Below, one piece after another: positions 1 through 38,680 of a stretch of DNA of 38,680 nucleotides. How positions within the stretch are numbered: position 1 is the stretch's first letter; each line of letters opens with the position of its first letter. The stretch spans positions 1-38,680 of the forward strand of contig JAJZRA010000011.1 of the NCBI GenBank assembly GCA_021847485.1. The letters are read 5' to 3'. A program made the position numbers and the translations under genes. The stretch comes from a bacterium (lineage in GTDB: Bacteria > Elusimicrobiota > Elusimicrobia > Elusimicrobiales > UBA9959). The notes beneath the pieces were generated by a model that saw only the letters and a program-made list of their open reading frames with translations, was not told the origin of the DNA and made no database searches.

Positions 1-135
1 GGCGCGCTCCGCCCCGACCACGCGGGAGGCGAGGCGCATGATGGTGGTCAGCAGTTCCGAAATGTCGAGCTTGGAGGAAAGCAGCCGGCTGACCATCACC
101 AGCATCTCGAGGCTTTCCTGCGACTGCGTTATCAT
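1..135 (-). CDS. GAF-domain signalling protein, N-terminus only (cut by window edge)
   Basis: The minus strand opens with ATG at 133-135 and stays open for 45 codons to the window edge; the ORF track omits it because it is short. The translation contains SSKLDISELLTTIM and then RLASRVVGAERA, the usual lead-in and first helix of a GAF domain as found in sensor kinases, diguanylate cyclases and phosphatases. The output domain lies outside the window, so the activity is unknown. The start follows the stop of the upstream barrel gene by 12 nt, so the two are probably co-transcribed. The only Shine-Dalgarno candidate is a weak GGGGATAAG. Confidence 0.6.
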   Translation of the reverse strand, partial: MITQSQESLEMLVMVSRLLSSKLDISELLTTIMRLASRVVGAERA

Positions 136-147
136 CTTATCCCCGTA

Positions 148-999
148 TCAAAAGAATACCTGCAGCAGTATTTTATAATAATTCTTCCAGGCCGAGCCCT
201 CTTGCTTGTAGAGGTTGTACGCCAGGTCCAGCATGGACTTCTCGTTGAGGCCCAGCTTCAGGCCCAGCATGCCCGAGTGCGCGGCCGGCGCCCGCCTGAA
301 CGCTATTTTACTATATCCCGCGTAGACATGGCTGTCGAAATCGGGCCGCATGTTCCTGGCTATCTGGACGCCGGCGGTCCAGTCCGGCAGGGCGGTGACC
401 TGGCGGAAAGTGCCCAGCGAGGCCAGCTCGGACTGGTCCATGGCCGGGGTCACGAGGGACGCGTTGGAGACGCCGGAGGGCTTGCTGTAGGCGGCGCCGG
501 AGGCCAGGAAGTAGAACTGGCCGTAATAGGACTTCTCGAGCAGCAGCTCGTAGGCGCCCTGCCCGAAGGACTTTCGGTCCCCGCCCAGGACGAAGGCGCG
601 CTGCCTGGCCCAGGCCCCCGAGAGGGTAAGGCGCAGGTAGCTCTCGTCGTCCTCCTCGGTCAGCGAGGTCAGCAGGTAGAGCTTGCCGCCGCCGGCGCCG
701 GAGCGCGTCTCCGGGTTCACGGGGTAGACGAAAGGTTTCAGCGAGAGGGAGAACCTGTCGCCGGAGTACATCAGCGGCAGCCGGAAGGACCAGACCTTGT
801 CCTTGTAGACGGCCGAATCCTTGTAGAAAGCGGTATTGACGCCGGCCACCAGGCGCGGGTGAAGCTTGGTGAAGACGGTCAGCGTGTCCTTCTTGAGGCC
901 GTTGGAGCCCGTGGCGTAGTCGTTCTCGAGCCACCAGGCGGCGGAGGCGCGGGGAGCCAGCAGGGCGCAGAAGAGGGCGGCCGGGAGCAGGCGCTTCAT
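148..999 (-). CDS. Predicted outer-membrane beta-barrel protein
   Basis: I place the start at residue 13 of the track ORF (MKRLLPAALF), because a clean Sec signal peptide begins there and ends near PRASA. The mature part consists of short alternating hydrophobic/polar strands rich in Tyr, Leu and Gly, with charged loops. The protein ends in ILLQVFF, and a terminal Phe is the classic outer-membrane insertion signal. No conserved enzyme motif is visible. A perfect TATAAT lies 9 nt before this ATG with no Shine-Dalgarno, so translation may be leaderless. The GAF-domain gene follows directly. Porin, transporter or structural role cannot be separated from sequence. Confidence 0.65.
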   Translation of the reverse strand: MKRLLPAALFCALLAPRASAAWWLENDYATGSNGLKKDTLTVFTKLHPRLVAGVNTAFYKDSAVYKDKVWSFRLPLMYSGDRFSLSLKPFVYPVNPETRSGAGGGKLYLLTSLTEEDDESYLRLTLSGAWARQRAFVLGGDRKSFGQGAYELLLEKSYYGQFYFLASGAAYSKPSGVSNASLVTPAMDQSELASLGTFRQVTALPDWTAGVQIARNMRPDFDSHVYAGYSKIAFRRAPAAHSGMLGLKLGLNEKSMLDLAYNLYKQEGSAWKNYYKILLQVFF

Positions 1000-1008
1000 A
1001 TGGGCTAT

Positions 1009-1014
1009 ATTATA
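1009..1014 (-). promoter_or_regulatory. -10 box (TATAAT) directly before the barrel gene
   Basis: A perfect TATAAT on the minus strand ends 9 nt before the chosen ATG at 999. This spacing would place the transcription start at or next to the start codon. No ribosome-binding site is visible between them. Confidence 0.45.
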
Positions 1015-1044
1015 TATTATTGCCCCCGGAATCAACCGGGCGCG

Positions 1045-1075
1045 AAAAAGCCCTCCCGGAGGGGAGGGCTTTCGC
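1045..1075 (-). terminator. Rho-independent terminator of the repeat-protein gene
   Basis: On the minus strand an AAAGCCCTCCC / GGGAGGGCTTT hairpin with a short loop is followed by TTTTT. It lies just past the stop of the 1088-2041 gene. It separates that gene from the barrel gene downstream. Confidence 0.75.
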
Positions 1076-1087
1076 GGGTCCGCGGGC

Positions 1088-2041
1088 TTACTTGCCGAGG
1101 AACAGGAAGAAGTACTGCAGGAAGTCGTAGAGGTCGCAGTTGACCAGCGTGACGTCGACCGGGGCCCCGTTCATGCCGCCGGAGAGGCGGCCGGTGACCT
1201 TGTCGTAGGAGAGGTCGACCGGGGCGTTGCGCGCGTAGCCTTTTACGGCTACGGTCCGGGCGGCGGCGTCGCCTTCGTTCATGGCGAACTCAAGGCGGAG
1301 CGGGGCGTTGTTGGAGTAGCCCTCGAGCAGGCCGCTGTTCCAGTTGACGGTGTACCCTACCGGGGAGTGGTTGGCGCCGCCGTAGACGGCGACCTCCTCG
1401 GTGCTCCAGGCGAACTTGAGGTCCACGGGGGAGAGATTGGCGCCGCCTGAGATGGTCTTCTCGTCGTGGTTTATCTTCACGTCCACCGGGGAGCCGTTCA
1501 TGCCGCCGGTTATGGTCCAGGCGATCTTGTCCAGCGTGATGTCGGCCGGGGAGCCGTTCAGGCCGCCCCTTACGGTGCCGATCCGCGCCGCGTAGGAGGA
1601 CCTGGAGCGGTTCAGGCCGAAGAGCTGGTCGAAGACCCGCTGCCCGACCTTCACCTGGGAGATATAGTAGTAGCGGGCGAGGCCCACCGCGTAATCCGCG
1701 GCGTTAAGGCCGGTCACGTCCACGAGGACCATGTAGCCGCCGAGGTTGTCCTGGTAGGGAGCGGCCTTGAAGCCGGCGTCGTTGAGCTCCTTGACCGCCT
1801 TGTCGATGTCCTGGCCGTGCTCGACCAGGCCGATCAGGGTGTCGTTCATGTCGGGCTGGGCCTCGTTGACGGCTATCTTGCGCAGCGTCATCCACTGGTT
1901 GGACTTGGGCGCGGCGGGGGACGGTACGGAGACCTCGGGAAGGGCGAGGCCTGCGCCGCTGATGGCACGGTTCTCGGCGGCGTTGAGCGCGCCGGTGAAG
2001 GAAATAACGGCTGCGGTGAGGATATAAGGCAGTTTGTTCAT
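1088..2041 (-). CDS. Secreted protein with seven GGxNxSPVD repeats
   Basis: Start choice is firm: GGAGGT lies 6 nt before ATG and a Sec signal peptide (MNKLPYILTAAVISFTGALNAA) follows. Residues 50-150 form a globular segment I do not recognise. From about residue 159 to 300 there are seven units of mostly 20 residues, each starting GG or GY and continuing N-x-(S/A)-P-(V/L/A)-(D/R), for example GGMNGSPVD and GGANLSPVD. Units start near residues 159, 179, 199, 221, 241, 268 and 288. The regular period with alternating hydrophobic residues suggests a beta-solenoid or stacked beta meander. The C-terminus (YDFLQYFFLFLGK) is strongly hydrophobic and may dock on a membrane. No function is assigned. 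Confidence 0.7.
   Translation of the reverse strand: MNKLPYILTAAVISFTGALNAAENRAISGAGLALPEVSVPSPAAPKSNQWMTLRKIAVNEAQPDMNDTLIGLVEHGQDIDKAVKELNDAGFKAAPYQDNLGGYMVLVDVTGLNAADYAVGLARYYYISQVKVGQRVFDQLFGLNRSRSSYAARIGTVRGGLNGSPADITLDKIAWTITGGMNGSPVDVKINHDEKTISGGANLSPVDLKFAWSTEEVAVYGGANHSPVGYTVNWNSGLLEGYSNNAPLRLEFAMNEGDAAARTVAVKGYARNAPVDLSYDKVTGRLSGGMNGAPVDVTLVNCDLYDFLQYFFLFLGK
1142..1567 (-). repeat. Coding tandem repeat, seven units of about 60 bp
   Basis: DNA encoding the GGxNxSPVD units. The Pro-Val-Asp segment recurs as similar GTCSACCGGGG-type blocks on the plus strand. Most units are 20 codons long; one is 22 and one 27. The last two units are the most diverged in spacing. Confidence 0.75.
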
Positions 2042-2074
2042 TCGGGACCTCCGTCCTTAAGTGACTATATTGTG

Positions 2075-2110
2075 CCAGAATTCGGAAAGGCCCACAACGG
2101 ACCGAGGACC
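2075..2110 (-). promoter_or_regulatory. Candidate minus-strand promoter for the repeat-protein gene
   Basis: On the minus strand TTGTGG is followed after 17 nt by CACAAT, which overlaps a further TATAGT. A normal leader with a Shine-Dalgarno lies between this and the ATG at 2041. The match is moderate. Confidence 0.35.
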
Positions 2111-2182
2111 CGCGAGGCGGCCGTATTAGGGCCCACCCCGCCTGGGCCTTTAGGGCTGGGCCTTGCCAAAAAACGCGGACCC

Positions 2183-2210
2183 TTGACAGGTCAAAGCCGT
2201 CTGCTATAAT
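2183..2210 (+). promoter_or_regulatory. Sigma-70-type promoter of the clostripain-like gene
   Basis: TTGACA (2183-2188) and TATAAT (2205-2210) are perfect hexamers with a 16-nt spacer. The -35 lies inside the dyad TTGAC-AG-GTCAA, which could be an operator. The leader carries GGAGG before ATG 2238. It is the strongest promoter in the window. Confidence 0.8.
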
Positions 2211-2237
2211 ATTGGCGTCCGAACGCACGGAGGAACC

Positions 2238-3617
2238 ATGATCAAGATACTGCTCTCCCTGGCCGTCCTGCTGGCGCCTTACGCGGCGCAGGCCGGGGAT
2301 ACCCTCAAGCTGAATTTCGCCGGCGACACCTACGCCGCCGGCGCGCCGGCGGCGCCCGCGCCTTCGGCCGACAAGGCCGCCCTGCCGTCCGTCAAGGCCG
2401 GCAAGAAGAAGTGGACGGTGATGGTCTTCGTCAACGCCAAGAACAACCTCGAAGGCGCCGGCCTCCTCAACCTGAACATGATGGAGATGGTCGGTTCCGG
2501 CAAGGACGTCAACATCGTCGCCGAGCTCGGCCGCATGAACGGGCAGGAGGGCGACACCGCCGACGACGGCAACTGGACCGGCTCGCGCCGCATCTACGTC
2601 AAGAAGGACGCCGACATGGAGAAGATCTCCTCGCCGGTGGTCATGACCACGCCCAAGGTGGACATGGGCGACTACAAGCGCGCCGTGGACTTCGTGCTGT
2701 GGGCCAAGAAGAAGTACCCGGCCGAGAAGTACATGCTGATCCTGTGGGACCACGGCTCCGGCTGGATGGACCCCCGCAAGCAGGAGGCCTCCTCCGAGAA
2801 GGGCATCTCCTTCGACGACGAGACCGGCAACTATATCCGCACCCGCGAGATCGGCGAGATCGTCAAGCAGGCCGGCGGCGTGGACGTGCTGGCCTTCGAC
2901 GCCTGCCTGATGGAGATGGGCGAGGTGCTCGGCGAGGTGAAGGGCAGCGTCAAGGTGATGGTCGGCTCCGAGGAGACCATCCCCGGCGTCGGCAACCCGT
3001 ACCACCTCTTCCTGGGCGCGCTCTCGCGCGAGCCCGGCATGAGCGCCGAGAAACTCGGCGGCGTCATGGTGGAGGCCTATAAGGCCTTCTACACCGATAC
3101 CATCAAGAAAGGCGCGCAGCTGTCCGCCGTGCGCGTGGCCAAGGCCGGCGAGTTCGAGGCCCGGGTCAAGGCCTTCGCCGAGGCGGCCCGCGCCGCCAAC
3201 GACACGGCCGCCCTGAAGGCCGCCCGCGCCGGCGTGATGCGCTTCGACATGATAGGCGCCGGCAGCGACCCGAAGAAGCAGATCTCCTTCTACGGCGACC
3301 TGTACAACTACGCGCAGCTGCTGGAGGACAACCTGACCGTCGCCGGGCCCGCCGCGGACGACCTGCGGGCCAAGGCCGACGCGCTCAAGGACTTCATCTC
3401 GAAGGACCTCGTGATCGACAACGGCTACTTCGACAAGGACCGCACCGGGCGCTCGTTCTCCGATACGCACGGCATCTCGGTATACCTGCCGCCGGTCATC
3501 GAGAAGATCGACCAGGCCAAGCTGGAGGGGATCTTCGAGGGCAAGTACCAGGACTTCGAGTTCTCCAGGGCCACCGGCTGGCACGACTTCGTGACGTACC
3601 TGTACGGCGTGAAGTAG
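2238..3617 (+). CDS. Secreted clostripain-like cysteine peptidase (C11 family)
   Basis: A Sec signal peptide (cleavage near AAQAG, residue 20) and a short Ala/Pro-rich linker precede the catalytic domain, which begins at KKWTVMVFVNAKNNLE (residue ~57). The family dyad is visible: His172 in LWDHGSGW and Cys223 in FDACLMEM. The later GSEETIPGVGNPY segment is also typical of clostripain relatives. C11 enzymes cleave after basic residues. At 459 aa the protein fits a single-domain secreted member without a sorting domain. The start is set by GGAGGAACC-ATG. It is transcribed alone, from a perfect promoter to a strong terminator. Confidence 0.88.
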   Translation: MIKILLSLAVLLAPYAAQAGDTLKLNFAGDTYAAGAPAAPAPSADKAALPSVKAGKKKWTVMVFVNAKNNLEGAGLLNLNMMEMVGSGKDVNIVAELGRMNGQEGDTADDGNWTGSRRIYVKKDADMEKISSPVVMTTPKVDMGDYKRAVDFVLWAKKKYPAEKYMLILWDHGSGWMDPRKQEASSEKGISFDDETGNYIRTREIGEIVKQAGGVDVLAFDACLMEMGEVLGEVKGSVKVMVGSEETIPGVGNPYHLFLGALSREPGMSAEKLGGVMVEAYKAFYTDTIKKGAQLSAVRVAKAGEFEARVKAFAEAARAANDTAALKAARAGVMRFDMIGAGSDPKKQISFYGDLYNYAQLLEDNLTVAGPAADDLRAKADALKDFISKDLVIDNGYFDKDRTGRSFSDTHGISVYLPPVIEKIDQAKLEGIFEGKYQDFEFSRATGWHDFVTYLYGVK

Positions 3618-3626
3618 GCGGGGGCC

Positions 3627-3669
3627 GCCCCCCGCGCGAGAGCCCCCCGGCCGCCCGGGGGGCTTTTTA
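3627..3669 (+). terminator. Strong GC hairpin terminator, copy 1
   Basis: AGCCCCCCGG / CCGGGGGGCT hairpin followed by TTTTT. The 42-nt block at 3627-3668 is identical to the one at 4723-4764 after the zinc-ribbon pair. Confidence 0.85.
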
Positions 3670-3728
3670 CGCCCCGGGCCGCGGCGGCCGTGAAATTTGT
3701 ATACTTTTTCAAGCAGCCAGGGAGGGTT

Positions 3729-4055
3729 ATGCCAGGATACCAGCACCCGTGCCGCTACTGCGGCGAACTTACGCCGGCGGACGCCGGCTTCTGTCCGGCC
3801 TGCGGCAGGGTAAACCCCGCGGGGGACCTCCGCTGCCCGAAGTGCCGCGCGCCCGTGAAGGAAGGCTGGAAGGCCTGCGCCGGCTGCGGTTTAAGGCTGG
3901 AGACCGTCTGCCCGAAGTGCGGCAAGACGGTCTTCTTCGGCGATTACTGCGCCTGCGGCGCCAGGCTCACGGTGGTCTGCAAGGCCTGCGGCGAGGAGCA
4001 GCCCCCGGTCTCCGGGACCTGCCGCAAATGCAAGAAGGAACTCGGAGGGAAATAG
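3729..4055 (+). CDS. Small multi-zinc-ribbon protein
   Basis: I move the start to the internal ATG (MPGYQHPCRYCGE) because GGGAGGG sits just before it; the upstream 13 codons contain a -10-like TATACT and are probably promoter and leader. The 108-residue protein is almost entirely stacked zinc knuckles: CRYC, CPAC, CPKC, CAGC, CPKC, CAC and CKAC, with CRKC at the end. It matches the double-zinc-ribbon style often attached to signalling or membrane proteins, but no partner domain is present. It probably acts through protein contacts with the next gene, whose start follows its stop by one base. Function unknown. Confidence 0.7.
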   Translation: MPGYQHPCRYCGELTPADAGFCPACGRVNPAGDLRCPKCRAPVKEGWKACAGCGLRLETVCPKCGKTVFFGDYCACGARLTVVCKACGEEQPPVSGTCRKCKKELGGK

Positions 4056-4056
4056 C

Positions 4057-4722
4057 ATGTCCAGCATGATAGGCTTCACCAGCAACTTCGCCGACAACAG
4101 CACCGAGGCCGGTTTCCAGTTCACGTTCTACTGCGACACCTGCCGCGAGGGCTACAAGACCCGCTTCATGGAGTCCGCCACCTACAAGAAGAAAAAGTTC
4201 TTCAAGGGCCTGGGCGATATGATAGGGGTAGTGGCCCAACTCACCGGCCAGACCGGCATAGGCGGCAGCCTGGAGCGCGGCAGCGACGTCATCAGCGAAC
4301 GTTTTAGCGGCATGTCCCCCGAATGGCACAAGGAGCACGAGGCCGCCTTCGAGCAGGCGCAGAACGAGGCCAAGGGGCATTTCAAGCGCTGCCCGAAGTG
4401 CAACAAGTGGGTCTGCGAGACCTGCTGGAACGAGCAGGAAGGCCTCTGCGTGACGGACGCCCCACGTGCCAACGTGGAGATAGCCGCGGCCAGGTCCCAG
4501 AAAATGGTGCAGGACATACAGACCGCGGCGGCCGCCACGCCGGTCTTCGGCGGGAAGATAGAGAGCAAGCAGACCATCTGCGCCAGATGCGGCAAGCCTT
4601 CCGGCGAGGGGAAGTTCTGCAACAACTGCGGCGCCTCGCTGGAGATGCCCAAATGTCCGGCCTGCGGCGCGGCCAGCCAGCAGGGCGCGCGGTTCTGCGG
4701 CGGCTGCGGCGCGAAGCTCTGA
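4057..4722 (+). CDS. Zinc-ribbon protein with N-terminal Cys-rich domain
   Basis: 221 residues. The N-terminal part has CDTCREGYKTRF (a CxxC that pairs with RCPKCNKWVCETCWNE near residues 110-125), separated by a helical Gly/Lys-rich stretch that includes KGLGDMIGVV and may contact membrane. The C-terminal 50 residues carry two zinc ribbons (CARCGKP...CNNCG and CPACG...CGGCG). It is translated from GGAGGG in the end of the upstream zinc-ribbon gene, one base after its stop, so the pair is a two-gene operon. Such proteins recur in uncultured bacteria as 'zinc ribbon domain' hypotheticals; I cannot assign a biochemical role. Confidence 0.68.
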   Translation: MSSMIGFTSNFADNSTEAGFQFTFYCDTCREGYKTRFMESATYKKKKFFKGLGDMIGVVAQLTGQTGIGGSLERGSDVISERFSGMSPEWHKEHEAAFEQAQNEAKGHFKRCPKCNKWVCETCWNEQEGLCVTDAPRANVEIAAARSQKMVQDIQTAAAATPVFGGKIESKQTICARCGKPSGEGKFCNNCGASLEMPKCPACGAASQQGARFCGGCGAKL

Positions 4723-4766
4723 GCCCCCCGCGCGAGAGCCCCCCGGCCGCCCGGGGGGCTTTTTTG
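4723..4766 (+). terminator. Strong GC hairpin terminator, copy 2
   Basis: Identical over 42 nt to the terminator at 3627, with a T6 tract. It starts immediately after the stop codon of the zinc-ribbon gene. Confidence 0.85.
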
Positions 4767-4788
4767 CGCCCTGGAGCGGGCGATATTG

Positions 4789-4794
4789 TAGAAT
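4789..4794 (+). promoter_or_regulatory. -10 box (TAGAAT) 7 nt before the glycosyltransferase start
   Basis: TAGAAT ends 7 nt before ATG 4802, and the preceding terminator is only about 25 nt upstream. No Shine-Dalgarno lies between. This suggests a leaderless message. The -35 is poor. Confidence 0.45.
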
Positions 4795-4801
4795 TTCAGC
4801 T

Positions 4802-5824
4802 ATGAAGCGAGTGCTGCTGGTCAATTTCGCGGAGTGCCCGGAGAACCTGCACTTCGAGCGGGCTTTCGCGCGCGCCGCGGCGCCGCGGCGCGGCCTGGCC
4901 GTGGACGTGCTGCACGACTTCGATTACCACTACGATTTCATCGGCACGCAGGAGCCGCCGCGCGGCCGGCGGACCCGCTACGCCGGGCTGGAGCGCCTCA
5001 AGGCCTCCTTCCGCGGCTGCGACGCCCTCGTCCTGCTGGACTTCCCCAAGCGCGCGCGCTGCGCCGCCGCCTTCCTGTGGCTGCTGCGGCACGCGCCGGC
5101 CGCCCGCAAGTACTACGTCGCCAACCACCTTATCCCGATGCCGGGCCAGAACGTCGCGGCCGACCTGGCGCGCCGCTGGCGGGCGCTTTCCGGGGTGCAG
5201 GCAGGCTGGATGCTGGAGTCCGACGACAGGACGCTCTGGGCCGCCGCCGGCCTGGATGGGCCGCGGCTGCGGACCCGCGGCTACGCGGCGGACTGCGTCT
5301 ACTACGCCCCTTCCGGCGCGCCCGCCGGGGACTACGTCTTCTCGGCCGGGTCCGCCGGCCGCGATTTCCCGGCGCTGGCCAGGGGCGCGGCGCTGGCCGG
5401 CTTCCGGCTGAAGGTGTTTACCGATTCCCGCGCCGGAGCGCTGCCCGCCGGGGCGGAGGCGGCGCCGCTCGCCGGGAACCTGCACAACCTGAAGGCCGCC
5501 GCCGAGGGGGCCGCCGCCGTGGCGATCCCGGTCGCGGACGGCTGCCGCAACGAGGCCGCCGGCAACTCCATCGCCTTCCTCTCGATGGCGCTCGGCCGCC
5601 CGGTGCTGGCCCGGCGCACGCCCTATATGGAGCGCTTCATCGAGGACGGCGTCAACGGCTTCCTCTATTCGAGGCTGTCGCCGGGTTCGCTGGCGCGCGG
5701 CCTGCGCCGCGTGCGCGCGCTCGGCCCCGCCGGGCTCCGGCGCCTCGGCGCCGCCGCGCGCCGCACCGTCCTGCGCAAGGCCAGCCTGGACCGTTTCTGC
5801 TCCGAGTTCGTCCGCCTGCTCTGA
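4802..5824 (+). CDS. GT-B fold glycosyltransferase-like protein
   Basis: 340 residues with a Rossmann-like start (MKRVLLVNFAECP) and a C-terminal half typical of GT4-like enzymes. That half holds a donor-site-like segment (EAAGNSIAFLSMALGRPVLA), then ERFIEDGVNGFLY, the familiar 'I.dg.nGfl' loop, and a closing helical segment. The N-terminal acceptor half is diverged, so donor and acceptor sugars are not predictable. No signal peptide or membrane segment is seen, so it is probably cytoplasmic or peripheral at the inner membrane. It stands alone between a terminator and a new promoter, outside any obvious polysaccharide cluster. Very high Ala/Arg content and antisense ORFs reflect GC bias. Confidence 0.65.
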   Translation: MKRVLLVNFAECPENLHFERAFARAAAPRRGLAVDVLHDFDYHYDFIGTQEPPRGRRTRYAGLERLKASFRGCDALVLLDFPKRARCAAAFLWLLRHAPAARKYYVANHLIPMPGQNVAADLARRWRALSGVQAGWMLESDDRTLWAAAGLDGPRLRTRGYAADCVYYAPSGAPAGDYVFSAGSAGRDFPALARGAALAGFRLKVFTDSRAGALPAGAEAAPLAGNLHNLKAAAEGAAAVAIPVADGCRNEAAGNSIAFLSMALGRPVLARRTPYMERFIEDGVNGFLYSRLSPGSLARGLRRVRALGPAGLRRLGAAARRTVLRKASLDRFCSEFVRLL

Positions 5825-5865
5825 GGGCCCCGCCGGTCCGTTCGCGGCCGTGCGCCGGGTCTTGA

Positions 5866-5871
5866 TATAAT
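5866..5871 (+). promoter_or_regulatory. -10 box (TATAAT) of the oligopeptidase gene
   Basis: Perfect TATAAT preceded by TTG. It is followed by a 36-nt leader with AAGGAGA before ATG 5908. Here the leader and Shine-Dalgarno are conventional. The -35 is weak. Confidence 0.5.
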
Positions 5872-5907
5872 TGTCGTGCGAGTCATCACATATCCAAGGA
5901 GAACGTT

Positions 5908-7962
5908 ATGAACCCTTTGCTGCTCGGTGAGGACCTGCCCAGGTACGACGAGATAAAGCCGGAGCACGTGGCCGAGGCCGTCGAGAAGATGATCTCCGAG
6001 GTGGAGCGGGGCGCCGCCCGCGTGGAGGCCGACCCTGCCCTGCCGGCTTGGGCTTCCGTGATCGAGGAACTCAACACGCTCGAGGACTGGTTCACCAGGG
6101 TCTGGGGCGCCGTTAGCCATCTGAACGTCGTCCGCAACGAGGCGGCCCTGCGCGAGGTCTACCAGGCCGCGCAGCCCAAGGTCGTGGCGTTGGGCCTGAG
6201 GCTGAACCAGTCGGCCGCGCTCTACCGGAAACTGCTCGCCATCAAGGAAGGCCCGCAGTGGGCCGGGCTCGACGCCGGCCAGCGCCGGGCCGTGGACAAC
6301 CGCCTCCTCTCCGCCAGGCTCGCCGGCATCGCGCTGGAGGGGGAGAAGAAGGAGCGCTTCAACAAGATCGAAGAGGAGCTCTCGCAGCTCGCCACCACCT
6401 TCACCAACAACGTCATAGACGCCACCAAGGAGTTCAAGCTGGTCCTCAAGGGCAAGGCCGAAGCGGACGGCCTGCCGCCCTCCGCCCGCGAGATGCTGGC
6501 CCATTCCTACGCCAGGCAGAACCCGCCGGCCAAGCCGGACCCCGAGAACGGCCCGTGGCTGCTGACGCTCGACGCGCCGGTCTACCTGGCCTACATGCAG
6601 TTCGCCAGGGACCGCGCGCTGCGCGAGAAGCTCTACCGCGCCTTCGTCTCGCGCGCCTCTTCCGGAGAGAAGGACAATACCCCGCTGATGGGGAGGATCC
6701 TCGAACTGCGCGCCGAGAAGGCCGCCCTGCTCGGTTACAAGAACTACGCCGAGGTCTCGCTGGCCGCCAAGATGGCCGGCGGCGTCGCCGAGGTGAACGC
6801 CCTGCTGGAGGAGCTGCTGAAGGCGGCCCAGGCGCCGGCCCGCGCGGAGCTCGCGGAGATCACCGCGCTCGCCAACGCCTCCGGCCAGGCCGGCGCGCTG
6901 CAGCACTGGGACGTGGCCTACTGGGCCAAGCGCCTGGAGGAGAAGAAGTTCGGCTACACCGACGAGGAGCTCAAGCCCTATTTCTCGCTCGAGAAGGTGC
7001 TGGCCGGCATGTTCTCGCTGGTGAACCGCCTCTTCGGCGTGACCGTGAAGGCCGCCGACGGAGAGGCCCGGACCTGGCACAAGGATGTCCGCTTCTTCAA
7101 GGTGTCCGACGCCTCGGGCCGGCAGATCGCCGCCTTCTTCCTGGACCCGTATTCCCGCCCGGAGAACAAGCGCGGCGGCGCCTGGATGGACGTCGTCGCG
7201 ATGAAGCGCGTGGCGCCCGGCGTGGACCGCCTGCCGGTGGCCACGCTGGTCTGCAACTTCACCCCGCCGGTGGGGGACAAGCCCTCGCTGATGTCCTTCG
7301 GCGAGGTCACCACGATGTTCCACGAGTTCGGCCACGGCCTGCAGCACATGCTGACGAAGGTGGCCTACCCCGACGTGTCCGGCATCAGCGGCGTCGAGTG
7401 GGACGCGGTGGAACTGCCCAGCCAGTTCATGGAGAACTGGTGCTACCATAAGCAGACGCTGCTCGGCATGGCCAGGCACTATAAGACCGGAGAGACGCTG
7501 CCTGAGGCGACGTTCGAGAAGATAAAGGCCGCGCGCTCGTTCCGGGCCGGCATGATGATGCTGCGGCAGCTGAACTTCGCGATGACCGACCTGGCCCTGC
7601 ACAGCGCGGCCAAGCCGGACATCAAGGCGGTCGAGCGCGAGGTGGCCTCCCGCACCGCGGTGATCCCGCCGCTCGAGGAGGACAGGTTCCTCTGCTCTTT
7701 CACGCACGTCTTCGCCGGCGGTTACGCGGCCGGCTACTACAGCTATAAGTGGGCCGAGGTGCTCAGCGCCGACGCCTTCGAGGCCTTCGAGGAGGCCGGC
7801 CTGGAGGACGCGGAGGCGCTGGCGCAGACCGGCGCCCGGTTCCGCGACACGGTGCTGGCCCTGGGCGGCAGCGTGCACCCGGCCGAGGTCTTCAAGACCT
7901 TCCGCGGCCGCTCCCCCAGCCCCAAGGCCCTCCTGCGCCACAACGGCCTGCTGAAGGTCTAA
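5908..7962 (+). CDS. prlC: M3-family zinc metallopeptidase (oligopeptidase A-like)
   Basis: 684 residues, the normal length for oligopeptidase A / dipeptidyl carboxypeptidase. The zinc site is intact: HEFGH at residues 472-476 and the third ligand Glu502 in WDAVELPSQFMENW. The N-terminal helical half begins with LPRYDEIKPEHV, as in oligopeptidase A. The GYAAGYYSYKWAEVLSADAF segment near the C-terminus is the substrate-binding hinge of the family. No signal peptide is present, so it should act in the cytoplasm on short peptides, including released signal peptides. AAGGAGA before ATG sets the start. A palindromic element follows the stop within 10 bp. Confidence 0.92.
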   Translation: MNPLLLGEDLPRYDEIKPEHVAEAVEKMISEVERGAARVEADPALPAWASVIEELNTLEDWFTRVWGAVSHLNVVRNEAALREVYQAAQPKVVALGLRLNQSAALYRKLLAIKEGPQWAGLDAGQRRAVDNRLLSARLAGIALEGEKKERFNKIEEELSQLATTFTNNVIDATKEFKLVLKGKAEADGLPPSAREMLAHSYARQNPPAKPDPENGPWLLTLDAPVYLAYMQFARDRALREKLYRAFVSRASSGEKDNTPLMGRILELRAEKAALLGYKNYAEVSLAAKMAGGVAEVNALLEELLKAAQAPARAELAEITALANASGQAGALQHWDVAYWAKRLEEKKFGYTDEELKPYFSLEKVLAGMFSLVNRLFGVTVKAADGEARTWHKDVRFFKVSDASGRQIAAFFLDPYSRPENKRGGAWMDVVAMKRVAPGVDRLPVATLVCNFTPPVGDKPSLMSFGEVTTMFHEFGHGLQHMLTKVAYPDVSGISGVEWDAVELPSQFMENWCYHKQTLLGMARHYKTGETLPEATFEKIKAARSFRAGMMMLRQLNFAMTDLALHSAAKPDIKAVEREVASRTAVIPPLEEDRFLCSFTHVFAGGYAAGYYSYKWAEVLSADAFEAFEEAGLEDAEALAQTGARFRDTVLALGGSVHPAEVFKTFRGRSPSPKALLRHNGLLKV

Positions 7963-7968
7963 AAATAG

Positions 7969-8047
7969 AAAATAGGGACAGACACCTATTTCCCGGGCCG
8001 TCTTAGCGGGCGGTTTTAGCGGGAAAACAGGTGTCTGTCCCTATTTT
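7969..8047. repeat. REP/MITE-like palindromic element (79 bp)
   Basis: Two perfect 19-nt arms (AAAATAGGGACAGACACCT and its reverse complement) enclose about 41 nt. An inner TTTCCCG / CGGGAAA pair extends the stem. The A/T-rich, GGGACAGACACC-type arms contrast with the GC-rich surroundings. From memory, such ends resemble the palindromes mobilised by REP-associated tyrosine transposases (RAYT); none is encoded here. It lies between the oligopeptidase and guaA and could also end transcription. Confidence 0.75.
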
Positions 8048-8122
8048 TGGGGATGCGCTTAATTTGTTAAGATTACTTTCGTAGTCCAATCCTGTACTGT
8101 CCGGTCTTGAGGTGCGCAACTG

Positions 8123-9655
<1,533 letters not shown>

Positions 9656-9677
9656 CCTGACCCCACGAGGAGGGAAG

Positions 9678-11135
9678 ATGCTTAAGGATCGGATAGAGCT
9701 GGGCCTGACCTTCGACGACGTGCTGCTGCAGCCGGCGAAGTCCTCGGTGATGCCGAGGGACACCGATATCTCCACGCGGCTGACGCGCTCGATAACGCTG
9801 AACGTGCCGCTGGTCTCGGCGGCCATGGACACCGTCACCGAGGCGGGCCTGGCCATCGCGATGGCCCGCGAGGGCGGCATAGGCATGATCCACAGGGCGA
9901 TGCCGGCGCACCAGCAGGCGCTGGAAGTGGCCAGGGTGAAAAAGCACGAGAGCGGCGTTATCTCCGACCCGCTGACGGTCTCGCCCGACGAGAAGCTCAA
10001 GGACGCGGTCGCGCTGATGGCCAAGCACGGCGTCTCCAGCGTGGCCGTGGTCTCGCGCGGGCGGCTCGTCGGCCTGCTGACCAACCGCGACCTGCGTTTC
10101 CTGAGGGACCTGGATAAGAAAGTCTCCACCGCGATGACGACGAGGCTCGTCACCGCCCGCCCCGGCACCACGCAGGAGCAGGCCGAGCGCCTGCTGCAGC
10201 GGCACCGCATCGAAAAGCTGCCGCTCGTGGGACGCAACGGGGAGCTGAAAGGCCTGATCACCGTGCGCGATATCCTCAATACGAGGCAGTATCCGAACGC
10301 CTGCAAGGACAGGGCCGGCCGGCTGCGCGTCGGCGCCGCGATAGGCGCGGGCCCCGACGCCGTGGAACGCGCGGGCCTGCTGGTGAAGGCCGGCGCCGAC
10401 GTGATCTCGCTGGACTCGGCCCACGGCCATTCCGCCAACGTCCTCGACACGCTGAAGGCCGTCAAGCGCCGCTACGGCTGCGAGGTGATAGCCGGCAACG
10501 TGGCCACCTACGAGGGCGCGCTGGACCTGATCAGGGCCGGCGCCGACGCGATCAAGGTGGGCATAGGCCCGGGCTCGATCTGCACGACGCGCGTGATCAG
10601 CGGCGTGGGCGTGCCGCAGCTCACCGCCGTTAGCGCCGCCGTCAAGGCCGCAGCCCGCAGCCGGACCCCGGTGATAGCCGACGGCGGCATCAAGTTCTCG
10701 GGCGACATCACGAAGGCCCTCGCGGCCGGCGCCGGCGCCGTGATGCTCGGCACGCTGCTCGCCGGCACCGAGGAGGCGCCCGGAGACATCATCCTCTACC
10801 AGGGCCGCAGCTACAAGGCCTACCGCGGCATGGGGTCCGTCGGCGCGATGGAGGCCGGCTCGAAGGACCGCTACGGCCAGTCCGGCGTGGAGAAGGAGAA
10901 GCTCGTGCCCGAGGGTATAGAGGGCCAGGTGCCGTATAAAGGCCCCGTCGCGAACATCGTGCATCAGCTCACCGGCGGCCTGCGCGCGGGCCTCGGCTAC
11001 TGCGGGTGCGCCAGCCTGGAGCAGCTGCGCCGCCGCGCGAAGTTCGTGCGGATCTCCGGCGCGGGGCTCAAGGAAAGCCACGTGCACGACGTGAAGGTCA
11101 CCAAGGAAACGCCGAACTACGCGCTGAACGGCTGA
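9678..11135 (+). CDS. guaB: Inosine-5'-monophosphate dehydrogenase
   Basis: 485 residues, the standard bacterial IMPDH size. It oxidises IMP to XMP with NAD+, the rate-limiting step of guanine nucleotide synthesis. The TIM barrel begins with [11 protein letters not shown] and is interrupted by two CBS modules (about residues 95-205), the purine nucleotide-sensing Bateman domain. The catalytic loop GPGSICTTR carries Cys302, and the flap region with [10 protein letters not shown] is present. GGAGGGAAG-ATG sets the start. It is co-directional with guaA (22 nt) and with the cobalamin-binding gene (14 nt). Confidence 0.97.
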
Positions 11136-11149
11136 GCGGAGAAAAGACG

Positions 11150-11938
11150 ATGATCCACTGGTGCGCCTATTGCCAGAGCTATATCGGGGAGAGCGAGCCG
11201 TTCGACGACTTCTCCCTGACGCACGGCGTCTGCCGGAAATGCGCCAACAGCGGCGCCGCGGCCGCCCCCGACGCGGGGGAAAAGCTGCGCCCGCTGGCGG
11301 AGTTCTTCAGGAAGCTGCGCGCCGAAGTCCGGGCCGGCATAACGTCATCGGCGGACCTCTGGGCCGGGGAGGCTTTCAGGCTGGGGGTGAAGCCGCAGGA
11401 CCTGCTGATGGGTATACTGCAGCCGGCGCTCTACGAGATAGGCAGGCTGTGGGCGGGCGGCGCGGTGACGGTGGCGGCCGAGCACCGGTTCAGCGCCTTC
11501 GCCGAAGAGATGGTGGGCTCCGTCTTCGCGCATTACCCGGAGCTGGCCCGCGGGCGCCAGGCGGCTGAGCCCGACGTGCTCCTGACCTGCGCCGAAGGAA
11601 ATTACCACACGCTCGGCATACGGTTCCTCGAGGCCGGCCTGCTGGCCAACGGCCTGAAGACCTACGCCGTGCTGCCGGGGCTGCCCGCGGCCGAGACCGC
11701 CGCCCTGGCCGCCCGGCTGCGGCCGGTCGCCGTGGGTATATCCGTGGCCATGGAAGGCCAGCTCGGGTCCGCGCGGGAACTGGCGGAAATGCTCGGGCGC
11801 CTGCCGGAACGGGAGCGCCCGCTGCTGCTGCTCGGGGGCCTGCCGCTCAAGGAGGGCGCGCCGGCGCCGGCCGGGCCCGGCATCTTCGCCTGCAGGTCCC
11901 TCGCCGACGTGCCTTTCGGGCTCATCCGCCGGCGCTAG
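11150..11938 (+). CDS. Zinc-ribbon plus CarH-like cobalamin-binding protein
   Basis: The start is MIHWCAYC, with GCGGAGAAAAG before it; the track ORF begins upstream inside guaB. Residues 5-31 form a zinc knuckle (CAYC...CRKC). Residues ~45-125 match the helical cap of B12-dependent regulators, with Trp101 and Glu111-His112 in LWAGG...AAEH. The W-x9-E-H spacing equals that of the CarH light-sensing core. A Rossmann B12 domain follows, with NYHTLG (His153) in place of the usual DxHxxG. No MerR DNA-binding domain or kinase is present. It may bind cobalamin and sense light or B12, passing the signal by protein contact. It lies 14 nt after guaB. Confidence 0.7.
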   Translation: MIHWCAYCQSYIGESEPFDDFSLTHGVCRKCANSGAAAAPDAGEKLRPLAEFFRKLRAEVRAGITSSADLWAGEAFRLGVKPQDLLMGILQPALYEIGRLWAGGAVTVAAEHRFSAFAEEMVGSVFAHYPELARGRQAAEPDVLLTCAEGNYHTLGIRFLEAGLLANGLKTYAVLPGLPAAETAALAARLRPVAVGISVAMEGQLGSARELAEMLGRLPERERPLLLLGGLPLKEGAPAPAGPGIFACRSLADVPFGLIRRR

Positions 11939-11947
11939 GCCCCGGGC

Positions 11948-12406
11948 TCAGCGCCGCCCTTCCTCTTCGAAGCTGTTCATCAGGATCGAATTGTAGTAGG
12001 TGTCGCGGCCTACCTGTTTTACCGTGTTGAAGAAGCCGCAGACCCGCGCCCGCGTGCCCTTGCCGAAGGAAGGCAGGCGCAGCGAGATCACGTTGACGAA
12101 ATCGAAAGAGCCGTCCGGCGCCGTCTCGCGCAGGCTGAATACCGCGTAAGGGCGCACCAGCCTGTTGTCCACCACCCGCAGGTCCAGCACCTCGCCGTTC
12201 ACGCAGACCGACGCCGCCTCGTACTTCTCCGGGGAGCGGTTCAGGTCCATCACGGAGACCTGCGCGCGGTGCCGCTTGAAGGACGGCAGCTTGCACAGCC
12301 CCAGCAGGAAGCCCAGCAGCGCCAGGCCGGCGAGCGCGGCCGCGCAGCGTCCCCAGAAGTGCCCGAAGAACCAGGCCAGCAGGTCTTTCTTGTTCTCGTC
12401 CAGCAT
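11948..12406 (-). CDS. Membrane-anchored OB-fold-like protein, paralogue A
   Basis: 152 residues: a short N-terminal cytoplasmic piece (MLDENKKDLLAWFF), one membrane segment (AALAGLALLGFLLGL, ~22-36), and a soluble domain of about 110 residues. That domain reads VSVMDLNRSPEKYEAASVCVNGEVLDL, then YAVFSLRE, FDFVNVISL and ARVCGFFNTVKQVGRDTYYNSI. The 'pd.y.g..V.v.G.v' opening is typical of small OB-fold domains such as the tRNA_anti-like family. It shares this order with the upstream neighbour and clearly arose by duplication. There is no Shine-Dalgarno; the start is 6 nt after the upstream stop, so translation is probably coupled. Function unknown. Confidence 0.65.
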   Translation of the reverse strand: MLDENKKDLLAWFFGHFWGRCAAALAGLALLGFLLGLCKLPSFKRHRAQVSVMDLNRSPEKYEAASVCVNGEVLDLRVVDNRLVRPYAVFSLRETAPDGSFDFVNVISLRLPSFGKGTRARVCGFFNTVKQVGRDTYYNSILMNSFEEEGRR

Positions 12407-12412
12407 AGCGGT

Positions 12413-12916
12413 CTAGAAGGCCCTGCTCCGGCGCGGCCCCGCCACGGGGCCCTCCGAGGGCGGGAGCTCCCCGGCCTTGAAGCGGCTCAGCAGGATGACG
12501 TTGTGATAAGTGTCCTTGTCCACCTGCTTCAGCGCGCTGAAGACGCCGCAGGCCGTCACCACGCCCCTGGGCGCCTCGACGTCCTCCCTGAAGGAGAGGA
12601 TGTTCACGAAATCGTAGTCGCCTGCGGCGCGGGTCTCCTTGAGGCTGAAGATCCGGTAGGCGGGGTCGCCGGGCTCCGCGCCGGCGTTTTGCAGGTTCAG
12701 GATGACGCCGCGCACGCAGACGGGCCGCCCGTTGTACCTGTCCGGCCTGGCGTTGATGTCGAAGACGGAGACCGTGCCGCCGCCGGGCAGCCTGGCCTTG
12801 CTGAAGCAGCCGAAGGCGTAGCCGCCCGCCACCGCCGCCGCCGAGACGAGCAGGATCTGGGCCCTGAATTCCCTCAGGACCCACGCAACCAGCCGCCTGG
12901 CGTTATAGTCGAGCAA
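12413..12916 (-). CDS. Membrane-anchored OB-fold-like protein, paralogue B
   Basis: 167 residues with the same plan as the downstream paralogue: MLDYNARRLVAWVL, a single membrane helix (ILLVSAAAVAGGYAFG), then VSVFDINARPDRYNGRPVCVRGVILNL, YRIFSLKE, YDFVNILSF and GVFSALKQVDKDTYHNVILL. The start codon is TTG, supported by GGAGGGG just upstream and by alignment of the two N-termini (MLDxN). It ends in an Arg/Pro-rich tail missing from paralogue A. The gene opens a two-gene minus-strand operon. The soluble domain should face the periplasm or, less likely, the cytoplasm. No catalytic residues are obvious. Confidence 0.65.
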   Translation of the reverse strand: MLDYNARRLVAWVLREFRAQILLVSAAAVAGGYAFGCFSKARLPGGGTVSVFDINARPDRYNGRPVCVRGVILNLQNAGAEPGDPAYRIFSLKETRAAGDYDFVNILSFREDVEAPRGVVTACGVFSALKQVDKDTYHNVILLSRFKAGELPPSEGPVAGPRRSRAF

Positions 12917-12959
12917 TAGCCCCTCCGTATCTCTACGGCACCCGTTGAACCGCCTGTTC

Positions 12960-13010
12960 TCTCAGTCCCCAAGACTGTAAGCAGAATATAGCAAATTTGC
13001 CGCGGCCCGG
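12960..13010 (-). promoter_or_regulatory. Leader region of the paralogue operon: -10 candidate and short dyad
   Basis: On the minus strand TTCCGG and TATATT are separated by 16 nt. Downstream in the leader is the dyad CAGTC-N5-GACTG. A GGCCCGGAA / TTCCGGGCC hairpin just upstream could help end scpB transcription, but it lacks a T tract. Confidence 0.35.
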
Positions 13011-13031
13011 AACGCCTTTCCGGGCCGGGGG

Positions 13032-13811
13032 TCAGTCCCCGCTGAAATTGGGCTTGCGCTTCTCCAGGAAGGCCTTGATCCCTTCCTCGTAGTCGCCGCT
13101 GTTGTAGACCTTGCGCCTCAGCGCCTGGATGCGCTCGAAAGCGTCGGGGCTGAGCGGGTGGGCCTCGGAGAGGATGCGGAATTGCTCCTTGATCACGGAT
13201 ACCGCCAGCGGCGAGTTCGCCGCTATCCGGGCGGCCAGGCCGAAGGTGAACTCCTCTATCTGCGCCGAGGGCACGAGGTGGTTCAGGATGCCGAAATGGT
13301 AGGCGCGGTCGGCCTTGACCGGCTCGGCGGTGAAGAACATCTCCTTGGCGATGTTGGAGCCGACGCGGTTGATGAAGTGCATGATGCCGGAGGCGTTGTA
13401 GGGCAGGCCCATCTTGACCGGCGTGATGGCGAAGGAGGAGGTCTCGTCGCCCACGGCCAGGTCGCAGGTGACGGCCAGGTCGGTGGCGCCGCCCCAGACG
13501 CTGCCCTGGATCATCGCGATGACCGGCCCGGGGTAGTTCTGGATGGCGCGGAAGGCGGTCTCCATAGGGCTGTCGTAGGCGAGCGGGTCGTTGTGGACCT
13601 TGGGCAGCTGCGTGATGTCGTGGCCGGCGCTCCAGACCTTGGCGCCCTTTTCGGCGCGCAGCACTACCACCGACACCTTCCGGGCCTTGAACTCCTCGAG
13701 GGCGGCGACTATTTCGCCGCAGAGCTCCATGCTCAGCGCGTTGCGCCGCGCCGGGTTGTTGAGCGTCAGCGTCCCGACCTTGCCGTCCACGTTCCGCAGT
13801 ATCAGTCCCAT
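13032..13811 (-). CDS. scpB: Methylmalonyl-CoA decarboxylase (crotonase superfamily)
   Basis: 259 residues, matching E. coli ScpB (YgfG) closely along its length rather than generic enoyl-CoA hydratases. Diagnostic parts are VWSAGHDITQLP (His64), IQGSVWGGA (the CoA/oxyanion loop), PVKMGLPYN (Tyr138), the FTAEPV segment, and the C-terminus EKRKPNFSGD. The enzyme decarboxylates methylmalonyl-CoA to propionyl-CoA. No methylmalonyl-CoA mutase or propionyl-CoA transferase is in the window, so the pathway cannot be completed here. AAGGAGAGG precedes ATG. It is divergent from the serine hydrolase gene with only 43 bp between the starts. Confidence 0.9.
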   Translation of the reverse strand: MGLILRNVDGKVGTLTLNNPARRNALSMELCGEIVAALEEFKARKVSVVVLRAEKGAKVWSAGHDITQLPKVHNDPLAYDSPMETAFRAIQNYPGPVIAMIQGSVWGGATDLAVTCDLAVGDETSSFAITPVKMGLPYNASGIMHFINRVGSNIAKEMFFTAEPVKADRAYHFGILNHLVPSAQIEEFTFGLAARIAANSPLAVSVIKEQFRILSEAHPLSPDAFERIQALRRKVYNSGDYEEGIKAFLEKRKPNFSGD

Positions 13812-13842
13812 GGTCCTCTCCTTAAGAAGCCTACCAGCATTG

Positions 13843-13848
13843 TATAAT
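13843..13848 (+). promoter_or_regulatory. -10 box (TATAAT) 6 nt before the serine hydrolase start
   Basis: Perfect TATAAT ending 6 nt before ATG 13855, no Shine-Dalgarno. On the other strand the same A/T patch offers TATACA-like hexamers for divergent scpB. The two promoters must overlap in this 43-bp gap. Confidence 0.5.
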
Positions 13849-13854
13849 TAAAAA

Positions 13855-15099
13855 ATGCTGAAAATCCTGCCGCTCCTGCTCCTGCTCGCGCAGCCGCTTT
13901 GCGCCGCTCCCGCCTCTTGTCCCGGGCTGGACAAAGCCGCCGCCGGCGTGGCCTCCGCCGTGGCCGAAAAGCCGGCCGGCCTCGAGGGCCTCTTCGACGC
14001 GACCTTCTTCGAGAAGGTCTCGGCGGCGCAGATCTCCTCCGTCCTGTCCGGCGTCTACCGCAAGACCGGCCCGGTGACGGGGGTGACCCTGGTCAGCACC
14101 TCCCCGGCCTGCTCCGCTCACTACCTGCTCGGGACCTCCGGCGGGTGGCTGGTGCCCGCCGCCGTCACGCTCAACGCCGGGACCGGCCGCGTGGCCGGGA
14201 TCTTCTTCGGCGCCCCCTACCGCAAGGACGCCACGCTGGCCTCGGCGCGCGCCGAGCTGGCCGCCCTGCACGGCAAGGCCGGGCTCGAGGCGGTGCGCTT
14301 CGGCGAGAACCCGCAGGTCCTGGAGGAGCTCAACGCCGGCGACACCTTCGCCGTGGGCTCCGCGTTCAAGCTGTACGTGCTCGGCGCCATGCTCGAGGCG
14401 AAGGCCCCGTGGGCGAAAGTGGTGCGGCTGCGCGAGGAGGACAAGTCGCTGCCTACCGGCCGCCTGCGGACCTGGCCCGACGGCTCCCCGCTGACGCTGC
14501 ACACGCTGGCCACGCTGATGATCTCCGAGAGCGACAATACCGCCGCCGACGCGCTGATCTCGGCGCTCGGCCGCCGCCGTATCGAGGCCGCCCTGCCGGC
14601 CCTGGGCAACACCGCGCCGGACCAGCTGCGCCCCTTCCTGAAGACCTCGGAGTTCTTCCGGCTGAAGGCCGACCCGGAGGCGCTGCTGAAGTACCGCAAC
14701 CTGCCCGAGGAGCGCAAGTACGATCTCCTCGCCGGCCTGCGCGCGCCGCTGGCGCCGCCGGGCCCGGCGCCGTTCGGCCTGCGCGGCGCCGAATGGCTGG
14801 TCTCTCCCGCCGACCTGTGCCGCGTCATGAAGTATTTCCTCGACAAGGACGACAGGACCGCGCTGGAGGTGCTGGCCGTGAACCCCGGCCAGGACCTGTC
14901 GGCGGGCACGTTCCTCTACGCCGGCTACAAGGGCGGTTCCGAGCCCGGAGTGCTGGCGGCGGCCTGGCTGCTTAAGACGCGGAGCTCCGAGTGGTACTGC
15001 CTCGCGGCGGCGTGGAACGACGAGACCGCCGTCCTGGACGAGGCCGGTTTCTTCGGGATCATGAAGGGGGCCCTGCGCTCCCTGGCCGCCAGGGAGTGA
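13855..15099 (+). CDS. Secreted serine hydrolase of the class A beta-lactamase fold
   Basis: A Sec signal peptide (MLKILPLLLLLAQPLCAAP) is followed by a ~110-residue domain with weak resemblance to Cpl/DUF3887-type folds, then a penicillin-recognising domain. All three class A motifs are visible: Ser169-x-x-Lys172 (GSAFKLY), Ser226-Asp227-Asn228 (SESDNTAAD) and Lys359-Gly-Gly (YKGGSEPG). In true beta-lactamases the last motif is usually K-(T/S)-G, and I see no clear omega-loop Glu. It may therefore be a PBP-like esterase or peptidase rather than a resistance enzyme. It heads a group of envelope and sugar genes. A TATAAT 6 nt before the ATG suggests a leaderless message. Confidence 0.8.
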   Translation: MLKILPLLLLLAQPLCAAPASCPGLDKAAAGVASAVAEKPAGLEGLFDATFFEKVSAAQISSVLSGVYRKTGPVTGVTLVSTSPACSAHYLLGTSGGWLVPAAVTLNAGTGRVAGIFFGAPYRKDATLASARAELAALHGKAGLEAVRFGENPQVLEELNAGDTFAVGSAFKLYVLGAMLEAKAPWAKVVRLREEDKSLPTGRLRTWPDGSPLTLHTLATLMISESDNTAADALISALGRRRIEAALPALGNTAPDQLRPFLKTSEFFRLKADPEALLKYRNLPEERKYDLLAGLRAPLAPPGPAPFGLRGAEWLVSPADLCRVMKYFLDKDDRTALEVLAVNPGQDLSAGTFLYAGYKGGSEPGVLAAAWLLKTRSSEWYCLAAAWNDETAVLDEAGFFGIMKGALRSLAARE

Positions 15100-15121
15100 G
15101 CCCGGCCGTCCCCCGTAATAG

Positions 15122-15127
15122 TATAAT
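15122..15127 (+). promoter_or_regulatory. -10 box (TATAAT) 8 nt before the kinase-RapZ fusion gene
   Basis: Perfect TATAAT, 8 nt before ATG 15136. The ORF track's earlier TTG start overlaps the -10 box itself and so is unlikely. No Shine-Dalgarno is visible. Confidence 0.5.
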
Positions 15128-15135
15128 TGCTGGAC

Positions 15136-16584
15136 ATGCCTCTCAAGAACAGGGAAAAAGAAACCCAGGAGACCGAGCTCCGGCTGCGCGCGCTCTACCG
15201 GAAGGCCTTCGGCCGCGACGCCGAGGTCTTCGAGCCCCTCCGTGCCGACGGTTCCGCGCGCCAGCTGTTCAGGCTGGGCGGCGGCTCGCGTTCGGCGGTG
15301 GGCGTCTTCGGCCCGGACAAGCTGGAGAACAGGGCTTTCCTGGAATTTTCCCGCCATTTCCGCCGCGAGAAGATGCCGGTGCCGGAGATCTACGCCGAGG
15401 ACCAGGCCCAGGGCGTCTACCTGGAGGAGGACCTCGGCAGCGTCACGCTCTTCGAGTACCTGAGCGCGGAGCGCAAGCCCGGCGGCGAGGTGCCGCCGCA
15501 GGTCATGGCGGCCTACGGCAAGGTGCTGGAATGGCTGCCGAAGTTCCAGGCGCAGGCGTCCCGCGGCCTCGACCTGAAGTACTGCTACCCGCGCGCGAGC
15601 TTCGACCGGCAGTCCATAATGTGGGACCTGAACTATTTCAAATACTACTTCCTGAAACTGGCCAAGATCCCGTTCAACGAGGCCAAGCTGGAGGAGGACT
15701 TCGCCCGCTTCGCGGACTTCCTGCTGGAAGCCCCGGCCGACTATTTCCTGTACCGCGACTTCCAGAGCCGCAACGTCATGCTGCGCCGCGGCGAGCCGTG
15801 GTTCATAGACTACCAGGGCGGGCGCCGCGGCGCCGCCCAGTACGACCTGGCCTCCCTGCTCTACGACGCCAAGGCGGACCTGCCGCCGGAGACGCGTTCG
15901 GAGCTGTGCCGCCTCTACTTCGCCGCCTCCGGGCTGGAACCTAAGGCCTTCATGCGGCACTACCACGCCTTCGTCTACATCCGCATCATGCAGGCGATGG
16001 GCGCCTACGGCCTGCGCGGCTTCTACGAGCGCAAGACCCATTTCCTCGCCAGCGTGCCCTACGCCGTGCGCAATATCGAATGGCTGCTGCGCAACGCCGA
16101 GCTGGAGGTCCGGGTGCCGGAACTGACGCAGTGCTTCAAGCGCATCGCGGCCTCCTCGTACCTGCGGCAGTTCGGCTCCACGAAGCTGGGACTCACGGTC
16201 CGGATCATGAGCTTCTCCTATAAGAACGGCGTGCCGCTCGACGAGCGCGGCCACGGCGGCGGCTTCGTCTTCGACTGCCGCGCGCTGCCGAACCCCGGCC
16301 GCAACGCCGAGCACGCGCCGCTCACCGGGCGCGACAAGCCCGTAGCCGACTTCCTGAAGAAGGAGCCGGAGGTCGCTAAGTACCTGGAGAACGTCTTCGC
16401 GCTGACGGACCAGAGCGTGGAGAACTACCTGTCCCGCAATTTCACGTCGCTGTCGGTCGGCTTCGGCTGCACCGGCGGCCGCCACCGTTCCGTCTACTGC
16501 GCCGAGGCCCTCGCCGAGCGCGTCCGCCGCAAGTACGGCGCGCGGGTGGAGCTGGTCCACCGCGAGCTGGGCCCCGCCAAATGA
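15136..16584 (+). CDS. AmgK-like sugar kinase fused to a RapZ C-terminal domain
   Basis: 482 residues from the ATG (MPLKNREKE). Residues ~1-335 are an aminoglycoside-phosphotransferase-type kinase with catalytic loop YRDFQSRN (Asp208, Asn213) and metal-binding FIDYQGG (Asp225), the variant seen in AmgK, which phosphorylates MurNAc/GlcNAc at C1. Residues ~353-475 match the RapZ C-terminal domain: VRIMSFSYKNG, DCRALPNP, TGRDKPV and GCTGGRHRSVY (444-454). In enterobacteria that domain binds glucosamine-6-phosphate and regulatory RNAs; the RapZ N-terminal P-loop domain is absent here. The next gene, MurU-like, overlaps by ATGA, which supports a MurNAc recycling role. The RapZ part could sense amino sugar. 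Confidence 0.8.
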   Translation: MPLKNREKETQETELRLRALYRKAFGRDAEVFEPLRADGSARQLFRLGGGSRSAVGVFGPDKLENRAFLEFSRHFRREKMPVPEIYAEDQAQGVYLEEDLGSVTLFEYLSAERKPGGEVPPQVMAAYGKVLEWLPKFQAQASRGLDLKYCYPRASFDRQSIMWDLNYFKYYFLKLAKIPFNEAKLEEDFARFADFLLEAPADYFLYRDFQSRNVMLRRGEPWFIDYQGGRRGAAQYDLASLLYDAKADLPPETRSELCRLYFAASGLEPKAFMRHYHAFVYIRIMQAMGAYGLRGFYERKTHFLASVPYAVRNIEWLLRNAELEVRVPELTQCFKRIAASSYLRQFGSTKLGLTVRIMSFSYKNGVPLDERGHGGGFVFDCRALPNPGRNAEHAPLTGRDKPVADFLKKEPEVAKYLENVFALTDQSVENYLSRNFTSLSVGFGCTGGRHRSVYCAEALAERVRRKYGARVELVHRELGPAK

Positions 16585-17294
16585 AGGCCATGGTCTTCGC
16601 GGCCGGGCTGGGCACGCGCCTGCGCCCGCTGACCGACCGGGTCCCAAAGGCCCTCGTCGAAGTGAACGGCGAGCCGCTGCTGGGCCTGGTCCTGCGCCGC
16701 CTCGCCGCGGCCGGCGTCACCGAGGCCGTCGTCAACGCCCACCATTTCCACGAGCGGATAGCCGCCTACCTGGCCTCGGGCCCGGTGCCCGGCCTGCGCG
16801 CCGTGCTCTCGGTGGAGGAGGGCGCCCCGCTGGAGACCGGCGGCGGCCTCAAGAAAGCCGCCGCGCTGCTGGCCGGCGGCGGCCCCTTCTTCGCCTACAA
16901 CGCCGACGTCTATTCCGAGATGGATTTGGCCGCGCTGATGCGGGCGCACACGGCTTCCGGCGCGCTCGCCACGCTGGCCGTGCGCGACCGTCCCTCGAAA
17001 CGCCGCCTGCTGTTCGACGCCGGGCTGAACCTCCGGGGCCGCGAGGGCTCCGCGGCCGGGCCGGGCCTGCGCCCGCTGGCCTTCAGCGGCATCCAGGCGC
17101 TTTCGCCGGCCATCCTGCCGAAGCTGACCGAGGAGGGGGTCTTCTCGCTGACCGCCGCTTACCTGCGCCTGGCGGCCGAAGGGGAGAAGGTGGCCGGCTT
17201 CCTGGACGAGTCGCCTTTCTGGTGCGACATAGGCGACCCGGAGCGCCTGGAGCTGGTGCGCCGCCGGGCCGCCGCCGCCCCGAAAAATATATAA
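16581..17294 (+). CDS. murU: MurU-like sugar-1-phosphate nucleotidyltransferase
   Basis: 237 residues with the nucleotidyltransferase signature AAGLGTRLRPLT and PKALVEVNGEPLL at the start, a metal-binding NAD in YNADVYSEMD, and the short C-terminus typical of MurU (no left-handed helix acyltransferase domain). MurU turns MurNAc-1-phosphate plus UTP into UDP-MurNAc, bypassing de novo synthesis. The ATG overlaps the stop of the kinase gene (ATGA), so the kinase product is a natural substrate. Alternatives are mannose-1-phosphate guanylyltransferase-like enzymes; pairing with an AmgK-type kinase favours MurU. Confidence 0.72.
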   Translation: MKAMVFAAGLGTRLRPLTDRVPKALVEVNGEPLLGLVLRRLAAAGVTEAVVNAHHFHERIAAYLASGPVPGLRAVLSVEEGAPLETGGGLKKAAALLAGGGPFFAYNADVYSEMDLAALMRAHTASGALATLAVRDRPSKRRLLFDAGLNLRGREGSAAGPGLRPLAFSGIQALSPAILPKLTEEGVFSLTAAYLRLAAEGEKVAGFLDESPFWCDIGDPERLELVRRRAAAAPKNI

Positions 17295-17295
17295 T
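17290..17295 (+). promoter_or_regulatory. -10 box (TATAAT) 7 nt before the alpha/beta hydrolase start
   Basis: Perfect TATAAT that overlaps the stop codon of the MurU-like gene and ends 7 nt before ATG 17303. Weak AGGG lies next to the ATG, too close to act as a normal Shine-Dalgarno. Confidence 0.5.
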
Positions 17296-17302
17296 TACAG
17301 GG

Positions 17303-18334
17303 ATGACACGCCTCCTAGCGTCCCTTTTCTTCATGCTGGCCGCCCGCGCCTACGCGGGCGGCCCCGAGCTGCGGCCGCCGTGCTTCGACGGCGCCGCCTG
17401 CCCCGCCCTGGCCGCGGCGCTGCCCGAGCCGCCCGCCGCGCGTCCGGCGCCGGCCGCCCGTCCCGTGGTGATCTCCATCGTCGGGGTGGACTTCACCAAG
17501 GTGGGCATCGGCAAGCTGGAGATCGCCTACTTCAAGAAGATCATAGAGCATTTCAAGCCCGGCCACCGGCCGGACCAGGCCGCCTTCGACGACGGCCTGC
17601 GCGCGGTGGAGAAGGACCTGGCCGACTGCGAGCTCTACAAGGGCGACGCCTGCGGCCGCCAGCCCGACGACTACCTGGATTCCCGCCTCGCGCAGGTCCT
17701 GTCCGCGGAGCGCTACGAGATAGTCCCGGTGCGCTGGTCCCGCGATCCCGACGAGAGCGAGGCCGCCGTGCCGCTGGTCGAGGCCGAGATCCGGAGGATC
17801 TCCTCCAAGGCCCGCGCCGAGGGCCGTCCCGTCTACCTGGTGGCCCACAGCTGGGGCACCGTGCTGGCGCACACCGCGCTGCACCGCCTGGCCGTCACCG
17901 ACCCCGGCGTGCGCGTCGACAGGCTGATCACGCTCGGCTCGCCGCTGGTGCCGTCCACCTGGTGGCTGAACGTCTTCGTCAAGCACGAGATAGACGCGGG
18001 CCACCTGCAGCGCTACGTCTCCAAGCCGGCCAACGTCGGCCGCTGGGTCAACCTGTGGGCGAAGAACGACTATTTTTCCAACGAGATAAAGGCCGCGGAC
18101 CTCAACCTCCGCGAGGACGGCCAGACCGCGGACCTGGAGCGCCGCGTGAAGCTGGCCGCCGAGCAGGACCATTCGCTGCGCCCGGAGGCGCTGCGCGACC
18201 TGTTCTTCCTGAAGAGCCTTAAGGCGTGGCATTTCGCCTACATCTTCGACTTCCACGTCTACCTGAAGACCCTGCGCCGGGCGTACGACAGGAGCATCTT
18301 CAGGCCGGTCGTGGCTTCGGAGCTGGCCTACTAG
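17303..18334 (+). CDS. Exported alpha/beta hydrolase (lipase-like)
   Basis: I start at MTRLLASLFFMLAARAYAGG, a signal peptide, not at the track start 27 codons upstream. The mature 320 residues include VVISIVGVDFTKVG (first core strand), the nucleophile elbow AHSWGT (Ser183), followed by TLGSPLVP as in lipases and PGAP1-like esterases. A late WHFAYIFDFHVYL segment may supply the catalytic His. The substrate is unknown; acyl esters in the envelope are plausible given the export signal. It follows the murU-like gene by 8 nt but has its own -10 box. Confidence 0.72.
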   Translation: MTRLLASLFFMLAARAYAGGPELRPPCFDGAACPALAAALPEPPAARPAPAARPVVISIVGVDFTKVGIGKLEIAYFKKIIEHFKPGHRPDQAAFDDGLRAVEKDLADCELYKGDACGRQPDDYLDSRLAQVLSAERYEIVPVRWSRDPDESEAAVPLVEAEIRRISSKARAEGRPVYLVAHSWGTVLAHTALHRLAVTDPGVRVDRLITLGSPLVPSTWWLNVFVKHEIDAGHLQRYVSKPANVGRWVNLWAKNDYFSNEIKAADLNLREDGQTADLERRVKLAAEQDHSLRPEALRDLFFLKSLKAWHFAYIFDFHVYLKTLRRAYDRSIFRPVVASELAY

Positions 18335-18353
18335 CCCGCCGGGCCCCGCTTTT

Positions 18354-18815
18354 ATGATAGCCATACCTCTCGCCGGGGCGGACCGCCAGGTCCCGCCCTT
18401 ACCCGGCCTTGAGAAGGCCCTGGAGTTCCTGCGCCGTCCCGGCGCGGCCGCGCTGCCTGACGGCGAGTACGAGCTGGACGGCCGGCGGGTCTACGCCATA
18501 GTCCAGCGCTACTCCACCGCCGCCGCGCCCGAGCCGCGCTTCGAGGCCCACCGGAGATATGTCGACGCGCAGTACGTCGCGGAGGGGGAGGAGGTCATAG
18601 GCTGGGCGCCGCTGGACCGCCTGGCCGTGACCGAGCCGTACGACCCGGCCAAGGATATCTGCTTCGGCCGCGCCGCCGGCGCCTGGACGCCGGTGCGGCT
18701 GGGAGCCGGCGAGCTGGCCTTGCTGTGGCCGGACGACGCCCACGCGCCGCGCCTGGCGGCCGGCGCCCCGGGCCCCGTCGTAAAGATCGTGGTGAAGGTG
18801 GAGGTGCCCGCATGA
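18354..18815 (+). CDS. YhcH/YjgK/YiaL-family protein (sugar-acid anomerase-like)
   Basis: 153 residues. Family hallmarks are FEAHRRYVDAQYVAEGEE, the WAP loop, YDPAKDICFGR, and LLWPDDAHAPRL, which contains the cupin metal-binding His/Asp. One characterised relative, NanQ (YhcH), is an N-acetylneuraminate anomerase; others sit in sugar-acid operons. The nearby AmgK-MurU pair makes an amino-sugar role attractive, but that is inference. No Shine-Dalgarno is visible, and TATGAT overlaps the start codon. The next gene overlaps by ATGA. Confidence 0.82.
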   Translation: MIAIPLAGADRQVPPLPGLEKALEFLRRPGAAALPDGEYELDGRRVYAIVQRYSTAAAPEPRFEAHRRYVDAQYVAEGEEVIGWAPLDRLAVTEPYDPAKDICFGRAAGAWTPVRLGAGELALLWPDDAHAPRLAAGAPGPVVKIVVKVEVPA

Positions 18816-19225
18816 CGCTCAAGGAACTGGTGCGCGCTGTCCTGTATTACGAGATGGAGGACATCAACGTCTACGCCGAGGAGGCCGGCCTCTTCGGCGG
18901 CGACGCCCGCGCCGGCGCGGAGCTCGGCGCCCTCTATTCCCGCGTTTCCGAAGAGAAGCGCGGGCGCCTGCGCGAGCTGGGCCGCCTGCTGAAGGAGGGC
19001 ACCGGCTTCCGCCAGCGCCCCAACCCGGCGGCCCGCTCGCTCGAGGCCTCGCTGCGCGCGCACGTGGCCCGGACCGACGCCGCCGTGCGCAACTACGCCG
19101 CGCTGGCCAGGGTCATCATCAAGCCCGAGACCAAGGAGGCCCTGACCGGCATTATCCTGCGCGAGCAGGCCCTGCTGGCGGAGCTGCGCGCGCTGCAGGC
19201 GGCGCTTAAGAAGGACCCGGCGTGA
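18812..19225 (+). CDS. Ferritin-like four-helix protein, partly degenerate
   Basis: 137 residues from ATG 18812, which overlaps the upstream stop (ATGA); the track start 29 codons earlier reads through the YhcH gene. The predicted structure is all helical. Helix 1, LVRAVLYYEMEDINVYAEEA, and helix 2, LYSRVSEEKRGRLREL, sit where rubrerythrin-type proteins have their diiron Glu and ExxH residues. However, the His after EE is Arg here, and later helices have only LRAHV and REQALL. It may therefore bind one metal poorly or none. An oxidative-stress role is possible but unproven. Confidence 0.5.
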   Translation: MTLKELVRAVLYYEMEDINVYAEEAGLFGGDARAGAELGALYSRVSEEKRGRLRELGRLLKEGTGFRQRPNPAARSLEASLRAHVARTDAAVRNYAALARVIIKPETKEALTGIILREQALLAELRALQAALKKDPA

Positions 19226-19995
19226 AGGGGCACAGGATAGCGGACGGCTCCGAGATCTACTGGGACGGCCTCCAGTACGACGCTTTCAACAGGCCGCAGA
19301 GCGACGACCTGCCTTTCTACCTGGCGGCCGCGCGCCGCGCCCGCGGCCCGGTGCTGGAGCTGGCCTGCGGCACCGGCCGCCTGACCATCCCTCTCGCGCG
19401 GGCCGGCCTGGACGTGACCGGCCTGGACGCGGCCGCGCCGATGCTGGCGCTGGCCGGGCGCAAGGCCGCCGCCGCCGGCGCGCGCGTCCAGTTCGTGAAG
19501 GGCGACGCCCGCCGTTTCAGGCTGGGCCGCCGCTTCAAGCTGGTCTTCCTCGCCTTCAACTCGCTGCAGCATTTCGGCCGGCCGGAGGACCTGGCGGGGC
19601 TCTTCGCCTCGGTCAGGCGGCACCTGGCTCCCGGGGGCAGGTTCGTCTTCGACGTCCCCAACCCGGACCCGCGCTACCTGGTCCGGGACCCGGACGAGCT
19701 GCTGCCGGTGGCCTATTACGACGACCCTTCCGGCAAGGGCAAGGTGCTGGTCAACGAGCGCTTCTCCTACGACAAGAAGACCCAGACCGTCCGCCTCGCC
19801 TGGCATTACCGCAGCGAGCGGACGGGGCGCACGCTCAAAAAAACGCTTAATTTACGCTGCTTTTTCCCCGAGGAGCTGCTGGCGCTGGTGCGCTGCAACG
19901 GCTTCCGGGTCCTGGCCCGGTACGGCGACCTGGACCGCGGCCCCTTCCGGTCGGACTCCCCCAGGCAGGTGCTGGCCTGCTCTCCCTTATTGTAA
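19222..19995 (+). CDS. Class I SAM-dependent methyltransferase
   Basis: 257 residues, GTG start overlapping the previous stop (GTGA). Motif I is VLELACGTGRLTIPLA (residues ~44-59), followed by VTGLDAAAPML (motif II acidic residue) and LAPGGRFVFDVPNPD (motif III). This is the layout of small-molecule methyltransferases with a WD-rich N-terminus (SEIYWDGLQYD). No export signal is present. The substrate cannot be read from sequence. It ends a coupled three-gene run (YhcH-like, ferritin-like, methyltransferase), so the three are probably translated together. The rpsF -35 overlaps its stop codon. Confidence 0.8.
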   Translation: MKGHRIADGSEIYWDGLQYDAFNRPQSDDLPFYLAAARRARGPVLELACGTGRLTIPLARAGLDVTGLDAAAPMLALAGRKAAAAGARVQFVKGDARRFRLGRRFKLVFLAFNSLQHFGRPEDLAGLFASVRRHLAPGGRFVFDVPNPDPRYLVRDPDELLPVAYYDDPSGKGKVLVNERFSYDKKTQTVRLAWHYRSERTGRTLKKTLNLRCFFPEELLALVRCNGFRVLARYGDLDRGPFRSDSPRQVLACSPLL

Positions 19996-20019
19996 AGCCT
20001 CCGGCCGATTTGCTATCAT
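19990..20019 (+). promoter_or_regulatory. Promoter of the rpsF-ssb-rpsR-rplI operon
   Basis: TTGTAA (19990-19995, overlapping the upstream stop) and TATCAT (20014-20019) are spaced by 18 nt. ATG 20029 comes only 9 nt after the -10, so the first gene may be leaderless. Confidence 0.5.
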
Positions 20020-20028
20020 TAATCTACT

Positions 20029-20334
20029 ATGAATACCTATGAGTTAATGCTGATAATCAATCCTCAGCTCACCGACGCCGAGGTCGGCGAGGCGGTGGAG
20101 AAGGCCAAGAAGGTCCTCACCGACGAGAAGGGCGAGGTCCTCGCCGAGGACAGGCTGGGCCGCAAGAAGTTCTCCCACAACGTGGGCAAGAACCGCGACG
20201 GCTTCTACGTCTACATGAAGGTCAAGGCCGCTCCCGAGAGCCTCAAGACCATCCAGCACGCCTTCAAGCTGCAGGAGACCGTCCTGCGGGCCATGATGAT
20301 GAAGGCCGCCGTCGAGCCGGTCAAGAAGGCCTGA
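20029..20334 (+). CDS. rpsF: 30S ribosomal protein bS6
   Basis: 101 residues, standard length: NTYELMLIINPQLTD, LGRKKFSHNVGKNRDGFYVYMKV and the conserved RAMMMK end. bS6 binds 16S rRNA as a heterodimer with bS18, encoded two genes on. No Shine-Dalgarno is seen; the -10 box lies 9 nt upstream. First gene of the conserved rpsF-ssb-rpsR-rplI-dnaB order. I see no clear S6:S18 autoregulatory RNA motif, since the leader would be nearly absent if the start is leaderless. Confidence 0.95.
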   Translation: MNTYELMLIINPQLTDAEVGEAVEKAKKVLTDEKGEVLAEDRLGRKKFSHNVGKNRDGFYVYMKVKAAPESLKTIQHAFKLQETVLRAMMMKAAVEPVKKA

Positions 20335-20347
20335 CGGTAACGCTATC

Positions 20348-20785
20348 ATGGAATTAAGGATGCCGGAGATAAACTCGGTGATGCTCGCGGGGCGTCTGAC
20401 CCGCGATCCCGAGGTGCGCTATACCCAGTCCCAGATGGCCGTGGCCAGCCTGGGCCTCGCGGTCAACCGCCGCGTGCAGGATAAATCCTCCGGCGAGTGG
20501 AAGGACGACACGATCTTCGTGACCGTCACCGTCTGGGGCCAGGCCGCCGAGCGCTGCAAGGAAAAGATGCGCAAGGGCACCCCGATCATGGTGGACGGCC
20601 GGCTTACCTCTTCCGAGTACACCGACAAGGCCGGCCAGAAGCGCAAGGAACTGAAGGTCACCGCGAACCGCGTGCAGCTGATGGCCTTCGAGAGCGGGGA
20701 GGGCGCGCCGCGTCCCGCCGCCAAGGAAGAAGCCGAGGCCGAGCCGAAGGGCGATTCCTCCGGCATCGAGGAAGTCCCTTTCTAA
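20348..20785 (+). CDS. ssb: Single-stranded DNA-binding protein
   Basis: 145 residues: an OB-fold (INSVMLAGRLTRDPEVRYTQSQMAVASLGLAVNR ... IFVTVTVWGQAAERC ... KGTPIMVDGRL) followed by an acidic linker and the protein-interaction tail EEVPF. It protects ssDNA and recruits repair and replication partners. Two starts are possible: ATG 20348 and ATG 20360 (MPEINSV); family alignments favour the second, but neither has a well-spaced Shine-Dalgarno. It lies 13 nt after rpsF. Confidence 0.95.
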   Translation: MELRMPEINSVMLAGRLTRDPEVRYTQSQMAVASLGLAVNRRVQDKSSGEWKDDTIFVTVTVWGQAAERCKEKMRKGTPIMVDGRLTSSEYTDKAGQKRKELKVTANRVQLMAFESGEGAPRPAAKEEAEAEPKGDSSGIEEVPF

Positions 20786-20806
20786 ATAAATCAGGAGCGT
20801 AACATT

Positions 20807-21124
20807 ATGGAGAACAAAGAAAATACCCCCAAGCCGGCCGAAACCGCCGCCGCCCCGGCCTCCGCGCCGCGGCCCCACGCCGGCCCCGGCCCGCGCCGCC
20901 CCGGCGGCCGCCGGTTCGCCCCGCGCCGCAAGGTCTGCCGCCTGTGCGCCGAGAAGATCGACCACGTGGACTACAAGCAGGTCCAGATCGTCAAGAGCTT
21001 CTGCACCGACACCGGCAAGATCCTGTCCCGCCGCATCACCGGCGCGTGCGCCAAGCACCAGCGCCAGATCATGAGGGCCGTGAAGATCAACCGCAACCTG
21101 TCGGTCCTGCCTTACAACGGCTAA
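20807..21124 (+). CDS. rpsR: 30S ribosomal protein bS18
   Basis: 105 residues. The conserved core is [16 protein letters not shown] ... [36 protein letters not shown] plus the later Cys-x-x-His (CAKH) is the zinc-binding form of bS18, which many bacteria have lost. The N-terminal 40 residues are an Ala/Pro/Arg-rich extension, longer than usual. CAGGAGCG before ATG gives a good ribosome-binding site. Confidence 0.95.
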
Positions 21125-21138
21125 TTACGGAGCATAAA

Positions 21139-21588
21139 ATGAAAGTCATACTGAAGAAAGACGTCTACAACCTGGGCCGCTCCGGCGAGATCAAGACCGT
21201 CAAGGACGGCTACGCCCGCAACTTCCTGATGCCGCGCGGCCTCGTCGAGATAGCTACCGAGGGCGCCCTGAAGGCCTGGAAGAACTCCGCCGAGAAGCGC
21301 TCCAAGCGCCAGGCCTCCGAGGACGCGGCCCTCAACGAGCTGGCCAAGCGCCTCTCCGCGATCACGCTGTCGTTCTCCCGCCCCGTCTCCGAAGAGGGCG
21401 TGATGTACGGCTCGGTCGCCAAGAGCGACATCATCAAGAACCTGGCCGCCGCCGACATCGAGATAGACAAGGACATGATCCGCCTGCCCGCCTCTATCAA
21501 GGCCGTCGGCACCGTCGAGGTCGAGATAGCCCTGAAGCCGCATATAACCGCCAAGATCAAGGTGGCGGTCTCGGCCCAGAGCAAGTAA
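21139..21588 (+). CDS. rplI: 50S ribosomal protein bL9
   Basis: 149 residues from ATG 21139 ([35 protein letters not shown]); the track ORF starts upstream inside rpsR. The N-terminal domain, long connecting helix and C-terminal domain are all present at normal length. GGAG precedes the ATG. It binds 23S rRNA near the L1 stalk. A GC hairpin follows before dnaB. Confidence 0.95.
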
Positions 21589-21606
21589 GTCCGCTCCTCT
21601 AACGAC

Positions 21607-21646
21607 GCCCGGGCCAGGCTCCCACGCCCGGCCCGGGCTTGATTTT
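21607..21646 (+). terminator. Hairpin between rplI and dnaB (possible attenuating terminator)
   Basis: Perfect 9-bp GCCCGGGCC / GGCCCGGGC stem with a 14-nt loop, followed by TTGATTTTC. The T tract is interrupted, so termination may be partial, lowering dnaB relative to ribosomal genes. Confidence 0.55.
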
Positions 21647-21670
21647 CAGATAATACCGGGGGCTGTTCCC

Positions 21671-23050
21671 ATGGCCTACACAAAGGTTCCGCCGCATTCC
21701 ACCGAAGCCGAAATGGCCGTTCTCGGCGCTATGCTGATCGAGAAGGACGTGCTGGACGGCGTGATGGAGGTCCTGCAGCCCAAGCATTTCTACAGCGACG
21801 CCCACGCCCGCATCTACGAGTCCATCGTGGACCTGCGCCAGCGCAACCTGCCGGTGGACGTCGTCACGCTGACCGAGGAACTCAAGAAGACCGGCCGCCT
21901 GGAGGAGCTCGGCGGCCAGAAGTACCTGGCCGACCTGATGGAGAAGGTCTCCACCGCCGCCCACACGCAGGCCTACGCCAACATCGTCAAGGAAAAGGCG
22001 ATGCTGCGCGAGCTGATCCGCGTCTCCACCACCGTAGTCGAGAAGTCCTTCGAGGCCTCCGAAGAGGTCGAGGACATCATGGACTTCGCTCAGCAGCAGG
22101 TGATAGCCGTCGCGCAGAAGAACACCGACCACGGCTTCGCCGAAGCCTCCTCGCTGGCAGGCGAGACGCTCGGCCGCATAGAGAAGCTCTACGCGCAGCA
22201 TTCCGCCGTGACCGGCGTGCCGAGCGGCTTCACCAAGCTCGACGACATGACCGGCGGCTTCCAGCGGTCCGACCTGATCATCCTGGCGGCCCGCCCGTCC
22301 ATGGGCAAGACCGCCATGGCGCTGAACATGGCCTACCACGCCTGCGTCGAGAAGAAGGTGCCGACGGCCATCTTCTCGCTGGAGATGGACAAGCACTCGA
22401 TCATGCAGCGCATCATCTGCTCGGCCGCCCGCGCCAACCTGGGCGGCGTGCGCCGCGGCCAGCTGCCGCGCGAGATCTGGCCGCAGCTGACCCGCTACAC
22501 GGCCACCGTCGCAGAGGCCCCGCTCTACATAGACGACTCCTCCGGCCTGAACATCCTGGACATCCGCAACCGCACGCGCAAACTGATGAGCCAGCTGAAG
22601 AACGAGAACAAGACGCTCGGGCTCGTCGTGATCGACTACCTGCAGCTGATCCGCGGCACCGGCAGGAGCGAGAGCCGGCAGCAGGAGGTCGCCGAGATCT
22701 CCCGCCTGCTCAAGGACCTGGCCCGCAGCCTCGAGCTGCCGGTCATCGCGCTCTCGCAGCTGAACCGCCGCAGCGAGGACAAGGGCCGCGAGAGCAACCG
22801 TCCGCAGCTCTCCGACCTGCGCGACTCGGGCTCGATCGAGCAGGACGCCGACTTCGTCGGGATGATCCATCGCGAGGAGTACTACAAGCGCGAGGATCCC
22901 ACCGTGAAGAACCAGGCCACGCTGATCGTGGCCAAGCACCGCAACGGCCCCGTCGGGGACGTGCCGCTCGCCTTCTTCCACGAATACACCAGGTTCGACA
23001 ACCCCGTCGTCGGCGCCATCGACCCGGTGGCCGAAGAGGCCGTTTTCTAG
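21671..23050 (+). CDS. dnaB: Replicative DNA helicase DnaB
   Basis: 459 residues, standard. The N-terminal primase-contact domain starts at PPHSTEAEMAVLGAMLI, and the RecA-like domain has Walker A ARPSMGKTAMA (Lys213), Walker B LGLVVIDYLQLI, and the arginine-finger region with SRLLKDLARSLELPVIALSQLNR. The DSGSIEQDAD and KHRNGP motifs are also present. No intein is inserted. It is the hexameric fork helicase that moves 5'->3' on the lagging strand. The Shine-Dalgarno is weak (GGGGG). alr follows after 6 nt. Confidence 0.97.
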   Translation: MAYTKVPPHSTEAEMAVLGAMLIEKDVLDGVMEVLQPKHFYSDAHARIYESIVDLRQRNLPVDVVTLTEELKKTGRLEELGGQKYLADLMEKVSTAAHTQAYANIVKEKAMLRELIRVSTTVVEKSFEASEEVEDIMDFAQQQVIAVAQKNTDHGFAEASSLAGETLGRIEKLYAQHSAVTGVPSGFTKLDDMTGGFQRSDLIILAARPSMGKTAMALNMAYHACVEKKVPTAIFSLEMDKHSIMQRIICSAARANLGGVRRGQLPREIWPQLTRYTATVAEAPLYIDDSSGLNILDIRNRTRKLMSQLKNENKTLGLVVIDYLQLIRGTGRSESRQQEVAEISRLLKDLARSLELPVIALSQLNRRSEDKGRESNRPQLSDLRDSGSIEQDADFVGMIHREEYYKREDPTVKNQATLIVAKHRNGPVGDVPLAFFHEYTRFDNPVVGAIDPVAEEAVF

Positions 23051-23056
23051 GCCGTT

Positions 23057-24157
23057 ATGGCCGCGATACTGCGCCCCACCGTCGCCGAGGTCCGCCTCTC
23101 CGCCGTCAGGAACAACCTCCGGAAGCTCGCCGTCGCGGCCGCGCCCGCGCGGCTGCTGTTCGTCGTCAAGGCCAACGCCTACGGCCACGGCGCCGCGGAG
23201 CTCGCGCGCCTGGCCGAGCGCGAGAGGCTGGCCTGGGGCTTCGGCGTCTCCTCGGTGGAGGAGGGCCTCGCGCTGCGCGCGGCCGGCCTGGAAAGCCCGG
23301 TGCTGGTGCTCGGCAGCCTCTACCCCTTCGAGAGCTTCGTAGAGGCAATCAACGCCGACCTGATGGTGACGATAGCCAGCCTGGACGCCGCGCGGCAGGT
23401 AGTGGAGGCCGCGCGCCGGCTGGGCCGCAGGGCCGTCTGCCACATCAAGCTCGAGACCGGCATGGGGCGCATCGGCGCCCGCAAGCCGTCGCTGCTCAAG
23501 ATCTACGACGAGCTCGCCGCCGCGCCCGAGGTGGCCGTGGCCGGCGTTTACACGCACCTTTCCAGCGCCGATTCCGACCCCGATTATACCGGCCAGCAGC
23601 TGGCCATCTTCTCCGAGACGGCCGCCGAACTGGAGCGGCGCGGCGCGGCCGGCCTGACGCTGCACGCCGCCAACTCGGCCGCCACGATGAACTTCCCGGT
23701 CAGCCGCCTCGACATGGTGCGCTGCGGCATCGCGGCCTACGGCCTCGCCGACGGCTTCGAGCCGGCGCTGACGCTCAAGAGCCGCGTCGTTTTCGTCAAG
23801 AACGTGCGCGAGGGCGCCTGCGTCAGCTATAACCGCTCCTTCCGGGCCGGCCGGCCGATGCGGATAGCCACGATCCCTGCCGGCTACGGCGACGGCTACC
23901 TGCGCCGCTTCTCCAACAAGGCCGACGTGCTGATAGGCGGCCGCCGCTGCCGCGTCCTCGGCAACGTCACGATGGATATGACGATGGTGGACGTTACCGG
24001 CGTGAAAGAGGCCGCCGTCGGGTCCGAGGCCGTGCTGCTGGGCCGCCAGGGCGACGAGGAGATCACGGCGCAGGAGCTGGCCGCGCTGGCCGACACGATC
24101 ACCTACGAGATAGTCACGCTGCTGACCGGCCGCGTGCCGAGGACCTACGCCGAATGA
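23057..24157 (+). CDS. alr: Alanine racemase
   Basis: 366 residues. The PLP-binding Lys38 lies in FVVKANAYGHGA, the second catalytic base Tyr258 in CVSYNRSFRAG, and IPAGYGDGYLR and NVTMDMTMVDVT complete the family pattern. It makes D-alanine for peptidoglycan. The gene is close-packed, 6 nt after dnaB, and its stop overlaps the mlaE start (ATGA), so envelope lipid transport genes are read on the same message. Confidence 0.95.
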   Translation: MAAILRPTVAEVRLSAVRNNLRKLAVAAAPARLLFVVKANAYGHGAAELARLAERERLAWGFGVSSVEEGLALRAAGLESPVLVLGSLYPFESFVEAINADLMVTIASLDAARQVVEAARRLGRRAVCHIKLETGMGRIGARKPSLLKIYDELAAAPEVAVAGVYTHLSSADSDPDYTGQQLAIFSETAAELERRGAAGLTLHAANSAATMNFPVSRLDMVRCGIAAYGLADGFEPALTLKSRVVFVKNVREGACVSYNRSFRAGRPMRIATIPAGYGDGYLRRFSNKADVLIGGRRCRVLGNVTMDMTMVDVTGVKEAAVGSEAVLLGRQGDEEITAQELAALADTITYEIVTLLTGRVPRTYAE

Positions 24158-24942
24158 GGAGCGCCTTCGCCGAGAAAGTGGGGCGCGAGTTCATGGACCT
24201 GGCCATGGCGATGGGCCGCACCGCGCTGATGGTGAAGTCCGTGGCGTTCTGGTCCTTCCGCTCCCGCTTCGAGGCCGGCGAGGCCGCCAGGCAGGCGGTC
24301 AAGATCGGCGTCGACTCCTTCACGGTGACCGCGCTGACCAGCTTCTTCACCGGCATGGTGCTGGCGCTGCAGATGGGCCAGTCCACCAAGAACCTTTTCA
24401 ACGAGCCTATCTACGTCGGGACGATGGTGGCCTTCTCGATGCTCAAGGAGCTGGGCCCGGTGCTGACGTCCATAGTGGTGGCCGGCCGCGCCGGCGCCGT
24501 GGTGACGGCCGAGATCGGCACGATGCAGGTGACCGAGCAGATAGACGCGCTCTACACGCTGGGCACCAACCCGACGCGCTACCTGCTGGTGCCGCGCTAC
24601 CTGGCCTTCATGCTGACGCTGCCGCTCTTGACCGTGTTCGCCGACTTCATCGGCGTGATCGGCGGCTGCATAGTCGGCGTGGTCAAGCTGCACGTGCCCA
24701 CGTCGGTGTACTTCGACGACATCTTCACCTACCTCTCGATCTCCGACTTCATGCACGGTTTCCTGAAGACCTATTTCTTCGCCTTCATGATAGCGACCGT
24801 CTCCTGCTACAAGGGCCTCAACACCAGGGGCGGCGCCGAGGGCGTCGGCAAGTCCACGACGGAGGCCGTCGTGATCAGCATGGTGCTCGTGATGGTGCTG
24901 GACTACTTCATCAGCGCGTTCCTCGTGGCGGTGGGCGTATGA
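24154..24942 (+). CDS. mlaE: MlaE-family lipid ABC transporter permease
   Basis: 262 residues. Typical MlaE features are an amphipathic N-terminal helix, about five membrane segments, and the conserved stretch MVAFSMLKELGPVLTSIVVAGRAGAVVTAEIGTM with the ELGP and GRAG motifs. FFAFMIATVSCYKGLNTRGGAEGVG forms the C-terminal family signature. It forms the inner-membrane channel that moves phospholipids with MlaF and MlaD. ATGA overlaps exist on both sides (alr and mlaF), so translation should be coupled. Confidence 0.94.
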   Translation: MRSAFAEKVGREFMDLAMAMGRTALMVKSVAFWSFRSRFEAGEAARQAVKIGVDSFTVTALTSFFTGMVLALQMGQSTKNLFNEPIYVGTMVAFSMLKELGPVLTSIVVAGRAGAVVTAEIGTMQVTEQIDALYTLGTNPTRYLLVPRYLAFMLTLPLLTVFADFIGVIGGCIVGVVKLHVPTSVYFDDIFTYLSISDFMHGFLKTYFFAFMIATVSCYKGLNTRGGAEGVGKSTTEAVVISMVLVMVLDYFISAFLVAVGV

Positions 24943-25679
24943 TAGAGATCCGCGGGCTGACCAAGGTCTTCGGCGAGCACCGCGTGCTCGACGGCATTTC
25001 CGTGGACATCAGGGAAGGCGAGCTGTTCAGCGTGATAGGCCCGTCGGGCATGGGCAAGAGCACGTTCATCCGCTGCCTGATGCGGCTGCTGAAGCCGGAC
25101 GCTGGCAGCGTGAAGGTGGACGGCCAGGAGATGGCCTCCGTCACGAGCGAGTTCACGCTGGCCAAGATCCGCCGCTCTTTCGGCTACCTGTTCCAGGAGG
25201 GGGCGCTGTTCGACTCGCTGACGGTGTTCGAGAACGTGTCGTTCGGCCTGAAGTACCTGACCGACATCCCGAAGAGCGAGTACCCGCGCATCGTGCGGGA
25301 GAAGCTGGCGCTCGTGGGCCTGAAGGACGTCGAAGAGCTAAAGCCCGCCGAGCTGTCGGTGGGCATGAAGAAGCGCGTGGCGCTGGCCCGTTCGATCGCG
25401 GTGGAGCCGAAATACATCCTCTACGACGAGCCTACCACCGGCCTGGACCCGGTGACGACCGGCATGGTCAAGGACCTGATCACCGACATGCGCAAGAAAC
25501 TCGGCGTGACCTCGGTCGTGGTGACGCACGACATGAACCTGGCGCTCGAGATCTCGAGCCGCGTGGCGATGCTCAACAACGGCAAGTTCGTGGAGGTCTG
25601 CGAGCCGGCCTGCTTCCGCCGCTCCGACAACCCCGAAGTCCGGGAATTCATGCGCATCTCCCACATCTCCAAAGAGTAG
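24939..25679 (+). CDS. mlaF: MlaF-family lipid ABC transporter ATPase
   Basis: 246 residues. Walker A is GPSGMGKST, the Q-loop YLFQEGALFDSLTVFENVSF, the signature LSVGMKKRVALARS (second Gly replaced by Val), Walker B YILYDEPTTGLDP and the switch His VVTHDMN. The ALFDSLTVFENV segment is specific to Mla-type ATPases. It powers phospholipid movement by MlaE. The start overlaps mlaE by ATGA. No mlaB or mlaC is present in the window. A 279-bp structured gap separates it from mlaD. Confidence 0.93.
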   Translation: MIEIRGLTKVFGEHRVLDGISVDIREGELFSVIGPSGMGKSTFIRCLMRLLKPDAGSVKVDGQEMASVTSEFTLAKIRRSFGYLFQEGALFDSLTVFENVSFGLKYLTDIPKSEYPRIVREKLALVGLKDVEELKPAELSVGMKKRVALARSIAVEPKYILYDEPTTGLDPVTTGMVKDLITDMRKKLGVTSVVVTHDMNLALEISSRVAMLNNGKFVEVCEPACFRRSDNPEVREFMRISHISKE

Positions 25680-25693
25680 TTCCCTCTGAAGGG

Positions 25694-25831
25694 GTCGGTC
25701 CGACAAGGGTATGCCTTCCTCGGGTCGGTGTCGGCCACACCGTGGCCGCACCTTGTTCGCTCAGGCCCGGCGCTTACGCAAGCCGGGCCTTCCGCGACAT
25801 CCCTCGAAAGGCATCCCCTTGTCGGCCCGAC
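25694..25831. repeat. Structured palindromic element between mlaF and mlaD
   Basis: Arms 25694-25717 and 25808-25831 pair at 22 of 24 positions, and each arm ends in a small GTCGG-N-CCGAC palindrome. Inside are two further hairpins: CGGCCAC-acc-GTGGCCG (25732-25748) and AGGCCCGGC / GCCGGGCCT with a 10-nt loop (25763-25790). Folded, this is a long stem topped by two side stems. It could be a non-autonomous mobile palindrome or a structured RNA that tunes mlaD expression. It has no ORF of its own. Confidence 0.6.
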
Positions 25832-25913
25832 TTTGCTTCTCGCGGTCAGGGCCCCCCGGCCCGCGTCAGGGCCTGCGGTAGAAACATAAGGGGCGGAGGG
25901 GGCGGGATTTTTA

Positions 25914-25939
25914 TATAATGGATATCGTATATAGATATC
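25914..25939 (+). promoter_or_regulatory. mlaD promoter -10 and GATATC dyad
   Basis: TATAAT (25914-25919) is followed at once by GATATC-N7-GATATC (25921-25939), an inverted repeat of two palindromic hexamers spanning the expected transcription start. It looks like an operator. The -35 is poor. It suggests mlaD and its followers can be transcribed apart from mlaEF. Confidence 0.45.
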
Positions 25940-25958
25940 ATTGGGTTTTAAGGATCTC

Positions 25959-27251
25959 ATGAACGGCGAAATGAAGGTCGGGTTGTTCGTGCTGGCCGGG
26001 GCGGTGCTCTTCGGGGCCGCGCTCTTCCTGTTGGGGGACTATTCCTTCCAGAGCTACTACCCGGTCAAGGCCGAGTTCACCGACGTCGCAGGCCTGCCCG
26101 ACAAGGCGCTCGTCAAGCTCGCGGGCGTCGAGGTCGGCAAGATCAAGCGCATCTATCTGAAGAGGGATAAGGTCGTCGTCGAGATGGCCATCCTGGACGG
26201 CACCCGCATCTACCGCGGCGCGCGCTTCTCCGTCGGCGCCACCAGCGTCATCGGCTCCAAGTTCCTTCAGATCGACCAGGGCAACCCGGCGCTGGGCGCC
26301 ATCGAGCCCGGCGCCACCGTGACCGGCGAGGAGACCGTCCCGCTCGAGAAGGCCGTGGCCAAGGCGCTCGACAGCATCCAGGGCCTGGCCAAGGACATCC
26401 GCGGGGACGGTTCCACCGCGAAGAACCTGCAGGAGATCCTGGATAACCTGCGCGGCATCACCGCCAACATCAACGAGATGGTGGCCAACGGCCAGCCGCA
26501 CGCCGAGAAGGTGATGGAGCGGCTGGATTCGATCACCGCCAAGCTGGACTCGCTCGTCACCAAGATAGACCGCGGCGACGGCGTCGCCGGCGCGCTGGTC
26601 TCCGACCAGAAGATGAAGGAGAACGTCACCGCCGCCGTCACCAACCTGAAGGACGCCAGCGCCTCCATCAAGGACGTGCTCGGGCGCATCAACGGCTTCC
26701 GCACCTACTGGCGCTGGGATTACAACTACGAACCGCTCTCCGGGGCCGCCAAGAACAACTTCGGCCTGCGCATCTACCCGCGCGAGGGCCGGTACTACTA
26801 CCTGGGCGCCAACAACATCATCAGCACCAAGGATAAGATCGCCGGCGTCGACTACGAGAAGAACAACGCGGTGGACGCCCAGCTGGGCTGGGAGGTCGGC
26901 GCGTTCGACATGTACGCCGGCATCCTGCGCGGCACCGGCGGCGCCGGCGTGCGCTGGCGGCCGTTCTTCAACTCCAAGTGGGACAAGTTCACGCTGCTCG
27001 CCGAGGGCTCCGAGTTCGACCGCAACCGCGTGATCAAGGGGCGCCGCTTCGACGACCCGCGTTTCGACGCCGGCGTCATGTACTCTTTCAATAAGTACGT
27101 TTCCGCCGGCATGCGCCTTAACGACATGCTCGAGACCAAGATGGTGGACTACTCCGCCAGCGTCGCTTTCGAGGATAAGGACATCTCCTACCTGTTCGGC
27201 CTGATCAGCTTCGGCTCGGCCGGCGCCAAGGGAAGGAGCTCCTCCAACTAA
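25959..27251 (+). CDS. mlaD: MlaD/MCE-domain protein with C-terminal barrel-like region
   Basis: I use ATG 25959 (MNGEMKVG), with AAGGAT 5 nt upstream; the track start is a TTG. 430 residues in three parts: a membrane anchor (VGLFVLAGAVLFGAALFLLG), an MCE domain (~30-125: FTDVAGLPDKALVKLAGVEVGKIKRI...IGSKFLQIDQG), and a long helical region with repeated NLRGI / NINEMV heptads (~140-245). The last ~180 residues are rich in aromatic alternating strands (WRWDYNYEPL, YYYLGANN, AQLGWEVGAFDMYAGILRG, AGVRWRPFF) and resemble an outer-membrane barrel. Such a protein could bridge both membranes alone, which fits the absence of mlaC. Confidence 0.85.
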   Translation: MNGEMKVGLFVLAGAVLFGAALFLLGDYSFQSYYPVKAEFTDVAGLPDKALVKLAGVEVGKIKRIYLKRDKVVVEMAILDGTRIYRGARFSVGATSVIGSKFLQIDQGNPALGAIEPGATVTGEETVPLEKAVAKALDSIQGLAKDIRGDGSTAKNLQEILDNLRGITANINEMVANGQPHAEKVMERLDSITAKLDSLVTKIDRGDGVAGALVSDQKMKENVTAAVTNLKDASASIKDVLGRINGFRTYWRWDYNYEPLSGAAKNNFGLRIYPREGRYYYLGANNIISTKDKIAGVDYEKNNAVDAQLGWEVGAFDMYAGILRGTGGAGVRWRPFFNSKWDKFTLLAEGSEFDRNRVIKGRRFDDPRFDAGVMYSFNKYVSAGMRLNDMLETKMVDYSASVAFEDKDISYLFGLISFGSAGAKGRSSSN

Positions 27252-27252
27252 C

Positions 27253-28656
27253 ATGAAGCTCCGGACCGTCTACCGCTGCCAGCAGTGCGGCCAGGCCTAC
27301 CCCAAGTGGGCCGGTAAGTGCGCGTCCTGCGGCGGCTGGAACACGCTGGTGGAGGAGGCCGAGGAGGTCATGACCAAGGCCGCCGCCAAGAGCCGCGGCC
27401 TCACCGATTTTTCCGAACCGCCCGTAAAACTGTCCGAGGCCAGGGCCATGAAGGCCGAGCACGCCGCCACCGGCATAACCGAGCTGGACCGCGCGCTCGG
27501 CGGCGGCCTGGTGAAGGGCCAGGTGGTGCTGCTCGCCGGCCCGCCCGGCATCGGCAAGAGCACGCTGACGCTGGAGAGCTGCGCCGCGCTCGCCGCCGGT
27601 GCCTACAGGGCCGGCAAGGTGCTCTACGTCAGCGGCGAGGAGTCGCTCTCGCAGGTGGGCTCCCGCGCGGAGCGCCTCGGCGCCCGGCCCGACAACGTCT
27701 ACCTGATGGCCGAGACCAACCTCGCCCGCATCGTCGAGGAGTTCCGCAAGATAAAGCCGGCCTTCCTCGTCATAGATTCCATCCAGACCGTCTACCACCC
27801 CGAGTTCGTCGGCTCGCCGGGCTCCGTCGGCCAGATCCGCGAGTGCGCCTCCGAGCTGCTCAAGGTCTCCAAGGCCGCGGGCGCCCCGCTGTTCCTGCTG
27901 GGGCACGTCACCAAGGAAGGGTCGCTCGCCGGCCCCAAGGTGCTCGAGCACATCGTCGACACCGTCCTCTATTTCGACGCGGAGAAGAACAACGCCTTCC
28001 GCGTGCTGCGCCCGCACAAGAACCGCTTCGGCCCGGTGGACGAGACCGGCATCTTCGAGATGACCTCCAAGGGCCTGCGCTCGGTGGACGACGCCGGCCT
28101 GCTGCTGGCCGAGAGCGACCGCGACCGCGCGCTGGCGGGCCGCGCCTTCGCCGTGGCCTTCGAGGGCGCCCGGCCCATGCTGGCCGAGATCCAGGCGCTG
28201 GCCAGCAAGTCCTACCTGCCTTACCCGCGGCGCACCGTGACCGGGCTGGACCTCAACCGGGCGCAGATGCTGATCGCCGCGCTCGAGAAGAACGTCGGGC
28301 TGCGCTTCGACGAGATGGACGTTTTCGCCTCGCTCGCGGGAGGCATCAAGCTGAAGGACCCGGCGCTGGACCTGGCCTTCTGCGCCGCGCTGATCAGTTC
28401 CGCCAAGGACATCCCGCTGCCGCCCGACTGCGTCTTCATGGGCGAGGTGGGCATCCTGGCGCAGGCGTCGAGCCCGGGCTTCCTGGACCGGCGCCTGGCC
28501 GAGGCCGAAAGGCTCGGCTTCAGGACGGCTTTCGTCCCGAGGCCGCCGAAGAAGGACGAGGGGCGCTTCAAGGGCCTCCGCCTCGAGGTGGTGCGGGACA
28601 TGGGTGCGCTCAACGCTGCCCTGGCTAAATTAAGCAAAGAAGGAACAAGGAGCTAA
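27253..28656 (+). CDS. radA: DNA repair protein RadA
   Basis: 467 residues. The C4 zinc finger is CQQC-N10-CASC (Cys9, 12, 23, 26), Walker A is GPPGIGKST (Lys102), and the RadA-specific KNRFG motif is at 256-260 (HKNRFGPVDETGIFEM). The C-terminal third is the Lon-like domain. RadA drives branch migration during recombinational repair. The start is one base after the mlaD stop; an AGGAG lies about 17 nt upstream. The gene is tightly placed before the PIN-TRAM gene, whose Shine-Dalgarno lies within the end of radA. Confidence 0.95.
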   Translation: MKLRTVYRCQQCGQAYPKWAGKCASCGGWNTLVEEAEEVMTKAAAKSRGLTDFSEPPVKLSEARAMKAEHAATGITELDRALGGGLVKGQVVLLAGPPGIGKSTLTLESCAALAAGAYRAGKVLYVSGEESLSQVGSRAERLGARPDNVYLMAETNLARIVEEFRKIKPAFLVIDSIQTVYHPEFVGSPGSVGQIRECASELLKVSKAAGAPLFLLGHVTKEGSLAGPKVLEHIVDTVLYFDAEKNNAFRVLRPHKNRFGPVDETGIFEMTSKGLRSVDDAGLLLAESDRDRALAGRAFAVAFEGARPMLAEIQALASKSYLPYPRRTVTGLDLNRAQMLIAALEKNVGLRFDEMDVFASLAGGIKLKDPALDLAFCAALISSAKDIPLPPDCVFMGEVGILAQASSPGFLDRRLAEAERLGFRTAFVPRPPKKDEGRFKGLRLEVVRDMGALNAALAKLSKEGTRS

Positions 28657-28657
28657 C

Positions 28658-29665
28658 ATGATAGTATGGATCTTCAGGGCGGTGGCCCTCGCAGGCACCC
28701 CGGTGCTGACGTGGCTGACCGTTTCCAAGGACCTCAAGGGCGCCGCTTTCGGCGTGCTGATAGGCCTGGTCATCATCGGCATAGAGTACGTCTTCGAGAG
28801 CGTCAGCCTGTTCTCGCTGATCATCGGCATCATCGGCGCCGTGGTCGGCGTGATCATCTCGAAGCTGCTCGACTACACGGTCTTCCAGATAGACAACGAC
28901 GCGTTCAGCACGCTGTGGCTGCGCTACAACATCATCGTGCGCTACGCGCTGGCGCTGCTCGGCATGGTCGTCAGCATCAAGAAGATCCCCGAGATCGACG
29001 ACCTCGACAAGAACATCCTGTCGCTGGGCCGCAAGGGCGCCAAGAACATGAAGGTGCTGGACCTCAGCGCCATCGTGGACGGGCGCGTGCTCGACATCTG
29101 CGACACGCACTTCATCACCGGCGGCATCATCACGCCGCGCTTCGTCGTGCAGGAGCTGCACTCGCTGGCCGAGAGCAGCGAGCCGATAGAGCGGGCCAAG
29201 GGCCGCCGCGGCCTCGACATCCTGGCCCGCCTGCAGGAGTCCCGCGATATCCCGTTCCGCGTGATCGACCGGGACATCAAGGACGTCGCCGACAACCAGA
29301 TCAAGCTGGTGACGATAGCCAAGGAGCTCGGCGCCTCCATCGTCACGATAGACTTCAACATCAACAAGCTGGCCGCGCTCGAGAACGTGACCGCGCTCAA
29401 CATCAACGACCTCTCGATGGCCCTCAAGCCGGTCGTTCTGCCCGGCGAGGACATGAGCGTCTTCGTCATGAAGGAAGGCAAGGAGAAAGCTCAGGGCGTG
29501 GGCTATCTCGACGACGGCACGATGATCGTCATCGAGGACGGCCGCGAGTATATCGGCAAGAAGGTGGACGCGTCCGTGCAGTCCATCCTGCAGACCTCGC
29601 AGGGCCGCATCATCTTCACCAGGGTCAAGGGCAAGGCCGCGGTGCAGGGGCCCAAGCAGCCCTGA
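28658..29665 (+). CDS. Membrane PIN-TRAM domain protein (YacL-like)
   Basis: 335 residues. Several N-terminal membrane segments (about residues 1-110) precede a PIN nuclease-fold domain starting at MKVLDLSAIVDGRVLDICDTHF with acidic residues in LDLSAIVDGR, VQELH, DNQIKL and IVTIDFN. A C-terminal TRAM domain follows (MSVFVMKEGKEKAQGVGYLDDGTMIVIEDG). This is the architecture of Bacillus YacL, whose substrate is unresolved; a ribonuclease acting at the membrane is plausible. AAGGAG precedes ATG. Bacillus yacL also lies between radA and ispD, the same order as here. Confidence 0.9.
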   Translation: MIVWIFRAVALAGTPVLTWLTVSKDLKGAAFGVLIGLVIIGIEYVFESVSLFSLIIGIIGAVVGVIISKLLDYTVFQIDNDAFSTLWLRYNIIVRYALALLGMVVSIKKIPEIDDLDKNILSLGRKGAKNMKVLDLSAIVDGRVLDICDTHFITGGIITPRFVVQELHSLAESSEPIERAKGRRGLDILARLQESRDIPFRVIDRDIKDVADNQIKLVTIAKELGASIVTIDFNINKLAALENVTALNINDLSMALKPVVLPGEDMSVFVMKEGKEKAQGVGYLDDGTMIVIEDGREYIGKKVDASVQSILQTSQGRIIFTRVKGKAAVQGPKQP

Positions 29666-29672
29666 GGCGGCC

Positions 29673-30866
29673 GTGCCGGGCAATAAGAACGCAGCCGGGG
29701 CCGCGGCCCTGATACTGGCCGGCGGCGCCGGCGCCAGGATGGGCCGCGAGAAGCAGTACCTGCCGCTGGCCGGGCGCCCGATGCTGGAGTGGACCGTCGA
29801 GGCTTTCGCCTCCAGCGGGCTGTTCTCCTGCATAGTCCTGGCGCTGGGGCCGGAGAACCTCGCCAAGTACGGGCCGGCCTGGGAAAAGGCCGGAGTGCGC
29901 GTGGCCCCGGCCGGCGCCACCCGGACCGAGTCGCTGCGCAGCGCGTTCCGGCTGGCCGACCCGGCCGCGGCCCTGGTGGCCGTGCACGACGGCGCGAGGC
30001 CGCTCGTGACGAAGAAGCTGATAAAGGCCTGCCTGGACAAGGCGGCCGAGGCCGGCGCCGCGGTGCCCGCGGTGCCCCTTAAGGACACGGTCAAGACCGT
30101 GTCCGCCGACGGCGCGGCCTTCGAGAGCACGCCGCCGCGGGCTTCGATGATGGCGGTGCAGACCCCGCAGTGCTACCGGCGGGAAGTGCTCGCCGCGATA
30201 CTGGAGCGCGCCGCCTCCGGCCGGGACTACACCGACGAGTCCCAGGTCCTGGAGGAGCTGGGCGTGAAGGCGGCCGTGGTGCCGTCGGACTACCGGAACA
30301 TCAAGGTCACCACGCCGGAAGACCTTTTGATAGCGGAGGCTTTTATGAAGGACGAGAAAGAGAAGACCGTATCCACCCGCGTTAAGGTCCCCGTGGCCCG
30401 CGCGGGCTTCGGCTACGACATCCACCGCATGGTGGAGGGGCGCCCGCTGATACTCGGCGGCGTCAGGATAGAGCACACGAAGGGCCTGCTCGGGCATTCC
30501 GACGGCGACGTCGTGCTGCACGCCGTCTGCGACGCGCTGCTGGGTTCCATTTCCGCCGGCGAGATCGGCGTCTACTTCCCGCCCACCGACCTTACGATCA
30601 TGGGCATCTCCAGCGCCGAGATAGCCAAGAAGACGCTGGAAGTGCTGGCCTCCCGGAAGGCCCGCATCGTCAACGTGGACATAACCATGGTGGCCGAGGA
30701 ACCCAAGCTCAAGCCGCATTACGAGGCCATCCGTTCTTCGGTCTCCCGGATACTCGGGCTGGACCCCGCCGACGTCAGCGTGAAGGCCAAGAGCCGCGAG
30801 GGCCTGGGCGACATAGGTCACGGCGAGGCCATGGTCTGCTACGCCGTAGCCAGCGTCATTAAATGA
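29673..30866 (+). CDS. ispDF: Bifunctional IspD-IspF (MEP isoprenoid pathway)
   Basis: 397 residues, GTG start 7 nt after the PIN-TRAM stop. The first ~225 residues are IspD: LILAGGAGARMGREKQYLPLAGRPMLEW, VAVHDGARP, and TPQCYRREVL with the late YRNIKVTTPEDLLIAEA. The rest is IspF: GFGYDIHRM (the D-x-H metal ligands), GGVRIEHTKGLLGHSDGDVVLHAVCDALLG, and KAKSREGLGDIGHGEAM. The two carry out steps 3 and 5 of the MEP route. The fusion is known in some proteobacteria; no ispE sits between. A lipoprotein gene overlaps its stop. Confidence 0.95.
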   Translation: MPGNKNAAGAAALILAGGAGARMGREKQYLPLAGRPMLEWTVEAFASSGLFSCIVLALGPENLAKYGPAWEKAGVRVAPAGATRTESLRSAFRLADPAAALVAVHDGARPLVTKKLIKACLDKAAEAGAAVPAVPLKDTVKTVSADGAAFESTPPRASMMAVQTPQCYRREVLAAILERAASGRDYTDESQVLEELGVKAAVVPSDYRNIKVTTPEDLLIAEAFMKDEKEKTVSTRVKVPVARAGFGYDIHRMVEGRPLILGGVRIEHTKGLLGHSDGDVVLHAVCDALLGSISAGEIGVYFPPTDLTIMGISSAEIAKKTLEVLASRKARIVNVDITMVAEEPKLKPHYEAIRSSVSRILGLDPADVSVKAKSREGLGDIGHGEAMVCYAVASVIK

Positions 30867-31264
30867 GGCGCGCGCTGGCCGCCGCGGCCTGCGCGGCGCT
30901 GCTGTCCGCCTGCGGCGGGGCCAGGCCCGGCGCCAAGCCGGTGCCCCCTGACCAGGCCGCGGTCTACCAGAAGCGCGTCTTCAAGCTGGTCAGGATACCG
31001 GACCCGGACCTGGAAGCCTCGCTCGAGGGCATGCTGTCCGCCAGCTACGACGAGGCCATAAAGGCCCACGCCGGGGACAGGCCGCTGGACATAGGTTTTT
31101 CGTACTCGCTCGCGCCGCACGGCGCCGCGTACCCGTTCTCGGAGATAGAGGTGTCCTGCCTGATCCAGGCCCGCTACTCCCGGAGCAGGGGGCCGGAGCT
31201 CTGCGGCGAGTTCTTCAGGCGGCTGGGCGGCCGGATAGACGCCGCGCTGGCCGCCCGCCAGTAA
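30863..31264 (+). CDS. Small lipoprotein of unknown function
   Basis: 133 residues. The N-terminus MRRALAAAACAALLSACGGA is a lipoprotein signal with lipobox LSAC, Cys17 being the lipidated residue. The mature part is mixed alpha/beta with no recognised domain; RIPDPDLEASLEGMLSASYDEAI is the most ordered-looking stretch. The ATG overlaps the ispDF stop (ATGA), so it is translated with that gene, although a functional link is not obvious. It could be anchored in the inner or outer membrane; the +2 residue is Gly, which does not retain it at the inner membrane under the E. coli rule. Confidence 0.65.
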   Translation: MRRALAAAACAALLSACGGARPGAKPVPPDQAAVYQKRVFKLVRIPDPDLEASLEGMLSASYDEAIKAHAGDRPLDIGFSYSLAPHGAAYPFSEIEVSCLIQARYSRSRGPELCGEFFRRLGGRIDAALAARQ

Positions 31265-31277
31265 ACCAGAGGAAGAT

Positions 31278-32690
31278 ATGGACTTCAGGATCTACAACAC
31301 GATGGGCAGGGAGAAGCAGCTCTTCAAGCCGCTCAAGGCGGGGGAGGCCGGCATCTACACCTGCGGCCCCACGGTCTACCACTACGCCCACATCGGCAAC
31401 ATGCGCAGCTACGTCGCCGAGGACGGCCTCGTGCGCGCTATGCGCTTCCTGGGCTGGAAGGTCAAGCGCGTGATGAACATCACCGACGTGGGCCACCTGG
31501 TCTCCGACGCCGACACCGGCGAGGACAAGATGGAGCAGGGCGCCCGCCGCGAGGGCAAGAGCGCCTGGGACATCGCCAAGTTCTATACCGAGGCCTTCTT
31601 CAAGGATTTCGACGCGCTCAACTGCGCCCGCCCCGACGTGGTGTGTCCGGCCACCGACTACATCAAGGAGATGATAGACCTGGGGCTCACGCTGGAGAAG
31701 AAGGGCTTCACCTACCCGATAGCCGGCGACGGCGTCTATTTCGACACCGCCAAGCTGCCGGATTACGGCAAGCTGGCCGGCCGCGCCCACGTGGAGGGCA
31801 TCAAGGAGGGCGCGCGCGTGGAGGCCAACGCCGCCAAACGCAACCCCGTCGATTTCGCCGTCTGGAAGTTCGCCGCGCCCGGCGAGCAGCGCCAGATGGA
31901 ATGGGACTCGCCGTGGGGCAAGGGTTTCCCCGGCTGGCACATGGAGTGCTCGGCCATGGCGATGAAGCACCTCGGCGACACGATAGACATCCACTGCGGC
32001 GGCGAGGACCACGTGCCGGTGCACCATACCAACGAGATCGCCCAGTCCGAGGGCGCCACCGGCAAGCCCTTCAGCAATTACTGGATGCACGTGCGCTTCC
32101 TCGTCACCGGGGACGCCGGCAAGATGTCAAAGAGCTCCGGCGAGTTCCTCACGCTGGCTTCCGTCACCGGCCGCGGCTACGACCCGCTGGCCTACCGCTA
32201 CTACTGCCTGCTGACGCACTACCGCAAGCAGCTGGAATTCAGCTGGGAGGCCGTGGAGGCCGCCGCCCGCGGCCTGGACGGCCTGCGCGCGCTGGCCCTC
32301 AAGGTCAAGGAAGAGGCCGGCGGCGCCGCGCCCGCCGCCGACCGCGGAGCCAAATATTTCAAGGACTTCGAGGCCGCCCTCGCCGACGACGTCAACCTGC
32401 CCGCGGCCCTCGCCGTGCTGTGGGAGACGCTCAAGGACGGTTCGATACCGGCCGCGCAGCGCTACGCCTTCGCCCTGAAAGCGGAGGAGGTCACCGCGCT
32501 GGACCTCTTCAGGGTAAAAGAGGCCGGCGAACTGGCGCCCGAGCTCGCCGCCCTGATAACCGAGCGCGAGACCGCGCGCAAGAACAAGGATTGGAAGAAG
32601 TCGGACGAGCTGCGCAAAGCGCTCTCCGATAAAGGCGTACTGATAGAGGACACCCCGAAAGGCACCAAATGGAAACTGGCCCGCGGCTGA
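31278..32690 (+). CDS. cysS: Cysteinyl-tRNA synthetase
   Basis: 470 residues. HIGH-type motif HIGN (38-41) in VYHYAHIGNMRSYV, KMSKS at 282-286, and zinc ligands in CGPTVY (Cys29), GWHMECSAMAMKHLG and HCGGEDHVPVHHTNEIAQSE. The DALR anticodon helical region closes the protein. CAGAGGAAGAT-ATG sets the start. Its 3' end overlaps the PAP2 phosphatase gene by 22 nt in another frame. Confidence 0.97.
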   Translation: MDFRIYNTMGREKQLFKPLKAGEAGIYTCGPTVYHYAHIGNMRSYVAEDGLVRAMRFLGWKVKRVMNITDVGHLVSDADTGEDKMEQGARREGKSAWDIAKFYTEAFFKDFDALNCARPDVVCPATDYIKEMIDLGLTLEKKGFTYPIAGDGVYFDTAKLPDYGKLAGRAHVEGIKEGARVEANAAKRNPVDFAVWKFAAPGEQRQMEWDSPWGKGFPGWHMECSAMAMKHLGDTIDIHCGGEDHVPVHHTNEIAQSEGATGKPFSNYWMHVRFLVTGDAGKMSKSSGEFLTLASVTGRGYDPLAYRYYCLLTHYRKQLEFSWEAVEAAARGLDGLRALALKVKEEAGGAAPAADRGAKYFKDFEAALADDVNLPAALAVLWETLKDGSIPAAQRYAFALKAEEVTALDLFRVKEAGELAPELAALITERETARKNKDWKKSDELRKALSDKGVLIEDTPKGTKWKLARG

Positions 32691-33661
32691 CACGTCTCGC
32701 TCTCGCCCTGCTGTTCATAACGCCCCTGCTCGCCGCCCCCGCGCGCGCGGCCGGGGCCTCCTCCGGGACCTCCCGGACCTACACCTTGAAGGACGGCTCC
32801 ACGCTGACCTACGGCGAGCCCGGCTTCTGGCGCACCATCGGCGCCATGCCGGCGGACCTGGGCACCTTCGTCACGGACAGCTTTTCGAAAGAGAACCTGC
32901 CGTGGCTGGGCGCCATCACGGCGTCCACGCTGATCCTGATCCATTACGACCAGACGCTCTATAACGGCGCCCGGCGCACCGGCCGCAAGCTGGGCATCTC
33001 CAGGGAAGATAAGACGAAGACGTACATCAAGCTGGGCGGCGTCTCGCTGTTCCGCGGCCCCAGCGACCTGGGATCTACGCTCTATTTCATCGGGGACGGC
33101 TGGATGACCATCGGCGCGTTCGGCTACCTGAAGATCTCCAACCTCTTCGAGCGCGACCCGCGCGCCTCCCAGACCGCCAACCAGCTGGTGGAGGGCCTGC
33201 TCGCCACCGGCCTGGTCACCGAGGTCATGAAGAACGTGACCGGCCGCGAGACCCCGTCGGCCGCCTCGGGCAAGGGCGGCGTGTGGCGCATGTTCCCCGG
33301 CCTGAACGAGTACGTGGCGCACCGCACTCGCTACGACGCTTTCCCTTCCGGCCACCTGGCCTCCAGCGCCATGACCATCACCGTCCTCGCCGAGAACTAC
33401 CCGGACAACAAGTACATCTGGCCGGTGGGCGGCGTGCTGCTGGGCGGGCTCTGCTTCCAGATGATGAACAACGGCGTGCACTGGGCCAGCGATTACCCGC
33501 TGGGCTTCGCCGTGGGCTACGGCATAGGCAAGGCCATCGCCGTTCACGGCCGCACGGCCGCCAGGCGCGGCCCGGCCCCGGTAAAGCAGGCGTCGCTCAC
33601 GCTGGCGCCGTACCTGTCCCCTTACGGCGCGGTGGGCGCGGGCGCGACGTACCGGTTCTGA
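32669..33661 (+). CDS. PAP2-superfamily phosphatase with signal peptide
   Basis: 330 residues starting inside cysS, out of frame; the start is supported by an immediate signal peptide (LTRLALALLFITPLLAAPARA). The phosphatase motifs are KNVTGRETP (degenerate KxxxxxxRP), FPSGHLASS (225-233) with His229, and GVHWASDYPLG (His271, Asp275). PAP2 enzymes remove phosphates from lipids such as undecaprenyl-PP, phosphatidic acid or lipid A. The N-terminal half is not strongly hydrophobic, so this may be a periplasmic or outer-membrane member. The end (YGAVGAGATYRF) finishes in Phe, compatible with an outer-membrane location. Confidence 0.85.
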   Translation: METGPRLTRLALALLFITPLLAAPARAAGASSGTSRTYTLKDGSTLTYGEPGFWRTIGAMPADLGTFVTDSFSKENLPWLGAITASTLILIHYDQTLYNGARRTGRKLGISREDKTKTYIKLGGVSLFRGPSDLGSTLYFIGDGWMTIGAFGYLKISNLFERDPRASQTANQLVEGLLATGLVTEVMKNVTGRETPSAASGKGGVWRMFPGLNEYVAHRTRYDAFPSGHLASSAMTITVLAENYPDNKYIWPVGGVLLGGLCFQMMNNGVHWASDYPLGFAVGYGIGKAIAVHGRTAARRGPAPVKQASLTLAPYLSPYGAVGAGATYRF

Positions 33662-33679
33662 CGTGAAAACGGCGGCGGG

Positions 33680-33709
33680 TTGTCTAAAAACGCGCAATTT
33701 TGCTAAAAT
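33680..33709 (+). promoter_or_regulatory. Promoter of tRNA-Gly
   Basis: TTGTCT (33680-33685), 18-nt spacer, TAAAAT (33704-33709). An A/T-rich stretch in an otherwise GC-rich region, ending 21 nt before the tRNA. Confidence 0.6.
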
Positions 33710-33730
33710 ATTCGGGTAGTAACGCCATAA

Positions 33731-33804
33731 GCGGGCGTGGTTCAATGGTAGAACGGGACCTTGCCAAGGTTCAGACGAGGGTTCGATTCCCTTCGCCCGC
33801 TCCA
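33731..33804 (+). tRNA. tRNA-Gly (anticodon GCC)
   Basis: 74 nt with encoded CCA. The acceptor stem GCGGGCG / CGCCCGC is perfect, the D arm is GTTC-AATGGTA-GAAC, and the anticodon loop is TTGCCAA. The T arm is GAGGG-TTCGATT-CCCTT. The discriminator base is T. It has its own promoter and is followed by two repeats derived from its 3' end. Confidence 0.97.
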
Positions 33805-33820
33805 AAGATTTAAGGTACTA

Positions 33821-33846
33821 GGCCGTCCAGATGGACGGCCTTTTTC
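33821..33846 (+). terminator. Terminator in distal repeat 1
   Basis: GGCCGTCC-agat-GGACGGCC followed by TTTTTC, 16 nt after the tRNA CCA. Confidence 0.85.
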
Positions 33847-33932
33847 TTTATGAGCGGGCGAAGGGAATAATTCCTTATAAAGAACGGTCGCTGCCGCTCC
33901 CTGTCGCCCGCTCCAAAAATTTAGATGAACAA

Positions 33933-33958
33933 GGCCGTCCTCCGGACGGCCTTTTCCT
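33933..33958 (+). terminator. Terminator in distal repeat 2
   Basis: GGCCGTCC-tcc-GGACGGCC followed by TTTTCC. Same stem as in repeat 1 with the loop one base shorter, so the stem is conserved and the loop is not. Confidence 0.8.
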
Positions 33959-34045
33959 TTATGAGCGGGCGGAGGGAATCCTTCCTTACGGGGAGGCTCG
34001 CTGCCGCTCGCGTGTCGCCCGCTCCGAAGTGCGGGGGCGGCGGGT

Positions 34046-34074
34046 TTGACTTTGGGGGCGGGGGATGCGAGAAT
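34046..34074 (+). promoter_or_regulatory. Promoter of the HAD hydrolase gene
   Basis: TTGACT (34046-34051), exact 17-nt spacer, GAGAAT (34069-34074). The ATG follows 7 nt after the -10. AGAGGGG abuts the ATG and is too close for normal Shine-Dalgarno use. Confidence 0.6.
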
Positions 34075-34081
34075 AGAGGGG

Positions 34082-34777
34082 ATGAAAGATATACAGGTTA
34101 TCGGGTTCGACGCGGACGATACGCTTTGGGTCACGGAGCCGCATTTCCAGGCGGCGGGCAGGGAGTTCGGCGGGCTGATGGCGCCGTGGGCTTCGGCGGA
34201 GAAAGCCGCCGAGGAGCTTTACGCCACGGAGATGGCAAACCTCGGGACCTACGGCTACGGCGCCAAGAGCGTGATGCTCTCGATGCTCGAGACCGCGCTG
34301 CGGCTGGGCGGGGACAAGGTGCCGGCGGCCACGCTGCGCCGCGTGCTGGAGTCCGGCCGGCGGCTGCTGGACTATCCCATGGAGCTGCTGCCCGGGGTGG
34401 AGGGCGTGCTCAAAGAGCTGCGCGGCCGTTACCGCCTGGTGCTCATCACCAAGGGCGACCTGCTGGACCAGGAACGCAAGCTGCGGGGGTCCGGGTTGAA
34501 GGCTTACTTCCACCACGTGCAGATCCTGAGCGACAAGCGCGAGAGCGATTACCGCGACCTGCTGGCCACGCTGGGCGTGGAGCCGCGGCGCTTCCTGATG
34601 GTGGGCAACTCGATGAAGTCCGACATTCTGCCGGTGCTGGCGCTGGGCGGCTGCGGGGTGTACATCCCTTATGAGGTCACCTGGCGGCACGAACATGTGG
34701 AAGGCGCGTCGCCCGATCCGGCCCGCTTCAGGCAGCTGAAGGATATTTCCGGATTGCCGGGCTTGCTGGCCCGCTAA
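34082..34777 (+). CDS. HAD-superfamily hydrolase
   Basis: 231 residues from ATG 34082; the track start reads through the promoter. Motif I is FDADDTLW (Asp10 nucleophile, Asp12 acid/base), motif II lies in LVLITKGD, the conserved Lys in ILSDKRESDY, and motif IV in MVGNSMKSDILPVL. A helical cap lies between motifs I and II, so this is a subfamily IA phosphatase like YjjG or phosphoglycolate phosphatase. The second Asp followed by DT and Trp (DDTLW) recalls nucleotide and haloacid phosphatases; the substrate is open. It ends at a bidirectional terminator shared with a convergent gene. Confidence 0.82.
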   Translation: MKDIQVIGFDADDTLWVTEPHFQAAGREFGGLMAPWASAEKAAEELYATEMANLGTYGYGAKSVMLSMLETALRLGGDKVPAATLRRVLESGRRLLDYPMELLPGVEGVLKELRGRYRLVLITKGDLLDQERKLRGSGLKAYFHHVQILSDKRESDYRDLLATLGVEPRRFLMVGNSMKSDILPVLALGGCGVYIPYEVTWRHEHVEGASPDPARFRQLKDISGLPGLLAR

Positions 34778-34778
34778 G

Positions 34779-34835
34779 TCCGGGCAAAAAAAGAAACCCC
34801 GCGGTCCCAAATCCGCGGGGTTCTTCTTTGCCGGA
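34779..34835. terminator. Bidirectional terminator between HAD and secreted-protein genes
   Basis: AACCCCGCGG / CCGCGGGGTT core stem with an 8-nt loop, flanked by A-rich and T-rich tracts that extend the stem (CGGGCAAA / TTTGCCGG). It serves both convergent genes. Confidence 0.85.
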
Positions 34836-34842
34836 CTAAAGA

Positions 34843-35424
34843 TCAGTCCGTGCAGTTGGCGGCGTGGTAGGTGTTCACCGCGTCGTGGTAGAGGTCGGTC
34901 ACGTTGCTGCCGACATGCCCGTCGGAGTCCGTGTAGATGGAAGGCCCGTGGACCACGATGTCGGCCGCGTCGGACGCGGTGTCGTAGGCGTGGCCGGCGA
35001 CATTGCCGACGTAATCGCCTACGGTATGGGCGTCTTCCCACCAGCCTTTGTCCTTCCCCGCGGCGGCCTCGAAGGAGTTCTTGCCGGCGAGCGGCTTCAC
35101 CTCGGAAGAGAGCTTGGAGATCTTGGAGGCTTTGGCGTTCACGAGCTGGTCAGCGGTCTGGCCGTAGATGTTGCGGGCCGGGCCGGCGGAGGTCTTGGAG
35201 GCGGAGACCGCCGAGGTTTCCTCGGAGGGGGAGGTCTTCTTGGTGAGGGAGCCGCTGAAGAAGTCGTTAAGGACGCCGCCGGCCTTGTTGAAATCCTTCT
35301 TCATATCCACGGAGGCGATCTTCTCGCCGGCCCCGGAGAGGCCCTCAAGGCTGCCGGCCGCCTGCGCGCCGGACACCGCCGCGAACACCGCCACTACCGC
35401 TACCGCTATGCCTTTCTTGTTCAT
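34843..35424 (-). CDS. Secreted protein of unknown function
   Basis: 193 residues with signal peptide MNKKGIAVAVVAVFAAVSGAQAAG. The first half is Ser/Lys-rich and probably disordered. The second half is Asp/His/Tyr-rich (WWEDAHTVGDYVGNVAGHAYDTASDAADIV ... TDLYHDAVNTYHAANCTD), looks helical, and has a single Cys near the end. Repeated HxYD / LYHDAV and AYDTA-type patches could bind metal. AAGGAAACG before ATG. No family recognised. An AAATTGCTCCGTA box lies 49 nt upstream and recurs before the gene at the right window edge. Confidence 0.6.
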   Translation of the reverse strand: MNKKGIAVAVVAVFAAVSGAQAAGSLEGLSGAGEKIASVDMKKDFNKAGGVLNDFFSGSLTKKTSPSEETSAVSASKTSAGPARNIYGQTADQLVNAKASKISKLSSEVKPLAGKNSFEAAAGKDKGWWEDAHTVGDYVGNVAGHAYDTASDAADIVVHGPSIYTDSDGHVGSNVTDLYHDAVNTYHAANCTD

Positions 35425-35526
35425 ATGTCGTTTCCTTTTTCCTGTTCTAGAGATTTGCGCTGCTATGCCCGCTACGGAGCAATTTTTGTGCCAGCAACAG
35501 GGCTGGCGTTATATTTCAACTAATGG

Positions 35527-35532
35527 TGTAAT
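35527..35532 (+). promoter_or_regulatory. -10 box (TGTAAT) 9 nt before the CPBP gene start
   Basis: TGTAAT ends 9 nt before ATG 35542. The track ATG at 35533 would start right at the box and is less likely. GGGAG between them may act as a weak Shine-Dalgarno. Confidence 0.4.
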
Positions 35533-35541
35533 ATGGGAGCG

Positions 35542-36267
35542 ATGGAAACGGCCAACGATGGATATGCGGCGGTCGGTCCGCGTCGAGAGGCGCGGACCGG
35601 GCTGGGCTTGGGTTTACGGCTGGCGGCGGTGCTGGCGCTGGGCTATCTTGGAGGCTTCCTGCTGACTCTGGCCGTGCCGCGGGGGGCGTCCGGGCCGGGG
35701 TATCTGTCCTCTGCTATACTGCAAACAGTACTCATTTTATTCTTTAACGCGGGCTTGGCGGCGGCGGGGACGGCTTACCTGACGGGGGCCTGGCCCCGCG
35801 TACTGCGCGGCTGGTTCCGCGCCGCGGGCACGGCGCGGGCCGTGTTCGCCGGTGTCGCCGCTGGCGCGGCGTTGTTCGCCGTCTACGGGGTGCTGTCCGC
35901 CTGGCCGTGGTCCGCGGGCGGCTTATCCGTTCACTTCAAACAGTTGGAGTCCTACGAGGTCATCGCAAGGGTTTTCAAGCACCTGGCGGGCCCGGCAGGA
36001 GAAGAGATGCTCTTCCGAGGCATGCTCTTTACCGTGCTGGCGCGCTTCGGCGCGCGGCGGGCGGTGCTGCTCAGTTCGCTGGTGTTCGCGCTGTTCCATC
36101 TTAACTCCGGCTCCTCCATGGACCTGCCGCAGGCGCTCCGGGTCGGCTGGTTCTTCTTCGCGGGAGCGGCCTACTGCGAGCTGTTCCGCCGGAGCGGCAG
36201 CCTGCTGCCCGCGATAGCCGCGCATTCCGGCTATAACTTGCTGACCAGCCTCTTCTACCTCGGCTGA
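35542..36267 (+). CDS. CPBP-family intramembrane metalloprotease
   Basis: 241 residues from ATG 35542 (three fewer than the track ORF). The protein is highly hydrophobic with about six to seven membrane segments. The Rce1/CPBP motifs are all visible: GEEMLFRG (Glu154, Glu155, Arg159), FALFHLNS (His186) and AAHSGYN (His228, Asn232). Family members process prenylated proteins, bacteriocins or membrane substrates; the substrate here is unknown. The last 29 codons and the following terminator are duplicated at 37413-37568, downstream of the next gene. Confidence 0.85.
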   Translation: METANDGYAAVGPRREARTGLGLGLRLAAVLALGYLGGFLLTLAVPRGASGPGYLSSAILQTVLILFFNAGLAAAGTAYLTGAWPRVLRGWFRAAGTARAVFAGVAAGAALFAVYGVLSAWPWSAGGLSVHFKQLESYEVIARVFKHLAGPAGEEMLFRGMLFTVLARFGARRAVLLSSLVFALFHLNSGSSMDLPQALRVGWFFFAGAAYCELFRRSGSLLPAIAAHSGYNLLTSLFYLG

Positions 36268-36334
36268 ATATTTCCGCGGCAAAAAAAAGACCTGCCCGCA
36301 GGGGCCGGTCCTTCGCTTTCCGCGCCGGGGTCAG
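36179..36334. repeat. 156-bp direct repeat, copy 1
   Basis: Covers the CPBP 3' end, the following hairpin, and four bases up to GTCAG. It aligns with 37413-37568 without gaps at an offset of 1,234 bp, with about six substitutions by eye. Its hairpin is imperfect compared with copy 2. Confidence 0.9.
36281..36312 (-). terminator. Orphan terminator-like hairpin in repeat copy 1
   Basis: On the minus strand GACCGGCCCC...GGGCAGGTC precedes T8. It has no minus-strand gene to terminate here; its intact twin ends the deiminase gene at 37515-37545. The stem has mismatches, consistent with relaxed selection. Confidence 0.55.
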
Positions 36335-36388
36335 GGCTGTGAGGGGGGCATGTTTACAATAGCGGAGTGGAAGAGGTAAAGTAGAGCA

Positions 36389-37390
36389 ATGAACGAACAG
36401 GCGGCGCGGATAACTGAAATAGGGACCCTCCTCTCACCGGAAAAAAGGATCGACACTTCTTTCTCCGTGATCTTTCTCAAAGGCGGCAAAGCGTTCAAGG
36501 TGAAAAGGGCGCTGCGCAACGGGTTCCTTGATTACTCAACTCTCGAGAAGAGGCGCGCCATGTGCGAGCGGGAGTTCCGGATCAACAGCCGGAATTCACC
36601 GGAGCTTTATCGCGGAGTGATCGCGGCGGCGCGTGGCCGCGGCGGGGAGCTGGAGCTTCATGCGAACGCTGCCGCCCCCGGCCACGACACGGTGGAGTAT
36701 CTCCTTGAGATGAACCGTTTTGAGGAGACAATGCTCTTGAGCCGCCTTGCCGCAGCAGGACGGCTGACCGACGGCCTTTGCTCGGATCTGGCCGGTAAGA
36801 TCGCCCTCATGCACGGCTCCTCTCCCCTGGTGGAGTTCGGGGATTATGCCGGTAATTTCGAGAACGTCGTCCGGATAATAATCCGGCAGTTCTCCGAATC
36901 CACTGTCGGTGTGATCCCTGAGAAGGCATCGCCGGAGATATCCGCGAAACTCCTCGCCGCGCTCGACAGGTGCCGGCCGGTGCTGGCCGCGCGCGCTAAG
37001 GACGGCTTCGTCCGGGAGTGCCATGGCGATCTGCATCTCGGCAACATCTGCCTGTTCAATGGAGCTCCCTGCATTTTCGACGCCGTGGAGTTCAATACCG
37101 AGTTCACGCGCATAGATACGCTCTACGATATCGCTTTTCTGATAATGGACTTGCATCATCATGGCTTGTCCGGCCAGGCCGGCCGCATAATGGAGGGCTA
37201 CCTCTCCGGTACCGGCACCTCGCGTGAGGCGTGGGAGGCCGTCATGCCGCTATACCTTGGTCTGCGCGCGGTGATCCGTTGCAGTATTTCGGCGGGTAGC
37301 CTGCGGGAGTGTCGTTCCAAGGAGACCGCGGCGCGGCTCAGGGAAGAGGCGCTTCGCTACTTCCGGGAAGCTGACGGTTTCCTTTCCTGA
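36389..37390 (+). CDS. Aminoglycoside-phosphotransferase-fold kinase (COG2187-like)
   Basis: 333 residues. N-terminal SFSVIFLKGGKAFKVKRALRNGFLDYSTLEKRRAMCEREF holds the ATP-binding Lys, HGDLHLGN (212-219) is the catalytic loop, and IFDAVEFN (Asp231) is the metal site. This pattern matches the kinase half of the family that often carries a second P-loop kinase domain; that half is absent here. Codons use more T and A at third positions than the flanking genes. It lies between 156-bp direct repeats and so looks inserted. TTTACAAT about 30 nt upstream and an AGAGG leader may drive it. Substrate unknown. Confidence 0.75.
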   Translation: MNEQAARITEIGTLLSPEKRIDTSFSVIFLKGGKAFKVKRALRNGFLDYSTLEKRRAMCEREFRINSRNSPELYRGVIAAARGRGGELELHANAAAPGHDTVEYLLEMNRFEETMLLSRLAAAGRLTDGLCSDLAGKIALMHGSSPLVEFGDYAGNFENVVRIIIRQFSESTVGVIPEKASPEISAKLLAALDRCRPVLAARAKDGFVRECHGDLHLGNICLFNGAPCIFDAVEFNTEFTRIDTLYDIAFLIMDLHHHGLSGQAGRIMEGYLSGTGTSREAWEAVMPLYLGLRAVIRCSISAGSLRECRSKETAARLREEALRYFREADGFLS

Positions 37391-37414
37391 AGGTAAATTT
37401 CAAATATCTTCTAG

Positions 37415-37501
37415 CTGTTCCGCCGGAGCGGCAGCCTGCTGCCCGCGATAGCCGCGCATTCCGGCTATAACCTGCTGACCGCCCTCTTCTACCTCGGCTG
37501 A
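37415..37501 (+). pseudogene. C-terminal fragment of a CPBP protease gene
   Basis: Reads LFRRSGSLLPAIAAHSGYNLL then TALFYLG and stop, matching the last residues of the intact CPBP protein except for one Ser to Ala change. An in-frame TAG precedes it and there is no start, so it is a remnant. The other coding difference is a silent Leu codon change. Confidence 0.8.
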
Positions 37502-37514
37502 ATATTTCCGCGGC

Positions 37515-37545
37515 AAAAAAAGGACCGGCCCGCAGGGACCGGTCC
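37515..37545 (-). terminator. Terminator of the deiminase-family gene
   Basis: On the minus strand GGACCGG / CCGGTCC with a 10-nt loop, then T7. It begins about 20 nt past the stop codon. Confidence 0.8.
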
Positions 37546-37564
37546 TTCGCTTTCCGCGCCGGGG

Positions 37565-38548
37565 TCAGAAGACTTCGTTGGTTAGGCAGTGGACGGAGCC
37601 GCCGGCGTAGCGGAAACTGGTCAGCGGGGCCACGTAGCGTTCGATGCCCATTTTCTTCAGCCTCTCCTCCACGCCGGGCGTGGAGAAGCGGCTGCAGTTG
37701 ACCATGACGCCGGGGGCTATCAGCGCGTTGACGGCGTAGTCGCCCAGCGTGTCGCCGGTGCCGGAGGAGTCCTGCGCGGTGACCTCGATGACCGGCACTT
37801 TGAGCGCGCGGATCTTGGCCATGCTCTTAGGCTTGATGCTGTCCGAGGCTATGATCAGCGCGGCCAGCCTGTTGTCCGCCGAGACTACCGGCGTGAAGAC
37901 GGTGTCGAGGTGGTAGCCGTCGGACTCCACCAGGATGTAGTGGTCGGGGCGCACGATGTCGCGCACGAAGTCGTGGCCTTTCTTGGAAGAGCGCGAGAGC
38001 CCGCCGAAGTAGTAGCTGCCTTCCGCGGTCTTGAGGAAGTTGATGTCGCCGCCCTCCAGGAAGGCGTCCTTCGGCGTGTCGATGACGGTCTTCTTGAGCT
38101 TGGAGGAGATCACCTGCGTGTGGAACTCGCCCTCGGTGATGCGGTCCTTCACGCTGAAGCGGCCCTTGATCCAGATGCTGCGGAAGATCATGCCGCCGTC
38201 GCGGATGAAGACGGCGTCGTGGTAGAGGCTGTCGGGGCGGTTGAGCTGCTCCGGGAAGGGGAAGATGTGCAGGTGGAAGCCGGCCAGCAGCAGCGTGTCC
38301 ACGAAGTTGAGCCATTCGCGGCGCAGCAGGTCCTGGTCGGGCACTATGCCGTGCTCCTTGGCGTAGAGCGTGGCGAAGTTGACGCTGGTCTCGGTCTCGC
38401 CCTTGTGGACGGGGTAGCCCTTGTGCCACATGCCTTTGACCTCGGGCGTGACGGGGGGCAGGCCCAAAATGACTATCTCACGGTTATGTTTATGCGCGTT
38501 CATAGTTGCGGTTCCGGGAAGCAGGCGCTTAGTGTTCCTGTTTCTCAT
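37565..38548 (-). CDS. Amidinotransferase/dimethylargininase-family hydrolase
   Basis: 327 residues, of the guanidine-modifying superfamily (arginine deiminase, DDAH, agmatine deiminase). Visible catalytic parts are YHDAVFIRDGGMIF, LEGGDINFL, GYHLDTVFTPV (the His base) and the terminal GGSVHCLTNE with nucleophile Cys321. DDAH-like proteins release citrulline from (methyl)arginine; plain arginine deiminase activity is also possible. Start is ATG 38548 with AGGAAG upstream; ATG 38503 (MNAHKHNRE) is an alternative and fits the family's short N-termini better. No arginine pathway neighbour is seen. Confidence 0.82.
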   Translation of the reverse strand: MRNRNTKRLLPGTATMNAHKHNREIVILGLPPVTPEVKGMWHKGYPVHKGETETSVNFATLYAKEHGIVPDQDLLRREWLNFVDTLLLAGFHLHIFPFPEQLNRPDSLYHDAVFIRDGGMIFRSIWIKGRFSVKDRITEGEFHTQVISSKLKKTVIDTPKDAFLEGGDINFLKTAEGSYYFGGLSRSSKKGHDFVRDIVRPDHYILVESDGYHLDTVFTPVVSADNRLAALIIASDSIKPKSMAKIRALKVPVIEVTAQDSSGTGDTLGDYAVNALIAPGVMVNCSRFSTPGVEERLKKMGIERYVAPLTSFRYAGGSVHCLTNEVF

Positions 38549-38620
38549 GGTAGCGGGTACTTCCTATATATTTTCGCATGATTGGGCCCGTAAGTCAAAA
38601 GACGCGGTCCTGTGGCATAT

Positions 38621-38633
38621 AAATTGCTCCGTA
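38621..38633 (+). promoter_or_regulatory. AAATTGCTCCGTA box upstream of the next gene
   Basis: The same 13 bases occur on the minus strand at 35473-35485, 49 nt before the secreted-protein start; here the box is 41 nt before ATG 38674. It may be a shared -35 or operator. A TATAAA lies just upstream. Confidence 0.3.
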
Positions 38634-38673
38634 TGGGGTGTGGCTTGTGGACGAGACGGAACAAGGAGAATTT

Positions 38674-38680
38674 ATGATGA
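38674..38680 (+). CDS. Start codon of a gene cut off by the window edge
   Basis: AAGGAG is followed after 6 nt by ATGATGA at the last bases of the window. Spacing and position, divergent from the deiminase gene, suggest a genuine gene start. Nothing can be said about the product. Confidence 0.45.

Follow-up and report, generated by a model that had tools for sequence, protein, structure and literature searches.

A direct repeat on either side of a kinase gene

The window, i.e., the whole 38,680-nt stretch of DNA analysed here, contains a tRNA-Gly(GCC) gene followed by genes for a hydrolase, a small protein, a CPBP protease, a kinase and a deiminase. The kinase gene lies between two copies of a 156-bp repeat, termed J1 and J2. 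The features of the locus are:

33731–33804, plus strand: tRNA-Gly(GCC), left edge of a variable slot
34046–34777, plus strand: HAD-type hydrolase gene, cargo
34843–35424, minus strand: gene for a small protein of 193 aa with a signal-peptide-like start, cargo, divergent from the CPBP gene
35533–36267, plus strand: intact gene for a CPBP (Rce1-like) intramembrane protease, 244 aa
36179–36334, plus strand: J1, comprising the final 89 nt of the intact CPBP gene, its 3′ flank with a hairpin, and TCAG, which is the deiminase stop codon plus one base
36281–36313, minus strand: J1 hairpin with a U8 tract on the minus strand, predicted relic terminator, z −2.1
36335–37412, plus strand: segment between the copies, 1,078 bp, with one gene, the kinase
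36389–37390, plus strand: APH/COG2187-like kinase gene, 333 aa, with the motifs HGDLHLGN and FDAVEF
37413–37568, plus strand: J2, comprising the CPBP tail without the remainder of the gene, the hairpin, and the deiminase stop codon plus one base
37413–37501, plus strand: CPBP gene remnant, 29 C-terminal codons plus stop, with an in-frame TAG just before
37515–37547, minus strand: J2 hairpin with a U7 tract on the minus strand, probable deiminase terminator, z −3.9
37565–38548, minus strand: deiminase (DDAH/arginine dihydrolase-like) gene, right edge of the variable slot

In a pairwise comparison, J1 and J2 aligned over 156 bp with six substitutions and no gaps, their starts being 1,234 bp apart, which confirms the repeat described in the initial annotation. 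It is the sole direct repeat of at least 50 bp in the window. No third copy was detected in the 2.2-Mb genome (next match E = 0.01), and other genomes of the genus yielded merely partial matches of 32–35 nt, apart from contig C14 of genome G006 (see below). Three of the differences are located in the CPBP tail, including one synonymous change (TTG/CTG) and one double change (AGC/GCC), and the other three in the stretch of the hairpin; six differences are too few for rooting the two copies. The edges of the repeat can be read directly: on the right, each copy ends four bases into the deiminase reading frame (TCAG), and on the left the repeat begins inside the CPBP gene. The previously noted 29-codon CPBP fragment in the second copy is present, behind an in-frame TAG stop.

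The repeat carries two predicted terminator hairpins. Their U-tracts are both on the minus strand and hence suited to leftward transcripts such as that of the deiminase. Since no gene on the minus strand ends at the J1 hairpin, the claim that the terminator of copy 1 faces no gene holds. Although its neighbour is the kinase gene, J1 contains the deiminase stop codon and a terminator in deiminase orientation; therefore, a junction of CPBP and deiminase probably served as its template and is the simplest source. Alternatively, the repeat may consist entirely of the CPBP gene's own 3′ flank, with TCAG being a microhomology used in joining to the deiminase gene. A known structured RNA was rejected, since Rfam had no match in the repeat and recognised only the tRNA.

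Among the 34 genes called in the window, the kinase and CPBP genes are the two most atypical in codon usage. Their codon-adaptation-like scores are 0.39 and 0.42, compared with 0.65–0.85 for most others, and their GC3 values are 0.73 and 0.82, compared with 0.87–0.97. Thus, the deviating codon usage proposed for the kinase was verified, but it is not restricted to this gene, as CPBP is nearly equal. A third gene with strongly atypical codon usage (20944–21588, score 0.46, GC3 0.76) is found amid otherwise uniform neighbours. No recombinase, integrase or transposase family was recognised among the six proteins scanned between 32.7 and 38.5 kb, in agreement with the initial annotation, which had reported no transposase or integrase. 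A defence island was rejected, as PADLOC found no match at the locus.

Relatives of CPBP in other genomes of the genus are at best 31–43% identical over parts of the protein, and none is close. In four of the five other loci of the genus with a CPBP relative (G026:C41, G026:C35, G027:C87 and G011:C95 being those four), a gene similar to the 193-aa small protein lies within about 1 kb of the CPBP gene. The two genes are divergent in the window (34843–36267) and point in the same direction elsewhere, overlapping in G026:C41. Judged by this arrangement, they look like a conserved substrate/protease or secretion pair.

The variable slot beside tRNA-Gly and its kinases

In members of the genus, the left flank of the locus is conserved (CysS, in some cases PAP2 and an NCS2 permease, tRNA-Gly(GCC)), and the right flank, in members where it was found, consists of the deiminase gene and/or a response-regulator (REC) gene. 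The content in between differs by species. G009 and contig C3 of G006 have genes for a PGAM-like protein, a secreted protein (sp238) and an aldo-keto reductase; G017 has a 358-aa beta-propeller-like gene, G022 radical-SAM genes and a kinase, G015 a kinase, and G024 almost nothing. HAD relatives are present elsewhere in the genomes of G009, G006 and G017. Hence, the interval from tRNA-Gly to the deiminase or response-regulator gene is a variable slot with species-specific cargo and not a fixed junction, which contradicts the idea of a kinase gene inserted into a fixed CPBP–deiminase junction. With its constant flanks, formed by CysS, PAP2 and tRNA-Gly to the left and by deiminase and REC to the right, and its differing cargo, the locus resembles tRNA-associated gene-exchange hotspots. 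However, the window lacks an integrase and a full direct repeat of the tRNA 3′ end at the right edge.

Downstream of the tRNA, at 33852–33914 and 33963–34025, the window contains two units of an element of about 60 nt (GCGGGCGAWGGGAAT..TTCCTTA..GCTCGCTG..TCGCCCGC). Its pattern was matched in 22 of 32 genomes of the genus, in many of them downstream of tRNA-Gly genes, and a reversed control pattern gave no match. The element is found with tRNA-Gly genes of all three anticodons, on the strand of the tRNA and mostly 36–78 nt downstream of it; some copies form tandem units. Over its first 15–17 nt, it is complementary to the 3′ end of the neighbouring tRNA, with a variable base that tracks this tRNA even within one genome, GAAGGG occurring with CCCTTC and GATGGG with CCCATC (e.g., in G017, G004 and G014). 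No Rfam match was obtained, and a literature search returned no paper on tRNA-complementary repeats. The element may be an RNA that pairs with tRNA-Gly, a tRNA-derived repeat homogenised by gene conversion or a mobile element targeting tRNA-Gly. It is more unusual than the kinase and its repeat scar nearby.

The window kinase matches Pfam family PF01636 (E = 2e-5; 24.9 bits, cut-off 23.2) and contains the HGDLHxxN motif and a downstream D motif, both invariant in the aligned set A1. According to its sequence, it is an APH-fold protein, presumably of the family COG2187. The same family is suggested by relatives in the phylum and by plasmid matches, whose annotations read "bifunctional aminoglycoside phosphotransferase/ATP-binding protein" or "AAA family ATPase". 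Like COG2187-type bifunctional proteins, the kinase has the HGDLH motif, and it is approx. 40% identical to them along more than 90% of its length. In contrast to them, it has 333 aa and lacks the C-terminal P-loop ATPase half, the open frames of the phylum relatives being 540–610 aa long. All plasmid homologues are below 60% identity, no relative was recovered from viral contigs, and a search of solved structures found nothing.

Within the genus, the kinase was found in three species (that of the window, G015 and G022), which are scattered on the CysS tree. In all three it is downstream of tRNA-Gly, 0.2 to 4.4 kb away in G015 and G022. The G015 gene directly follows the tRNA, and the contig then ends, leaving the right edge unseen; the G022 gene is located just before the REC gene. 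The nearest relatives of the window species (G006:C3, G009 and G017) have no kinase. The composition of the gene deviates in two of the genomes: its codon usage is atypical in the window genome, and in G015 it has a higher AT content than the neighbouring genes. No such deviation is seen in G022. The window kinase is closest to that of G015, while the CysS tree rejects a clade of these two species; a tree of the kinase comprised three orthologs only, too few to judge an import by, and gave an AU p of 0.245. The pattern is compatible both with exchange through the slot and with an old resident gene that was lost repeatedly. Since the kinase occurs downstream of the same tRNA-Gly in two distant species, it cannot be assumed to be the sole newcomer or to be of distant origin.

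The same structure in a second strain

A contig binned with G006 (C14; JAJYNO010000014.1, 4,954 bp, SPAdes coverage 2.9) is 99.0% identical to the window over 3,679 bp (37 mismatches). Its order is tRNA-Gly, HAD, small protein, CPBP, J1, kinase, J2 and the last approx. 147 bp of the deiminase gene. Because this second assembly has the same structure and five of the six differences between J1 and J2, the repeat is not an assembly artefact. The shared differences further imply that the copies are either long-standing or had diverged before they came together. C14 appears misbinned and probably strayed in from a strain of the window's species, since the G006 bin already includes a deiminase locus (contig C3), a HAD gene (C16) and a PAP2 gene of its own. 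Compared with the window, C14 has about 600 bp of extra sequence between tRNA-Gly and HAD (L029, 458–1283), which includes an inverted repeat of about 20 nt (ggggaagcaatcaggacc..ggtgatcctgattgcttcccc) and, except for the tRNA-linked element, has no match elsewhere in the compared loci.

The two strains differ unevenly along the locus. The block 35425–37568 has three substitutions in 2,144 bp, whereas 34046–35424 has 31 in 1,379 bp (Fisher p = 3e-10, with block edges picked after the data were seen). CPBP (735 bp) is without any substitution and the kinase (1,002 bp) has one, while the genes to the left differ by 1–3%. The near-identity of this block indicates that CPBP, J1, kinase and J2 most likely travelled together, as a single unit exchanged between strains. 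As J1 and J2 differ by 4%, far more than the 0.14% between the strains in the block, the copies had diverged before the exchange or were different alleles from the start. The segment 36335–37412 showed no similarity to any of the compared sequences, except to the other strain and to short patches of the G022 kinase gene.

Origin of the repeat

Taking these results together, we consider it somewhat probable that the repeat is the scar of one or two DNA imports into the variable slot by homologous plus illegitimate recombination. The long, gap-free direct repeat (156 bp, six substitutions) on both sides of the insert is what additive integration leaves. The CPBP gene would have come to face the deiminase gene and to share its terminator, creating the junction of CPBP, terminator and deiminase stop. 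DNA of another strain, carrying the kinase joined to another allele of this junction and probably to a CPBP allele, would then have integrated additively: a ligated circle could enter by one crossover within J, a linear fragment by a homology anchor at one end and an illegitimate join at the other. The kinase would thereby come to lie between two J alleles, with one CPBP gene cut to its last 29 codons, and the finished block would later have spread between strains by ordinary homologous recombination. Both the order of events and the mechanism are inferred. Such an import accounts for two copies that differ, for the CPBP remnant and for the lack of a recombinase.

Both ways of integration have parallels, in the laboratory or in comparative work. 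It is documented that linear DNA can be ligated into circles, followed by a RecA-dependent single crossover (PMC3240628), and for other loci, homology-facilitated illegitimate recombination has been put forward as the source of 3′ remnants of displaced genes (PMC5361080). As in these systems (PMC3240628; PMC5361080), a non-homologous gene is found beside homologous DNA together with a direct repeat or 3′ remnant, and no integrase is needed. In contrast, the event in the window is deduced from a static genome, and two new junctions need explaining. The T6SS effector displacement arrays of Vibrio cholerae and Rhs orphan tips (PMC5361080) likewise have a new module upstream of the truncated 3′ end of an older homologous gene, but the window has no recognised toxin or immunity gene, its cargo being a protease, a kinase and a hydrolase, with one remnant. 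The competence-channel gene comEC was detected in 31 of 32 related genomes, although ComEC is widespread and its presence is no proof of competence.

An additive import at the junction had already been suggested in the initial annotation. The deiminase relic in J1 and the atypical kinase, absent from G006:C3, G009 and G017, agree with it, but none of 32 genomes of the genus had the predicted empty site, where a single J would separate the CPBP gene from the deiminase gene facing it. Given the unrelated cargo of the relatives and the distance of their CPBP proteins, this assumed ancestral state has not been seen. A donor with the kinase joined to a CPBP tail was not found either.

A different, rather doubtful history is local tandem duplication with differential loss. 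An ancestor with the order kinase, HAD, small protein, CPBP, J and deiminase would have duplicated the stretch from kinase to J, and then lost the first kinase and most of the second HAD/small protein/CPBP set. The outcome would be the present order of CPBP, J1, kinase, CPBP tail with J2, and deiminase; this history likewise accounts for the kinase of the two other species, and the place of the kinase in G015 speaks for it. The kinase may indeed be an old resident of the slot, as it is immediately downstream of tRNA-Gly in G015 and just before REC in G022, and 111-bp tandem units in the neighbouring tRNA-Gly 3′ flank demonstrate that duplications occur there. Nevertheless, three events are required, neither strain has a trace of a kinase or its leader upstream of HAD, and the missing kinase in the three nearest relatives demands repeated loss. 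It is improbable that a kinase fragment was captured at a double-strand break with staggered ends, whose 156-nt overhangs would have become a long target-site duplication. Such a capture would create both new junctions in one event and fits the sharp, gap-free repeat ends. However, Ku was found in none of 32 related genomes, making classical end joining unlikely, and initially identical copies would have had to gain about 4% divergence, as against 0.14% between strains for the whole block.

Transposon target-site duplications are short (about 2–15 bp) and accompanied by terminal inverted repeats and a transposase; here, the copies are 156 bp long, no inverted ends were reported and the scanned proteins include no transposase. 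An unrecognised mobile element with J as its ends or att sites is very improbable, although the slot is anchored at a tRNA, a frequent feature of integration sites. No further J is present in the window's genome or, apart from contig C14, in other genomes of the genus, and J shares no sequence with the tRNA, from which it is 2.4 kb distant; the scanned cargo proteins offer no integrase or other recombinase and the viral contigs no kinase relative. Together with the low identity of the plasmid homologues, this led us to reject an element ending in J, and an integrative element at the tRNA is not apparent. It is likewise quite far-fetched that the junction of CPBP tail and terminator is a recurrent, integrase-free docking homology, with cargo genes bringing their own copy of it and being added or released by homologous recombination between copies, which would make the slot similar to a cassette array driven by terminator-containing repeats. 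A chimeric assembly of two strains is hardly credible: the copies differ by 4%, like alleles, and the window assembly is of the metagenome type (122 contigs), but the structure and most of the copy differences recur in the second assembly, which has 37 mismatches in 3,679 bp.

The favoured import would leave a scar that is real but of a known kind, reflecting ordinary genome plasticity. In this uncultured genus of Elusimicrobia, with a competence-channel gene and no detectable Ku, single genes can accumulate in a tRNA-anchored slot with no recognised mobile-element enzyme involved, and the scars of such accumulation are still readable.
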